A stretch of DNA of 39,708 nt from positions 1 to 39,708 of the forward strand of contig MGTS01000003.1 of the NCBI GenBank assembly GCA_001799565.1, written 5' to 3'. The notes under the pieces were generated by a model. It did no database searches and had not been told where the DNA came from. It saw only the letters and a list, made by a program, of their open reading frames with translations. This DNA comes from Elusimicrobia bacterium GWA2_51_34 (GTDB lineage: Bacteria > Elusimicrobiota > Elusimicrobia > Elusimicrobiales > UBA9959). Positions 1 through 39,708 of the stretch are shown piece by piece. Made by a program: the position numbers and the translations under genes. How positions within the stretch are numbered: position 1 is the stretch's first letter; each line of letters opens with the position of its first letter.

Positions 1-15
1 TTTCAAGATTGCGCC

Positions 16-78
16 AATTTCACCATCATGTTGCGTTGGAAATGGGGATATTTTCACCATCATCTTGCATTGGATAAT
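16..78. repeat. Two direct repeats of about 26 bp at the window edge
   Basis: Positions 16-43 and 50-78 share the phrase TTTCACCATCAT, then TTGC, then TTGGA, about 34 bp apart. Differences are a few single bases. The rest of 1-124 is AT-rich with no open frame. This may be the tail of a repeat block that continues to the left of the window; two units are too few to say what it is. Confidence 0.5.
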
Positions 79-124
79 TCTTTCATTTGGAAATTCCTCC
101 TAAATAAAATAAAATATAGACTTA

Positions 125-664
125 ATGCATAAAGATTTGCAGGAAGTGCTGATTTCCGAGGATAAGCTGCAGGCCAGAATAAAACAACTGGGGCTTGAAA
201 TCTCCTCCAGTTACAAGGGCCGCTGTCTTACCCTGGTCGGTGTCTTAAAGGGCTGCGTACTTTTTTTATCAGACCTGCTTAAAAATATCAGCATTGATAC
301 CAATGTGGATTTTATAATGCTCTCTTCTTACTCCGGCAAGCAGTCTACCGGGGTCGTGCGCACCATACTTGACCTGAAACAGAATATAGAGGGGCGCGAC
401 GTGCTGATAGTGGAAGATATAGTGGATTCTGGCCTTACCATGAGTTATATGCTGAAAAATATGACAACCCGCGGCCCGCGCTCGCTTGAAATATGCACCA
501 TGCTTGACAAACCCTCCTGTCGCAGGGTAAAGGTGCCTATAAAGTATTCCGGGTTTGTTATACCCAATAAATTTGTGGTGGGCTACGGCCTTGATTATAA
601 CGAGCTTTACCGCAACTTGCCGTACATAGGCGTTTTAAAAAAATCAGTAATAAAGGTTGATTAA
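125..664 (+). CDS. hpt: Hypoxanthine phosphoribosyltransferase
   Basis: This 179-residue protein is a type I phosphoribosyltransferase of the purine-salvage HPRT family, which joins hypoxanthine or guanine to PRPP in the cytoplasm. The PRPP-binding loop is clear at about residues 94-106 (VLIVEDIVDSGLT), preceded by the 'GVLKGCVLFLSDL' strand-helix typical of HPRT and followed by the C-terminal 'VVGYGLDYNELYRNLPYIG' segment. Length fits the family. The gene ends 2 bp before ftsH, the common hpt-ftsH order (often with tilS before it), so the two are probably co-transcribed. No clear Shine-Dalgarno sequence is visible before the ATG; the upstream 20 bp are AT-rich. Confidence 0.93.
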   Translation: MHKDLQEVLISEDKLQARIKQLGLEISSSYKGRCLTLVGVLKGCVLFLSDLLKNISIDTNVDFIMLSSYSGKQSTGVVRTILDLKQNIEGRDVLIVEDIVDSGLTMSYMLKNMTTRGPRSLEICTMLDKPSCRRVKVPIKYSGFVIPNKFVVGYGLDYNELYRNLPYIGVLKKSVIKVD

Positions 665-666
665 AC

Positions 667-2478
667 ATGCCGCTGAAAAAAAATTTAAGACAGATGTTTT
701 TCTGGGTGCTCGCGTTCACGCTTTTAATAGCCATGTACCAGAATGTAAAATCCGTTCCAAGAGAAAAACAAATCCCATATTCTGAATTTAAAGCGAAACT
801 TAAAGCCAAAGAAATCAGCACCGTTCTTATAAGCCCCGGCCTCATAAAAGGGGAGTTTAAAGAAGGCGACAAAAAGATTTCTTTTAAAACTATATCGTTA
901 AGCGACCCGAAGCTTATAGAAGATATGGAAACCGCCGGCGTGGGATCGTTTTCCGGCGAGGCGGACAAAAGCTGGATAACCAGCCTGCTGCTTAATGTCG
1001 GCTGGATATTGATTTTCGTGTTCTTATGGTGGTTTTTGTTCATGCGACAGGCCCAGATGGGCGGCAAGCAGGCCATGGGTTTCGGCAAGTCCAAGGCCAA
1101 GCAGCAGGACCTGAAAAAGCAGAAAGTCACCTTCAAGGATGTGGCTGGTTGTGAAGAAACCAAAGAGGAATTGAGCGATATAGTGGATTATTTAAAGAAT
1201 CCCAAAAAATACCGGCGGCTGGGCGGTGAACTGCCCAAGGGCGTGCTGCTTTACGGCCCCCCCGGTACCGGTAAAACCCTGCTCGCGCGCGCTATCGCCG
1301 GCGAGGCGGGTGTGCCGTTTTTTACTTCCTCCGGTTCGGAATTTGTGGAGATGTTCGTGGGAGTGGGAGCTTCGCGCGTGCGTGACCTCTTTGAACGGGC
1401 TAAAAAAAGCGCGCCAGCCATAGTGTTTGTGGACGAGCTTGACGCCGTGGGGCGTTCGCGGTTCGCGGGAATAGGCGGAGGCCACGACGAGCGTGAGCAG
1501 ACCCTTAACCAGATGCTGGTGGAACTTGACGGTTTTGAAGCGAATGAAGGCATTATACTTATCGGCGCCACCAACCGGCCCGACGTGCTGGATACGGCGC
1601 TGCTCCGGCCGGGCCGTTTTGACAGGCGCATAAATGTGCCGGTGCCTGACATCCAGGGCCGTCTGGAAATTTTAAAGGTGCATTCAAAAAAGGTAAAGCT
1701 CGCGGAGGGTACGGACTTATCGGTAATAGCCCGTCATACCCCCGGCTTTGTGGGGGCCGATCTTGCGAACATTGTAAACGAAGCGGCCATACTCGCCTCA
1801 AAGAAAGATAAAAAAGGCGTTGAAGTGGGTGATTTTGAGGAGGCCATAGAAAAAATGATAGCCGGCCCGCAGCGCAGGTCGCGCATTATTTCAGATCGCG
1901 AGAAAAAAATAGTGGCTTACCACGAGGCGGGCCACGCCCTTGTGGCCAGGTCCCTGCCCGGCTCGGACCCCGTGCATAAGATTTCCATAATACCGCGCGG
2001 GCCGGCCTTGGGCTACACTTTGCAGCTGCCGTTGGAGGATAAATACCTTACCAGCAAGACGGAAATCCTGAATAAGCTTTGCGTGCTTCTTGGCGGCAGA
2101 GCCGCTGAAGAACTGGTTTTTTCGGAAATTACCACCGGCGCGCAGGATGATCTGTCCAAGGTTACAAACTACGCCCAAAAAATGGTGCTTGAGTTCGGTA
2201 TGAGCGATAAAATAGGGCCCATCTCGCTTAAAAAAGATGAGGCGGAAGTGTTTTTAGGCCGCGATATCATGAGGCAGCCCGGCTATTCAAATGAAACGGC
2301 TAAAAATGTGGACGATGAAGTTACGCGCATAGTGGCGGAGTGCCATGTTAAAGCGAGGGAAATACTTTCCTCCAGCCGCTCCGTGCTTGACGCGATAGCG
2401 GCAAGGCTTATTGAAAAAGAGGTGGTGGACGCCTCTGAAATGGAAGCTTTTTTCAGCGCCGGAAAAAGCGCGGCATGA
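667..2478 (+). CDS. ftsH: ATP-dependent zinc metalloprotease FtsH
   Basis: FtsH is the inner-membrane AAA+ protease that extracts and degrades membrane and regulatory proteins. The 603 residues show an N-terminal membrane segment (about 10-26), a short periplasmic domain, a second membrane segment (about 103-126), then the AAA+ module. Walker A GPPGTGKT is at 197-204, Walker [11 protein letters not shown] at 252-261, and the second region of homology with the arginine finger (ATNRP...RPGRFDR) at 301-320. The zinc site HEAGH is at 419-423. Length and order match a full, active family member. It starts 2 bp after hpt. The downstream gap holds a long hairpin repeat before cdaA. Confidence 0.97.
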
Positions 2479-2487
2479 TATTAGTGT

Positions 2488-2572
2488 GCTAGTAGGCCTG
2501 TATGCTTGTAGGCGGGTAGGCTCTCAGAGAAATATTGAGATGTTAAGCATACTAGCCTACAAGCCTACTAGC
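2488..2572. repeat. Word-repeat hairpin 1 (GTAGGCT family)
   Basis: Left arm 2488-2521 is made of variants of an 8-bp word (TAGTAGGC, TGTATGCT, TGTAGGCG). Right arm 2546-2572 is its reverse complement; the outer 18 bp match at 16 positions. It fills the ftsH-cdaA gap and shares its word with the hairpins at 16431 and 25616. Confidence 0.8.
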
Positions 2573-2611
2573 CGCAAGGTAATTGTTTTTATTTAACTGC
2601 GAGGGGTTTGG

Positions 2612-3412
2612 ATGTATTTAAATTACGCCAGAAATATCATAGACATACTTGCTGTCTACTACATAGTTTACCGGCTGATACTGCTGGTGAAGGGAACCCG
2701 CGCCATGCAGGTTCTGTGGGGTATTTTTATTCTTGCCATCATTACCTCTCTTGCCAAGTATTCGCACCTGTCCGCTACACTGTGGCTTCTGCAGCAGTTC
2801 TGGTTTGCCGGTATTTTTCTTTTGATAGTGGTGTTTCAGCCTGAAATACGCGTTGCGCTCGCCAATATCGGCTCAAACCCCCTGGGCCGCCTTATGATGT
2901 CGCAGGAATATAAGTTTATCCCCGATCTGATGGAAGCTCTGAAGCTTGCCATGAAGGAAAAAATGGGCATGCTTATAGTGCTTGAGCAGGATATGGGGCT
3001 TCGCGATATTGAGGAAACCGGTGTGCGCATTAATGGCGAGGTGTCAAAGGAGCTTCTTCTTACCATATTTCACGATAATACCCTGCTCCACGACGGGGCC
3101 GCCGTTATCGCCAACAACCGCGTGGTGGCGGCCGGCTGCATATTACCAATTACCGAACAGCAGGAGTTGTCAAAAATACTCGGTATGCGCCACCGCGCCG
3201 CCATAGGCTTAAGCGAAAACGCGGACGCCATAGTTATAACGGTGTCCGAGGAAACAGGGCAGCTTTGCCTTGCAAGAAACGGCAAACTGCAGCAGTCGAT
3301 TGACCCCGCGGATCTGGAAGCCATGCTTTACCAGCTTTACCGCTCAAAGGCGGAAAAAAATCTGCTCAGAAAAGCGCAGCGCCCGGCGGCGCCTCCTCAC
3401 CCGACTATATGA
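2612..3412 (+). CDS. cdaA: Diadenylate cyclase CdaA (DacA type)
   Basis: CdaA makes the second messenger c-di-AMP from two ATP at the membrane. The 266-residue protein has three N-terminal membrane segments (about 8-27, 32-48, 57-76) followed by the DisA_N catalytic domain. Both signature motifs are present: DGA at 161-163 (within LLHDGAAVI) and RHR at 193-195 (GMRHRAAIG). The end is a short basic, proline-rich tail. The start is supported by GAGGGG about 5 bp upstream. The stop codon overlaps the ATG of a tiny frame resembling the first membrane helix of CdaR, the usual partner and regulator of CdaA. c-di-AMP commonly controls potassium and osmolyte balance and the cell wall. Confidence 0.95.
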   Translation: MYLNYARNIIDILAVYYIVYRLILLVKGTRAMQVLWGIFILAIITSLAKYSHLSATLWLLQQFWFAGIFLLIVVFQPEIRVALANIGSNPLGRLMMSQEYKFIPDLMEALKLAMKEKMGMLIVLEQDMGLRDIEETGVRINGEVSKELLLTIFHDNTLLHDGAAVIANNRVVAAGCILPITEQQELSKILGMRHRAAIGLSENADAIVITVSEETGQLCLARNGKLQQSIDPADLEAMLYQLYRSKAEKNLLRKAQRPAAPPHPTI

Positions 3413-3507
3413 ATATCTCCGAGCTGTTTACAAGAAACTGGAATATAAAGCTTATCGCTTTTATTATAGCCGTGCTTATCTGGTATTTCATCGTGGGCGC
3501 GGTGTGA
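3409..3507 (+). pseudogene. CdaR/YbbR N-terminal remnant or 32-residue membrane microprotein
   Basis: A 32-codon frame starts at ATG 3409, overlapping the cdaA stop by 4 bp (ATGA), the usual sign of translational coupling. The peptide reads MNISELFTRNWN, then a hydrophobic stretch IKLIAFIIAVLIWYFIVG, then AV and stop. This is the pattern of the first 30 residues of CdaR (YbbR-domain protein), the membrane regulator normally encoded right after cdaA. The extracytoplasmic YbbR repeats are absent: the frame stops and a word-repeat hairpin begins 25 bp later. Either cdaR was truncated, possibly by rearrangement at the repeat, or only the membrane anchor was kept as a microprotein. The call rests on position and hydrophobic pattern, not on a long alignment. 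Confidence 0.6.
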
Positions 3508-3531
3508 TAACATTACTACTCAGGGGAGACA

Positions 3532-3618
3532 GAATCCAGTAGTCAGAATTCAGAATAGTGAAATCTTTCTTTTCATTGGCGGAATTATTCTGACTACTGG
3601 ATTCCGACTTCTGGCTAC
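3532..3618. repeat. Word-repeat hairpin 2 (CAGAATTC/GTAGCCAG family)
   Basis: Arms 3532-3549 and 3587-3604 are perfect reverse complements over 18 bp (GAATCCAGTAGTCAGAAT), and the right side continues in the same word to 3618. It shares its words with the hairpins at 9795 and 27890. It lies between the cdaR remnant and the next gene. Confidence 0.85.
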
Positions 3619-3646
3619 TTAATGATTTATCAAAAGAAGGGGAATA

Positions 3647-4342
3647 ATGCTTAAATTTTTCAGTTTATGTGTTCTTGCAGTCGCCGTCGGTTACTGCAGT
3701 GTTCTGTACTGGCCGGGTATTTTTTTCAATAACCGCTTTGAGCGCGGAAATTTTATCATGGTTTCCCGTTCCCCGATTCCAGATTCAGCCGGGAGTTTTG
3801 CTGAAAAAGCCTCCTATAAACTTAAAACCTCGCAACTGTCCGCCGAAGGACAAACATTCGAGGTTTACGCCGCCGCCAGCGCCGGAGAATACGCGTTTTT
3901 CGCTCCTTTCTGCCGCAAGGACTACGCCTGCCTGCATCCTCTCAAAGACATAATATTCATGGCGCCGGCGGATTTTGAAAAAGGACTGGTGGCCTCGCCG
4001 CTTAATTCCCAAAATTTCCTCAGTCTTGAAAAACTGCTTGCGCGGGAAGCCGTACAATTGCAGATAAGGCGTGAAATGACGCCGCTCTCCTATATCCTGG
4101 CGGATAACTGGAAAAAAGACGGCTATGCCGAGCATGTAGCTTCTTTAGGCGACTATGAACCTTATAGTATAGATATTTGCCGGGGTGACCCCGCAAGCGA
4201 CCCTGAGCGCGCCCCCTACCTGTATCGGCTGGCCGTGGAATACATGATGGCTGAAGACAAGCTTAGCGCGCTCGATTTCATTGCCACCGACCTCAGCGCG
4301 GGACCTGCCATAAAAATCCTGAAATCGCGTTCTTGCAAGTAG
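3647..4342 (+). CDS. Secreted protein resembling a catalytically dead metallopeptidase
   Basis: I do not recognise a named family. The 231-residue protein begins with a signal or anchor helix (about 1-20) and has several cysteines (FCRKDYACL; SRSCK at the end). The region around 130-165 reads LAREAVQLQIRREM, then 10-12 residues, then W..DGYAEHVA. Gluzincin peptidases of the MA clan often show HE..H, then W..EGYAEYVA with the glutamate ligand. Here the HExxH position would be REAVQ, so the zinc site is lost. I infer an inactive peptidase-like fold, with low certainty. A good Shine-Dalgarno (AAGGGGA) precedes the ATG. The stop is followed by a short GC hairpin (AGGGGGC/GCCCCT) without a T-run, then hairpin 3. 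Confidence 0.55.
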   Translation: MLKFFSLCVLAVAVGYCSVLYWPGIFFNNRFERGNFIMVSRSPIPDSAGSFAEKASYKLKTSQLSAEGQTFEVYAAASAGEYAFFAPFCRKDYACLHPLKDIIFMAPADFEKGLVASPLNSQNFLSLEKLLAREAVQLQIRREMTPLSYILADNWKKDGYAEHVASLGDYEPYSIDICRGDPASDPERAPYLYRLAVEYMMAEDKLSALDFIATDLSAGPAIKILKSRSCK

Positions 4343-4357
4343 GGGGCATTCGCCCCT

Positions 4358-4464
4358 GATTACACCGATTACAGAACGATTGCACGGATTTTTTATCGGA
4401 ATTTACCGATAGAACTGTCTGCGCCTGCAATCTGTGTAATCTTTCCCGGTAATCTGTGTAATCA
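4358..4464. repeat. Word-repeat hairpin 3 (GATTACAC family)
   Basis: The left arm, about 4358-4390, repeats GATTACAC/CGATTACAG/CGATTGCAC. The right arm, about 4429-4464, repeats its complement (AATCTGTGTAATC twice). The last bases overlap the 3' end of the convergent menA gene, so the hairpin lies exactly between two convergent genes and may help end transcription from both sides. Confidence 0.8.
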
Positions 4465-5391
4465 AGTGTCTGCGAACGACTTTGAGAGCAGACACATTAA
4501 AAGCGCGATTATAAAAAGCAGACTGAAGGCGGAATGCAGTCGCGCGGTCATGGCGTCTATCGCGGCAAAACTTTCAGCGCCCACAGCCTCTTTATTCTTT
4601 ACGATTTTTATCAGTTTTACCGCCATCGGCAGCGATATAAACGTTATAAGCGAAATCCAGGTAAGCCCCGCAAATACCGTAAGCAGGACGGTTGCCGCGT
4701 AGGCTCCCGACAAAAGCAGGTAATACATTTTTTTCGCGCCGGAATCTTTAAGCATCATGGCCACTGTTTTTATGCCGGTCGTGCTGTCGGCTTTTATATC
4801 GCGCAGATTATTGCCGTGCAGTATAGCGCTTACCAAAAGCGCCGCAGGTATTGCGTAGAGAAACGGTTTCCATGAGTACGCGCCTGCCTGGACAAAATAC
4901 GCTCCCAACGTCATTAAAGGGCCGAAGGCCAAAAAAACAGCTATATCGCCAAGCGCGCGGTATTTAATGGCAAAAGGCGGGGTGGTGTAAAAAAAACCGA
5001 GGAAAGCCCCGGTGCATACCAACCAGGCGAGCGAGGTCCCGTTTGGGATAGTAGTCATTAAATAGATTCCGGCCGCGGCGGCGACTGAAAACCCGGCTGC
5101 CGGAATAATAAGCAGTTGTTCGGGTGTGAGCAGCTTATCAACCATCACGCTGCTTGAACCATAGTTCCCGGGCTTGTCGATCCCGTTCTTGTAGTCGAAA
5201 TAGTCGGAAAAAACATTCGCGGAGGCGTGCGCGGCAACACAGCCGGTGAGTGTTAACAAAAAGTGGGACCAGTTCAGTGAAAGCCCGGGGTTTTCATTTA
5301 AGGCGATTATACTTCCCAAAACCGGCGGGACAATGCTGACCGTAAATGACCACGGCCTGGCGGCCCGCAGCCAGATTCTAATATTTTTCAT
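4462..5391 (-). CDS. menA: UbiA-family prenyltransferase, MenA-like (1,4-dihydroxy-2-naphthoate polyprenyltransferase)
   Basis: The 309-residue integral membrane protein has about eight or nine hydrophobic helices and the two aspartate-rich motifs of the UbiA superfamily. The first is NVFSDYFDYKNGID at 59-72 (D63, D66, D72) and the second is GNNLRDIKAD at 193-202 (D198, D202). The 'DYFDYKNGID' wording is that of MenA, which attaches the isoprenoid tail to 1,4-dihydroxy-2-naphthoate in menaquinone synthesis. No other men genes are in the window, so the exact aromatic substrate is inferred. It is transcribed leftwards from a spacer that also holds tRNA-Ser(CGA), convergent with the gene before it. 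Confidence 0.85.
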   Translation of the reverse strand: MKNIRIWLRAARPWSFTVSIVPPVLGSIIALNENPGLSLNWSHFLLTLTGCVAAHASANVFSDYFDYKNGIDKPGNYGSSSVMVDKLLTPEQLLIIPAAGFSVAAAAGIYLMTTIPNGTSLAWLVCTGAFLGFFYTTPPFAIKYRALGDIAVFLAFGPLMTLGAYFVQAGAYSWKPFLYAIPAALLVSAILHGNNLRDIKADSTTGIKTVAMMLKDSGAKKMYYLLLSGAYAATVLLTVFAGLTWISLITFISLPMAVKLIKIVKNKEAVGAESFAAIDAMTARLHSAFSLLFIIALLMCLLSKSFADT

Positions 5392-5406
5392 TTAAAACAC
5401 CACCGA

Positions 5407-5585
5407 GTTAAGGTGACACAGAACTTAATTCACGCCATACAGAGCAGTTCCTCTTAAAATTCAAAGAAGTATGCAGCAAGCTGACAGTTCCTTGCCGGGG
5501 CACTGATCGGCTGGCTAGGCCGCGGCCAGGCTCTAGCCAGGCTCTAAGCTTAGAACAACGGAATTAAGTTGTGTGTCACCTTAAC
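5407..5585. repeat. Inverted repeat with long loop (hairpin 4)
   Basis: Arms 5407-5431 and 5561-5585 are reverse complements over 25 bp with one mismatch (GTTAAGGTGACACA, then AACTTAATTC). The loop of about 129 bp holds GC-rich partial repeats (GGCCAGGCTCTAGCCAGGCTCTAAGC). Unlike the other hairpins the arms are not obvious tandem words, so this may be a separate MITE-like element. It lies between tRNA-Ser(CGA) and menA. Confidence 0.75.
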
Positions 5586-5597
5586 CCATGAAAGCTT

Positions 5598-5682
5598 CGG
5601 AGAGGGAGGGATTCGAACCCTCGAAGGCTTGCGCCTTACAGGTTTTCGAGACCTGCTGTTTCAACCGCTCACACACCTCTCC
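5598..5682 (-). tRNA. tRNA-Ser (anticodon CGA)
   Basis: The minus strand folds as a class II tRNA. Acceptor GGAGAGG pairs with CCTCTCC, the D-arm is present, and the anticodon stem CAGGT/ACCTG encloses loop CTCGAAA, giving anticodon CGA. A long variable arm (TAAGGCGCAAGCCTTC region) typical of serine tRNAs follows, then the T-arm GAGGG-TTCGAAT-CCCTC. CCA is not encoded. It reads UCG codons. Confidence 0.95.
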
Positions 5683-5692
5683 ATCTGTCGCA

Positions 5693-5707
5693 TCCGCCTA
5701 AGGCGGA
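5693..5707. repeat. TCCGCC/GGCGGA palindrome
   Basis: TCCGCCTAAGGCGGA is a 7-bp-arm palindrome identical to the half-unit of the double-palindrome element found at 8096-8131. It lies between tRNA-Ser(CGA) and structured element A. Confidence 0.7.
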
Positions 5708-5708
5708 C

Positions 5709-5856
5709 GGATTAGCCGCCGGGCCTCAAAAGGAACACGGCCCGGTGCTCCACGAGGGGAGCTAAGCTCCCCTTCGTCGTTCGCTATGCCGCCTTCAGCG
5801 GCCCGCTCACTTAACCCCTCCTAAAGTGAACCCGCGCTCACTACGAAGGTAATCGC
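5709..5856 (-). other. Structured repeat element, copy A
   Basis: Read on the minus strand, this 148-nt stretch resembles the element at 20488-20609. Shared features are a hairpin after CGACGAAG (here GGGGAGC-tta-GCTCCCC), then CTCGTGGAGCACC, then a second hairpin (CCGGGCC...GGCCCGG), then GGCTAATCCGTCC. The two copies differ in both stems but keep the pairing. The outer ends pair roughly (GATTACC with GGCTAATC). It lies about 26 bp upstream of tRNA-Ser(CGA) in that gene's direction. A TCCGCCTAAGGCGGA palindrome at 5693-5707 adjoins it. No open frame of note lies in 5683-6017. Confidence 0.6.
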
Positions 5857-5958
5857 GCGGCTTATAAAGGCCCGCCCGCACTGCATAGTGTTCGGGCTTT
5901 AAAATTATACAAAAAACGGAATTCTCTTCGGGGCGACCCTGCTTCGTAAGCCGGCTTA

Positions 5959-5967
5959 TGTTATAAT
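5959..5967 (+). promoter_or_regulatory. Extended -10 promoter for prfC
   Basis: TGTTATAAT matches the extended -10 form (TG, one base, TATAAT) exactly. No good -35 box lies 17 bp upstream, as expected for extended -10 promoters. Transcription would start near 5974, about 44 nt before the prfC start. Confidence 0.55.
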
Positions 5968-6017
5968 AAAAAGCGCCGACGGACACTCAGCGGTAAAGTG
6001 CTGTCCGACAATATTTT

Positions 6018-7622
6018 ATGACTACTAACAGCCAAATTTCCAGGCGGCGCACCTTCGCCATTATCTCCCACCCCGATGCCGGCAAAACCACGCTTACCGA
6101 GAAACTTTTATTGTACGGCGGCGCAGTGCAACTGGCCGGTTCCGTTACCGCGCGCAGAAATCAGCAGAACACAACCTCCGACTGGATGGAACTTGAAAAA
6201 AAGCGCGGAATCTCTATCAGTTCAACCGTGCTTCAGTTTGAATACCGGGATTTTTACATCAATCTGCTTGATACTCCGGGCCACAGGGATTTTTCTGAAG
6301 ACACTTACCGCGTTTTAATGGCGGTGGACGCGGCTATAATGGTACTTGACGCGGGCAAGGGCATTGAAAGCCAGACGCTGAAGCTTTTTGAGATCTGCCG
6401 CCTGCGCCAGATACCGATTTTCACTTTTATAAACAAGCTTGACAGGCCCTCAAAGGAGTCTTTGGAGTTGCTGGATGAAATAGAACAGTCGCTCCAGCTT
6501 CATGCTTTTCCCGTCAATTTGCCGCTTGGCTGCGGCCAGGATTTTAAGGGCGTTTTCGACCGCCGCCTCAAACAGGTGCATTTTTTTGAGCGGGTTCCCG
6601 GCGGCGCTTTCCGCGCGCCGGTCACGGTTATGGACTGCTTTAATGAAGAGGTGCTGGCAAGGCTTGACACCATAACCCGTAAGCGGGTTATGGAAGAAAT
6701 TTCGGTGCTGGACCAGGCGGGGGAGCCGTTTGACGCCAAGGTGGTGCTGGCCGGCGACATGACGCCGGTGTTTTTTGGGAGCGCCGCAAACAACTTTGGC
6801 GTGCAAATGCTGCTGGATGGTTTTCTTGAGCTTTCTCCTCCGCCCCGGCCGCAAAATACTTTGTCCGGAAATATCCCGCCGGAGGACCCCCGGTTTTCAG
6901 GCTTTATCTTCAAAATTCAGTCAAACATGGACCCGAAACACAGGGACCAGATAGCTTTTTTAAGGGTGTGTTCGGGTGTGTTCCAGCGGGATATGAAGGT
7001 TCTGCACTCGCGCAGCGGCAAGACCGTGCGGCTTTCAAGCTCGCACAAACTTTTCGGCAGGAGCCGCGAAACCGTCAACGAGGCTTATCCGGGCGATGTA
7101 ATCGGCATTGTGGGGCACTCGGAATTCAGCATCGGCGACACGCTCAGCGACGACGCTTCCATAGTTTATAAAGAGGTTCCGCGCTTTCCGCCCGAGCATT
7201 TCGCGTTCCTTCACTGTTCAAACACCATACAATTTAAAAAATTCCGCGCCGGTCTGGAACATCTTCTGCAGGAGGGCGTGGTGCAGGTATTCTCTTTGGG
7301 GGACGGCGCGCAGCGCATCCCGCTTTTGGGCGCCGTGGGCCCGCTGCAGTTTGAGGTTTTACAGCACAGGCTGCAATTTGAATACGGAGCCGAGACCCGC
7401 CTTGAAGCCACCCCCTGGAGCGTGGCCCGCTGGGTGGTTAAAACTCCGCCTGAAACCCTTAATGAAGCTTCCCTGCCGTCCGGTTCCCGCCGGGCGCTGG
7501 ACGTGAAGGGCAATACAGTCCTTCTTTTTCCCAAAGACTGGGAATGCGCCTATTTCCTTAAAAATAACCCGAAAATCACGCTGTCAAAGCTTCCCCCGGA
7601 AATTATCTTGCCGCAGGCCTAG
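6018..7622 (+). CDS. prfC: Peptide chain release factor 3
   Basis: RF3 is the GTPase that removes RF1 or RF2 from the ribosome after peptide release. The 534 residues fit the family (about 530). GTPase motifs are in order: SHPDAGKT at 17-24, the switch II DTPGH at 86-90, and NKLD at 140-143. The segment TTSDWMELEKKRGISISS (53-70) is the RF3 version of switch I and separates it from EF-G. Domains II and III follow (for example 'DGAQRIPLLGAVGPLQFEVLQHRL'). It looks complete and appears to be transcribed on its own from the extended -10 site. Confidence 0.96.
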   Translation: MTTNSQISRRRTFAIISHPDAGKTTLTEKLLLYGGAVQLAGSVTARRNQQNTTSDWMELEKKRGISISSTVLQFEYRDFYINLLDTPGHRDFSEDTYRVLMAVDAAIMVLDAGKGIESQTLKLFEICRLRQIPIFTFINKLDRPSKESLELLDEIEQSLQLHAFPVNLPLGCGQDFKGVFDRRLKQVHFFERVPGGAFRAPVTVMDCFNEEVLARLDTITRKRVMEEISVLDQAGEPFDAKVVLAGDMTPVFFGSAANNFGVQMLLDGFLELSPPPRPQNTLSGNIPPEDPRFSGFIFKIQSNMDPKHRDQIAFLRVCSGVFQRDMKVLHSRSGKTVRLSSSHKLFGRSRETVNEAYPGDVIGIVGHSEFSIGDTLSDDASIVYKEVPRFPPEHFAFLHCSNTIQFKKFRAGLEHLLQEGVVQVFSLGDGAQRIPLLGAVGPLQFEVLQHRLQFEYGAETRLEATPWSVARWVVKTPPETLNEASLPSGSRRALDVKGNTVLLFPKDWECAYFLKNNPKITLSKLPPEIILPQA

Positions 7623-7671
7623 TCCAACTCCCGGTTTACATCTACCTTAAAATTTTGCCACAAAAAACTGG

Positions 7672-7759
7672 CGGAAGGAGTGGGATTCGAACCCACGGTA
7701 CGCGTTAAGCATACATCAGTTTTCAAGACTGACGCCTTAAACCACTCGGCCATCCTTCC
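7672..7759 (-). tRNA. tRNA-Ser (anticodon TGA)
   Basis: On the minus strand, acceptor GGAAGGA pairs with TCCTTCC, followed by D-arm GGCCGAGTGGTTTAAGGC. Anticodon stem TCAGT/ACTGA encloses CTTGAAA (anticodon TGA). A long variable arm and T-arm GTGGG-TTCGAAT-CCCAC follow. It is 88 nt, class II. Its first 23 nt overlap the 3' end of the GIY-YIG frame, whose stop codon TAA is supplied by the D-loop. Confidence 0.95.
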
Positions 7760-8078
7760 CTAAATCATTGCTTATTCTAGCGGCACCAAGTGCACAGTGC
7801 CCGAATTTTTTCCGCCGGAGGCGGACCCGCCGGATTGTTTGGCGGGCAAAAACCCATTTTCTCCCTGCCCCGGATTTTAGAAAGTTTTCCCGCCTGCGGG
7901 CTTCGGTGTAATTACGACAGTTTTCCTCATAAACTAGCTTCCAAGGCCTTCCCGCTTTTGTGAATCTTGTCTTTCCATGATTATGGGCCACCAAACGAGT
8001 ATTAGCATTCTCGGTTCTAGTAGAGCCGGTATAAAATTTATCTAGAGCTTCACTATATAGAACATATACGCTTGCCAT
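7737..8078 (-). CDS. Single-domain GIY-YIG nuclease-family protein
   Basis: The first 85 or so residues are a compact GIY-YIG domain (YhbQ/UvrC-like small family). VYVLYSEALDKFYTGST carries the GIY- and YIG-equivalent tyrosines at about 4-18. It is followed by RL..HN.G, the 'TKAGRPWKLVYEE' strand, then the EAR.RE..LKSG.GR.W signature helix with the catalytic glutamate. The natural family end is near residue 85. The remaining tail is translated from a 36-bp double palindrome (7811-7846), spacer, and the first 23 nt of tRNA-Ser(TGA), which encodes GKDGRVV and stop. Copies of the same palindrome flank the gene on both sides in the same orientation. Such proteins cut or join branched DNA in related families; the role here is unknown. 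Confidence 0.8.
   Translation of the reverse strand: MASVYVLYSEALDKFYTGSTRTENANTRLVAHNHGKTRFTKAGRPWKLVYEENCRNYTEARRRENFLKSGAGRKWVFARQTIRRVRLRRKKFGHCALGAARISNDLGKDGRVV
7811..7846. repeat. 36-bp double palindrome, copy 1
   Basis: On the minus strand it reads CCCGCC, 9 bases, GGCGGG, TCCGCC, 3 bases, GGCGGA: two adjacent 6-bp-stem hairpins. It is 36 bp like the copy at 8096-8131 and shares the loop AAACAA-CC. It lies within the 3' tail of the GIY-YIG frame. Confidence 0.8.
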
Positions 8079-8095
8079 AAAACTTTTCCGGTTTT

Positions 8096-8131
8096 TCCGC
8101 CTAAGGCGGACCCGCCGGGTTGTTTGGCGAA
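8096..8131. repeat. 36-bp double palindrome, copy 2, in tRNA anticodon loop
   Basis: Minus strand: TTCGCC, 9 bases, GGCGGG, TCCGCC, TTA, GGCGGA. It has the same length and layout as the copy at 7811. It falls between CTTG and AAA of the anticodon loop of the tRNA-Ser remnant. Confidence 0.8.
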
Positions 8132-8146
8132 CAAGACCGACGCCTT

Positions 8147-8191
8147 TCCGCCATTACGACTTTGGCGGACCCGCCAGGTAGTAGTGGCGGG
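8147..8191. repeat. 45-bp double palindrome, copy 3, in tRNA D-loop
   Basis: Minus strand: CCCGCC, 10 bases, GGCGGG, TCCGCC, 11 bases, GGCGGA. The stems are identical to the other copies while both loops differ. It falls between GGTTT and AAGGC in the D-loop of the tRNA-Ser remnant. Confidence 0.8.
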
Positions 8192-8219
8192 AAACCACTC
8201 GGCCACCTCTCCCTAAAAA

Positions 8220-8357
8220 CAGTCTGAGCGTCTAGGAGTCTCAGAGTCAAATACTTGGATTGCCTTACTCTAAACTTTGAATACTAAAATCGTTTTCGTG
8301 GCAAACCTCAACTACGGCGCAGTTGACTCTCAGACCCTTGACTCTTAGACTCTCCTA
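8220..8357. repeat. Word-repeat hairpin 5 (GAGTCTNA family)
   Basis: The left arm 8220-8250 repeats AGTCTGAGCGTCTAGGAGTC and TCAGAGTCAA. The right arm 8323-8357 is its imperfect complement (TTGACTCTCAGAC, CTTGACTCTTAGACTCTC). It shares its word with the hairpin inside tsaB. TATAAT-like boxes at 8365-8370 and 8373-8378 follow directly, but no box lies at proper -35 spacing. Confidence 0.75.
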
Positions 8358-8364
8358 ACTCCCC

Positions 8365-8378
8365 TATAATGATATAAT
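8365..8378 (+). promoter_or_regulatory. Possible -10 region for glmM
   Basis: Two TATAAT boxes (8365-8370 and 8373-8378) lie about 45-55 bp before the glmM start. TTGACT at 8338-8343, inside the right arm of hairpin 5, could be a -35 box, but the spacing to the first box is 21 bp, longer than usual. Confidence 0.35.
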
Positions 8379-8419
8379 ATTAAATTATTACCGCGCGCTT
8401 AAAGGCGGATTTTTGGACT

Positions 8420-9778
8420 ATGGGAAAATTATTCGGAACTGACGGTATAAGGGGTGTGCCCTGGGAGTATCCGTTTACCGTTGATTTTATACGGAAAATA
8501 GGCTCCGCCGCGTCGCTGGTCCTTTCAGGCTGCGGGAAAAAACGCCGCGCGGCCCCCGTTGCGCTTATAGGGATGGATTCAAGGGCTTCCGGCCCGCTTA
8601 TAAAGAAGGCGCTGGTTGAAGGTTTGTCGGCTCATAACTTTAAAACGATTGATTTGGGGATTATCTCCACTCCCGCGGTGGCCTATCTGGTTAAAAAGGA
8701 AAACGCCGATTTCGGCATAGTGATTTCGGCAAGCCATAATCCGCCGGAGTTCAATGGAATAAAGTTTTTTTCCCGCGCCGGTTTGAAGCTCAGTCCGGCG
8801 ATTGAAGCCAAAATAGAAAAACTCCTGCTTTCCGACGCCAGCCTCCCGTTTAAAACCTCAGGGCTTGATATTCATAAAAAAGACTATTCCTCCGATTACG
8901 AAGATTTCATAAAAAGCACTCTGCCGCGCGGTTTTAGTCTTAAGGGCCTTAAAATAGTTCTGGATTGCGCCAACGGCGCCGCCTATAAAACAGGGCCGCG
9001 TATTTTCAGGAACCTTGGAGCCGATGTAAAAGTGCTTGGCAATAAGCCGGACGGCAAAAATATAAACCTGGGCTGCGGGGCGCTGTATGCCGGTAAAATG
9101 GCGGCCGCCACCGTCCGGGAAGGGGCTTTCTGCGGAGTAAGTCTTGACGGAGACGCAGACCGTTGTATTTTTTCCGATGAAAACGGCGCGGTGCTTGACG
9201 GCGACGATCTTATGGCCATGGGCGCCGCTTACCTGCTTGAAAAGGGCCGCCTTACCAACCGCAAGGTGGCGCTTACTTTTATGTCAAATTACGGCCTGAT
9301 AAAATATCTTGAAACCCTTGGCGTAAAAACGGCGCAGGTTCCCGTGGGCGATAAGAACGTTACCGACGCCATGGAAAAAGAGGATCTGAAAATAGGCGGG
9401 GAGTCCAGCGGGCATATCATTTTCCGCGAGTTCGCGCCCACCGGCGACGGGATACTTACAGCCGTGCAGATACTTGCAGCGGCGCGCGACCTTGGCCAGC
9501 CTCTGAGCTGGTTTAAAAAGCACTGGAAGCGCTTTCCACAGTGTCTTGAGGCGCTTAAGGTCGCTCACAAACCTCCGCTTCGCACAGTGCGGGGTTTCAG
9601 CGACAAGGTTTCCAGGTTTGAAAAACAGCTTAAGGGCAACGGGCGCATTTTTATAAGGTATTCCGGCACCGAGCCGCTGCTGCGTATTTTAGTGGAGGGC
9701 GAATCCCGGCTGGAAATAAAAGGCATAGCCGAAGATTTATTGTCGCATTATAAAAAGCATTCAGGGGCGTTAAAGTAG
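8420..9778 (+). CDS. glmM: Phosphoglucosamine mutase
   Basis: GlmM converts glucosamine-6-phosphate to glucosamine-1-phosphate on the way to UDP-GlcNAc, for peptidoglycan and lipopolysaccharide. The 452-residue alpha-D-phosphohexomutase has the phosphoserine loop ISASHNPPEFNGIK (catalytic Ser105), the metal-binding DGDADR (within SLDGDADRCIF), the sugar-binding GGESSGHIIF, and the phosphate-binding RYSGTEPLLRILVEG near the end. The 'FGTDGIRGV' start is typical of GlmM. glmS (10795) and glmU (22365) in this window complete the route from fructose-6-phosphate to UDP-GlcNAc, although they are not in one operon. Confidence 0.95.
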   Translation: MGKLFGTDGIRGVPWEYPFTVDFIRKIGSAASLVLSGCGKKRRAAPVALIGMDSRASGPLIKKALVEGLSAHNFKTIDLGIISTPAVAYLVKKENADFGIVISASHNPPEFNGIKFFSRAGLKLSPAIEAKIEKLLLSDASLPFKTSGLDIHKKDYSSDYEDFIKSTLPRGFSLKGLKIVLDCANGAAYKTGPRIFRNLGADVKVLGNKPDGKNINLGCGALYAGKMAAATVREGAFCGVSLDGDADRCIFSDENGAVLDGDDLMAMGAAYLLEKGRLTNRKVALTFMSNYGLIKYLETLGVKTAQVPVGDKNVTDAMEKEDLKIGGESSGHIIFREFAPTGDGILTAVQILAAARDLGQPLSWFKKHWKRFPQCLEALKVAHKPPLRTVRGFSDKVSRFEKQLKGNGRIFIRYSGTEPLLRILVEGESRLEIKGIAEDLLSHYKKHSGALK

Positions 9779-9794
9779 TAAATGCAACAACTTC

Positions 9795-9885
9795 GGTAGC
9801 CAGAAGTCAGAATTCAGGAGCCAGAAGAGTTATAAATTTGAAAGAATCCACCATTCTGGATTCTAGCTACTGAATTCTGTCTACC
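9795..9885. repeat. Word-repeat hairpin 6 (CAGAATTC/GTAGCCAG family)
   Basis: The left arm 9795-9826 begins GGTAGCCAGAAGTCAG; the right arm 9854-9885 ends CTGTCTACC. The reverse-complemented right arm matches the left over most of 32 bp. It has the same word as the hairpins at 3532 and 27890 and lies in the glmM-pdxJ gap. Confidence 0.85.
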
Positions 9886-9922
9886 CGCGCAGTTCCGTAA
9901 ATCGGTAAAATGGAGGACTTTA

Positions 9923-10642
9923 ATGAAAACTGTAAAACTAGGGGTTAACATAGACCATATAGCCACGCTGCGTCAGGCACGCGGGGAAAAGAATCCGGAT
10001 CCGCTGGAAGCGGCGCGCGTGGTTTTAAGTTCCGGCGCCGACATGGTGGTAATGCACCTGAGGGCTGACCGCCGCCATATACAAGACAGCGATATTGAGC
10101 GTGTGCGCCGCGATGTGCGGGGCTTTTTGCATCTTGAAATGGCCGCCACCCCCGAAATGGAGAAATTCGCCTTAAAGAACCGTCCCGATTCCGTGTGCCT
10201 GGTGCCTGAAAGCGCCAAGGAAGTTGCAAACCAGAGCGGCATGAGGATGTCCGGCAAGCTTACCGAGCTTGAAAAAATGGTTAAAAACCTTTCCCGCGCC
10301 GGCATAGAGGTGGCCTTATTCGTGGACCCCGAGCCGCAGGCCATACGCTCAGCCCATAATATAGGCGCCGACGCGATAGAGCTATGCACCAGCAAATATT
10401 CCGAGTCCTGGGGTAAAAAACTTCAGGACAAAGAGCTGGAAAAAATACAGCTTGCCTCATACCTGGTGAAAGAGATGAGTATGCACCTGCACGCGGGCAG
10501 CGGCCTTGACTACTACAATGTTTCTCCGGTGGCGCGCATTGAGGGCATGGAATATATGAATATAGGATACTCCATAATCTCGCGCGCAATGTTCGTGGGT
10601 CTAAAAAACGCGGTCGCGGAGATGAAAAGGCTGATTCAATAG
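9923..10642 (+). CDS. pdxJ: Pyridoxine 5'-phosphate synthase
   Basis: PdxJ condenses 1-deoxy-D-xylulose-5-phosphate with 3-amino-2-oxopropyl phosphate to give pyridoxine 5'-phosphate. The 239 residues begin with LGVNIDHIATLRQARG, the PdxJ signature with the DH pair. 'PDPLEAA', 'HLRADRRHIQD' and the C-terminal 'LHAGSGLDYYN...IEGMEYMNIGYSIISRA' phosphate-binding region follow. The central loop reads LVPESAKEVANQSGMRMSGK in place of the common TTEGGLD wording, so it is somewhat divergent there. A clear GGAG precedes the ATG by about 8 bp. Confidence 0.94.
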   Translation: MKTVKLGVNIDHIATLRQARGEKNPDPLEAARVVLSSGADMVVMHLRADRRHIQDSDIERVRRDVRGFLHLEMAATPEMEKFALKNRPDSVCLVPESAKEVANQSGMRMSGKLTELEKMVKNLSRAGIEVALFVDPEPQAIRSAHNIGADAIELCTSKYSESWGKKLQDKELEKIQLASYLVKEMSMHLHAGSGLDYYNVSPVARIEGMEYMNIGYSIISRAMFVGLKNAVAEMKRLIQ

Positions 10643-10646
10643 CGCG

Positions 10647-10761
10647 CTAGAGGCATAGCAATTTGGAGGCAAAGCAATTTAGAAGGGTGGAAATCCTTAA
10701 GCTTCATCTACTGCTTTGTTGCGTCTAAACCGCTTTGCGTCTTTACCTCTATGCATCTAAC
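10647..10761. repeat. Word-repeat hairpin 7 (GAGGCAAAGC family)
   Basis: The left arm, about 10647-10689, carries TAGAGGCATAG, GGAGGCAAAGCAATTTAGA. The right arm, about 10714-10761, is the imperfect complement (GCGTCTAAACCGCTTTGCGTC, CCTCTATGCATCTAA). It fills the pdxJ-glmS gap, 34 bp before the glmS start. Confidence 0.75.
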
Positions 10762-10794
10762 GATTCACACGGCTATATTAAGGAAATTTCTCAT

Positions 10795-12669
10795 ATGTGT
10801 GGAATAATCGGCTATATCGGAGACAAAAAAACATCCGACATACTTATAGACGGACTAAAGCGTCTTGAGTATCGCGGCTATGATTCCTGCGGCATAGCCG
10901 TTATAAACGGTGTCGGCGGACTTTATTTAAAGCGCGTCAGCGGCCGCGTTGACGCTTTAGACGCGCTGGCGGCCAGCGACCCTGTTAAAGGCGCCAGGGC
11001 CGGCATAGGCCACACCCGGTGGGCCACGCATGGCGCTCCGTCGGAGGATAACGCCCATCCTCACACCGATTGTTCAGGCTCCGTGGTGGTTGTACATAAC
11101 GGCATTATTGAGAATTATCTAGAACTCAAAGAAATCCTTCTCAAGGCCGGCCACAAATTCAAGTCGGAAACCGATACCGAGGTAATAGTCCATCTTCTTG
11201 AGGAAAAACTTAAAAACCTGGATGTGGCTGAAAAAAACGCGCGCCAGGCAATGCTGGAACCGGTTTTTTTTGAAGCCGTGCGCCGGACCATCGCTGACCT
11301 GAAAGGGGCGTTCGCCCTTGCCGCCGCCTGGGCGAAGTGCCCCGCGATACTGCTGGCCGCCCGCCAGCACAGCCCTCTTGTGGCGGGGCTTGGCGAGGGG
11401 GAAAATTTTATAGCCTCTGATGTTTCCGCTTTTTTGAAACACACCAAACGCGTGGTATTTTTAAATGACGGGGAGATCGCCGCTGTGAAAAAGGAAGGCG
11501 TCACTTTTTTTGATTTTAAGGGCAGGAAGCTTGAGCGCGAATCTATTGTCATACAGTGGGATTCAACCATGGCTGAAAAGGGCGGCTATAAGCATTTCAT
11601 GCTCAAGGAAATCCACGAACAGCCTGAGGCAGTGGAAGACACTCTGCGGGGCCGTCTGCTGCCTATTTCAGGGGAGCTGCTTGAGCGCGAGATAAATCTG
11701 CCTTTGGAACTGATAAAAAAATTCAAGCGCCTGCAGGTGATCGCCTGCGGCACGGCTTACCACGCGGGGCTTGTGGCCAGATACGTGTTTGAAAATTTCG
11801 GTATGCCGACCGAGGTGGATTTTGCCTCAGAGTTCTCCGACCGGGCAAAAATAACGGACAAGGACACGCTTGTAATAGCCATCTCGCAGTCGGGGGAAAC
11901 CGCCGATACACTGCACGCCTCGCGCGAGGCTAAAGTTTCGGGAGCAAAGGTGCTTGCCATTACAAACACCGTGGGTTCAACGCTTACGCGCGAAGCCGAC
12001 TTCGTGCTTTATACCCACTGCGGTCCGGAAATCGGAGTAGCCTCCACCAAGGCATTCATGGGCCAGCTGGCCGCCGTTTACCTTTTGGGGGTGCACTTCG
12101 CGACCGCGCGCAAAAAACTTGCCCTGGCCGAGGCCCGGACTTACGCAGAAGAGCTTTTAAAACTGCCGCGTCTTGCGGAAGAGCTGTTTTTAAGCGAAAA
12201 AAGCATAGCCGCCATGGCCGGCGCGTGCGCCGGGAGCGAGCATTTTTTGTTTATAGCGCGGCACATAAATTTCCCCATAGCTCTTGAGGGGGCCCTTAAA
12301 ATAAAAGAAATTTCATACGTGCACGCCGAGGGCTACGCGGCAGGCGAGATGAAGCACGGCCCTATAGCCATTATTGACAAAGGCATGCCGGTGCTTGCCG
12401 TAGCTACCACTTCAAAGGCTATAAGCCTTATGGCCGGCAACATTGAAGAGGCCAAGGCGCGCGGCGCGCGGGTTATAGCCATAGTTGACGAAGACTCGCG
12501 CAAGCTTATAAAAGCGGCGGATTACATACAAGTGCCGAAAACCATGGAACTGCTCTCTCCCATGCTTAACGTCATTCCCCTTCAGCTTTTCGCTTATTAT
12601 GTGGCGCTCGCTAAAAAATGCGATATAGACAAGCCCCGCAACCTCGCCAAGAGCGTCACGGTGCGGTAA
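10795..12669 (+). CDS. glmS: Glutamine--fructose-6-phosphate aminotransferase (isomerizing)
   Basis: GlmS makes glucosamine-6-phosphate from fructose-6-phosphate and glutamine, the first step of amino-sugar synthesis. I place the start at ATG 10795 so that the protein begins MCGIIGYIG: the N-terminal cysteine freed after Met removal is the glutaminase nucleophile. An in-frame ATG at 10735 lies in the repeat hairpin and would bury that cysteine. AAGGAA lies about 10 bp upstream. The 624 residues contain the type II amidotransferase domain, then two SIS domains ('ACGTAYHAG', 'AISQSGETADTLHA', 'GPEIGVASTKAFMGQL'), ending in the family signature DKPRNLAKSVTV. Confidence 0.96.
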   Translation: MCGIIGYIGDKKTSDILIDGLKRLEYRGYDSCGIAVINGVGGLYLKRVSGRVDALDALAASDPVKGARAGIGHTRWATHGAPSEDNAHPHTDCSGSVVVVHNGIIENYLELKEILLKAGHKFKSETDTEVIVHLLEEKLKNLDVAEKNARQAMLEPVFFEAVRRTIADLKGAFALAAAWAKCPAILLAARQHSPLVAGLGEGENFIASDVSAFLKHTKRVVFLNDGEIAAVKKEGVTFFDFKGRKLERESIVIQWDSTMAEKGGYKHFMLKEIHEQPEAVEDTLRGRLLPISGELLEREINLPLELIKKFKRLQVIACGTAYHAGLVARYVFENFGMPTEVDFASEFSDRAKITDKDTLVIAISQSGETADTLHASREAKVSGAKVLAITNTVGSTLTREADFVLYTHCGPEIGVASTKAFMGQLAAVYLLGVHFATARKKLALAEARTYAEELLKLPRLAEELFLSEKSIAAMAGACAGSEHFLFIARHINFPIALEGALKIKEISYVHAEGYAAGEMKHGPIAIIDKGMPVLAVATTSKAISLMAGNIEEAKARGARVIAIVDEDSRKLIKAADYIQVPKTMELLSPMLNVIPLQLFAYYVALAKKCDIDKPRNLAKSVTVR

Positions 12670-12688
12670 TTGCGAATAATGGTAATTT

Positions 12689-12803
12689 ATAGCAACTGAA
12701 TGCTACAGAAAGCTAAAGAACGCAACTGAAAGTCGCTGATATAATGAATAAGACTTCTTACTTCTGTGACTTTCCGTAGCTCTCAGTGGCTTTCCGTTGC
12801 TAT
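12689..12803. repeat. Word-repeat hairpin 8 (GCAACTGAAAGC family)
   Basis: The left arm, about 12689-12738, repeats AGCAACTGAATGCTACAGAA and GCAACTGAAAGTC. The right arm, about 12765-12803, is the imperfect complement (GACTTTCCGTAGCTC, GGCTTTCCGTTGCTAT). It lies in the glmS-acpS gap, 15 bp before the acpS start. Confidence 0.8.
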
Positions 12804-12818
12804 CAACTGTTACAGACA

Positions 12819-13190
12819 ATGAACATTAAACAAACGGCTGTTTCCGGCGTGGGCATAGACATAACCGAAGTCTCGCGTGTAAAACAGCTGTACGGCAAAA
12901 ATCCGGCTTTTCTTAAAAGGTTTTTTACTCCCGGGGAAGCGGCCTATTGCCTTAAGGGAAAGAATATTTACGAACGCATAGCGGCGCGGTTTTCCGCTAA
13001 AGAAGCCGTAATAAAGGCTTTGGACAGGAAAGATCTTCCGTTCAGGTCCATCTCCATTTTAAAAGCCGAAACAGGCCGTCCGCTGGTGAGTATCAAGGGG
13101 CTTAAAGGTATTTCTGTCATGCTTTCCATTTCACATACCGAGCATTATGCCTGCGCCTGCGCTGTCGCTTTGCGCTCCATAAACAGCTGA
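12819..13190 (+). CDS. acpS: Holo-[acyl-carrier-protein] synthase
   Basis: AcpS transfers 4'-phosphopantetheine from CoA to acyl carrier protein. The 123-residue protein has the two family motifs: GVGIDITEVSRV near the N-terminus with the magnesium-binding aspartate, and ERIAARFSAKEAVIKAL with the conserved glutamate and lysine. I choose ATG 12819 over an in-frame ATG at 12786, because the latter lies in the right arm of hairpin 8 and would add 11 residues foreign to the family. The stop overlaps the nnrD start by one base (TGATG), so the two are translationally coupled. Confidence 0.92.
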   Translation: MNIKQTAVSGVGIDITEVSRVKQLYGKNPAFLKRFFTPGEAAYCLKGKNIYERIAARFSAKEAVIKALDRKDLPFRSISILKAETGRPLVSIKGLKGISVMLSISHTEHYACACAVALRSINS

Positions 13191-14089
13191 TGAAAATTCA
13201 AACTGTAACGAAAGAATTTTTGCGGCCTCTGCTTGGCCCGCGCAAAAAGAATACTCATAAGAGCGATTACGGCAGGCTGCTTATTGTGGCCGGCTCAAAA
13301 GGCATGACCGGCGCGGCGGCCATAGCGGCCAAAGCGGCGCTAAGGGCGGGAGCGGGCCTTGTTACGCTGGCATGTCCGGACAGTGAGCAACCTTTGCTGG
13401 CGGCTGGTTTGCGTGAAGTGATGACTTTTCCCGCCTCTTCCAGGGACGGCGCTTTTTCTCTTAGGGCCGCCGCTGAAATACTTGACTGGCAAAAAGAAAA
13501 AAAATATGACCTTCTTCTGATAGGCCCCGGTCTGTCGCTTAAGGGGCAGGTCCCTGATTTTGTCATAAAACTTATTCAAAAGTCCGAAATGCCCGCGGTT
13601 ATAGACGCCGACGCCCTGAACGTTTTGGGGCTCGCCGGCGCTTTAGATCTGCTGAAAAAAGGCCGTCCGAAAATAATTACGCCGCATGAGGGCGAAGCTG
13701 CAAGGCTTCTTGGCGGGGCGGTGGAAAAAAGGCCGGTGGCCGCCCTTAAGCTGGCGGAGCTCAGCGGTTCTGTTGTGGTGCTGAAAGGCAGGGAAACACT
13801 TGTCGCGCTTGGCGCCCGATTGATGAAAAATATCACAGGCGGCCCCGCGCTTGCCAAAGGCGGCTCGGGAGACGCGCTGGCGGGCCTTATGGCCGGTTTT
13901 TTCGCGCAGAGGGGGATAGGGAAGGGGTTTACCGCAAACACGGCTTTTGAAAGCGCGGCTCTTGGCGTTTATCTACACGGCCTTTGCGGAGATCTGGCCG
14001 CGCGCAAATTGACCGAGCGTTGCGTGCTGGCCTCGGAGCTTACGGATTTTTTACCAGAGGCAATAAAAGTCGTGAAAAATGAAAAATGA
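13190..14089 (+). CDS. nnrD: ADP/ATP-dependent NAD(P)H-hydrate dehydratase
   Basis: NnrD repairs hydrated NADH or NADPH using a nucleoside phosphate. The 299 residues form a ribokinase-like fold with the family motifs SDYGRLLIVAGSKGMTGAA, IGPGLS, AVIDADALN, TPHEGEAARLLG and the anion-hole/catalytic ALAKGGSGDALAGLMAG. In many bacteria this domain is fused to the NnrE epimerase; here only the dehydratase half is present and no epimerase lies nearby. It overlaps acpS by 1 bp and thiL by 11 bp, which places it in a tight operon acpS-nnrD-thiL-tsaE-tsaB. Confidence 0.93.
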   Translation: MKIQTVTKEFLRPLLGPRKKNTHKSDYGRLLIVAGSKGMTGAAAIAAKAALRAGAGLVTLACPDSEQPLLAAGLREVMTFPASSRDGAFSLRAAAEILDWQKEKKYDLLLIGPGLSLKGQVPDFVIKLIQKSEMPAVIDADALNVLGLAGALDLLKKGRPKIITPHEGEAARLLGGAVEKRPVAALKLAELSGSVVVLKGRETLVALGARLMKNITGGPALAKGGSGDALAGLMAGFFAQRGIGKGFTANTAFESAALGVYLHGLCGDLAARKLTERCVLASELTDFLPEAIKVVKNEK

Positions 14090-15098
14090 AAAATGTAAAA
14101 TTACGAAACCGGAAAGTGCGGCTTACAGACTCTCGGACCTCGGAGAAACCGGTCTGCTTGCGCGCATAGAAAAGCATTTTAAATTCCAGAAAGATACCCG
14201 CCTGCTCCTTGGACCGGGTGATGACTGCGCGGTTTTGCGCCATGCCCCCGGCAAGGCCCTGGTTATAACTACCGACGAGATAGTGGAAGGAACGCATTTT
14301 TTAATGCGCTTTTCCACGCCTGAGGATTTAGCGGCAAAGCTTTTGCGCGTGAATTTAAGCGACCTGGCGGCCATGGGTCCGGTGAGGCCCGTATCATGCG
14401 TTGCGGGAGCCGGCCTTAAAAGCGGGCTGCCTCTCTCTTTTATCATACGGTTTTTAAAAAAGCTTAAAAGCGAGGCCCTGCGCTTCGGTATAACCGTGGC
14501 CGGAGGTAATTTAGCTGGCGCGAGAGAAAACCATTTTTACCTTACCATGTGGGGGGAAGCTGAACCTTCGAAGCTGCTTACGCGCTACGGCGCCGGGCCT
14601 GGAGACCTCATTTTTAATATCGGCCCTCTTGGTTCGGCCTCGGCCGGGCTTGAATTGCTGAAGGCCGCGAACAAAAAAAATATTAAAAAATTTAAGGGGC
14701 TTGTTAAAGGTTTCTGGCGACCGGAGCCCATGCTCGCGGCAGGCCGGCTTTTGGGAGAAAAAAAAATAGCCTCGGCGATGATAGATAACTCGGACGGCCT
14801 TGCGCGCAGCGCGGCAATAATAGCCGAACTCTCAAAATGCCAAACGACGCTTAACCTGCCAGAAGAGGCGGTCTCCAAAGAGCTTAAACGCTACGCCGCC
14901 GTAAAAGGCCGCGACTGGCGGGCCTACGCTCTTAAAGGCGGTGAGGATTTCGGTCTTGTTTTCACGGTTCCGGCGCGGAAAGCCGCTATTCTAAAAAAAC
15001 TCCTGCCTGCGGCGGTTTGCGTGGGAAGGGTTGAAAAGGGCCGAGGTTCGGTTATTGAAAATTATGGAAGCGAAATATCAGCTTTCAGCCATTTTTAA
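14079..15098 (+). CDS. thiL: Thiamine-monophosphate kinase
   Basis: ThiL phosphorylates thiamine monophosphate to the active cofactor thiamine diphosphate. The 339 residues show the PurM/ThiL pattern: 'LLGPGDDCAVL', the substrate-binding 'VITTDEIVEGTHF', 'LSDLAAMGPVRP', 'TVAGGNLAGA', 'IDNSDGLARSAAIIAE' and 'YALKGGEDFGLVFTV'. The order of the magnesium-binding aspartates is normal. It overlaps the end of nnrD by 11 bp and the start of tsaE by 35 bp, so translation is probably coupled. No thiamine riboswitch is evident upstream. Confidence 0.93.
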   Translation: MKNEKCKITKPESAAYRLSDLGETGLLARIEKHFKFQKDTRLLLGPGDDCAVLRHAPGKALVITTDEIVEGTHFLMRFSTPEDLAAKLLRVNLSDLAAMGPVRPVSCVAGAGLKSGLPLSFIIRFLKKLKSEALRFGITVAGGNLAGARENHFYLTMWGEAEPSKLLTRYGAGPGDLIFNIGPLGSASAGLELLKAANKKNIKKFKGLVKGFWRPEPMLAAGRLLGEKKIASAMIDNSDGLARSAAIIAELSKCQTTLNLPEEAVSKELKRYAAVKGRDWRAYALKGGEDFGLVFTVPARKAAILKKLLPAAVCVGRVEKGRGSVIENYGSEISAFSHF

Positions 15099-15609
15099 GA
15101 GCGGTTCCTGCGCTGATACCCTGCGCCTGGCCGGGTTATTCGCCAGCGGGTTAAAAGGAGGGGCCGTGCTGTCGCTTGAAGGGCCGATAGGCGCCGGGAA
15201 AACATTTTTTATAAAAGGCCTGGCCATCGCGCTTGGAGCCAAAAAACTTCCGGTAAGCGCGAGTTTTAATTTAATGAGAACTTACGCGTCCGGCGTGCCA
15301 CTGTCCGCCTTAGGCGGACGTGGGCCTGTGGCGCTGTCCACCGGCCTTAAAATTTATCATTTTGACCTGTTTAGGGTGGCGCCGGAAGAAATTGAAAACA
15401 CAGGGCTCGAGGATTATCTTGGGCTGGAGGACGGCGTGAGTGCTATTGAATGGGCGGGGCCCGCCCGCGGTATCCTTGAAAGGTTTGATTTCACGGAACT
15501 TTCTTTTTCTCTTGCGGGCGGGGATTCCAGGCGCGTGCTGGCGCTGGCCAGGGGACCGGCAAGCGTCCGCCTTGTTGAAAAGGTAAAAAAAGCATGGCAA
15601 AAGAAATAA
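15064..15609 (+). CDS. tsaE: tRNA threonylcarbamoyladenosine biosynthesis ATPase TsaE
   Basis: TsaE is the small ATPase that works with TsaB and TsaD to make t6A37 in ANN-decoding tRNAs. The start at ATG 15064 gives 181 residues; an alternative at 15031 adds 11 residues. Walker A GPIGAGKT is present, then the switch 'SASFNLMRTY' (usually SPTF), and the HFDLFR and EWAGPA motifs. Between MRTY and KIYHFD lie about 20 extra residues, longer than the usual 3-8. The DNA there contains a perfect palindrome GTCCGCCT-T-AGGCGGAC (15303-15319), the half-unit of the window's palindromic element. I infer an in-frame insertion. The 3' end overlaps tsaB by 16 bp. Confidence 0.9.
   Translation: MEAKYQLSAIFKSGSCADTLRLAGLFASGLKGGAVLSLEGPIGAGKTFFIKGLAIALGAKKLPVSASFNLMRTYASGVPLSALGGRGPVALSTGLKIYHFDLFRVAPEEIENTGLEDYLGLEDGVSAIEWAGPARGILERFDFTELSFSLAGGDSRRVLALARGPASVRLVEKVKKAWQKK
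15303..15319. repeat. TCCGCC/GGCGGA palindrome inside tsaE
   Basis: A 17-bp perfect palindrome centred on T 15311, identical in core to the copies at 5693 and 8096. It encodes part of an extra surface loop of TsaE (SALGGRG). Confidence 0.75.
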
Positions 15610-16454
15610 CTTTGGGCGTATGCTCCACCGGCTCAAGGCTTAAACTGGCGGTTTTTGACGGCAAAAAATTTTATTGCGCCCAGCGGCGCGTGTTTAACCA
15701 GGAAAAACCTCTTTTTCCAATGATAAACAAACTGCTGGGGGGCGCCGGACTTGGGGCTGTTAAAATTTTTTGCGCCGTAAGGGGGCCGGGGAGGTTTACC
15801 GGTATAAGGATAGGCCTTACGCTTGGCCGTGTTCTTGAAGCTCTGGCCGGCGCAAAAATTTATTCAGTCACCCTCTTTGAAGTAATGGCTTTGCAGGCTT
15901 TTGAGAGCGCGAATTTTAAAAGCTGGGCAAAACGCCGCCAAAAAACCAAAATAGCGGTGTTAATGCGGGCCTTTAAAGACGAGTACTTCTGCCAGGTGTT
16001 TCAAGTAACAAGCGAGAAACAGCCAGTCGGGAGTCCTGGAGTCTTGGAGTCCAAAAGTCAGGAATTTAAGATTCAAGATTCCGGATTCAAGATTGGAAAA
16101 CTCTCAGACTCTCAGACTCCCAGACTCCCAGACTCCCAGACTTCAACTCCCGAGCCTTCAACCCTCTTCAAGGCTGTTGAGGAACCGCAATGGCTGAAAG
16201 TGCCTGAAATGAAGGAATATCTTTCGGCACTCGGGCCGGAGCTTTTTGTGATCGGGGATGCCGAAGAAGATCCATCCGTTTATACTCTTGTCCCGGCGTA
16301 TTGTGCAAAGGCCGGTTCCGGAATTTCAAAGATAATCCCCGCTTATCTGATTAAAACCGCCCTGGCCCGGAAAAACCGGAACTCCGCCCCGCTGTATCTT
16401 AAACCGGCGAGGTATGAATTGGAACAGAAAGCTGGTAGGCCGGTAAGCCGGTAG
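15594..16454 (+). CDS. tsaB: tRNA threonylcarbamoyladenosine biosynthesis protein TsaB, with in-frame repeat insertion
   Basis: TsaB is the ASKHA-fold scaffold that binds TsaD in t6A synthesis. The 286 residues include the N-terminal strand pair ('ITLGVCSTGSRLKLAVFDG') and the characteristic GPGRFTGIRIGLTLGR, followed by 'VTLFEVMALQAF' and 'VLMRAFKDEYFCQVF'. From about residue 143 to 188 the protein is low complexity (repeated DSQTPRLPDSQT), encoded by a word-repeat hairpin (16024-16152). The normal fold appears to resume at about 195-258 ('LFVIGDAEEDPSVYTLVPAYCAKAG...IIPAYL'). The last residues and the stop are encoded in the next hairpin (16431). Whether the protein still works is unknown; both ends of the fold are intact. 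Confidence 0.88.
   Translation: MAKEITLGVCSTGSRLKLAVFDGKKFYCAQRRVFNQEKPLFPMINKLLGGAGLGAVKIFCAVRGPGRFTGIRIGLTLGRVLEALAGAKIYSVTLFEVMALQAFESANFKSWAKRRQKTKIAVLMRAFKDEYFCQVFQVTSEKQPVGSPGVLESKSQEFKIQDSGFKIGKLSDSQTPRLPDSQTSTPEPSTLFKAVEEPQWLKVPEMKEYLSALGPELFVIGDAEEDPSVYTLVPAYCAKAGSGISKIIPAYLIKTALARKNRNSAPLYLKPARYELEQKAGRPVSR
16024..16152. repeat. Word-repeat hairpin 9 inside tsaB (GGAGTC family)
   Basis: The left arm 16024-16052 repeats GGGAGTCCTGGAGTCTTGGA. The right arm 16100-16152 repeats its complement (CTCAGACT, then CCCAGACTCCCAGACT). The inner loop has a second word (AAGATTCAAGATTCC). The frame stays open throughout. Confidence 0.85.
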
Positions 16455-16526
16455 GCTAGTATGCTATGACCACTCAGAAAACTTCTTTAAGCATGCCCGC
16501 ATACAAGCATACCAGCCTACAAGCAT
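16431..16526. repeat. Word-repeat hairpin 10 (GTAGGCT family)
   Basis: The left arm 16431-16465 repeats GCTGGTAGGCCGGTAAGCC and GTAGGCTAGTATGCT. The right arm 16490-16526 is the imperfect complement. It supplies the last codons and stop of tsaB and fills the tsaB-rimI gap. It is preceded by CAGAAA, the same lead-in as hairpin 13. Confidence 0.85.
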
Positions 16527-16533
16527 CGGATTT

Positions 16534-17013
16534 ATGCTGATACGCAGAGCCCTGAAAGAAGATTTGCCCGCACTGGCTGAAATAGAGCTTGAGCACCCAT
16601 CTTACCCGGCTTGGGGCGCTAAAGGGCTTTTGGCCGAGCTTTCAAATCCCAACGCCATAACTTTGGCCGCCTGCGACGGGGCCGGGATATCGGGTTTTGT
16701 TAATTTCTGGATAGTGCGGCCCGAGGTGCAGCTTAACGCGGTTGTGGTCTCAAAAAAAAACTTACGGCGCGGAGCGGCTTCAAAATTGCTGGCAAAGATG
16801 TATGAATACGCTAAAAAAACCGCCTGCATCAGCGTTGAGCTGGAAGTGAATGCCGCAAACCTGCCGGCCATAAAACTTTATGAGAAACACGGTTTTACCG
16901 TGGTGGGATGCAGGCCGAAATTCTACAACAATTCCGGGGACGCGCTGTTGATGCGCAAAACCCTCCCAAATACTCCGATAAGGGAGGATTTGGGACCTTT
17001 GGGACTGATATAA
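16534..17013 (+). CDS. rimI: GNAT N-acetyltransferase, RimI-like (ribosomal protein S18 alanine acetyltransferase)
   Basis: A 159-residue GNAT protein with 'LIRRALKEDLPALAEIE' at the start, the acetyl-CoA-binding R..GAASKLL motif at about 79-86, and the RimI-type 'ELEVNAANLPAIKLYEKHGFTVVG' with conserved tyrosine. Position directly after tsaB is the classical tsaE-tsaB-rimI order, which supports RimI over a generic acetyltransferase. The normal end is near LMRKTL (about residue 145). The extra tail PNTPIREDLGPLGLI is encoded by a small inverted repeat (TCCCAAAT 16964-16971 / ATTTGGGA 16988-16995), another case of repeat DNA extending a reading frame. Confidence 0.85.
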   Translation: MLIRRALKEDLPALAEIELEHPSYPAWGAKGLLAELSNPNAITLAACDGAGISGFVNFWIVRPEVQLNAVVVSKKNLRRGAASKLLAKMYEYAKKTACISVELEVNAANLPAIKLYEKHGFTVVGCRPKFYNNSGDALLMRKTLPNTPIREDLGPLGLI

Positions 17014-17109
17014 AAACCAGTTGCAAGTTTTTCACCCATTTGGTGGAACTTTGTTTTCTGTTGAATACTGAAGCTTTTCGCCGGCAAAACCCCAGTGTAT
17101 GGAGAAAAA

Positions 17110-19272
17110 ATGACTAAATATAAATTACCCGCCGCAGTGCTTGGCTTCCTGGTTTTAACCGGTTCCGTCGTGGCTTCCGACAAAGACTCTTATCTGCACT
17201 TTATGAACGGGCTCGCGTTGGAGCGCAGGGGTGATTACGCTTCGGCCCTGCTGGAATACAAGCGCACCCTGCTGCTTGACCCGCAATCCATTTTTGTTTA
17301 CAAGCAGGCGCTAAACCTGGCGCTTCATATTGGCAGGGTGGACGACGCCGAGAAATGGGCCAGGTTCGTGGTGAGCGCGGACTCCGCCACCTCCGACAAC
17401 TGGGTGCTTTACGGCAATGTGTGCTGGGCAAAAAACGATCTTGAAGGCGCGCGCAAAGCTTATGAAAAAGCGCAAGCGATAGATAATAACAACGCGGAGG
17501 CGGCTTACCAGCTGGCGAGTCTGTGGAGTTCCAGGGACCCTGATAAGTCTATAGGTTATCTCAAACGCTTTCTGGAGCTTAGGCCCGATGAAGAGGCGGA
17601 TGTGCGTTACCAGCTGGCAGTGCTTTACAATCTTAAGGGTGATTATGAGGCGATGAAGGAAAACCTGCTTAAGGCAAAGGAAGCCGATAGCCTCTATCTG
17701 CAGCCCCGCTACATGCTTGCCAATTATTATGAGATGAAAAATGACACGGCCTCGGCTTTGGCGGAATATCAGGACCTGTCATCCCTTGAGAACGACAACA
17801 TTGATCTTTTTAACCATCTGGGCGAGCTTTACGCTTCGCCCGCGGTTTCAAACCTGCCTGAGGCGGAAAAATATTTTTTGAAAGCTTACGGCCTGGATAA
17901 AACCAACGCTTCGGCCTGTTTCTGGCTTTCCGTGATAAGCGAGCAAAGGCGCGATTTTTCCGGGGCGGCGGGTTTCCTGGAAACCTCACGCGACCTTAAA
18001 GAAAATCCTTCAAGCGTTCTACGGCTCAGTTATTACTATACGCAGAGCGGGCGCTACACAACAGCCGTTAAAATACTTGAAGACTCCCATAAAAAATGGC
18101 CGGACAACCGGGAAGTATCGTATTTTCTGGCTTTGGGTTACGACGACACCCGGCGCACGCTGCAAGCGCTGGAAATGCTTAAAGGCCTGATAGCCGGGGA
18201 TACCGGTTACGTAGAGGCGCGCATGCAGTACGCCGTAATCAGCGAGCGGGAGGGAAATATTGCGGAGGCGGAGGAAAATTTTCGCCTTCTGCTTGCGAGA
18301 GATCCGGCCAACGCCAATATTCTCAACTACCTCGGCTATTCACTTGCCGACAGAGGAATGAAACTTGCCGAGGCGGAAGTTTTTATTTCAAGCGCGGTTA
18401 AACTTGAGCCTGATAACGCCGCTTATATGGATTCTCTCGCCTGGGTGTATTTCAGACAGGGCCGCATTAAGGAAGCCGTAGCGCAGATAAACAAAGCGCT
18501 TAAACTTGTTTACGACGACGTCACTCTTTGGGAGCACACGGGAGAGATCTATTATTCTATCGGAGATTACAAGAATGCCTGGCGTGCTTTCAAAACCTCA
18601 TTTGCGCTGGACCGCTCCACAAAACGCAAGGCTACCGCGGAAAAAATAAAAGACACGCAGGAAAAAATAGATCCCAAAGAGGCCGCGGCGCTGGAAACGG
18701 ATTTTATGAAAGGTATGCTGCTTCAGGGCAGGGAATTTTCCGCCTTCGCCAAACTTTACGCCAAATTCAAGGGTAAGCAGGTGAAGCTTGACGCTGTGGC
18801 GCATTTCTCCCCGCCGGAGGATTTTTCGCTTATTGTAATGGGGCCGCTGATGGCGCCGCTTTGGAAAATTAAATTAAGCGGTTCCGAAGTTGAAATGGAC
18901 GCCTTTTCGCTTAAAGGCCTTGACGAAGGCGCCTTCAGTTACTGGGCGCGCCTGATGGCGGAGGAAATGCGCGATTATTTTTCAGGCGCCTGGCTTCGGG
19001 GGGCGGAGCCGGACGAGCCCGGCTGGAACTTGGAACGGCTTAAAAATGCGCAGAGGGAAGTGCGCCTGGATAAAACGCTTACTTATCCGGAGAGCGCGGA
19101 ACCCGCGCGCGAAAGGAAGCTTGAGGTCAGGCTTGGGGATTATTTCCTTGGCAACCTGTTCCTTATACCGAAAACTTTGGAGTTTAAAGTGCCGTTCTTT
19201 TCACTTAAGCTGGTGCTGGACAAGAATCAGCTCAATCTTAAGGATGTCAACCGGTTTCAATTGCCGCGGTAG
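17110..19272 (+). CDS. Secreted tetratricopeptide-repeat protein
   Basis: The start at ATG 17110 is chosen because GGAG lies at proper spacing and the protein then begins with a clean signal peptide (TKYKLPAAVLGFLVLTGSVVA, cut before SDKDS); an in-frame ATG at 17095 would precede it. Residues about 28-540 are a near-continuous array of TPR motifs ('GLALERRGDYASALLEYKRTL', 'AYEKAQAIDNNNAEAAYQLA', 'INYLGYSLADRG'-like, 'AYMDSLAWVYFRQGRIKEAV'). The last 170 or so residues are non-TPR, rich in beta pattern, and end in LNLKDVNRFQLPR. It probably scaffolds outer-membrane or periplasmic assembly. The 'NYLGYSLAD....AEVFISSAVKLEPDNAAYMDSLAWV' wording is shared with many envelope TPR proteins. Confidence 0.85.
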   Translation: MTKYKLPAAVLGFLVLTGSVVASDKDSYLHFMNGLALERRGDYASALLEYKRTLLLDPQSIFVYKQALNLALHIGRVDDAEKWARFVVSADSATSDNWVLYGNVCWAKNDLEGARKAYEKAQAIDNNNAEAAYQLASLWSSRDPDKSIGYLKRFLELRPDEEADVRYQLAVLYNLKGDYEAMKENLLKAKEADSLYLQPRYMLANYYEMKNDTASALAEYQDLSSLENDNIDLFNHLGELYASPAVSNLPEAEKYFLKAYGLDKTNASACFWLSVISEQRRDFSGAAGFLETSRDLKENPSSVLRLSYYYTQSGRYTTAVKILEDSHKKWPDNREVSYFLALGYDDTRRTLQALEMLKGLIAGDTGYVEARMQYAVISEREGNIAEAEENFRLLLARDPANANILNYLGYSLADRGMKLAEAEVFISSAVKLEPDNAAYMDSLAWVYFRQGRIKEAVAQINKALKLVYDDVTLWEHTGEIYYSIGDYKNAWRAFKTSFALDRSTKRKATAEKIKDTQEKIDPKEAAALETDFMKGMLLQGREFSAFAKLYAKFKGKQVKLDAVAHFSPPEDFSLIVMGPLMAPLWKIKLSGSEVEMDAFSLKGLDEGAFSYWARLMAEEMRDYFSGAWLRGAEPDEPGWNLERLKNAQREVRLDKTLTYPESAEPARERKLEVRLGDYFLGNLFLIPKTLEFKVPFFSLKLVLDKNQLNLKDVNRFQLPR

Positions 19273-19273
19273 G

Positions 19274-19500
19274 AAGTCACAAGAGCACAGGAGCACAAGT
19301 CACAAGTGACAGCTTGGGAAAGTCACAGATTGTAAGTCTTAAGTCGCAAATCATAAGTGCTAAATGAGAAATATAAAAAAGTCAAAATTTGTATTTTTGT
19401 GGCTTTTTTAAAATACTCTTGCTTGTGACCTGGCCGTTTGAGGACCAGTGTTCTTTGAGACGGCACCTCCAGAGGATTGTGACTTGTGTCTTGTGACTTG
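19274..19500. repeat. Word-repeat hairpin 11 (AAGTCACA family)
   Basis: The left side, 19274-19360, repeats AAGTCACA variants (AAGTCACAAGAGCACAGG, AAGTCACAAGTGACAG). The right end 19479-19500 repeats the complement (GTGACTTGTGTCTTGTGACT). At 227 bp it is the longest of the family and it encloses a terminator-like hairpin. Confidence 0.8.
19375..19409 (+). terminator. Probable Rho-independent terminator after the TPR gene
   Basis: AAAAAAGTCA at 19375-19384 pairs with TGGCTTTTTT at 19400-19409, giving a stem with nine of ten pairs and a T-run on the 3' side. The A-run on the other side could let it act in both directions. The loop is 15 nt and AT-rich, so it is weak. Confidence 0.5.
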
Positions 19501-19508
19501 CTTTGATT

Positions 19509-20402
19509 ATGAATACTGTTAAAATAAACGCGTACGCTAAAATAAACCTTTTCCTGGAAGTGACTGCCAGGCGCGGCGACGGCTATCATGACCTTGCCAC
19601 GCTTTTTGCCAGGGTGGGGCTTTGCGACCGGCTGCGCCTTGAAAAAACAAAAAAGTCCGGCATAGCTTTTAAGCTTTTCAACCGCTCAAACCTTAAACTC
19701 TCAAAGCCCGCAGACAACATCGTTTACAAGGCGGCGGAAAAGTTTTTTACGGAGTTCGGGATTGAACCGGCCGTTAAAATAACACTGCTGAAACGCGTGC
19801 CGGTGGGCGCGGGCCTTGGCGGCGGCTCCTCCGACGCGGCGGCGGCGCTTTTGGGTCTCAGGCGCCTTTACGGCCTTGACAATAAGAATACTTTGAAAAA
19901 ACTTTCGCGCCTGGCACTCGAACTTGGCTCTGATGTGCCGTTTTTCCTTTTAGACAAAACTTTTGCGGTGGGCCGCGGCCGCGGCGAAATTTTACGCCCG
20001 CTAAAGGCGCGCGGCCGGCTTCCGCTGGTTTTGCTGGTTTATCCGGGAGAGCCGGTTTACACCAAGGAGGTATATGGCCGCCTGAAATTGGGCGTCGGGA
20101 GTGAAATAGCCGCTAAACTGAAAGATTTAAAAAAACTTATCCGGCTGATTGAAAAAGGGCGTTTTAATACCGCGGCGGGACCGCTTCTTTTTAACCGCCT
20201 GGAAACATCTGTCCTGCCAAATCACAAAAAAACGGCGGGAGCCAAACAAGCCATGCTTACGCTGGGGGCTCTCCCGGTTTTAATGTCGGGTTCCGGCGCT
20301 GTGGTTTTCGCTTTGGCCTGGAACAGGGCGCATGCGGCAAAAATGGCGGCTCGGGTTTCCAAACAGAAAGGTTACAAGGTTTTTCTGTCAAATTTTTGGT
20401 AA
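19509..20402 (+). CDS. ispE: 4-diphosphocytidyl-2-C-methyl-D-erythritol kinase
   Basis: IspE is the GHMP kinase of the non-mevalonate isoprenoid pathway. The start at ATG 19509 gives 297 residues. Motifs: 'NAYAKINLFLEVTARRGDGYHDL' with the conserved lysine and the substrate-binding YHDL, the ATP-binding PVGAGLGGGSSDAAAAL, the 'LGSDVPFFL' segment with the catalytic aspartate, and the C-terminal LMSGSGAVVFAL. It is complete. A TTG two codons upstream could also serve as a start. The upstream gap is filled by hairpin 11, whose right arm ends 8 bp before the start. Confidence 0.95.
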   Translation: MNTVKINAYAKINLFLEVTARRGDGYHDLATLFARVGLCDRLRLEKTKKSGIAFKLFNRSNLKLSKPADNIVYKAAEKFFTEFGIEPAVKITLLKRVPVGAGLGGGSSDAAAALLGLRRLYGLDNKNTLKKLSRLALELGSDVPFFLLDKTFAVGRGRGEILRPLKARGRLPLVLLVYPGEPVYTKEVYGRLKLGVGSEIAAKLKDLKKLIRLIEKGRFNTAAGPLLFNRLETSVLPNHKKTAGAKQAMLTLGALPVLMSGSGAVVFALAWNRAHAAKMAARVSKQKGYKVFLSNFW

Positions 20403-20487
20403 AATTTCAGGGAGCAGGCGGGGTGGACGATTGCCAGCTGTTAGTTGCCGGGAAGTGGGGGAAAAAGTCGGAAGGGTGTGATAAAGG

Positions 20488-20609
20488 GGATTACCGCTTC
20501 GGGAGGTTCAGTGAAGCGACCAAGCGAAGCGCGGGAGGCAAGCGACGAAGGAGGGCAGCGCCCTCCTCGTAGAGCACCGGCCGTCACCTTATAAGGCCGG
20601 CGGTAATCC
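20488..20609 (+). other. Structured repeat element, copy B, upstream of spoVG
   Basis: This 122-nt stretch is closed by a perfect 10-bp stem (GGATTACCGC 20488-20497 with GCGGTAATCC 20600-20609). Inside are two hairpins, GGAGGGC-agc-GCCCTCC and CCGGCC...GGCCGG, linked by TCGTAGAGCACC. Copy A at 5709-5856 (opposite strand) keeps both inner stems with changed base pairs. It ends about 55 bp before the spoVG start. It may be a leader RNA, a small RNA or a palindromic mobile element. The rest of 20403-20663 shows no gene. Confidence 0.6.
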
Positions 20610-20663
20610 GTCCCGCGCGCTATGCAGTGCGGCGCGGGGTGCGACAAGGGGGAGGGGGACAAC

Positions 20664-20984
20664 ATGGAAGTTACCGAGGTAAGGATACATCTGCGCAATG
20701 AGGCGCGGCTAAAGGCGTTTGCCACCGTCACTTTTGACGGCGCTTTCGTGGTGCACAACATGAAAGTGGTAGAAGGAAATAACGGGTTGATAGTCTGTAT
20801 GCCTTCTAGAAAAATAAAAGACGGCACTTATAAGGATATCGCCCATCCGATAGATAACGGGTTCCGCGGCAGGCTTGAGGCGATAATTCTTAAAGCCTAC
20901 AAAGAAGAGATGGCCAAAAGCGGGATTCCCATGGGCGAAGGCCAGCCAGCCGCCAGCGCGCGGCGGGCCGATGGCGCTGTTTAA
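20664..20984 (+). CDS. spoVG: SpoVG family RNA/DNA-binding regulator
   Basis: SpoVG proteins are small site-specific nucleic-acid-binding regulators found in spore formers, spirochaetes and several other phyla. I place the start at ATG 20664, preceded by GGGGAGGGGG; an in-frame start at 20622 would add 14 residues foreign to the family. The 106 residues match throughout: MEVTEVRIHL, 'LKAFATVTFDGAFVVHNMKVVEG' and the highly conserved MPSRK, 'YKDIAHPI' and 'R..LE..IL.AYKEE'. The C-terminal tail is alanine-rich and variable. tRNA-Gln begins 3 bp after the stop, so the two may share a transcript. Confidence 0.94.
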   Translation: MEVTEVRIHLRNEARLKAFATVTFDGAFVVHNMKVVEGNNGLIVCMPSRKIKDGTYKDIAHPIDNGFRGRLEAIILKAYKEEMAKSGIPMGEGQPAASARRADGAV

Positions 20985-20987
20985 TAT

Positions 20988-21058
20988 TCCCGGGTAGTGT
21001 AATGGTAACACACCGCCCTTTGAAGGCGTTATTCATGGTTCGAGTCCATGCCCGGGAG
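20988..21058 (+). tRNA. tRNA-Gln (anticodon TTG)
   Basis: The 71-nt sequence folds with acceptor TCCCGGG/CCCGGGA, D-stem GTGT/ACAC, anticodon loop CTTTGAA (anticodon TTG), a short variable loop, T-arm CATGG-TTCGAGT-CCATG, and discriminator G. The outer pair of the anticodon stem is a C-T mismatch, a small oddity. CCA is not encoded. Confidence 0.93.
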
Positions 21059-21101
21059 CGCAAGCCTTGAACATTTTGTGAAATAAAAACATTCCCTTTT
21101 C

Positions 21102-22271
21102 ATGCCCGGTCTCCTTGATATCCTGCTCGCTTTTTCGGGTCTCAGTTCTGCCGTCCAGTTTTATTTCGCCGTTTCCTCGGCGCGCCGTACTAAATTCCTT
21201 GAAGATTATAAGCCGCCCCCGGATTTCAAATTCCCATCGTTATCCATAATAACCCCGGCCCGCGACGAGGCCGATACGGTACTTGAGGCTTCCCTTTCAA
21301 AGCTGGCCTGCGAGTATCCGGGCTTTGAACTGATACTGGCTGACGACCGTTCCGTGGACGGCACCGGCGGGATAATAGACAGCCTGGCCCTTAAAGACAA
21401 GAGGGTAAAAGCCATCCATATAAAAACGCTCCCGGAAAATTGGTTGGGAAAGGTGAACGCGCTGCAGGAGGGGCTTAAGGCCGCCTCCGGCGAATGGCTG
21501 CTTTTCTCCGACGCGGATGTAGTATTTGCTCCAGACACCCTTAAAAAAGCGGTATTTTACGCCGAAACTAATTGTCTTGGCCATCTGGCGCTTATGCCGG
21601 AGCTGGTTCCAGGCGGTTTTGCAATGGACGCTATTTTTAACGCGGGGGTGCTGCCTATGGCAAGGTGGGCTTCCTGGAACTCTGAAACGGCGGGGCCCGC
21701 GCAGGCCGTGGGCATAGGAGCGTTTAATCTGGTAAAGCGCTCAGAGTTCCTTAAAACCCCGGGTTTTGAATGGCTCAAACTTGAGATTATAGACGATATG
21801 GGTTTGGCGCTGATGATGAGATTATCGGGAGCTAAAGGAGCTTCTTTAAGCGGGCGCGGGCTTTTAAAACTGCGGCTTTATAAAACTCTGGCTGAGGCGG
21901 CGCGCGGGGCCGGCAAATCGGCGCTTAGCGCGGCGGAATTTAACTTAGCGCTGTCGGGGCTTGCGGTGGCGCTGCTTTTAATTTCCGAGGTTTTGCCGTT
22001 TCTATTATGGTTTTACCCGGGCGCGCCAATAGCCGCGGTCTTTGCCGTATGCGCTTTAAAACTCTCTTTCTACTCTTATTTCAGCGCCCGGAACCGACGC
22101 CCGGTTTTACCGGCGCTTCTGGCGCCGTTCGGCGCGGCTGTCGGGATCCTGGTTATGTTTAAATATGCGGCTTCCAATGCCATGTCCGGCAATGTTTCCT
22201 GGCGGGGCACTTCTTATCCGGTGAGTCTCCTTAAAGTCCACAAGCGCTTCCACCTGGAAAATTTTTATTGA
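21102..22271 (+). CDS. Family 2 membrane glycosyltransferase
   Basis: The 389-residue protein has an N-terminal membrane helix, a GT-A glycosyltransferase family 2 domain (about 45-260), and three C-terminal membrane segments (about 278-350). 'LSIITPARDEADTV' is the nucleotide-binding start. 'ELILADDRSVDGT' and 'WLLFSDADVVF' carry the DD and DXD-type metal sites, and 'EIIDDMGLALMMRLSG' is the ED/DD acceptor-side motif. The layout resembles HpnB- and CrtQ-like transferases that act on lipid carriers or membrane lipids. No neighbour fixes the substrate. The start lies 43 bp after tRNA-Gln and has no strong Shine-Dalgarno sequence. Confidence 0.85.
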   Translation: MPGLLDILLAFSGLSSAVQFYFAVSSARRTKFLEDYKPPPDFKFPSLSIITPARDEADTVLEASLSKLACEYPGFELILADDRSVDGTGGIIDSLALKDKRVKAIHIKTLPENWLGKVNALQEGLKAASGEWLLFSDADVVFAPDTLKKAVFYAETNCLGHLALMPELVPGGFAMDAIFNAGVLPMARWASWNSETAGPAQAVGIGAFNLVKRSEFLKTPGFEWLKLEIIDDMGLALMMRLSGAKGASLSGRGLLKLRLYKTLAEAARGAGKSALSAAEFNLALSGLAVALLLISEVLPFLLWFYPGAPIAAVFAVCALKLSFYSYFSARNRRPVLPALLAPFGAAVGILVMFKYAASNAMSGNVSWRGTSYPVSLLKVHKRFHLENFY

Positions 22272-22364
22272 TCCGCATTTATATTTCCCTTTAAAAGGCA
22301 AGGGTCTATTTTGTAAAATTTCATTGTCGGCATCCCTTCTGTTTTCAGAGGTCTTCTTTTTCGT

Positions 22365-23753
22365 ATGTCCGAAAACAAAAACATCGCGGCGGTTATACTG
22401 GCGGCCGGCCTTGGCGTCAGGATGAAGTCCGAACTGCCAAAGGTCCTTCATTGCCTTGGCGGCATGTCTCTTATTGAGCGCGTGGTCCGCCGGGCGGCAG
22501 CTCTCTCGCCTGAAAAAATAATCATCGTTACCGGCCATAAGGCCGTAATGGTGGAAACGGAACTCTCTAAAAAATTTGAAAAAGAAGCTTTCAGGAAGAA
22601 AATAGTTTTTCTCAGGCAGAAACTGCTTAAAGGCAGCGGCAGGGCGGTGCAGGAGGCTATGGCGCTTATAAAAAAACACGCGCACGCCTTTGTGCTTTGC
22701 GGCGACGCCCCGCTTTTCCGGGAGGCCACGGTAAAAAAGATATTTTCGGTCTATTTAAAAACCAGGCCTGAATGCCTGGTTGTGACGGCTGAACTGCCGG
22801 AGCCGGGCTCTTATGGCCGTATAAAACGCGGCAAAGACGGTTCGGTGCGTTCTATAATTGAGGCCGACGGAGCGCAACCGGGCGAGCTTGCCATAAAAGA
22901 GGTGAATTCCGGCGCCTATGTTTTCAGCGTGAAAGCGCTTGCCGCCGCGATTAAAAATCTTAAAAAGAAAGGTTCCAAAGGCGAGTATTATCTGACCGAC
23001 GCGCTTGAAAATATACTTTCCGCCGGCGGAACTGTTTCGGCTTTCAGGCTTAAGGACCCTTTGGAAATGGCCGGTATAAATTCACGGGAGGGGCTTGCCG
23101 GGGCTTACAAGATCCTGAATGCGCGCAAAAACAGCGAGCTTATGGCTTCCGGCGTTACAATTGTCGACCCGGCAAATACCTATATAGACGAAAGCGTTAA
23201 AGTGGGCCGCGACAGCGTTATTTTTCCGGGAATATTCCTTAAGGGCCGTTCGATAGTGGGAAAAAACTGCCGCCTGGGCCCTTATGGAATTATAGAGGAT
23301 TCCGTTATAGAAAACGGCTGCGAGATAAAGTTCGGCTGCTGCCTTTCCCGGAGCCGTGTGCGCGCGGGATCCGTGGTGGGACCGGTCTCGCACCTGCGCC
23401 CCGCTTCAGATATCGGGCCGCTCGCCAAGGTGGGTAATTTTTCGGAAATTAAAAAGTCAAGAATAGGACGCGGCTCAAAAGTGCCGCACCTGAGCTATAT
23501 AGGCGACACCATCATGGGTGAAAAAGTTAATGTGGGAGCCGGCACCATAACATGCAATTACGATGGAAAAAATAAAAACCGGACCATAATCGGCAATAGC
23601 GTTTTTATAGGCTCAAACGCCAATCTGGTGGCTCCGGTAAAAATAGGCGCCGGCGCCCTTGTGGCGGCGGGCTCAACCATAACAGAGGATGTGCCGCCCG
23701 GCAAGCTGGTGCTTGCCAGGGCCAGACAGGTGTTGAAAAACATCAAACGCTAA
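22365..23753 (+). CDS. glmU: Bifunctional UDP-N-acetylglucosamine pyrophosphorylase / glucosamine-1-phosphate N-acetyltransferase
   Basis: GlmU acetylates glucosamine-1-phosphate and couples it to UTP to form UDP-GlcNAc. The 462-residue protein has the N-terminal nucleotidyltransferase ('AVILAAGLGVRMKSELPKVLH', 'GHKAVMVE', 'VLCGDAPLF', 'EVNSGAYVF') and a C-terminal left-handed beta helix of hexapeptide repeats ending 'VNVGAGTITCNYDG', 'TIIGNSVFIGSNANLVAPV', 'GAGALVAAGSTITEDVP'. These residues include the acetyl-CoA and uridyl sites. It is complete. It sits just before prs, as in many bacteria where glmU-prs-rplY-pth are linked. Confidence 0.96.
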   Translation: MSENKNIAAVILAAGLGVRMKSELPKVLHCLGGMSLIERVVRRAAALSPEKIIIVTGHKAVMVETELSKKFEKEAFRKKIVFLRQKLLKGSGRAVQEAMALIKKHAHAFVLCGDAPLFREATVKKIFSVYLKTRPECLVVTAELPEPGSYGRIKRGKDGSVRSIIEADGAQPGELAIKEVNSGAYVFSVKALAAAIKNLKKKGSKGEYYLTDALENILSAGGTVSAFRLKDPLEMAGINSREGLAGAYKILNARKNSELMASGVTIVDPANTYIDESVKVGRDSVIFPGIFLKGRSIVGKNCRLGPYGIIEDSVIENGCEIKFGCCLSRSRVRAGSVVGPVSHLRPASDIGPLAKVGNFSEIKKSRIGRGSKVPHLSYIGDTIMGEKVNVGAGTITCNYDGKNKNRTIIGNSVFIGSNANLVAPVKIGAGALVAAGSTITEDVPPGKLVLARARQVLKNIKR

Positions 23754-23803
23754 AAAGCGGCAACCAAGGTTCGCATTAGCAGCTATAGAAAAAAGGTAAA
23801 CCC

Positions 23804-24757
23804 ATGATGAGCGATGCTTGGAAGACCGGAACACTTAAAATAATCAGCGGCAGCGCCAATATGGCGCTTTCGCGCAAGATCTGCGACATACTTGCGGAGC
23901 CTCTCTGCGAGGCTAAGGTGGGGCGGTTTGCCGACGGAGAGATAGACGTGCAGATAATGGAAAATGTGCGCGGAGACGATTGTTATATAATTCAGCCCAC
24001 CTGCCCGCCTGTGAACGAAAATATAATGGAACTGCTTATTACCCTTGACGCGTTAAGACGCGCCTCCGCGGGCCGCATTACCGCAGTTGTTCCCTATTAT
24101 GGTTACGGCCGGGCTGACCGGAAACCGGCGCCCCGTGTGGCTATAACCGCCAAGCTGGTGGCGAACCTTATCACTTCCGCCGGAGCCGACAGGGTTGTTG
24201 CAATAGATCTTCATGCCGCCCAGATACAGGGTTTTTTTGACATTCCCATGGACCACTTGTATGCCAGGCCTGTGGTGCTTGAGCACCTAAAAGGACGGGA
24301 TTTGCCGAACCTGGTGGTGGTGTCGCCTGATGTAGGCAGTGTGGAGCGGGCAAGGTCTTTTGCCAAACGCCTTAACGCGGGGCTTGTTATTATAGATAAA
24401 AGGCGGCCCCGCCCCAACGAGGCCATGATCTATAACATCATCGGTTCCGTGGAGGGCATGACCTGCTTTATTTTTGACGATCTGGTGGACACGGCGGGCA
24501 CCCTTGTCCAGGCGGCGAACGCCCTGAAAGAGCGCGGCGCCGCCAAAATATTGGCCGCCTGCACCCATGGTGTGCTTTCAAGGGACGCCTTTGATAAAAT
24601 CAACGCTTCGCCCCTGGAAGAGCTGATTTTAACGGACACTATACCCGTAAACGCCTCAAAAAGTGCTAAAATCAATGTGATATCGGTGGCTCCGCTTCTG
24701 GCGGAAGCTATAAAAAGAAATCACATAGGTAAATCCATCAGTGAACTTTTTAAGTAA
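23804..24757 (+). CDS. prs: Ribose-phosphate pyrophosphokinase
   Basis: Prs makes PRPP from ribose-5-phosphate and ATP for nucleotide, histidine and tryptophan synthesis. The 317 residues match class I enzymes: 'GSANMALSRKICD', 'RFADGEIDVQIMENVRG', the ATP-loop region 'YGYGRADRK' (commonly Y.RQDRK), 'DLHAAQIQGFFDIPMDHLYA', 'VSPDVGSVERARSFAKRL' and the PRPP-binding DDLVDTAGTL. Two adjacent ATGs (23804, 23807) follow AAAGG. PRPP made here is also the substrate of hpt at the left end of the window. Confidence 0.96.
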   Translation: MMSDAWKTGTLKIISGSANMALSRKICDILAEPLCEAKVGRFADGEIDVQIMENVRGDDCYIIQPTCPPVNENIMELLITLDALRRASAGRITAVVPYYGYGRADRKPAPRVAITAKLVANLITSAGADRVVAIDLHAAQIQGFFDIPMDHLYARPVVLEHLKGRDLPNLVVVSPDVGSVERARSFAKRLNAGLVIIDKRRPRPNEAMIYNIIGSVEGMTCFIFDDLVDTAGTLVQAANALKERGAAKILAACTHGVLSRDAFDKINASPLEELILTDTIPVNASKSAKINVISVAPLLAEAIKRNHIGKSISELFK

Positions 24758-24764
24758 ATAAAAA

Positions 24765-24857
24765 AGGTAACAGGTAGCAGGTTACAGGCAGCGAAGCAAG
24801 TAGTGCTTTAAGTTTTATCCGCCTGACACCTGCTACCTGATGCCTGTAACCTGCAGC
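24765..24857. repeat. Word-repeat hairpin 12 (CAGGTAG heptamer)
   Basis: The left arm 24765-24792 is four successive 7-mers (GGTAACA, GGTAGCA, GGTTACA, GGCAGC). The right arm, about 24827-24857, carries the complement (CACCTGCTACCTGATG, CCTGTAACCTGC). It fills the prs-rplY gap and ends 15 bp before the rplY start. This is the clearest exact period of seven. Confidence 0.87.
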
Positions 24858-24872
24858 AGGGAGAAAACAATT

Positions 24873-25607
24873 ATGGAACAAATAATAGTGGAAGCTCAGA
24901 TCAGGGGAACAATAGGCGGCAAGAAAGGCCTGGCTGTTTTAAGGCAGGGCGGAAGCATTCCCGCAGTTATTTACGGTACCGGCAAGCCGGTGGAGCATGT
25001 TACCGTGGGGGAAAAAGAAATACTCTCCGTGCTGAAGAAAGGCGCCAACTCCCTTGTTAAAATAAAATACTCAAACAATGAGGATACCGTCATCCTTAAG
25101 GAAGTGCAGAAGCATGTTGTTACCGGAAAGCTCCTGCACATAGATTTCCAGCGCATATCGCTGACCGATAAAATAAAGGTAAAAGTGCGCGTGAAACTGG
25201 TGGGAGAGGCCTACGGGGTAAAAGTGGAGGCTGGCATTCTTGAGCACAACATGAGGGAATTGAATGTGCTCTGTCTGCCGACCGATATTCCCAAAGAAAT
25301 TGAAATTAACATCACTGAGCTTCACCTTAACGGCGTAATCCGCGTAAAAGAAGTTAAATCAGATAAGGCGGAAATTATTGAAGACGCCGAGCATATTGTT
25401 GTAAGCGTGGTCGCGCCCAAAGAAGAAAAGGTTGAAACGCCTGTGGCGGCCGCGGGCGCTACGGCGGCAGAACCTGAAGTTATCGCCAAGGGCAAGAAAG
25501 AGGAAGGTGAAGAGGGCGCCGAGGCCGCTGCCGGAAAGGGAGCCAAGCCGGCGGCCGATTCTGGCGGCAAGCCGGAAGATAAAAAACCGGCTGCCGGTAA
25601 GAAATAG
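24873..25607 (+). CDS. rplY: 50S ribosomal protein L25 (CTC family)
   Basis: L25/CTC binds 5S rRNA. The start at ATG 24873 (AGGGAG upstream) is preferred to one at 24840, which lies in the hairpin arm. Residues 1-95 are the 5S-binding L25 domain (QIIVEAQIR, 'AVIYGTGKPVEHVTV', 'GANSLVKIKY', 'VTGKLLHIDFQRIS'). Residues about 96-185 are the beta domain of CTC-type proteins ('VEAGILEHNMRELNVLCLPTDIPKEIEINITEL'). Residues about 190-244 are a lysine/glutamate/alanine-rich low-complexity tail, longer than usual. The order prs-rplY-pth is standard. Confidence 0.94.
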   Translation: MEQIIVEAQIRGTIGGKKGLAVLRQGGSIPAVIYGTGKPVEHVTVGEKEILSVLKKGANSLVKIKYSNNEDTVILKEVQKHVVTGKLLHIDFQRISLTDKIKVKVRVKLVGEAYGVKVEAGILEHNMRELNVLCLPTDIPKEIEINITELHLNGVIRVKEVKSDKAEIIEDAEHIVVSVVAPKEEKVETPVAAAGATAAEPEVIAKGKKEEGEEGAEAAAGKGAKPAADSGGKPEDKKPAAGKK

Positions 25608-25615
25608 CGCAGAAA

Positions 25616-25696
25616 GCTGGTAGGCTTGTAGGCTAGTATGCTTTCAGGTAATTCCTAACTAGACCTACCGGCATACACGCCTACCAGCATACCAGC
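25616..25696. repeat. Word-repeat hairpin 13 (GTAGGCTT octamer)
   Basis: The left arm 25616-25642 reads GGTAGGCT-TGTAGGCT-AGTATGCT, an 8-bp period. The right arm 25664-25696 is the imperfect complement. The left arm and its CAGAAA lead-in are nearly identical to hairpin 10. It lies in the rplY-pth gap. Confidence 0.87.
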
Positions 25697-25725
25697 AGCT
25701 TAGTAACTCAAAAGAGGTTTTAAAC

Positions 25726-26349
25726 GTGGAGCGGCGCATAACGCTGGTTGTCTTTTTGGGTAATCCGGGGCGCGAGTACGAGTCAACCAGGCATAATATC
25801 GGGTTCATGCTGGGGGATCTGGCTGCTCAAAAACTGGCCCCGAATTTTGGTTCGTCTACAGAAAAAGTGTGGGGCTGGCGCGATTGGCGGGGGCTTGGGC
25901 TGTATCTTGAGACCCAGAGAAACGGGCAAAAACTTTACCTTTTAAAACCGGCAACTTATATGAACGCTTCAGGCGAAGCAGCCCGCAGCCTCGTGGAGTT
26001 CTATAAAATTCCGCCTGAGGCGACACTTGCGGTTTACGACGACATGGCTCTGCCTTTCGGCTGCCTGAGGGTGCGCGCCGGAGGCTCTTTCGGGGGGCAC
26101 AGAGGAATATCCTCTATAATAGCCTCGTTGGGCACGCAGGGGGTGCCCCGCCTGCGCCTGGGAATCGGCCCGAAGCCCGAACGCATGGACGCCGTGAATT
26201 TTGTGCTTGGAAAGTTTTCAAAAGAGGAGGCGGTTCTGCTGCCCGGGTTTTTGGACAGGGCGTTTGAGGCTTTGGAGTTGGTTGTTGATTCGGGGCCAGA
26301 AAGCGCCATGAACCGTTATAATAATGCCGGCGATAAATCCGTATCTTAA
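25726..26349 (+). CDS. pth: Peptidyl-tRNA hydrolase
   Basis: Pth frees peptides from tRNA dropped by stalled ribosomes. The 207 residues begin at a GTG codon with AGAGG upstream. Catalytic and binding residues are visible: FLGNPGREYESTRHNIG with N13 and catalytic H23, 'LLKPATYMNASGE' with the conserved asparagine, 'AVYDDMALPFGCLRVR', and GGSFGGHRGISSI. The typical C-terminal 'RLRLGIGPKPE....NFVLGKFS' is present. A short frame for a membrane protein overlaps its last 26 bp. Confidence 0.94.
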   Translation: MERRITLVVFLGNPGREYESTRHNIGFMLGDLAAQKLAPNFGSSTEKVWGWRDWRGLGLYLETQRNGQKLYLLKPATYMNASGEAARSLVEFYKIPPEATLAVYDDMALPFGCLRVRAGGSFGGHRGISSIIASLGTQGVPRLRLGIGPKPERMDAVNFVLGKFSKEEAVLLPGFLDRAFEALELVVDSGPESAMNRYNNAGDKSVS

Positions 26350-26554
26350 GCTTTTTTTCGGCCTGATGCTTTTGCTGCTGGGGTTTGGATATATTTACAA
26401 GCCGGGAGCGGTGGAGCGTTTAAACCGCCTGCTTAAAGAAACTCTGTTAAACGATTCCTATGTCGCCCTTCACCACAAGAAATGGGGGGTGTTGCTTGTG
26501 CTTATAGGTTCTTTGCTGGTCTACATGGGGCTCTCGCGTTTGTGCAGTTGGTAA
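26324..26554 (+). CDS. Small two-helix membrane protein of unknown function
   Basis: This 76-residue frame overlaps the end of pth by 26 bp in another frame. It has two hydrophobic helices (about 9-26 and 54-71) separated by a basic, polar loop with 'RLNRLLKETLLND' and 'HHKKWG'. I do not recognise a family. The overlap with pth suggests translational coupling. The alternating hydrophobic and amphipathic pattern supports a real protein over chance, but coding evidence is otherwise limited. Confidence 0.55.
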   Translation: MPAINPYLKLFFGLMLLLLGFGYIYKPGAVERLNRLLKETLLNDSYVALHHKKWGVLLVLIGSLLVYMGLSRLCSW

Positions 26555-26572
26555 AAACAGTAATCAGTCTGC

Positions 26573-26656
26573 AGTTTAGACAGTAGTTTCTTACCCCTTT
26601 GCTAAAAGGGGAGGAATGGGGGGTTTCTGGGCGAATTCCGCACTATCTGAACCGCA
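26573..26656. repeat. Degenerate hairpin with inner GC hairpin
   Basis: GTTTAGACAGTAG near 26576-26588 is an imperfect complement of CACTATCTGAACC at 26641-26653. Between them is a perfect stem CCCCTTT-gcta-AAAGGGG followed by GAGGAATGGGGGGTTT. This looks like a worn member of the word-repeat hairpins carrying a second palindrome. Confidence 0.5.
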
Positions 26657-26676
26657 GAGCGCTGTTGCAAAAGCGC

Positions 26677-26703
26677 TTGACAGGCCATGAAAATAAATAT
26701 GAG
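26677..26703 (+). promoter_or_regulatory. Possible sigma-70 promoter for the orphan response regulator
   Basis: A perfect TTGACA at 26677-26682 is followed after 15 bp by TATGAG (26698-26703). The spacing is short and the -10 box matches at four of six. It overlaps the inverted repeat AGCGCT...AGCGCT (26656-26676), which could be an operator. Confidence 0.35.
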
Positions 26704-26771
26704 TTTTAAAATATAAAATACCGCGGTTATCCAGTCTTACAATGCGCAACTTGCGTCTAGGAGAATGCCTT

Positions 26772-27446
26772 ATGGCTTATAACGTCCTTTTGGTTGAAGA
26801 CGACCCTATGTACCTTGCTATGGTGAGTGAATATCTGACAAGCGCCGGCTATCATGTGCGCCAGGCCATTACCGCACATGACGGGCTTACATCAATCAAG
26901 TCGGAACCGCCGCATCTGCTAATTCTCGATTTAAATTTGCCGGACAAATCAGGCAGCACCCTGCTTCTGGAGATAAGAAAAAATCCTGCCACAAAATCCC
27001 TTCCCATAATCATTATGACCGGTACTGACACTGGAACCGATCATAATTATCTCCTGCGTATGGGAGCCGACGCTTTTTTATCCAAATCCACCCCACAGGA
27101 ACAGTGCATTGTCACTATTGAAGCGCTGTTCAGGCGGCTTGAAATGGACGGCTTTTTCCTGAGGATGGGTGGCACTATACTAGACCAGCGTCACAAATCT
27201 CTGTATGTAAACGGCGTCAGAGTGGAAAATCTATCCCTAGAGGAATTTGAGTTTCTGGCATTGCTGATGGAATATTTGCCGGCCCATGTAACCTCCAAGG
27301 AAATTGCGCGCCTTGTCTGGAAGCACAAAGGATTCGACATTCATGAGATTGAATCTTCATTGAAAACCAAACTTTCCAAGCACCAGGCCATTGAAATCAG
27401 CGGTGACCTGATTTCAGGATATTCGCTTCAAGATATTTCACAATAA
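26772..27446 (+). CDS. Response regulator with C-terminal winged-helix-like domain
   Basis: The start at ATG 26772 has AGGAG upstream; an in-frame ATG lies at 26742. Residues 1-120 form a receiver domain: acidic pocket VEDD (8-11), phospho-accepting D53 in LILDLNLP, the MTGTD switch, and the lysine in FLSKSTP. Residues about 135-224 ('LSLEEFEFLALLMEYLPAHVTSKEIARLVW') resemble the OmpR/PhoB winged helix, although the end 'IHEIESSLKTKLSKHQAIEISGDLISGYSL' is shorter and lacks the usual RVRR basic helix. No histidine kinase adjoins it. The kinase of the downstream operon is a possible partner, by inference only. Confidence 0.82.
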   Translation: MAYNVLLVEDDPMYLAMVSEYLTSAGYHVRQAITAHDGLTSIKSEPPHLLILDLNLPDKSGSTLLLEIRKNPATKSLPIIIMTGTDTGTDHNYLLRMGADAFLSKSTPQEQCIVTIEALFRRLEMDGFFLRMGGTILDQRHKSLYVNGVRVENLSLEEFEFLALLMEYLPAHVTSKEIARLVWKHKGFDIHEIESSLKTKLSKHQAIEISGDLISGYSLQDISQ

Positions 27447-27453
27447 CTGATTC

Positions 27454-27876
27454 TCACTTTGCCGCGGTGTTCAGTATCAATTCAATCTCTTTTTCCCGGA
27501 ATAATACCGGGTGCTTAATTTCGCCTTTTATATCCCCCTGTCTGAAAACTCCAAGTTCCCCGTGGTTATTTAAGAATGCTTCCAGGAAAAGAGCTTTTGT
27601 TAAAAGTTCGGGCATTATAAGATTAGTGGAGGTTATCCGGAAATTAAGCGGAAAAACCGGATTAATTATTTTTTTAACAGCCACCGGCACCCCGGCCTTG
27701 TTGCGGGCTACCATAAAAAGCATGGCATTCGGCCTGGTGGCCGTCTCAACCAGGTGTTCCGTTATTACCACCTGGCCGCGAAGGTTGAAAGTCAGCCTTA
27801 GAAAATACAGGTAACCAAAGCGCGTCAGCGCGAAAAGCACGGCGCAGCAAAGGGACAGATAGAAAATTTTCTTCAT
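27454..27876 (-). CDS. Hypothetical membrane-anchored protein
   Basis: The 140-residue protein starts with a basic end and one hydrophobic helix (MKKIFYLSLCCAVLFALTR), a signal or anchor. The rest has alternating beta-like segments ('GQVVITEHLVETATRPNAMLFMVARN', 'VAVKKIINPVFPLNFRITSTNLIMP') that could be an extracytoplasmic beta domain. The phrase 'NKAGVPVAVKKI.NPVFPLNFRI' resembles segments in c-type-cytochrome-biogenesis/CcmI-like and transport-associated periplasmic domains, but I cannot assign it. It is divergent from the coiled-coil operon and convergent with the response regulator, whose stop is 7 bp away. Confidence 0.6.
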   Translation of the reverse strand: MKKIFYLSLCCAVLFALTRFGYLYFLRLTFNLRGQVVITEHLVETATRPNAMLFMVARNKAGVPVAVKKIINPVFPLNFRITSTNLIMPELLTKALFLEAFLNNHGELGVFRQGDIKGEIKHPVLFREKEIELILNTAAK

Positions 27877-27889
27877 AATGGCTGCTAAA

Positions 27890-27983
27890 CAGGTAGACAG
27901 GATTCAGTAGCCAGAATTCAGAATAGCAGAACCTTTCTCGTGGCCGGCGTTCTCATTCTGACTCCTGGCTTCTGGCTACCTGA
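27890..27983. repeat. Word-repeat hairpin 14 (CAGAATTC/GTAGCCAG family)
   Basis: The left arm 27890-27924 (CAGGTAGACAGGATTCAG, TAGCCAGAATTCAGAAT) pairs with the right arm, about 27955-27983 (ATTCTGACTCCTGGCTTC, TGGCTACCTG). Its word is shared with the hairpins at 3532 and 9795. It lies between divergent genes. Confidence 0.85.
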
Positions 27984-28061
27984 ACTTGTTTATAACGCCC
28001 GATATAGATTCTATAAAATAACGCGCAATAATCTGTTAATAATCATTCAACATTCCTTTTA

Positions 28062-28090
28062 TTGACTTAAAGGGGGGGCTGCGTTAGACT
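28062..28090 (+). promoter_or_regulatory. Candidate sigma-70 promoter of the coiled-coil operon
   Basis: TTGACT (28062-28067), a 17-bp spacer containing seven Gs, then TAGACT (28085-28090): five of six and four of six matches to consensus with ideal spacing. Transcription from here would put hairpin 15 in the 5' leader of the operon. I see no clear -24/-12 sigma-54 site (GG and GC with 10-bp spacing in good context) in 27877-28253. Confidence 0.45.
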
Positions 28091-28111
28091 CTATATATAA
28101 GAGTTATCGCT

Positions 28112-28223
28112 GCTCAGGTTCACGGTTCAGCGGTTCAACGGTTGGAAGTCAGGCGACACAAGAAGATTGTGAAAAATAATCTTTAACCGTGAACCATTGA
28201 ACCTTGGCCCTGACAACCTGAGC
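28112..28223. repeat. Word-repeat hairpin 15 (GGTTCACG family)
   Basis: The left arm 28112-28143 repeats CAGGTTCA, CGGTTCAG, CGGTTCAA, CGGTT. The right arm 28185-28223 is the complement (AACCGTGAACCATTGAACC, then AACCTGAGC). The outermost 9 bp (GCTCAGGTT/AACCTGAGC) are perfect. It lies in the leader of the coiled-coil operon. Confidence 0.87.
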
Positions 28224-28253
28224 AATTTACCGCAATTTACAAAGGAACCAACT

Positions 28254-31200
28254 ATGGCAAATGAATACGGCGAACTTGAACAACTTGTAAACGATGTTAC
28301 CAGCCTTGACACGGCCCGCATGACGCTGCGCTGGGCGCTTGAGCGCCTGAATTCTATTGAGAAAGAGAGAGCGGACCTTAAAAAAAACCTCGCGTTGACT
28401 GAAGAAACCTCAAAGCAGCTGCAGGCTAAGCTGGGCACGCTTGAAGATTCTTTCAAGAGCCGTACAAAATCCCTGAGTGAAAAGGAGGGATTCTACACCA
28501 AGCTTGAAGCCACCATGTCGCTTCTGGGCAGCGGGAAACTGGACATACAGCAGCTTTTGAAAAAAGAGGCCCGCCTGGATCAGTTGCGCCGTAGCTTGGA
28601 AGACGAGTATCAGGATAAATTTGAGCAGCTTGACCGTAATCAGCGCTTCGTGATAGAACGCTGGAACGCGCGTCTGCTTGAGGTGGAAAGCCAGTACGCG
28701 GCCAAACTTGGCGAGTCGCAAAAAAAATATGATACTCTGCGCTCAGACCTTGAAAACGACCACCAGGGGCGGCTTTTGGCGCTTCAAAAGAGTTTTAGCG
28801 CCCGCGAAAATGAGCTGACGGGAAGGATAAACCTGCTTGAAACCTCGGTGAAGGCGGATGAGCATCGTCTTGAAGACAGGAAAAGAGAACTTGAAACTGA
28901 ATTTCTGGCTAAAAAGCGGGAAGTGGATGAAAATTACGGAAAGCTCAGGAACATGCTTGAGCAGGGTCTGGAAGAAAGACTCCGCGCCATGGATTCCGAC
29001 CACGGCGAGCAGGTTAAACGCCTTGAACTTTCCTGGAAGGCGGAGCGCGGCCGCCTTATGGAAGAGCAGCGCGTGCGCGAAGAGCAGTTCGCCTCGGCCC
29101 AGGACCGCATAAAGGAAGTTGAAAATTTGCTGGCTTCGCAGCAGGAAAGCCACCACGGCGAGCTGATAAAGATAATAAACGAAAAAGAGGCGGCTTTCCG
29201 TTTCAAGCTGGAAGCCCTTGAAAAGGAAAAAAAGGCCTACTCCCTGACAGTCGCCAAAATGCAGGAACAGATCGGGGCAAAAGAGTCGCAGTGGGCCCAG
29301 GAAAGGGAAAAATTGAACGCGGAATTAAGCCAGCGGATTTCCCTTAATGACTCATCCGTCCGGGAACGCGCGGCTGCGCTTGAAAAGGAGTATGCCGCCA
29401 AAAAAGCGGAGCTTGACAAGGTGGTGGCCGCCGCCAGGCAGGAATTTGAGGAGCAGTTCCAGTCCAGGCTGGCGTTTGAGCGATTGGCCATGGAGGAAGA
29501 GAAAAACAGGACTAAAAACTCGTTATTGTTCGGGGAGGCGGCGCTTAAGAAAGCTGATGAGAAGATAAAAGAACTGGAAGCTGCGTTTTCCGCTTCAAAA
29601 AGCGAACATCACAGAGAGCTAATGGACAAACTGGCCGCAGGTGAGGCGGCTTTCAGGGAAAAAATGGCGCAGTTTGAAGAGGAAAAACAGGCTTATAGCC
29701 TGACTATAGAAAAGCTTGCGGAGGAACTAAGAGCGAAAGAAAATATGCTGCTGGCGGAAAAAGAGCAATTTTCAAAACAGGCAACTGATAAGGCGTCCGC
29801 TTACCAGGCGCAGCTTTCTGCGAAGGAAGGTGTTTTTGAGTTTGAACGAATGGCTTTTGAGAAAAAGATCTCGGTGTTAAGAGGCGAGATATCCGACAAA
29901 GAGAAAGCGCTTGTGCTGGAGCGTGAGAATCTTTCAAACGCGCTGGCTAAAGTGTCCGCCGAAGCCAAAACCATGGCTGAAAAGCGGATGGCAGGCATAC
30001 TCGCGGAATATGAAAAGCGCAAAACCGGGCTTGAGCGGGAATTTGAGATTAAATTCGCAGACCGGGTGAAGGCTCTTGAATTTGAGAAAGCGCGCGCCGG
30101 CGAAGCGGTAGCGTTAAAAGAAGGCCAGCTCAAGGGCGCCTATGAAAAGATCAAAGCTCTTGAAAGCGGGATAGAGGCGTTAAAAGCTGAATATTCAAAT
30201 GAGAAAGCTGAACTGTCAAAGGCGCACGAAGAGAAGCTTAAAGCCCAGGCGGCGGAGTTTGATATAGCGCGCGCCGATTATGCCGAAGAATCGTCTTTAA
30301 AAGAAGCCGCTTTAAGAGAACGTCTTGAGGAATTAAGTGTTTATGTCTCCGACAAAGAGCAGGCCCTTGTGATGGAGCGGGAGAACCTTTCAAACGTGCT
30401 TGCTAAAGTGTCAGCTGAAGCCCGTACCATGGCGGAAGAGCGCGTGGCGGGCATACGCGCGGAGTACGAATTCAAGAAGGCGGAGCTAGAAGCGGAGTAT
30501 CGTGAACGCGGCGCTAAAGCCGACGCGGGAATCCAAAAACTAAAAAAAGAAATTTATAAAGACTGCGGCCGGGAACAGGAAGTTATGGAAGCTGAAAAAG
30601 CCCGGATTGAAAGTGTGCTGAAGCAAAGAGAGCGGGAATATCTGGAGAAAGTAAAGCAGGTGGATAAGCAAAAAGAGGATTTGGCCGGTAAAGAAGAAGA
30701 GCTGCGGGTAAAATACGAAGAGATGTTCCACGACCGCGTGGTGGAGCACGAGGGGGATCTGAAGGTTTTAAGGGAAGGCTTCGGAAAAGAGCGGGCGCAG
30801 TTTCGCGCGGAGATAACCGCTCGGGAAGAATCGGTAAGGCTTATGGGATTAGAGCTGGATGCCGTGAAAACCGGCGCAGTTCAGGCTAAAGCGGGGTTCG
30901 AGGCGGCGTTCTATGCCGCTATTTCGGAGGCCGAAAGCGATAAAGAAACCATGCGTAAGGAATTTGCCGGCCGAAAGGTGAAATTGGAATCGGGTCTGGC
31001 GGAACAATCCCGCAGATTGGAAGCGGAATACTCTTCGCGTAAAGAGGAATTGGAAAAAAAATTAGCGGAGCGCGCCGCGTCATGGCACGCCCGGCAGGAA
31101 GCGGATTATCGCTCCCGTGAAGAAACGTGGAAAATGGAAAGGAGCCGGCTTATGGACGCGGCCGCGTCAAGGGATGAGCAGGTAAAGCTTGCGCAGGCTA

Positions 31201-31754
31201 AAATCCGCGCCATCCAGGGTGAACTGGAGTCGCGATCCAGGGCGCTGGAAAAGGCGGCGGCTGAAAAATACGCCTCCCTTGAGCGCGAATTTGACAACTT
31301 TAAGGCGACGCGCATCAGGGAACTGGAAGAGTCCTGGGCCAGGCAACGCGATGCTTTTGCGAAGGAACTGGCTGCTCGGGACGCCCTGGTGCAGCAGATC
31401 TCCGAGGAAATGGTTTCCCTGCGCGAGGGGCTGGCGCAATCAGCGGCACAAAAGGCCCAGGATGCCGAAGAAGTGATCCAGCTCAGAGCGGCAAATGGGA
31501 AGTGGCGGGAAAAATGCGGCAAGCTGGAGAAAGGGATAGAGCGTATGCAGGAGGAGGCCAGGCGGGAAAAAGAAGAACGGAAAAAGGACACGGAGAAAAG
31601 AATTCTCGCGCTAAAGGACGAATGGGAGCATGAAAAAGCGGGCCAAATATTGTATTATCAAGAGAAGATGGATAAACTGGTGGAGGCGTGCGAGAAATAC
31701 AGTAAGGAGCTTGACGCAAGGGAAGAGGCCCTCCGCCGCGGAGAAAAAGCCTAG
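28254..31754 (+). CDS. Giant coiled-coil protein 1 (1166 residues)
   Basis: The start at ATG 28254 has AAAGGA upstream. Apart from the first 45 or so residues (MANEYGELEQLVNDVTSLDTA) the whole protein is one charged, heptad-patterned coiled coil rich in Glu, Lys, Ala and Leu. There is no membrane segment, no Walker motif and no other domain, so it is not an SMC protein. At least two internal duplications are visible: the LERENLSNALAKVSAEAKTM segment at 29924-30014 recurs at 30382-30471, and the HHGELIKIINEKEAAFR segment has a second version (HHRELMDKLAAGEAAFR). The C-terminus ACEKYSKELDAREEALRRGEK resembles that of coiled-coil protein 2. I infer a filament or scaffold protein; it is unassigned to a family. 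Confidence 0.85.
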   Translation: MANEYGELEQLVNDVTSLDTARMTLRWALERLNSIEKERADLKKNLALTEETSKQLQAKLGTLEDSFKSRTKSLSEKEGFYTKLEATMSLLGSGKLDIQQLLKKEARLDQLRRSLEDEYQDKFEQLDRNQRFVIERWNARLLEVESQYAAKLGESQKKYDTLRSDLENDHQGRLLALQKSFSARENELTGRINLLETSVKADEHRLEDRKRELETEFLAKKREVDENYGKLRNMLEQGLEERLRAMDSDHGEQVKRLELSWKAERGRLMEEQRVREEQFASAQDRIKEVENLLASQQESHHGELIKIINEKEAAFRFKLEALEKEKKAYSLTVAKMQEQIGAKESQWAQEREKLNAELSQRISLNDSSVRERAAALEKEYAAKKAELDKVVAAARQEFEEQFQSRLAFERLAMEEEKNRTKNSLLFGEAALKKADEKIKELEAAFSASKSEHHRELMDKLAAGEAAFREKMAQFEEEKQAYSLTIEKLAEELRAKENMLLAEKEQFSKQATDKASAYQAQLSAKEGVFEFERMAFEKKISVLRGEISDKEKALVLERENLSNALAKVSAEAKTMAEKRMAGILAEYEKRKTGLEREFEIKFADRVKALEFEKARAGEAVALKEGQLKGAYEKIKALESGIEALKAEYSNEKAELSKAHEEKLKAQAAEFDIARADYAEESSLKEAALRERLEELSVYVSDKEQALVMERENLSNVLAKVSAEARTMAEERVAGIRAEYEFKKAELEAEYRERGAKADAGIQKLKKEIYKDCGREQEVMEAEKARIESVLKQREREYLEKVKQVDKQKEDLAGKEEELRVKYEEMFHDRVVEHEGDLKVLREGFGKERAQFRAEITAREESVRLMGLELDAVKTGAVQAKAGFEAAFYAAISEAESDKETMRKEFAGRKVKLESGLAEQSRRLEAEYSSRKEELEKKLAERAASWHARQEADYRSREETWKMERSRLMDAAASRDEQVKLAQAKIRAIQGELESRSRALEKAAAEKYASLEREFDNFKATRIRELEESWARQRDAFAKELAARDALVQQISEEMVSLREGLAQSAAQKAQDAEEVIQLRAANGKWREKCGKLEKGIERMQEEARREKEERKKDTEKRILALKDEWEHEKAGQILYYQEKMDKLVEACEKYSKELDAREEALRRGEKA

Positions 31755-31775
31755 CCTGTGCGCTGTGCCCCGGCC

Positions 31776-31790
31776 TCCGCCTTGGGCGGA
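31776..31790. repeat. TCCGCC/GGCGGA palindrome
   Basis: TCCGCC-TTG-GGCGGA lies in the 133-bp gap between coiled-coil genes 1 and 2. It is another half-unit of the palindromic element seen in tRNA-Ser and tsaE. Confidence 0.65.
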
Positions 31791-31887
31791 AGCGGGACTG
31801 TTCCGTACCCAGCCTGGGGCCGCAAGTCAGCCTGGTAACGGCTGCTTATCCAATCAACCTGTCAGACATCCATGGTAAAGGGGATCT

Positions 31888-32961
31888 ATGTCCAAAACAA
31901 GTGAAGATTTGAAAGAACTCATTCATTCAATGAAGCAGACGGCGGGTTCTAAAAAAAACCTAACCGTTCCCTCACGAAGAAAATGGGACTTGCTGAGCCT
32001 TATTCTGGTTCCCATCTGCATCGGCTCTGTGGGCGGTGTAGCGGGTTTCTTGCTGTCGGGAAAAGATTTAATGCTTCTACTCCCGGCCGTGGTCCTGTCT
32101 TCGGTAGCAGCTTTTCTGCTGATGTTTTTCTGGAGAAAGCTGGGCATGGGATACGGGGAGTCGGACGTGATGCTTGAACTGCTTAAAAGACGGACCGTGG
32201 AAATGGAAAGGGACCGTTTTATCAAGGAGCTTGAGGAAGCGCACAGGCTGTTGCAGGCGTCCTCTGATAAACAGAGACTGTCGCAGGACGAACTGATCAG
32301 GGAAAGAGCGGGCCGGGACGAGGCTATTGCGGAACGCGAACAAAAAAATAAGCTGAAATACGAGTTTGAAAAGGAAAAAATCATCGCTTTGCTTAAGAAC
32401 GCTGAGCAAAAAAATATAGATCTGGAACAAAAGATGGCGGAGCAGGAGATATCCTGGGCCCGGAAATTTGAAGGATTTGAAACACATTTAAGAGAGGGAA
32501 CGCTTAAGGACCTTGAGGCCCAGTATGACAAAAGCAGAACTGAAATTGTGCAGGAGCACTATGCGAAAATAGACTCCTTGAAAAGGGAGGGAGCGGAAAA
32601 ACAAAGGACTCTGGAGGAAACTTTTAAAGCGGAGACAAGAACCCGCGACATGAATGTTGAGGAACTGAACCGCAAGATATCGGAACTCCAGAACGCGGCG
32701 GATGTTAAAGCTATATCGGGCGCAAATAAGCTTACCGAGCAGATGGAGAAAATGAGGAAACTTTACGAGGCTGAGAAAGCGAGCCTGGTTGAAAAGCTCT
32801 ACGAACAGGAGAAGCAATTCCAGGCCAAGCTAGCCGCGCATGGAGAACAGCTTAACTCCCAGAAAATCCAGATAATTTCCGCGTGTGAAGCCTTTGTCAC
32901 GGAGCTGGAATCCAGGGAAAAAGAGCTTGAGAAAAAAGAGAAAAAAATAGCCGGAAGGTAA
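31888..32961 (+). CDS. Membrane-anchored coiled-coil protein 2
   Basis: The 357-residue protein starts SKTSEDLKELIHSMKQTAG (a motif shared with coiled-coil protein 3) and a basic stretch. Two membrane helices follow (about 33-57 and 61-83, with 'VGGVAGFLLSG' between), then a long coiled coil (about 105-350). Both ends face the cytoplasm if the two helices form a hairpin. The C-terminus 'ISACEAFVTELESREKELEKKEKK' matches the end of coiled-coil protein 1. It could tether a protein-1 filament to the membrane; this is inference from the shared ends. AAAGGGGA precedes the start. Confidence 0.8.
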   Translation: MSKTSEDLKELIHSMKQTAGSKKNLTVPSRRKWDLLSLILVPICIGSVGGVAGFLLSGKDLMLLLPAVVLSSVAAFLLMFFWRKLGMGYGESDVMLELLKRRTVEMERDRFIKELEEAHRLLQASSDKQRLSQDELIRERAGRDEAIAEREQKNKLKYEFEKEKIIALLKNAEQKNIDLEQKMAEQEISWARKFEGFETHLREGTLKDLEAQYDKSRTEIVQEHYAKIDSLKREGAEKQRTLEETFKAETRTRDMNVEELNRKISELQNAADVKAISGANKLTEQMEKMRKLYEAEKASLVEKLYEQEKQFQAKLAAHGEQLNSQKIQIISACEAFVTELESREKELEKKEKKIAGR

Positions 32962-32976
32962 TGCGGGCATTAAGAC

Positions 32977-33399
32977 ATGGGACATGCGTCTGAGGAATTG
33001 AGACAGATCCTGGAAAAGATGAAAAGGGAGCTCCTCCCTGCCGGAGCTCAGTCTTCAGGCGCGGCGGTTAAGACAGGCCGGGAAACTGCGGGAGATGGTG
33101 GGGGGGCGAAAGTTCTGGAGCGCGGTAAAGGGGCCGTTCCCCACGCGGGTGATAAAGCGGTCCCGCGGGGAGCCGGGCGGAACATGGCTGCGAAGGCCGG
33201 GTCCGCCGCTGCAGCGCCGGCGGAAAAGGCCTCCGAAAAGCAGGAACTTATAGCCAGATACGAAAGTATGCTCCGCCGTAAAGAAGCGGAGCACGAAAAA
33301 GAAATAAGAATATTACGCGGGGAATTTGAACAGGAGAGGCGGCTGCTCTGGGGGGAAATAGACGCGTTGGAGAAGCGGACACAGTCAGGGGAGAAATAG
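32977..33399 (+). CDS. Small coiled-coil protein 3
   Basis: The 140-residue protein has an N-terminal amphipathic helix HASEELRQILEKMKREL, like the start of protein 2 (SEDLKELIHSMKQ). A low-complexity Gly/Ala/Lys linker (about 22-82) and a C-terminal coiled coil 'KQELIARYESMLRRKEAEHEKEIRILRGEFEQERRLLWGEIDAL' follow. It begins 15 bp after protein 2, so it is in the same transcript. The TAG stop is already part of the left arm of hairpin 16. Function is unknown; probably an accessory to the two larger coiled coils. Confidence 0.72.
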   Translation: MGHASEELRQILEKMKRELLPAGAQSSGAAVKTGRETAGDGGGAKVLERGKGAVPHAGDKAVPRGAGRNMAAKAGSAAAAPAEKASEKQELIARYESMLRRKEAEHEKEIRILRGEFEQERRLLWGEIDALEKRTQSGEK

Positions 33400-33475
33400 T
33401 GATTTAGTGATTCAGTGATTTGGTTTTGGCCGTGGTTAACTTAATCGCTAAATCACTCAATTACTTGATCACTTA
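33397..33475. repeat. Word-repeat hairpin 16 (TAGTGATT octamer)
   Basis: The left arm 33397-33420 is three 8-mers (TAGTGATT, TAGTGATT, CAGTGATT). The right arm 33441-33475 carries the complement (AATCGCTAAATCACTC, AATTACTTGATCACTTA). It separates coiled-coil gene 3 from the sigma-54 gene. Confidence 0.88.
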
Positions 33476-33486
33476 CAATAAATTTC

Positions 33487-34551
33487 ATGCTTTCCACAGT
33501 CCTATCTGTCAGGCAGACAATCAATCCATTTTTGAAGCTAGCCGCCATCCAGGTTTCCCAGACGCTGGAAATGAAGGAGCCTGATTACGAATCGCTCGTT
33601 TCCAGAACAGAAAGGAATATCTGGTTCATAAAATTGTCCCGTTTCAGGCACGGACTTCCGGTAATCCGGCGTATTCCCTGGCCGCACACGCGCCTGGCGT
33701 CGGTATATTTTCAGGAGACGGAACACGTTTCGTCAAACACCGGTCTTCTTGCCTCCTTTTTAGGCGAACATCATAAGATTTTAGGCTGGATTCGCGAGTT
33801 GGGCCGTGGGAATTTTGAGCGCTATTTTCTGAATCCGGCAGGGCAAGAGGATCCCGTCCGCATCGTTAAAGCCCTGGGGATTACTTCTCGACGCGTAAAA
33901 ACCATACAGGATTTTATGAAGTCCTTTTCTTTTTACGGGGAGGAGAGCGCCGCGCGCACGTCTCCGCCGGTTCAGGGAGGGTATCCGGTGGCGCGCGTTG
34001 AAATAGACCGAGGTAAACCCTGGCTTTCCTGGTTGATCCCCCATTACGCGAAGGGAAAATATCACATCAATTACGAGGCGTTGAAAATTTTCAGGCGTGA
34101 TGGGAAATTTACCAGGGAAGAATGGCGCGATATCAGCGGTCTTTTAATCCAGCTGGAGAAAATCAACCGGAAGCAAACCGCTATGGCAGCGGTTTTGGAA
34201 TTTATTCTGAGGTTCCATAAAGTCTGGTTCCTGCGCGGACCGTTGAAAGAATTAAAGCCCGTTACCCAGCGTCTGGCTGCCGGGCGGCTGGCACTTGCGC
34301 CCAGCACTCTTTCCCGTTTGTGCCGGAACCGCACTCTTATAACCCCCTGGGGGGAGGAGACGCGGCTGGAACAGTTTTTTCCTTCCAGAAAAACATGGCT
34401 TTTCAACCGCTTAAGGCGGCTGATAGTAAAGCGGCCTGATATAAGCTCCGCCCTGATCCAGAAAGAACTTGCAGACCGCTTTAAAGCAGATGTTTCGCGA
34501 AGACTGATCAACCTCTATCGGCGCCAGATCAATTTGGAGAAAAAAATATGA
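33487..34551 (+). CDS. Divergent RNA polymerase sigma-54 factor (RpoN-like)
   Basis: This 354-residue protein can be followed along sigma-54 from end to end, though it is shorter than the usual 430-500. Residues 8-29 (VRQTINPFLKLAAIQVSQTLEM) parallel region I (Q..MTP.L..AI..L..STLEL). Residues 76-145 parallel the core with its 'LLE.L......A..I...LD..GYL' helices. Residues 220-270 (LEKINRKQTAMAAVLEF, FLRGPLKELKPVT) match 'SIEQR..TL..V...I...FF..GP..LKPL'. Residues 268-298 (LALAPSTLSRL, LITPWGE, LEQFF) match the 'LGLHESTVSR...NKYV.TPRG...LK.FF' helix-turn-helix. The RpoN box ARRTVAKYR is replaced by SRRLINLYR at 337-345. The acidic region II seems absent. Its last 4 bp overlap the histidine kinase gene. 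There is no obvious ribosome site. Confidence 0.85.
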   Translation: MLSTVLSVRQTINPFLKLAAIQVSQTLEMKEPDYESLVSRTERNIWFIKLSRFRHGLPVIRRIPWPHTRLASVYFQETEHVSSNTGLLASFLGEHHKILGWIRELGRGNFERYFLNPAGQEDPVRIVKALGITSRRVKTIQDFMKSFSFYGEESAARTSPPVQGGYPVARVEIDRGKPWLSWLIPHYAKGKYHINYEALKIFRRDGKFTREEWRDISGLLIQLEKINRKQTAMAAVLEFILRFHKVWFLRGPLKELKPVTQRLAAGRLALAPSTLSRLCRNRTLITPWGEETRLEQFFPSRKTWLFNRLRRLIVKRPDISSALIQKELADRFKADVSRRLINLYRRQINLEKKI

Positions 34552-35750
34552 ATACCGAATCGCCAATTTTGCAGGGAGACGAATTGTGCCAAGCTTTGCT
34601 GAATGCCTTGTTTTTAGATTCCCACGCCCGGTTCCTGGCGGCGGACGCGGATTTTAAGATACGAGCCGTAAGTCCGGGCGCGGCGAAGCTGCTTGGTTAT
34701 GTTTGGCAGAAGGAAACATTTCCGACGCTGCAGGATCTGTTTAACGATGGGACCGGCTGGAAAGAGCTTTTGAGTTTGATAAAAAAGAGAGATTCAGTTT
34801 CCGGGCATCATTGCCGTCTGCGTGGAAACAGGAAGGAACTGGTTGACGTTATCCTGGATATAAAGGCTCTGCGCACTACCTGCGCCCGCGCCCCCGCGGC
34901 CGGGCCCGCCGGATTGTTTTCCGCCAGGGGCGGATCCGCCGCTTGCTTGGCGGAGGCGGGTGAAACTCCGGCTCCCCAGCGCGTATTGGGCGGCGTTCAG
35001 GGATATCTGATACATATAGGCGTTAACGCGCCAGCGCCGGAAATGGATTCTGGGCAAGTACAGAAGGTATTAATGCGCATGAACAGGCTGGCCTCTATCG
35101 GCCAGATCACGGCCGCTTTCGTCCACGGGATAAAAACCCCGCTTCATGTCATCAGTTCCATGTCTGAGCTTATGCTGGAAAATAAACTGGAGCCGCAGAT
35201 CCGCGAGGGCATCCAGATGATAGCGCGCAATGCCCAGAAAACCTATCAGACGGTGCAAACTGTTCTGGCATATTCCAAAGATGTGAATACCCATCTGGAA
35301 AAAGTCGCTCTTCACCCGGTGGTCCAGAGCATCTGCGACCTGCTGTCCGGGAACTTTAACGCCCGGCAGGTGGAACTGATATGCACCCTGAACCCCATGT
35401 CTGACGTAATGGCTGACGCTAACCAGATACGCGAGGCTGTCTGCAATATACTTATCAATTCCCTGGACGCTACCGTTTCAGGCGGCCAGGTGACGATTAT
35501 TGCCGGCATGGACGACCGTAAGAAATCCGCTTATATAGAAGTCAAGGATACCGGCGCCGGGATACCCGAAGATGTTCTTCCACGTATTTGCGAGCCTTTT
35601 TTCAGCACCAAGGAGAAGGGGACGGGACTGGGGCTTTATCTGGCCGACCAAATTATGAAAGGTCACGGCGGAAACTTTGCCATAGAAAGCAGGAAAGGCG
35701 TGGGCACTACGGTTACGCTTTCATTCCCCTGTTCTATTGACGGACAGTAA
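34548..35750 (+). CDS. PAS-domain sensor histidine kinase
   Basis: The 400-residue soluble kinase has an N-terminal PAS domain (about 22-160), a HisKA dimerisation helix with phospho-accepting H193 in FVHGIKTPLHVI, and an HATPase domain. ATPase motifs: N-box NILINSLDA (300-308), G1 DTGAGIP (334-340), F-box FFSTK (351-355), G2 GTGLGLYL (358-365). The residue after the histidine is Gly, not the usual Glu, which may alter phosphatase activity. The PAS domain is broken at about residues 112-147 by a low-complexity stretch encoded by palindromic repeat DNA (34905-34960). There is no membrane segment, so it senses a cytoplasmic cue. It is translationally coupled to the sigma-54 gene and followed by an NtrC-type activator, its likely partner. 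Confidence 0.92.
   Translation: MNTESPILQGDELCQALLNALFLDSHARFLAADADFKIRAVSPGAAKLLGYVWQKETFPTLQDLFNDGTGWKELLSLIKKRDSVSGHHCRLRGNRKELVDVILDIKALRTTCARAPAAGPAGLFSARGGSAACLAEAGETPAPQRVLGGVQGYLIHIGVNAPAPEMDSGQVQKVLMRMNRLASIGQITAAFVHGIKTPLHVISSMSELMLENKLEPQIREGIQMIARNAQKTYQTVQTVLAYSKDVNTHLEKVALHPVVQSICDLLSGNFNARQVELICTLNPMSDVMADANQIREAVCNILINSLDATVSGGQVTIIAGMDDRKKSAYIEVKDTGAGIPEDVLPRICEPFFSTKEKGTGLGLYLADQIMKGHGGNFAIESRKGVGTTVTLSFPCSIDGQ
34905..34960. repeat. Palindromic element inside the histidine kinase gene
   Basis: The plus strand begins CCCGCCGGATTGTTT, identical over 15 bp to the palindrome at 7826-7840. It continues with TCCGCC-agg-GGCGGA, TCCGCC...GGCGGA and ends GGCGGG: nested and tandem 6-bp stems. 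The reading frame stays open through it. Confidence 0.8.
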
Positions 35751-35893
35751 AGAGTAAAGCGTAAAGAGTGAAGAGAAAATTGTGGAGGAAATCCCTAAAC
35801 TGGTTTATTAAATCTTCGCGGAAAAATATAAAATAAGTGCCGGTCACTATTAGCTGTTAACTCTTTACTTTTTACTCTTTACGCTTTACTTTA
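35747..35893. repeat. Word-repeat hairpin 17 (AGTAAAG heptamer)
   Basis: The left arm 35747-35776 repeats AGTAAAG, AGTAAAGC, GTAAAGAGTGAAG. The right arm 35861-35893 is the complement (CTCTTTACTTTTTACTCTTT, then ACGCTTTAC). It fills the kinase-activator gap, starts within the kinase stop region and ends 4 bp before the activator start codon. Confidence 0.87.
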
Positions 35894-35896
35894 CAT

Positions 35897-37273
35897 ATGT
35901 CTACTTTCCTTATAATTGACGATGACCCGGATATACGGGCTTCTTTGCGCCTTTTTCTGAAAACTAGGGGACACGAACTTCTGGAAGCGGGTAACGGCGA
36001 TGAGGCTTTAAACATCCTGAAAAAACAGCGCCCTGACGGGGTGCTTCTGGATCTGTTTCTGGGGAAAGAAAGCGGAATGCAGCTTCTGGGCCAGATCAAG
36101 AAAACAGATTCCACCCTCCCCGTGATCATGCTGACCGGCCACTCCGACGTTGCGACCGCGGTGGAAGCCATGAAACTTGGCGCCATGGATTATATAGCCA
36201 AGCCTTTCAAAAATGAGTATCTGCTGCTAGTCCTTCAGAAAGCTGTCAAAGTGAGCGAACTTTTCATGGAGGTAAAGGCGTTAAGACGACAGGTGAAGAA
36301 AAAGACGCAGCCTGCCGGAGTGGTTTTCGGCCCAAGCCCTGCGATAGAAGCGGTTATCAAGCAGGCGCATATAGTAGCGCCTACGGACTTGAGCGTAATT
36401 ATCCAGGGGCCTTCCGGTTCCGGTAAAGAGGTGCTGGCCAGGCTTATTCACGACTTCAGCCGCAGGGCCAGCGGGCCGTTCATCGCCGTGGACTGCGGCA
36501 CACTTCCGGAGGCGCTTGTGGAAAGCGAGCTTTTTGGATTTGAAAAGGGGGCGTTCACCGGCGCGGACCGTAAAAAGCCAGGACACTTTGAAATGGCGTT
36601 CAAGGGAACTTTTTTCCTGGATGAGGTGGGAAATCTGTCCCCGAACGTGCAGGCCAAGCTTTTGAGGGTGCTCCAGGAAAGAAAAATCCGGCATCTTGGC
36701 GGGAAAACAGATATTCAGGTGAACGTCCGGATACTTTCCGCCTCCAATAAAAATCTATCGGAGTTGGTTGAACAAAAAAAGTTTCGTGAAGACCTTTACC
36801 ACCGGTTGAACCAGTTTTCCATAAAACTGCCTTCGCTTTCCCAAAGAAAGGAAGATATTCCCGTGCTGGCGGCCCAGTTCATCCGGGAGGCGAACCGCTC
36901 TTTGCATAAAAAAGTGCAGAGTATTTCCAGGGCGGCGCTGGCCATGCTTGAGGCGCATTCCTGGCCCGGAAACGTGCGGGAATTCCGGAATATAATTTTC
37001 AGGGCGGTCCTTTCGGCAGAAAAAAGCGTTGAGCTTGAACATATTCAACTGGAGCCGTCCACCGTCGCGCATTCAACTGCTCCCATTTCTGCGTCCCCTG
37101 GAAATAGTTCACCTTTAACCGGGCAAACTCTTAAAGAGGCCGTGGCTCCGCTGGAGAAAGAGATGATACAAAAAGCCCTGAAAGAAACAGGGGGAAATAA
37201 AGTCAGAACTGCCAGGCTTCTTGGAATTGACCGCAAAGCTCTCTATTACAAAATACAAAAACATGGACTGTAA
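35897..37273 (+). CDS. Sigma-54-dependent response regulator, NtrC family
   Basis: The 458-residue bacterial enhancer-binding protein has three domains. The receiver (1-120) has D8-D10, phospho-accepting D52 in LLDLFLG, T80 and K102 in AKPF. The AAA+ domain (about 140-375) has Walker A GPSGSGKE (171-178), the sigma-54-contacting loop GAFTGA (218-223), Walker B FFLDEVG (239-245) and the sensor and arginine-finger region 'FREDLYHRLNQFSI'. The C-terminus is a Fis-type helix-turn-helix 'GGNKVRTARLLGIDRKALYYKIQKHGL'. The intact GAFTGA loop means it is built to activate a sigma-54 holoenzyme. The adjacent divergent sigma-54 is the obvious candidate, with the adjacent kinase supplying phosphate. It ends 3 bp from the convergent next gene. 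Confidence 0.95.
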   Translation: MSTFLIIDDDPDIRASLRLFLKTRGHELLEAGNGDEALNILKKQRPDGVLLDLFLGKESGMQLLGQIKKTDSTLPVIMLTGHSDVATAVEAMKLGAMDYIAKPFKNEYLLLVLQKAVKVSELFMEVKALRRQVKKKTQPAGVVFGPSPAIEAVIKQAHIVAPTDLSVIIQGPSGSGKEVLARLIHDFSRRASGPFIAVDCGTLPEALVESELFGFEKGAFTGADRKKPGHFEMAFKGTFFLDEVGNLSPNVQAKLLRVLQERKIRHLGGKTDIQVNVRILSASNKNLSELVEQKKFREDLYHRLNQFSIKLPSLSQRKEDIPVLAAQFIREANRSLHKKVQSISRAALAMLEAHSWPGNVREFRNIIFRAVLSAEKSVELEHIQLEPSTVAHSTAPISASPGNSSPLTGQTLKEAVAPLEKEMIQKALKETGGNKVRTARLLGIDRKALYYKIQKHGL

Positions 37274-37276
37274 GTT

Positions 37277-38182
37277 TTATGTTTTTACCTCAGTTCCATT
37301 GCAGGATTTTATCAGGCGCAGAATTTTCTCCTCAGTCTCCAGAAGTCCGGTTAATTCACCCAGCGAAAGACCCGGTATTTCTGTTTTAGTATGCCATGCT
37401 TCAAGTAGATCATAAAACTGGGCCTTAATTTTCGGGTTCACAATCCCGGCGCCGGAGCTTAAAGCGAAGCTCGAATGTGAAAAGCCAGCGGTTTTTATTT
37501 TACCGGCCCAATATCTGGCCTTTAACCCCACTATAGAGCGGTCCAGTGTGTCTATCTCCGAACTATCCCGGCAAATATCCGCCTCAGGCAAATAAGCCGG
37601 TGGCGGTGGTGAGACAACAGGCGTTTCAAAAGAAGACGCGGAAATAGCGGGTATGGACAGTGTGTCGGCTACTTCTGCTTTATACGCCGCAAGGATTATG
37701 CCGGTTTCAGTTTCAATCATCCGCGCGTTAATTTCACAAATGCCCGCGCCGGTTAAAATGGAACCTGTTATTATGGCGTCAGCGGGTATCAGCCGGCCCG
37801 GTTTGTCCGTCGGGGCCTGGATGAAAGCTCCCGTGGCTGTCAGCCACTGTTCGCGCATAACATCTTTCAGTAAATTCCGTTCCGCGACTTCAACTTCGCC
37901 TAATTTCACTAACTGGGTAATCAGGCGTTCTGAAACAACTCGTCCCTCCGGAGAGAGGTTCTGGTTCGGGAGGGAAAAGGGGATTACCGCGATTCTGGTT
38001 ATCTTATGCGCTTTTGCCGCGCTTGAAAACTTTTTTGCCATTAACTTATAGTTGTCAGCGCAGACCGCCTCTCCCGGATAAATTATCATAAACAAAGCGG
38101 TTAGAATAAACATTGTCTCCCTTGCGGAGAGCAGGTTTTTTCTCCCTTTGTGTGCGTAAGGAATTGATATTTTATCTCTCAT
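37277..38182 (-). CDS. Secreted FlgO/CsgG-like envelope protein
   Basis: I choose ATG 38182, which has AAGGAAG upstream; an in-frame TTG at 38200 is possible. The 301 residues have an N-terminal signal sequence (hydrophobic about 23-36, likely cut after VCA near 42). The domain 'RIAVIPFSLPNQNLSPEGRVVSERLITQLVKLGEVEVAERNLLKDVMREQ' follows, then 'IPADAIITGSI...INARMIETETGIILAAY'. That pattern (VIPF, long helix, V.R..L..V..EQ, AD.I..G) is the nucleotide-free FlgO/CsgG/DUF799 envelope fold. A proline-rich linker (VVSPPPPAYLP) and a helical C-terminus follow. It is not a lipoprotein by sequence. Members help assemble outer-membrane structures; the substrate is unknown here. Confidence 0.75.
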   Translation of the reverse strand: MRDKISIPYAHKGRKNLLSARETMFILTALFMIIYPGEAVCADNYKLMAKKFSSAAKAHKITRIAVIPFSLPNQNLSPEGRVVSERLITQLVKLGEVEVAERNLLKDVMREQWLTATGAFIQAPTDKPGRLIPADAIITGSILTGAGICEINARMIETETGIILAAYKAEVADTLSIPAISASSFETPVVSPPPPAYLPEADICRDSSEIDTLDRSIVGLKARYWAGKIKTAGFSHSSFALSSGAGIVNPKIKAQFYDLLEAWHTKTEIPGLSLGELTGLLETEEKILRLIKSCNGTEVKT

Positions 38183-38200
38183 GGCACGACTTCCTTTCAA

Positions 38201-38625
38201 GAATCCCTTCTGGTAAAGTATAACGGGGGGAGTTGAAAAAATTTTTAATTCGCGTTCAAATAATTTTCAAGCTTTTTAAAATGGATGTGGAAAAAATGCG
38301 CATATGGGTATTTTTTCTACACAGGCGTCTTGCATGGCGGGTGCGCCTGAGTTGGTTTTTTTACTCTGTATTTTAAGCGTTTTTTGCATGTTTTGCTTAA
38401 TTGGTCATATGAAAGGCGGGGTTAGAAAAAAAATTGCACACTATCATATACAATGATATGTACAATTAAATGTGCGCGGGAATCCTTTTAATGACCTTTT
38501 CCCCGATGCGGACTGATTTTGGTAAGATTGGTTGTGGTTTCGCCGCAAAGTTGAGGGTTGCCCGGCAACAGGCTTAGAAAGCGCCCAGGGCTTAATATTC
38601 GCCGAGGCTCGTCAGGTTGATTAAT
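38201..38625. other. Long AT-rich spacer between divergent envelope genes
   Basis: This 425-bp region separates the divergent FlgO-like and surface-protein genes and probably holds both promoters. Seen in it: T-rich tracts (38310-38380), a small inverted repeat CATAT-acaatg-ATATG (near 38445-38460) next to TACAAT, TTGCAC at 38434-38439, and a short hairpin GTTGC-ccg-GCAAC (near 38558-38570). No convincing gene, tRNA or repeat of the window's other families lies here. Confidence 0.5.
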
Positions 38626-39708
38626 ATGCGCGCATTGAACAGCTGTGAAATTGCTTTTAAGAAAACCGTTGGCGGTTTTTTGCTTTCCTGCGCCATTATC
38701 CTGTGTCTGGCGGCCGCGGCAAAAGCGGCGGCCGTTACCACGGCCATCAGCAGCGGCACCTCGCAGCAGGGCGGTACCGGCTGGACCACCCCCGCGTATA
38801 TTCTGCAGAACGACAGCGTCCTGGCGATCGCTCCCGCTGGCAGCGCCCAGTCGGACATAGCAACCGCTTTCGGGTTCGCTATTCCAACTGACGCCGTTGT
38901 ACAGGGTATCACGGTTTATATTGCGGGGTTCAGGGAAAACGGCGGTAGCGGGAATTTCACCGTGAGCCTTACAAAAAACGGCTCCGCCGCAGCAACCGCG
39001 GCATATGCCCAGAGTTTTCCCGGTACTGCCAAAACCACCCTGTCCACCGGCGCCGCCTCCGACCTTTGGGGAACCACCTGGCAGCCTTCCGAGCTAAACG
39101 CCTCAACATTCGGCATAATGGTGCTGACAGCCGACACCAAGAAGGTGGTATCCTTCGACTGGGTGGGGATCTCGGTCACCTACCTGCCGGCGCCCGGCTC
39201 ACCGGCAGTTTCCGCCGTATACAGCTCCAGCGCGGCCGTTACCTGGACGCAGGTTGGTTCGGAGAACGGCTATGTGCTGCAGGCCTCTACCGCCTCAAAT
39301 TTTACCGGCACCATTTCTTCCTCGCAGACCACAAGCGGCACCAGTACCGGCCTGACGGTGTTTTCACCGGCGCTTACGGGCAATACTACCTATACTATCC
39401 GGGCAGGCTCGCTGTGGAACAATGGCACCACCTCGTACGCGGCGGTGCTTACCACCTGCACCCTGGCGAATGCGCCGGCGTTTGACAGTTTTACCGGTAT
39501 GAGTACCGGCTCGGTAAAGCTCAACTGGGGCGCGAACGGCAACCGCTACCCCGGAACGCGGTATCATGTGCTGGTTTCAACAGCGCCCAACCCGGAGAGC
39601 CCGAACGGTGCTGCGGTGACAAGTTCAGACACCTATAATCTGAGCTTAAGTTCTGCAGGGCTGGCTGCAAATAGCACCTATTACTTCCGAGTCTGGGCCA
39701 TAAACAAT
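38626..39708 (+). CDS. Secreted fibronectin type III surface protein (5' part; runs off the window)
   Basis: An open frame starts at ATG 38626 and has no stop to the window end (361 codons). The N-terminus has a basic region and a signal peptide (hydrophobic 'GGFLLSCAIILCLAAAAKAAA', cut near residue 36). Residues about 37-188 form a Thr/Ser/Gly-rich beta domain of unknown family. A first fibronectin-III-like domain spans about 190-275 ('SPAVSAVYSSSAAVTWTQVG', 'TYTIRAGSLW'). A second starts near 283 with VKLNWGANGN and continues to YYFRVWAINN. Few Lys and many Thr/Ser/Gly suggest a large repetitive cell-surface or secreted adhesin. The start lacks a strong Shine-Dalgarno sequence. The FlgO-like gene is divergent. 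Confidence 0.85.
   Translation, partial: MRALNSCEIAFKKTVGGFLLSCAIILCLAAAAKAAAVTTAISSGTSQQGGTGWTTPAYILQNDSVLAIAPAGSAQSDIATAFGFAIPTDAVVQGITVYIAGFRENGGSGNFTVSLTKNGSAAATAAYAQSFPGTAKTTLSTGAASDLWGTTWQPSELNASTFGIMVLTADTKKVVSFDWVGISVTYLPAPGSPAVSAVYSSSAAVTWTQVGSENGYVLQASTASNFTGTISSSQTTSGTSTGLTVFSPALTGNTTYTIRAGSLWNNGTTSYAAVLTTCTLANAPAFDSFTGMSTGSVKLNWGANGNRYPGTRYHVLVSTAPNPESPNGAAVTSSDTYNLSLSSAGLAANSTYYFRVWAINN

Follow-up and report, generated by a model that had tools for sequence, protein, structure and literature searches.

A minimal GIY-YIG nuclease gene paired with a replacement tRNA recurs at bacterial tRNA genes and resembles a homing-type cassette

The closest described systems come from fungal mitochondria and from phages. 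In the mitochondrial mORFs of Allomyces macrogynus (atp6) and Glomus sp. (atp6, atp9, cox2 and nad3), a host gene harbours an endonuclease gene that is accompanied by a foreign version of the gene end it displaced, and a remnant of the original end persists; most of these enzymes are of the LAGLIDADG type, with atp9 as the GIY-YIG case (PMC3630166). SegB, found in T-even phages, is a homing endonuclease of the free-standing GIY-YIG kind. According to the part of PMC13096335 that deals with it (citing Brok-Volchanskaya 2008), SegB adjoins tRNA genes, cuts inside them and drives amplification of the tRNA-segB segment, and its motif, RAWTSGAAC, is the complement of the T-loop.

We analysed a 39,708-nt stretch of the Elusimicrobia bacterium GWA2_51_34 genome (contig MGTS01000003.1; hereafter the window), which carries a GIY-YIG nuclease gene between a broken and an intact tRNA-Ser(UGA) (Table 1). 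As in the mORFs, the nuclease comes with the displaced gene end, which is duplicated or foreign. However, mORFs occupy protein genes of mitochondria whereas the cassettes described here occupy tRNA genes of bacterial chromosomes, exist in 5' and 3' versions in about ten phyla, and contain palindromes, which PMC3630166 does not describe for mORFs. The cassette shares with SegB a GIY-YIG enzyme tied to tRNA genes, but SegB is phage-borne and the same part of PMC13096335 describes no split or replacement tRNA. Nor was sequence kinship to SegB found, as tblastn of the window protein against 50,697 phage records gave no match and its best PHROGs hit reached only E 0.04, none being significant. A search of plasmids with tblastn gave no match either, and IMG/VR yielded five loci only, one of them with a tRNA; a phage or plasmid origin was rejected on these grounds.

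Table 1. Features of the split tRNA-Ser locus and its landmark gene, in window coordinates.
Feature	Position	Strand	Remark
Broken tRNA-Ser(UGA) piece 1, 5' end to D-loop (GGGAGAGGTGGCCGAGTGGTTT)	8192..8213	-	part of joined match to congener G001
Palindrome 1, 45-nt double hairpin within the D-loop of the broken tRNA	8147..8191	-	
Broken tRNA-Ser piece 2, 3' side of D-stem to anticodon loop (AAGGCGTCGGTCTTG)	8132..8146	-	
Palindrome 2, within the anticodon loop of the broken tRNA-Ser (CTTG^AAAA)	8097..8131	-	
Broken tRNA-Ser piece 3 (AAAAACCGG), end of tRNA fragment	8088..8096	-	
GIY-YIG nuclease ORF, 113 aa	7737..8078	-	
Palindrome 3, in frame, C-terminal tail of the GIY-YIG ORF	7811..7846	-	
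Intact tRNA-Ser(UGA), replacement copy	7669..7759	-	first 23 nt = last codons and stop of the ORF
glmM-like landmark gene	8420..9778	+	

Read along the minus strand, the split tRNA-Ser pieces with two palindromes are followed by the ORF with its palindrome and then by the intact tRNA-Ser(UGA). Direct copies of the palindrome bracket the nuclease gene (7807-7849 and 8092-8134, 88% identical), as the initial annotation had claimed, and its reading of the end of the ORF, stop codon included, as borrowed from the intact tRNA was borne out. The broken tRNA-Ser that it placed next to the right-hand palindrome is real and larger than was stated, but contains that palindrome rather than lying beside it; its D-loop holds a third palindrome, beyond the two first reported. 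Rfam finds only three tRNAs in the whole window and no group I intron ribozyme between the tRNA halves; with the downstream tRNA complete, a group I intron was rejected. The GIY-YIG domain covers residues 1 to about 72 of the protein, and the remainder is a tail encoded by palindrome and tRNA sequence. The match to Pfam PF01541 has an E value of 4e-10 and 40.3 bits (curated cut-off 22.6), and Y5, Y16, R28 and E64 are invariant, and G18 nearly so, in the nuclease alignment. The closest solved structures, BH0048 (1zg2), EF2693 (1ywl) and SLX1, relate the protein to SLX1 and the small GIY-YIG proteins of UPF0213/COG2827, for which the open-licence literature searched describes no tRNA-inserted architecture. 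The locus also resembles tRNA-integrating genomic islands, whose insertion likewise yields a fragment of the tRNA alongside an intact one. In contrast to these islands, the cassette has no integrase (a 316-bp unit from Zunongwangia, described below, contains the GIY-YIG ORF only), its unit is about 0.3 kb long and in most cases it duplicates the 5' end.

Empty alleles, as expected for a homing element, are present in close relatives. The syntenic uninvaded site in the congener G001 consists of one tRNA-Ser(UGA) in divergent orientation upstream of glmM, and many family members share this arrangement, with an intact tRNA-Ser(UGA) just upstream of glmM. Joined together, the three tRNA pieces of the window match the tRNA-Ser(UGA) of G001 at 43 of 44 positions, whereas the fragment matches the window's own intact tRNA-Ser at only 38 of 44, an allele mismatch to be read with the caution that alleles vary inside the genus, another congener (G002) having yet another tRNA-Ser allele. 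The intact copy itself is nearer to tRNAs from other genera. In genus g4 (L118) a different nuclease occupies the same glmM-linked tRNA-Ser(UGA), and this site has therefore been invaded at least twice. An exact pair of empty and filled alleles comes from Zunongwangia. Genome G109 has one uninvaded tRNA-Arg(UCG) and no nuclease, and its upstream flank is identical at 283 of 300 positions to that of the filled allele in Z. atlantica G101. There, tandem amplification has produced four head-to-tail 316-bp units (L237:969-2307), each consisting of tRNA positions 1-32, a palindrome and the GIY-YIG gene and differing from one another at 0-14 positions, followed by one intact tRNA-Arg(UCG) identical to that of G109. 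G110 and G111 have one unit each, and in G110 the fragment and the intact tRNA-Arg are different alleles. A candidate foreign replacement next to displaced native sequence, the signature of co-conversion, is thus found both in the window and in G110. Elsewhere the fragment equals the intact copy over 26-72 nt (several cases, including L004, L118 and L148), so that an invaded allele would there retain any recognition site lying wholly within the tRNA.

The same layout recurs well beyond this locus. The window genome holds a second cassette, in which a 5' tRNA-Ala fragment, a short palindrome and a GIY-YIG gene precede an intact tRNA-Ala(CGC), inside which the ORF stop falls. Across the 59 genomes of the window family, GIY-YIG genes with a downstream same-strand tRNA occur at Ser(UGA) (three genomes), Ser(GCU), Ala, Asn, Gln, Leu and Pro, and 7 of 12 tRNA-adjacent genes are immediately preceded by a 5' piece of the tRNA that follows them (0 of 300 shuffles). 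YhbQ-like GIY-YIG genes with an upstream tRNA-Gln, also found in the family, are conserved neighbours that differ from the cassette, and were rejected as examples of it. A scan of GTDB by nuclease peptide motif, blind to tRNAs, returned 79 loci, and strand and side follow clear rules among them: 47 have a tRNA on the same strand within 130 nt and none has one on the opposite strand (P 4e-16). Chance proximity, expected for about 0.6% of genes if 50 tRNAs per 3 Mb are assumed, was rejected against these 47 of 79. The downstream tRNA overlaps the ORF in 13 of 38 loci of the GTDB set, and in 28 of 38 loci tested outside the window family the gene is preceded by a 5' fragment of that tRNA (0 of 200 shuffles). 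A mirror type, with an intact tRNA, the nuclease and then a 3' fragment of that tRNA, is significant in 11 loci. Fragments often terminate close to the anticodon loop. Altogether, one or the other layout is found at tRNAs for 16 amino-acid types in about ten phyla; besides Elusimicrobia, the hosts include Patescibacteria, Bacteroidota, Omnitrophota, Nitrospirota, Planctomycetota, Verrucomicrobiota, Calditrichota, Acidobacteriota and Chloroflexota. The genomes surveyed are mostly MAGs, the Zunongwangia atlantica and Sediminicola records being named strains. This recurrence across phyla and tRNA types suggests that selfish, self-rescuing genes living on tRNA genes form a family that has gone largely undescribed. 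No earlier description of chromosomal GIY-YIG-tRNA cassettes was found in the open-licence literature, and the novelty is accordingly provisional.

Some GIY-YIG genes near a tRNA have no clear fragment (L003, L039, L122, L116), and some of these look vertically kept. In two congeners a GIY-YIG gene is kept between tRNA-Gln and tRNA-Pro (L003:1332-1944, L039:1332-1929), with the first bases of tRNA-Pro repeated inside a hairpin ahead of it. Such retention across a genus would suit a nuclease that serves its host near tRNAs, in tRNA DNA repair, phage defence or tRNA maturation. We regard this as extremely improbable for the cassettes given their patchy presence, their kinship across phyla, the duplicated and broken tRNA beside each gene and the existence of a broken nuclease copy. 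The latter, in Kaiserbacteria (L138:2001-2352), is the closest relative of the window protein (67%); it has an in-frame stop and no clear 5' fragment match, and is a decaying nuclease.

The phylogeny of the nucleases is linked to their targets. On a tree of 87 rows and 83 alignment columns, in which the short alignment leaves deep forks weak, the tRNA label changes 29 times, compared with 55 on average after shuffling (none of 200 shuffles reached so few). The window nuclease belongs to a clade of six (support 100/99), all at tRNA-Ser, whose hosts are Elusimicrobia, Kaiserbacteria, another Patescibacteria, Parcubacteria and Planctomycetota, and a clade at tRNA-Leu (n=13) mixes Bacteroidota with Patescibacteria. 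Horizontal spread linked to one target site, a hallmark of homing elements, is therefore seen in the Ser and Leu clades, both of which cross phyla. Most nucleases without a tRNA form one separate clade (98/99) and serve as an internal negative control. These results bear on whether the nuclease may be a mere passenger that does little or nothing, in units spread through tRNA homology by RecA recombination or as small circles. A single crossover in the 5' part of a tRNA predicts exactly the order of fragment, gene and intact tRNA, and the tandem Zunongwangia units and the repeated fragments at L100 and L171 do resemble recombination between tRNA 5' ends. Tandem duplication, too, could yield this layout with an idle nuclease. 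Nevertheless, a passenger role does not explain why no gene other than a GIY-YIG nuclease occupies this place, why its lineages track tRNA identity across phyla or why a mirror type exists, and we consider it unlikely.

It was further proposed in the initial annotation that the nuclease mobilises the palindrome. REP-type repeats are short, multicopy, GC-rich hairpins that are often doubled. The window palindrome resembles them in being a dispersed multicopy palindrome, but differs in its setting, the loops of broken tRNAs that adjoin a GIY-YIG gene; no RAYT transposase was found within the window cassette. In the window genome (2.63 Mb, 43 contigs) the 34-nt palindrome pattern, allowing up to 3 mismatches, has 33 matches against 1 for a reversed control, and the 20-nt core 55 against 2. 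The window contains other repeats as well: two 86-nt copies (74%) of a MITE-like repeat with 23-nt inverted ends (3524-3609 and 27892-27977), and a separate dispersed inverted repeat family of the GTAGGCTxGTAxGCT type, up to 96% complementary (2502-2573, 16411-16526 and 25596-25643).

Palindromes were counted in the window family and, separately, in 25 nuclease-bearing genomes. That copy number should track the gene held in part: the two highest counts in the family (55 and 84) come from the genomes with the window-type GIY-YIG gene, and a congener without the tRNA cassette has 1, but G004 has about 11 exact copies and no recognised tRNA-GIY-YIG, and G003, G011 and G076 have cassettes without the window palindrome family. 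The expected proximity of GIY-YIG genes to palindrome and tRNA was likewise recovered, with inserts of at least 14 nt in 38 of 45 tRNA fragments, but the palindromes differ in sequence by phylum at the same tRNA positions. Insert lengths are mostly 19-21, 30 or 45-46 nt, perfect stems average 6.5 bp against a background of 3.6, and 39 of 51 inserts lie at D-, anticodon-, T- or variable-loop junctions (expected 43%, P 1.5e-6). The anticodon-loop position of the window's palindrome 2 is shared by L119 (Elusimicrobia) and by L140 and L142 (Patescibacteria).

We also observed palindromes in tRNA sequence away from any nuclease. Elsewhere in the window genome (L279:1300-1590; G000:C17, near 64511-64581), a near-complete tRNA-Ser(GGA) copy with palindromes in its D-loop and T-loop directly precedes an intact tRNA-Ser(GGA); the nuclease is absent, and this is probably a decayed cassette. 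Palindrome-bearing tRNA-Thr remnants stand beside an intact tRNA-Thr, again with no nuclease, in the Peregrinibacteria genome G092 (L222:783-1071, L232:851-1019). In G086 (Flavobacteriales), a 92-nt tRNA-Asp(GUC) within a tRNA operon, besides which no other tRNA-Asp match was found in the genome, carries a 20-nt palindrome exactly between T-stem and T-loop (L249:750-841). From L222, L279 and L249 it follows that palindromes enter tRNA sequence without an adjacent nuclease.

A palindrome that is a non-autonomous element, with the bracketed gene as its source, would fit its presence in most tRNA fragments and tRNA-linked cassettes, the loop enrichment and the coincidence of the top two counts with the window-type nuclease. 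We find it highly unlikely, however, since most copies in the genomes are unlinked to tRNA or nuclease, unrelated palindromes sit at the same spots in different phyla, and palindrome-split tRNA copies exist without GIY-YIG (L222, L279), which also leaves the repeat as cargo unsupported. The minimal mobile unit initially suggested survives as a mobile-looking unit centred on the GIY-YIG gene and tied to tRNAs; the moving unit would be the nuclease with the replacement tRNA rather than the palindrome. The palindromes may inactivate the broken copy and so keep it from competing for the tRNA 3' half, may interrupt the nuclease site, or may simply accumulate in tRNA loops that are free of selection. 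A role as stabiliser against recombination between repeated tRNA ends is weakened by L118 and L148, which retain 71-72 identical nt, and was set aside.

The best explanation is therefore a mobile cassette of the homing type whose targets are tRNA genes, given the empty and filled sites, the recurrence, the same-strand proximity, the tRNA-tracking tree, the second cassette and the SegB precedent, and we put its probability at roughly three in four; spread by cleavage and repair is what we infer from these patterns. The cassette gene would encode a minimal nuclease of the GIY-YIG type, related to UPF0213 and SLX1, that cuts an uninvaded tRNA gene, here the tRNA-Ser(UGA) upstream of glmM; such cutting is plausible because SegB cuts inside phage tRNA genes. 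Repair templated by the donor would then bring in the nuclease gene and a complete tRNA, or its missing part. The recipient would retain one working tRNA, while the displaced native end would persist as a fragment beyond the nuclease gene. As this fragment would remain under the native tRNA promoter, the nuclease is probably co-transcribed with the tRNA, which RNase P would release from the joint transcript. More tentatively, and with doubt prevailing, self-rescuing tRNA-homing genes with their own replacement tRNA may be pan-bacterial, with the palindromes a second tRNA-targeting element aimed at D, anticodon and T loops, possibly mobilised by the nuclease or co-evolving with it, and tolerated even in the only tRNA-Asp found in G086. 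If so, that palindrome would imply tolerance or removal at the RNA level. The homing proposal is open to direct test, using a small enzyme on short DNA targets.

To conclude, bacteria cannot do without tRNA genes, which rank among their most conserved DNA, and an element that invades these genes while supplying a functional substitute has targets that it can use in different phyla, which fits the 57-67% protein identity among the Elusimicrobia, Patescibacteria and Planctomycetota copies. Under the proposal, many small GIY-YIG genes that carry no annotation beyond nuclease or UPF0213 acquire a plausible role, and some broken tRNAs and tRNA-derived protein tails would be accounted for. The proposal also means that tRNA alleles could be replaced through lateral transfer.

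What the first reader, a model, noticed from the sequence alone, without database searches (positions are those of the whole stretch)
8088..8212. A tRNA-Ser interrupted twice by double palindromes, in the D-loop and the anticodon loop
Removing 45 bp (8147-8191) and 36 bp (8096-8131) from the minus strand rebuilds a perfect serine-tRNA 5' half with a closed anticodon arm (TCGGT-CTTGAAA-ACCGG). Both inserts have the layout CCCGCC/TTCGCC, loop, GGCGGG, TCCGCC, loop, GGCGGA. Two precise insertions of one element in loops of one tRNA point to a structure- or tRNA-guided insertion mechanism. The 3' half is missing and the GIY-YIG gene starts right after.
Basis: partly seen in the sequence, partly recalled or inferred. 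Interest (0 to 1): 0.82.

Follow-up and report, generated by a model that had tools for sequence, protein, structure and literature searches.

The report
Nuclease cassettes that wreck tRNA copies
The doubly interrupted tRNA is the wrecked half-copy left beside a tiny nuclease gene and a complete replacement tRNA, and the same three-part arrangement, nearly always with palindromes spliced into the wrecked tRNA's loops or in place of its anticodon arm, recurs on many tRNAs in several bacterial phyla, which points to an undescribed kind of selfish element that targets tRNA genes.

Summary
The interrupted copy is a dead fragment, 43/45 identical to the single tRNA at the matching place in a sister genome; the intact copy looks imported.

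Related genomes repeat this layout: palindrome-disrupted tRNA fragment, small GIY-YIG gene, intact same tRNA. Of the 47 best GIY-YIG matches phylum-wide, 35 lie within 300 nt of a tRNA, all on its strand. The disrupted copy carries host-dispersed palindromes in its D, anticodon or T loop, or a 14-19 nt palindrome exactly replacing the anticodon arm. I saw it in copies of 14 tRNA types, also in Armatimonadota, Acidobacteria, Patescibacteria and Bacteroidota.

Best reading: tRNA-targeting GIY-YIG homing cassettes that carry a rescue tRNA. Cleavage, and the palindromes' role, are inferred. Insertion guided by DNA structure is not supported outside tRNAs.

The parts
8088..8213 (-). truncated, doubly interrupted copy of tRNA-Ser(UGA): 5' acceptor strand, D arm and anticodon arm only; 3' half missing
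   Evidence: 43/45 identical to the single-copy tRNA-Ser(UGA) of sister genome G001
8147..8191 (-). insert 1, double-palindrome element (CCCGCC..GGCGGG TCCGCC..GGCGGA, long second loop) in the D-loop, no base lost, no target duplication
   Evidence: D-loop elements also in L034, L082, L099, L186, L201
8096..8131 (-). insert 2, double-palindrome element (short second loop) in the anticodon loop, between TCTTG and AAAAC
   Evidence: same position in L099, L201, L204
7737..8078 (-). small GIY-YIG nuclease ORF (113 aa; catalytic domain residues 2-69); its last ~35 codons read through the third palindrome element and its stop codon lies inside the intact tRNA
   Evidence: PF01541, 40.3 bits; dN 0.26 / dS 2.4 against the G015 homologue
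7811..7846 (-). third double-palindrome element, inserted in the 3' end of the GIY-YIG ORF
7669..7759 (-). intact tRNA-Ser(UGA), the only one found in the genome; carries CCA; proposed rescue/imported copy
   Evidence: 84/91 identical to G005 (other genus), 72/88 to same-genus G001

Best explanation
The locus is one copy of a tRNA-targeting GIY-YIG cassette: [5' fragment of the resident tRNA, disabled by palindromes] - [free-standing GIY-YIG nuclease gene] - [complete functional tRNA of the same isoacceptor]. Most likely the nuclease is a homing-type endonuclease that cuts a tRNA gene. The break lets the cassette copy itself in, the resident tRNA is left as a fragment, and the cassette's own tRNA (or a regenerated one) keeps the cell alive, much like a natural 'cleave and rescue' drive. 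The redundant tRNA copy then keeps or gains palindromes taken from the host's dispersed palindromic repeats, in its D, anticodon or T loop or in place of the whole anticodon arm. They probably persist because they destroy the nuclease's site, or are scars of repair at it, and because they break up the direct repeat through which the cassette would be lost. Shown: the anatomy, its recurrence, the empty sites, purifying selection on the nuclease, and the fact that the palindromes belong to dispersed families in the genomes checked. Inferred: cleavage of tRNA genes, homing, the rescue role, and why the palindromes are there.
For: Intact tRNA-Ser(UGA) next to the wrecked copy. Same layout in this genome on Ala(CGC) with GIY-YIG and Ala(GGC) with GIY-YIG deleted, and, without the gene, on Ser(GCU), Ser(GGA), Gly(UCC). 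Elsewhere in the phylum on Ser(UGA) with D- and anticodon-loop inserts (L099, L201), an anticodon-loop insert (L204) or a T-loop insert (L195), and on Ser(GCU), Asn, Gln, Ala, Gly, Pro, Cys, Asp, Arg, Lys, Tyr. In Armatimonadota, Acidobacteria, Patescibacteria, Bacteroidota. 34 of the 47 best phylum-wide GIY-YIG matches are within 300 nt of a tRNA by the script, 35 with L195 read by eye; all on the same strand, none opposite. Empty sites in G001, G002. Remnant native-like, intact copy foreign-like. Nuclease under purifying selection. Anticodon arm replaced exactly by a 14-19 nt palindrome in Ala, Gly, Val, Tyr and close to that in Lys, Pro, Gln. Palindromes are dispersed repeats of their hosts where checked. 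Tandem arrays of GIY-YIG plus palindrome-tRNA in Bacteroidota.
Against: No cleavage or homing was tested. The intact tRNA would also carry the presumed target unless flanks matter. The protein is ~80 aa with no obvious DNA-binding domain, and its nearest solved relatives include housekeeping-like UPF0213 proteins and SLX1. 12 of the 47 best GIY-YIG matches have no tRNA within 300 nt (one of them, in L143, has its tRNA at 331 nt). Some tRNA-linked genes have no recognisable remnant (L188, L203, L213, L215, Pro(UGG) loci L011/L127/L128). The gene tree tracks host family about as well as tRNA type, so horizontal spread is only partly supported.
Confidence: 0.6

Rival explanations
1. The palindromes are ordinary mobile palindromic repeats (REP/MITE-like) with a sequence preference that tRNA loops happen to match; they accumulate in any dead tRNA copy and have nothing to do with the nuclease.
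For: Dispersed families in the host genomes; target consensus YTK|AARSC, and the tRNA-Ser D-loop TTGAAGGC fits it; nested insertions in L099; no structural preference genome-wide; five of 40 copies lie within 150 bp of a tRNA but most lie elsewhere.
Against: Nearly every fragment that reaches past the first arm has one, and the position goes with the isoacceptor across genera and phyla (Ala: anticodon arm; Gln(CUG) and Asn: D-loop); exact replacement of positions 27-43 by unrelated palindromes is not an insertion; unrelated palindrome families do the same thing in different phyla.
Confidence: 0.28
2. The locus is a nuclease-driven amplification device, as shown for phage SegB: GIY-YIG breaks next to the tRNA cause tandem duplication, raising tRNA dosage (for example against tRNA-cleaving toxins), and the fragments are debris.
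For: SegB amplifies tRNA genes by tandem duplication and is often found beside tRNAs in phages (PMC13096335); tandem arrays L143, L236, L245.
Against: Usually only one intact tRNA is present, so no dosage gain; the fragments are systematically palindrome-disrupted, which amplification does not predict.
Confidence: 0.1
3. The palindrome-bearing fragment is a cis-acting RNA leader that controls the nuclease's expression from the tRNA promoter, like the hairpins that repress T4 homing endonucleases.
For: The ORF often starts within about 10-30 nt of the fragment; phage T4 I-TevI, segB and mobE use 5' hairpins (PMC2988022); the leader folds better than shuffles (z = -2.7).
Against: The same palindromes occur in fragments downstream of the gene (L144, L164, L165, L187, L207) and in fragments with no gene left (L028, L034, L040).
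Confidence: 0.1
4. The interrupted tRNA is itself functional: the inserts are spliced or processed out.
For: Both inserts leave the flanking tRNA sequence intact to the base.
Against: The 3' half is absent; an intact tRNA-Ser(UGA) is next to it; no intron family is detected.
Confidence: 0.02

Closest known systems
Phage T4/T6 SegB (free-standing GIY-YIG homing endonuclease in a tRNA cluster)
   Same: small free-standing GIY-YIG gene beside tRNA genes, associated with tandem tRNA segments (PMC2988022, PMC13096335)
   Different: chromosomal, isoacceptor-specific, only ~80 aa, fused head-to-tail to one tRNA, with a palindrome-disrupted tRNA fragment; SegB is listed as targeting a tRNA intergenic region
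REP / REPIN elements and RAYT transposases; Rickettsia palindromic elements
   Same: short dispersed palindromes, often in pairs, inserting also into genes
   Different: no GTAG or CGTC end tag seen, no element within 1.5 kb of any of the six Y1 transposase genes, and a recurrent presence in tRNA copies
Double-hairpin / repetitive hairpin elements of fungal and sponge mitochondria
   Same: double hairpins inserted into RNA genes at tolerant positions (PMC2800124)
   Different: bacterial, and tied to one kind of place: the redundant tRNA copy of a GIY-YIG cassette
Group I introns with GIY-YIG endonucleases in tRNA anticodon loops
   Same: GIY-YIG gene within a tRNA gene
   Different: no ribozyme, no splicing; function kept by a second tRNA

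Membership tests
free-standing GIY-YIG homing endonuclease | GIY-YIG catalytic domain with conserved Y, Y, R, H, E | tested here: met
   PF01541 40.3 bits; invariant Y, Y, G, R, H, E across the aligned relatives
free-standing GIY-YIG homing endonuclease | present/absent polymorphism at its site between close relatives | tested here: met
   empty sites in G001 and G002
free-standing GIY-YIG homing endonuclease | site-specific cleavage of the empty allele and biased inheritance | not testable with these tools
   needs biochemistry and crosses
group I intron in a tRNA | group I ribozyme core between the exons | tested here: not met
   no Rfam intron match at gathering score in the window or in the region at permissive threshold
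REP/REPIN mobilised by RAYT | GTAG or CGTC tag beside the palindrome | tested here: not met
   flanks of 37 copies show YTK|AARSC, no such tag
REP/REPIN mobilised by RAYT | transposase gene flanked by the repeats | tested here: not met
   six Y1 transposase genes, no double palindrome within 1.5 kb
transposon/MITE with target-site duplication | duplicated target at both ends | tested here: inconclusive
   none at tRNA sites; junction repeats >=5 bp at 14 of 37 sites against 2.6 expected, but many sites lie in heptamer repeats
tRNA-integrated island | integrase and attachment repeats at the tRNA 3' end | tested here: not met
   the repeat here is the tRNA 5' part, the only gene between is the GIY-YIG ORF

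The most novel reading that the evidence does not exclude
A previously undescribed, multi-phylum class of selfish 'cleave-and-rescue' tRNA cassette: a minimal GIY-YIG nuclease targets one isoacceptor gene, supplies the replacement tRNA, and the displaced copy is disabled by swapping a host palindromic repeat into the cleaved loop or for the whole anticodon arm, which would also make these nucleases drivers of palindromic-repeat spread.
Probability: 0.35. Interest if true: 0.93.

Novelty: new variant of a known kind. Interest (0 to 1): 0.8.

Why it matters
Small GIY-YIG genes are common in bacterial genomes and mostly have no assigned function. If a large class of them are tRNA-targeting selfish elements, that explains why they sit head-to-tail on tRNAs, gives a chromosomal counterpart of phage SegB, and offers a natural case of cleave-and-rescue. 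It also ties the old puzzle of what spreads and fixes dispersed palindromic repeats in bacteria to defined DNA sites: the loops and anticodon arm of redundant tRNA copies. The ideas are directly testable with an ~80-residue protein and a 100-bp target.

Tried and rejected
1. Structure-guided insertion of the family in general: rejected, sites outside tRNAs are not in hairpin loops nor more single-stranded. 2. RAYT/Y1 transposase as the obvious mobiliser: six genes present, none near the elements. 3. Other RNA genes beside the tRNA-less GIY-YIG loci: Rfam found none. 4. Phage or plasmid carriers of the cassette: tblastn found only distant GIY-YIG relatives, all below 60% identity. 5. A profile scan of genome contigs failed for lack of a conserved stretch; the single-protein scan worked. 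7. Simple stem-length control for the palindromes is weak for long inserts because these flanks are rich in hairpins; the 14-19 nt anticodon-arm replacements are the clear cases. 8. Literature searches found no description of the arrangement; the library is open-access only.

Full report
WHAT IS THERE. On the minus strand, 8213-8088 is the first 45 nt of a tRNA-Ser(UGA), interrupted by 45 bp in the D-loop and 36 bp in the anticodon loop, exactly as reported. It stops after the anticodon arm and runs into the ATG (8078) of a GIY-YIG ORF (PF01541). It is the only tRNA-Ser(UGA) among the tRNAs found in the genome, so the interrupted copy is a redundant fragment, not the working gene.

THE INSERTS. 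The genome holds 40 exact copies of the core pattern and none of the reversed control. In 37 complete copies the flanks follow YTK|AARSC: T at -2 in 30 and A at +2 in 36. The window's tRNA insertions lose no base and duplicate none. Elsewhere junction repeats of 5 bp or more occur at 14 of 37 sites against 2.6 expected, but many sites lie in 7-bp periodic intergenic repeats, so a target duplication cannot be told from context. The family's sites are not enriched in hairpin loops (5 of 37 against 7.0 expected) nor unusually single-stranded (p = 0.54). Five of the 40 copies lie within 150 bp of an intact tRNA and two more are in the window's fragment; by my estimate about 0.3 would be expected by chance.

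THE SAME THING ELSEWHERE IN THIS GENOME. A search of all tRNAs against the fetched neighbourhoods found five more: Ser(GCU) with the D-loop element; Ser(GGA) with D-loop and T-loop elements; Gly(UCC) with a T-loop element of another sequence; Ala(CGC) and Ala(GGC) with the anticodon arm replaced by TCCGCCTTAGGCGGA. The Ala(CGC) fragment is followed by a GIY-YIG gene whose stop codon lies in the intact tRNA; the Ala(GGC) one by the same gene with its middle deleted. Each sits directly upstream of the intact tRNA of the same isoacceptor.

RELATIVES. In another genus (G015, L099) the tRNA-Ser(UGA) fragment has D- and anticodon-loop inserts at the same positions, then GIY-YIG, then the intact tRNA; G007 (L082) has Ser(GCU) twice in tandem. 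A profile of tRNA-linked GIY-YIGs over 341 genomes of the phylum, with the top loci read, gives the same architecture on Pro, Cys, Asp, Arg, Lys, Gly, Gln, Tyr, Ser and Ala, among them a third Ser(UGA) locus with both inserts (L201, family f29). Of the 47 best matches (E <= 1e-20) the script placed 34 within 300 nt of a tRNA, all on the same strand and none on the other; L195, which the ORF finder missed, makes 35. Named records show it in Armatimonadota (tRNA-Ala, anticodon arm TCCCGCTTAAGGCGGGA), Acidobacteriales (tRNA-Val, TCCCGGCTCGCCGGGA), Patescibacteria (tRNA-fMet, D-loop hairpins) and Bacteroidota (tRNA-Leu, D and T loops).

PATTERN. In an automated chain of tRNA blocks, single palindromes of 14-19 nt exactly replace the anticodon arm (positions 27-43) in Ala, Gly, Val and Tyr, and closely in Lys, Pro and Gln; double palindromes enter the D, anticodon or T loop with little or no loss. 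I saw no palindrome placed inside an acceptor or D stem. Position goes with isoacceptor: Ala always has the anticodon arm replaced, also in Armatimonadota (two Ala loci have a D- or T-loop insert besides); Asn and Gln(CUG) the D-loop twice each; Ser(GCU) the D-loop three times. The palindromes are the host's own dispersed repeats where checked: TCCCGAT..ATCGGGA 38 times in G344 and 25 times in G338 and G345; CCCCGATAGCTATCGGGG 3-6 times in Bacteroidota genomes.

EMPTY SITES AND ORIGIN OF THE TWO COPIES. Same-genus genomes G001 and G002 carry one intact tRNA-Ser(UGA) in the syntenic interval upstream of glmM and no GIY-YIG there. The window's fragment is 43/45 identical to G001's tRNA but 38/44 to its own intact neighbour. 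That neighbour is 84/91 identical to G005 (another genus) and 72/88 to G001. So the resident gene became the fragment, and the working copy probably came from outside. This is one locus and short sequences, so I hold it as suggestive.

THE PROTEIN. About 80 aa, catalytic domain only, conserved Y/Y/R/H/E; nearest solved structures UPF0213, SLX1 and I-TevI. dN/dS between the window and G015 genes is about 0.11. The tree groups genes by tRNA type (25 changes against 30.2 shuffled, 1 of 300 as low) and by host family (23 against 28.1, 0 of 300).

MECHANISM. I favour a homing-type nuclease aimed at a tRNA gene, with the cassette carrying the rescue tRNA. The palindrome in the spent copy would then mark or abolish the nuclease's site and break up the direct repeat. 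SegB is the closest precedent. Cleavage, homing and the reason for the palindromes are inference; the rival that the palindromes merely accumulate in dead tRNA copies by sequence preference stays open.

LINEAGE. The window's group is probably class Elusimicrobia: the single-contig relative G033 is 1,643,562 bp, the size I recall for Elusimicrobium minutum (memory, not tested).

Noticed in passing
L034 1100-1430 (-), L018 1796-2060, L015, L019, L036, L038, L042: Downstream of several intact tRNAs the last 15-21 nt of the tRNA (T loop to 3' end) are repeated once or twice about 150-250 bp away, sometimes enclosing a structured element (GCGAAGCAACTGCTTGCTTCGC...); this resembles the tyrT 3'-end repeats of E. 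coli (from memory).
   Followed up: partly
L171, L172, L034 upstream of tRNA-Ser: A structured stretch of about 200 bp flanked by GGGTGCGACAA-like repeats precedes several tRNA-Ser genes, perhaps another tRNA-linked element.
   Followed up: no
L085, L100, L150, L151, L152, L213: A second GIY-YIG group lies downstream of tRNA-His/Asp/Arg, after a spacer often rich in TTCTACTTCGC/GCGAAGCAGAGC hairpins; in L085 and L100 tRNA 3'-end repeats are also present.
   Followed up: partly
flanks of L005, L033, L047, L048, L060, L065: The double palindromes often sit in 7-bp periodic intergenic repeats (ACCCTAA, GAAGGCT, TGTGACT).
   Followed up: partly
window 7811-7846: A palindrome element lies in the GIY-YIG ORF's 3' end and is read through in frame, as with Rickettsia palindromic elements.
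   Followed up: partly
L236, L245: Tandem copies of a GIY-YIG gene (three in each locus), 350 or 369 bp apart, in Bacteroidota; in L236 each with a palindrome-tRNA.
   Followed up: partly
window 34920-34954: Palindromes related to the same family occur within a long predicted ORF (34548-35750).
   Followed up: no
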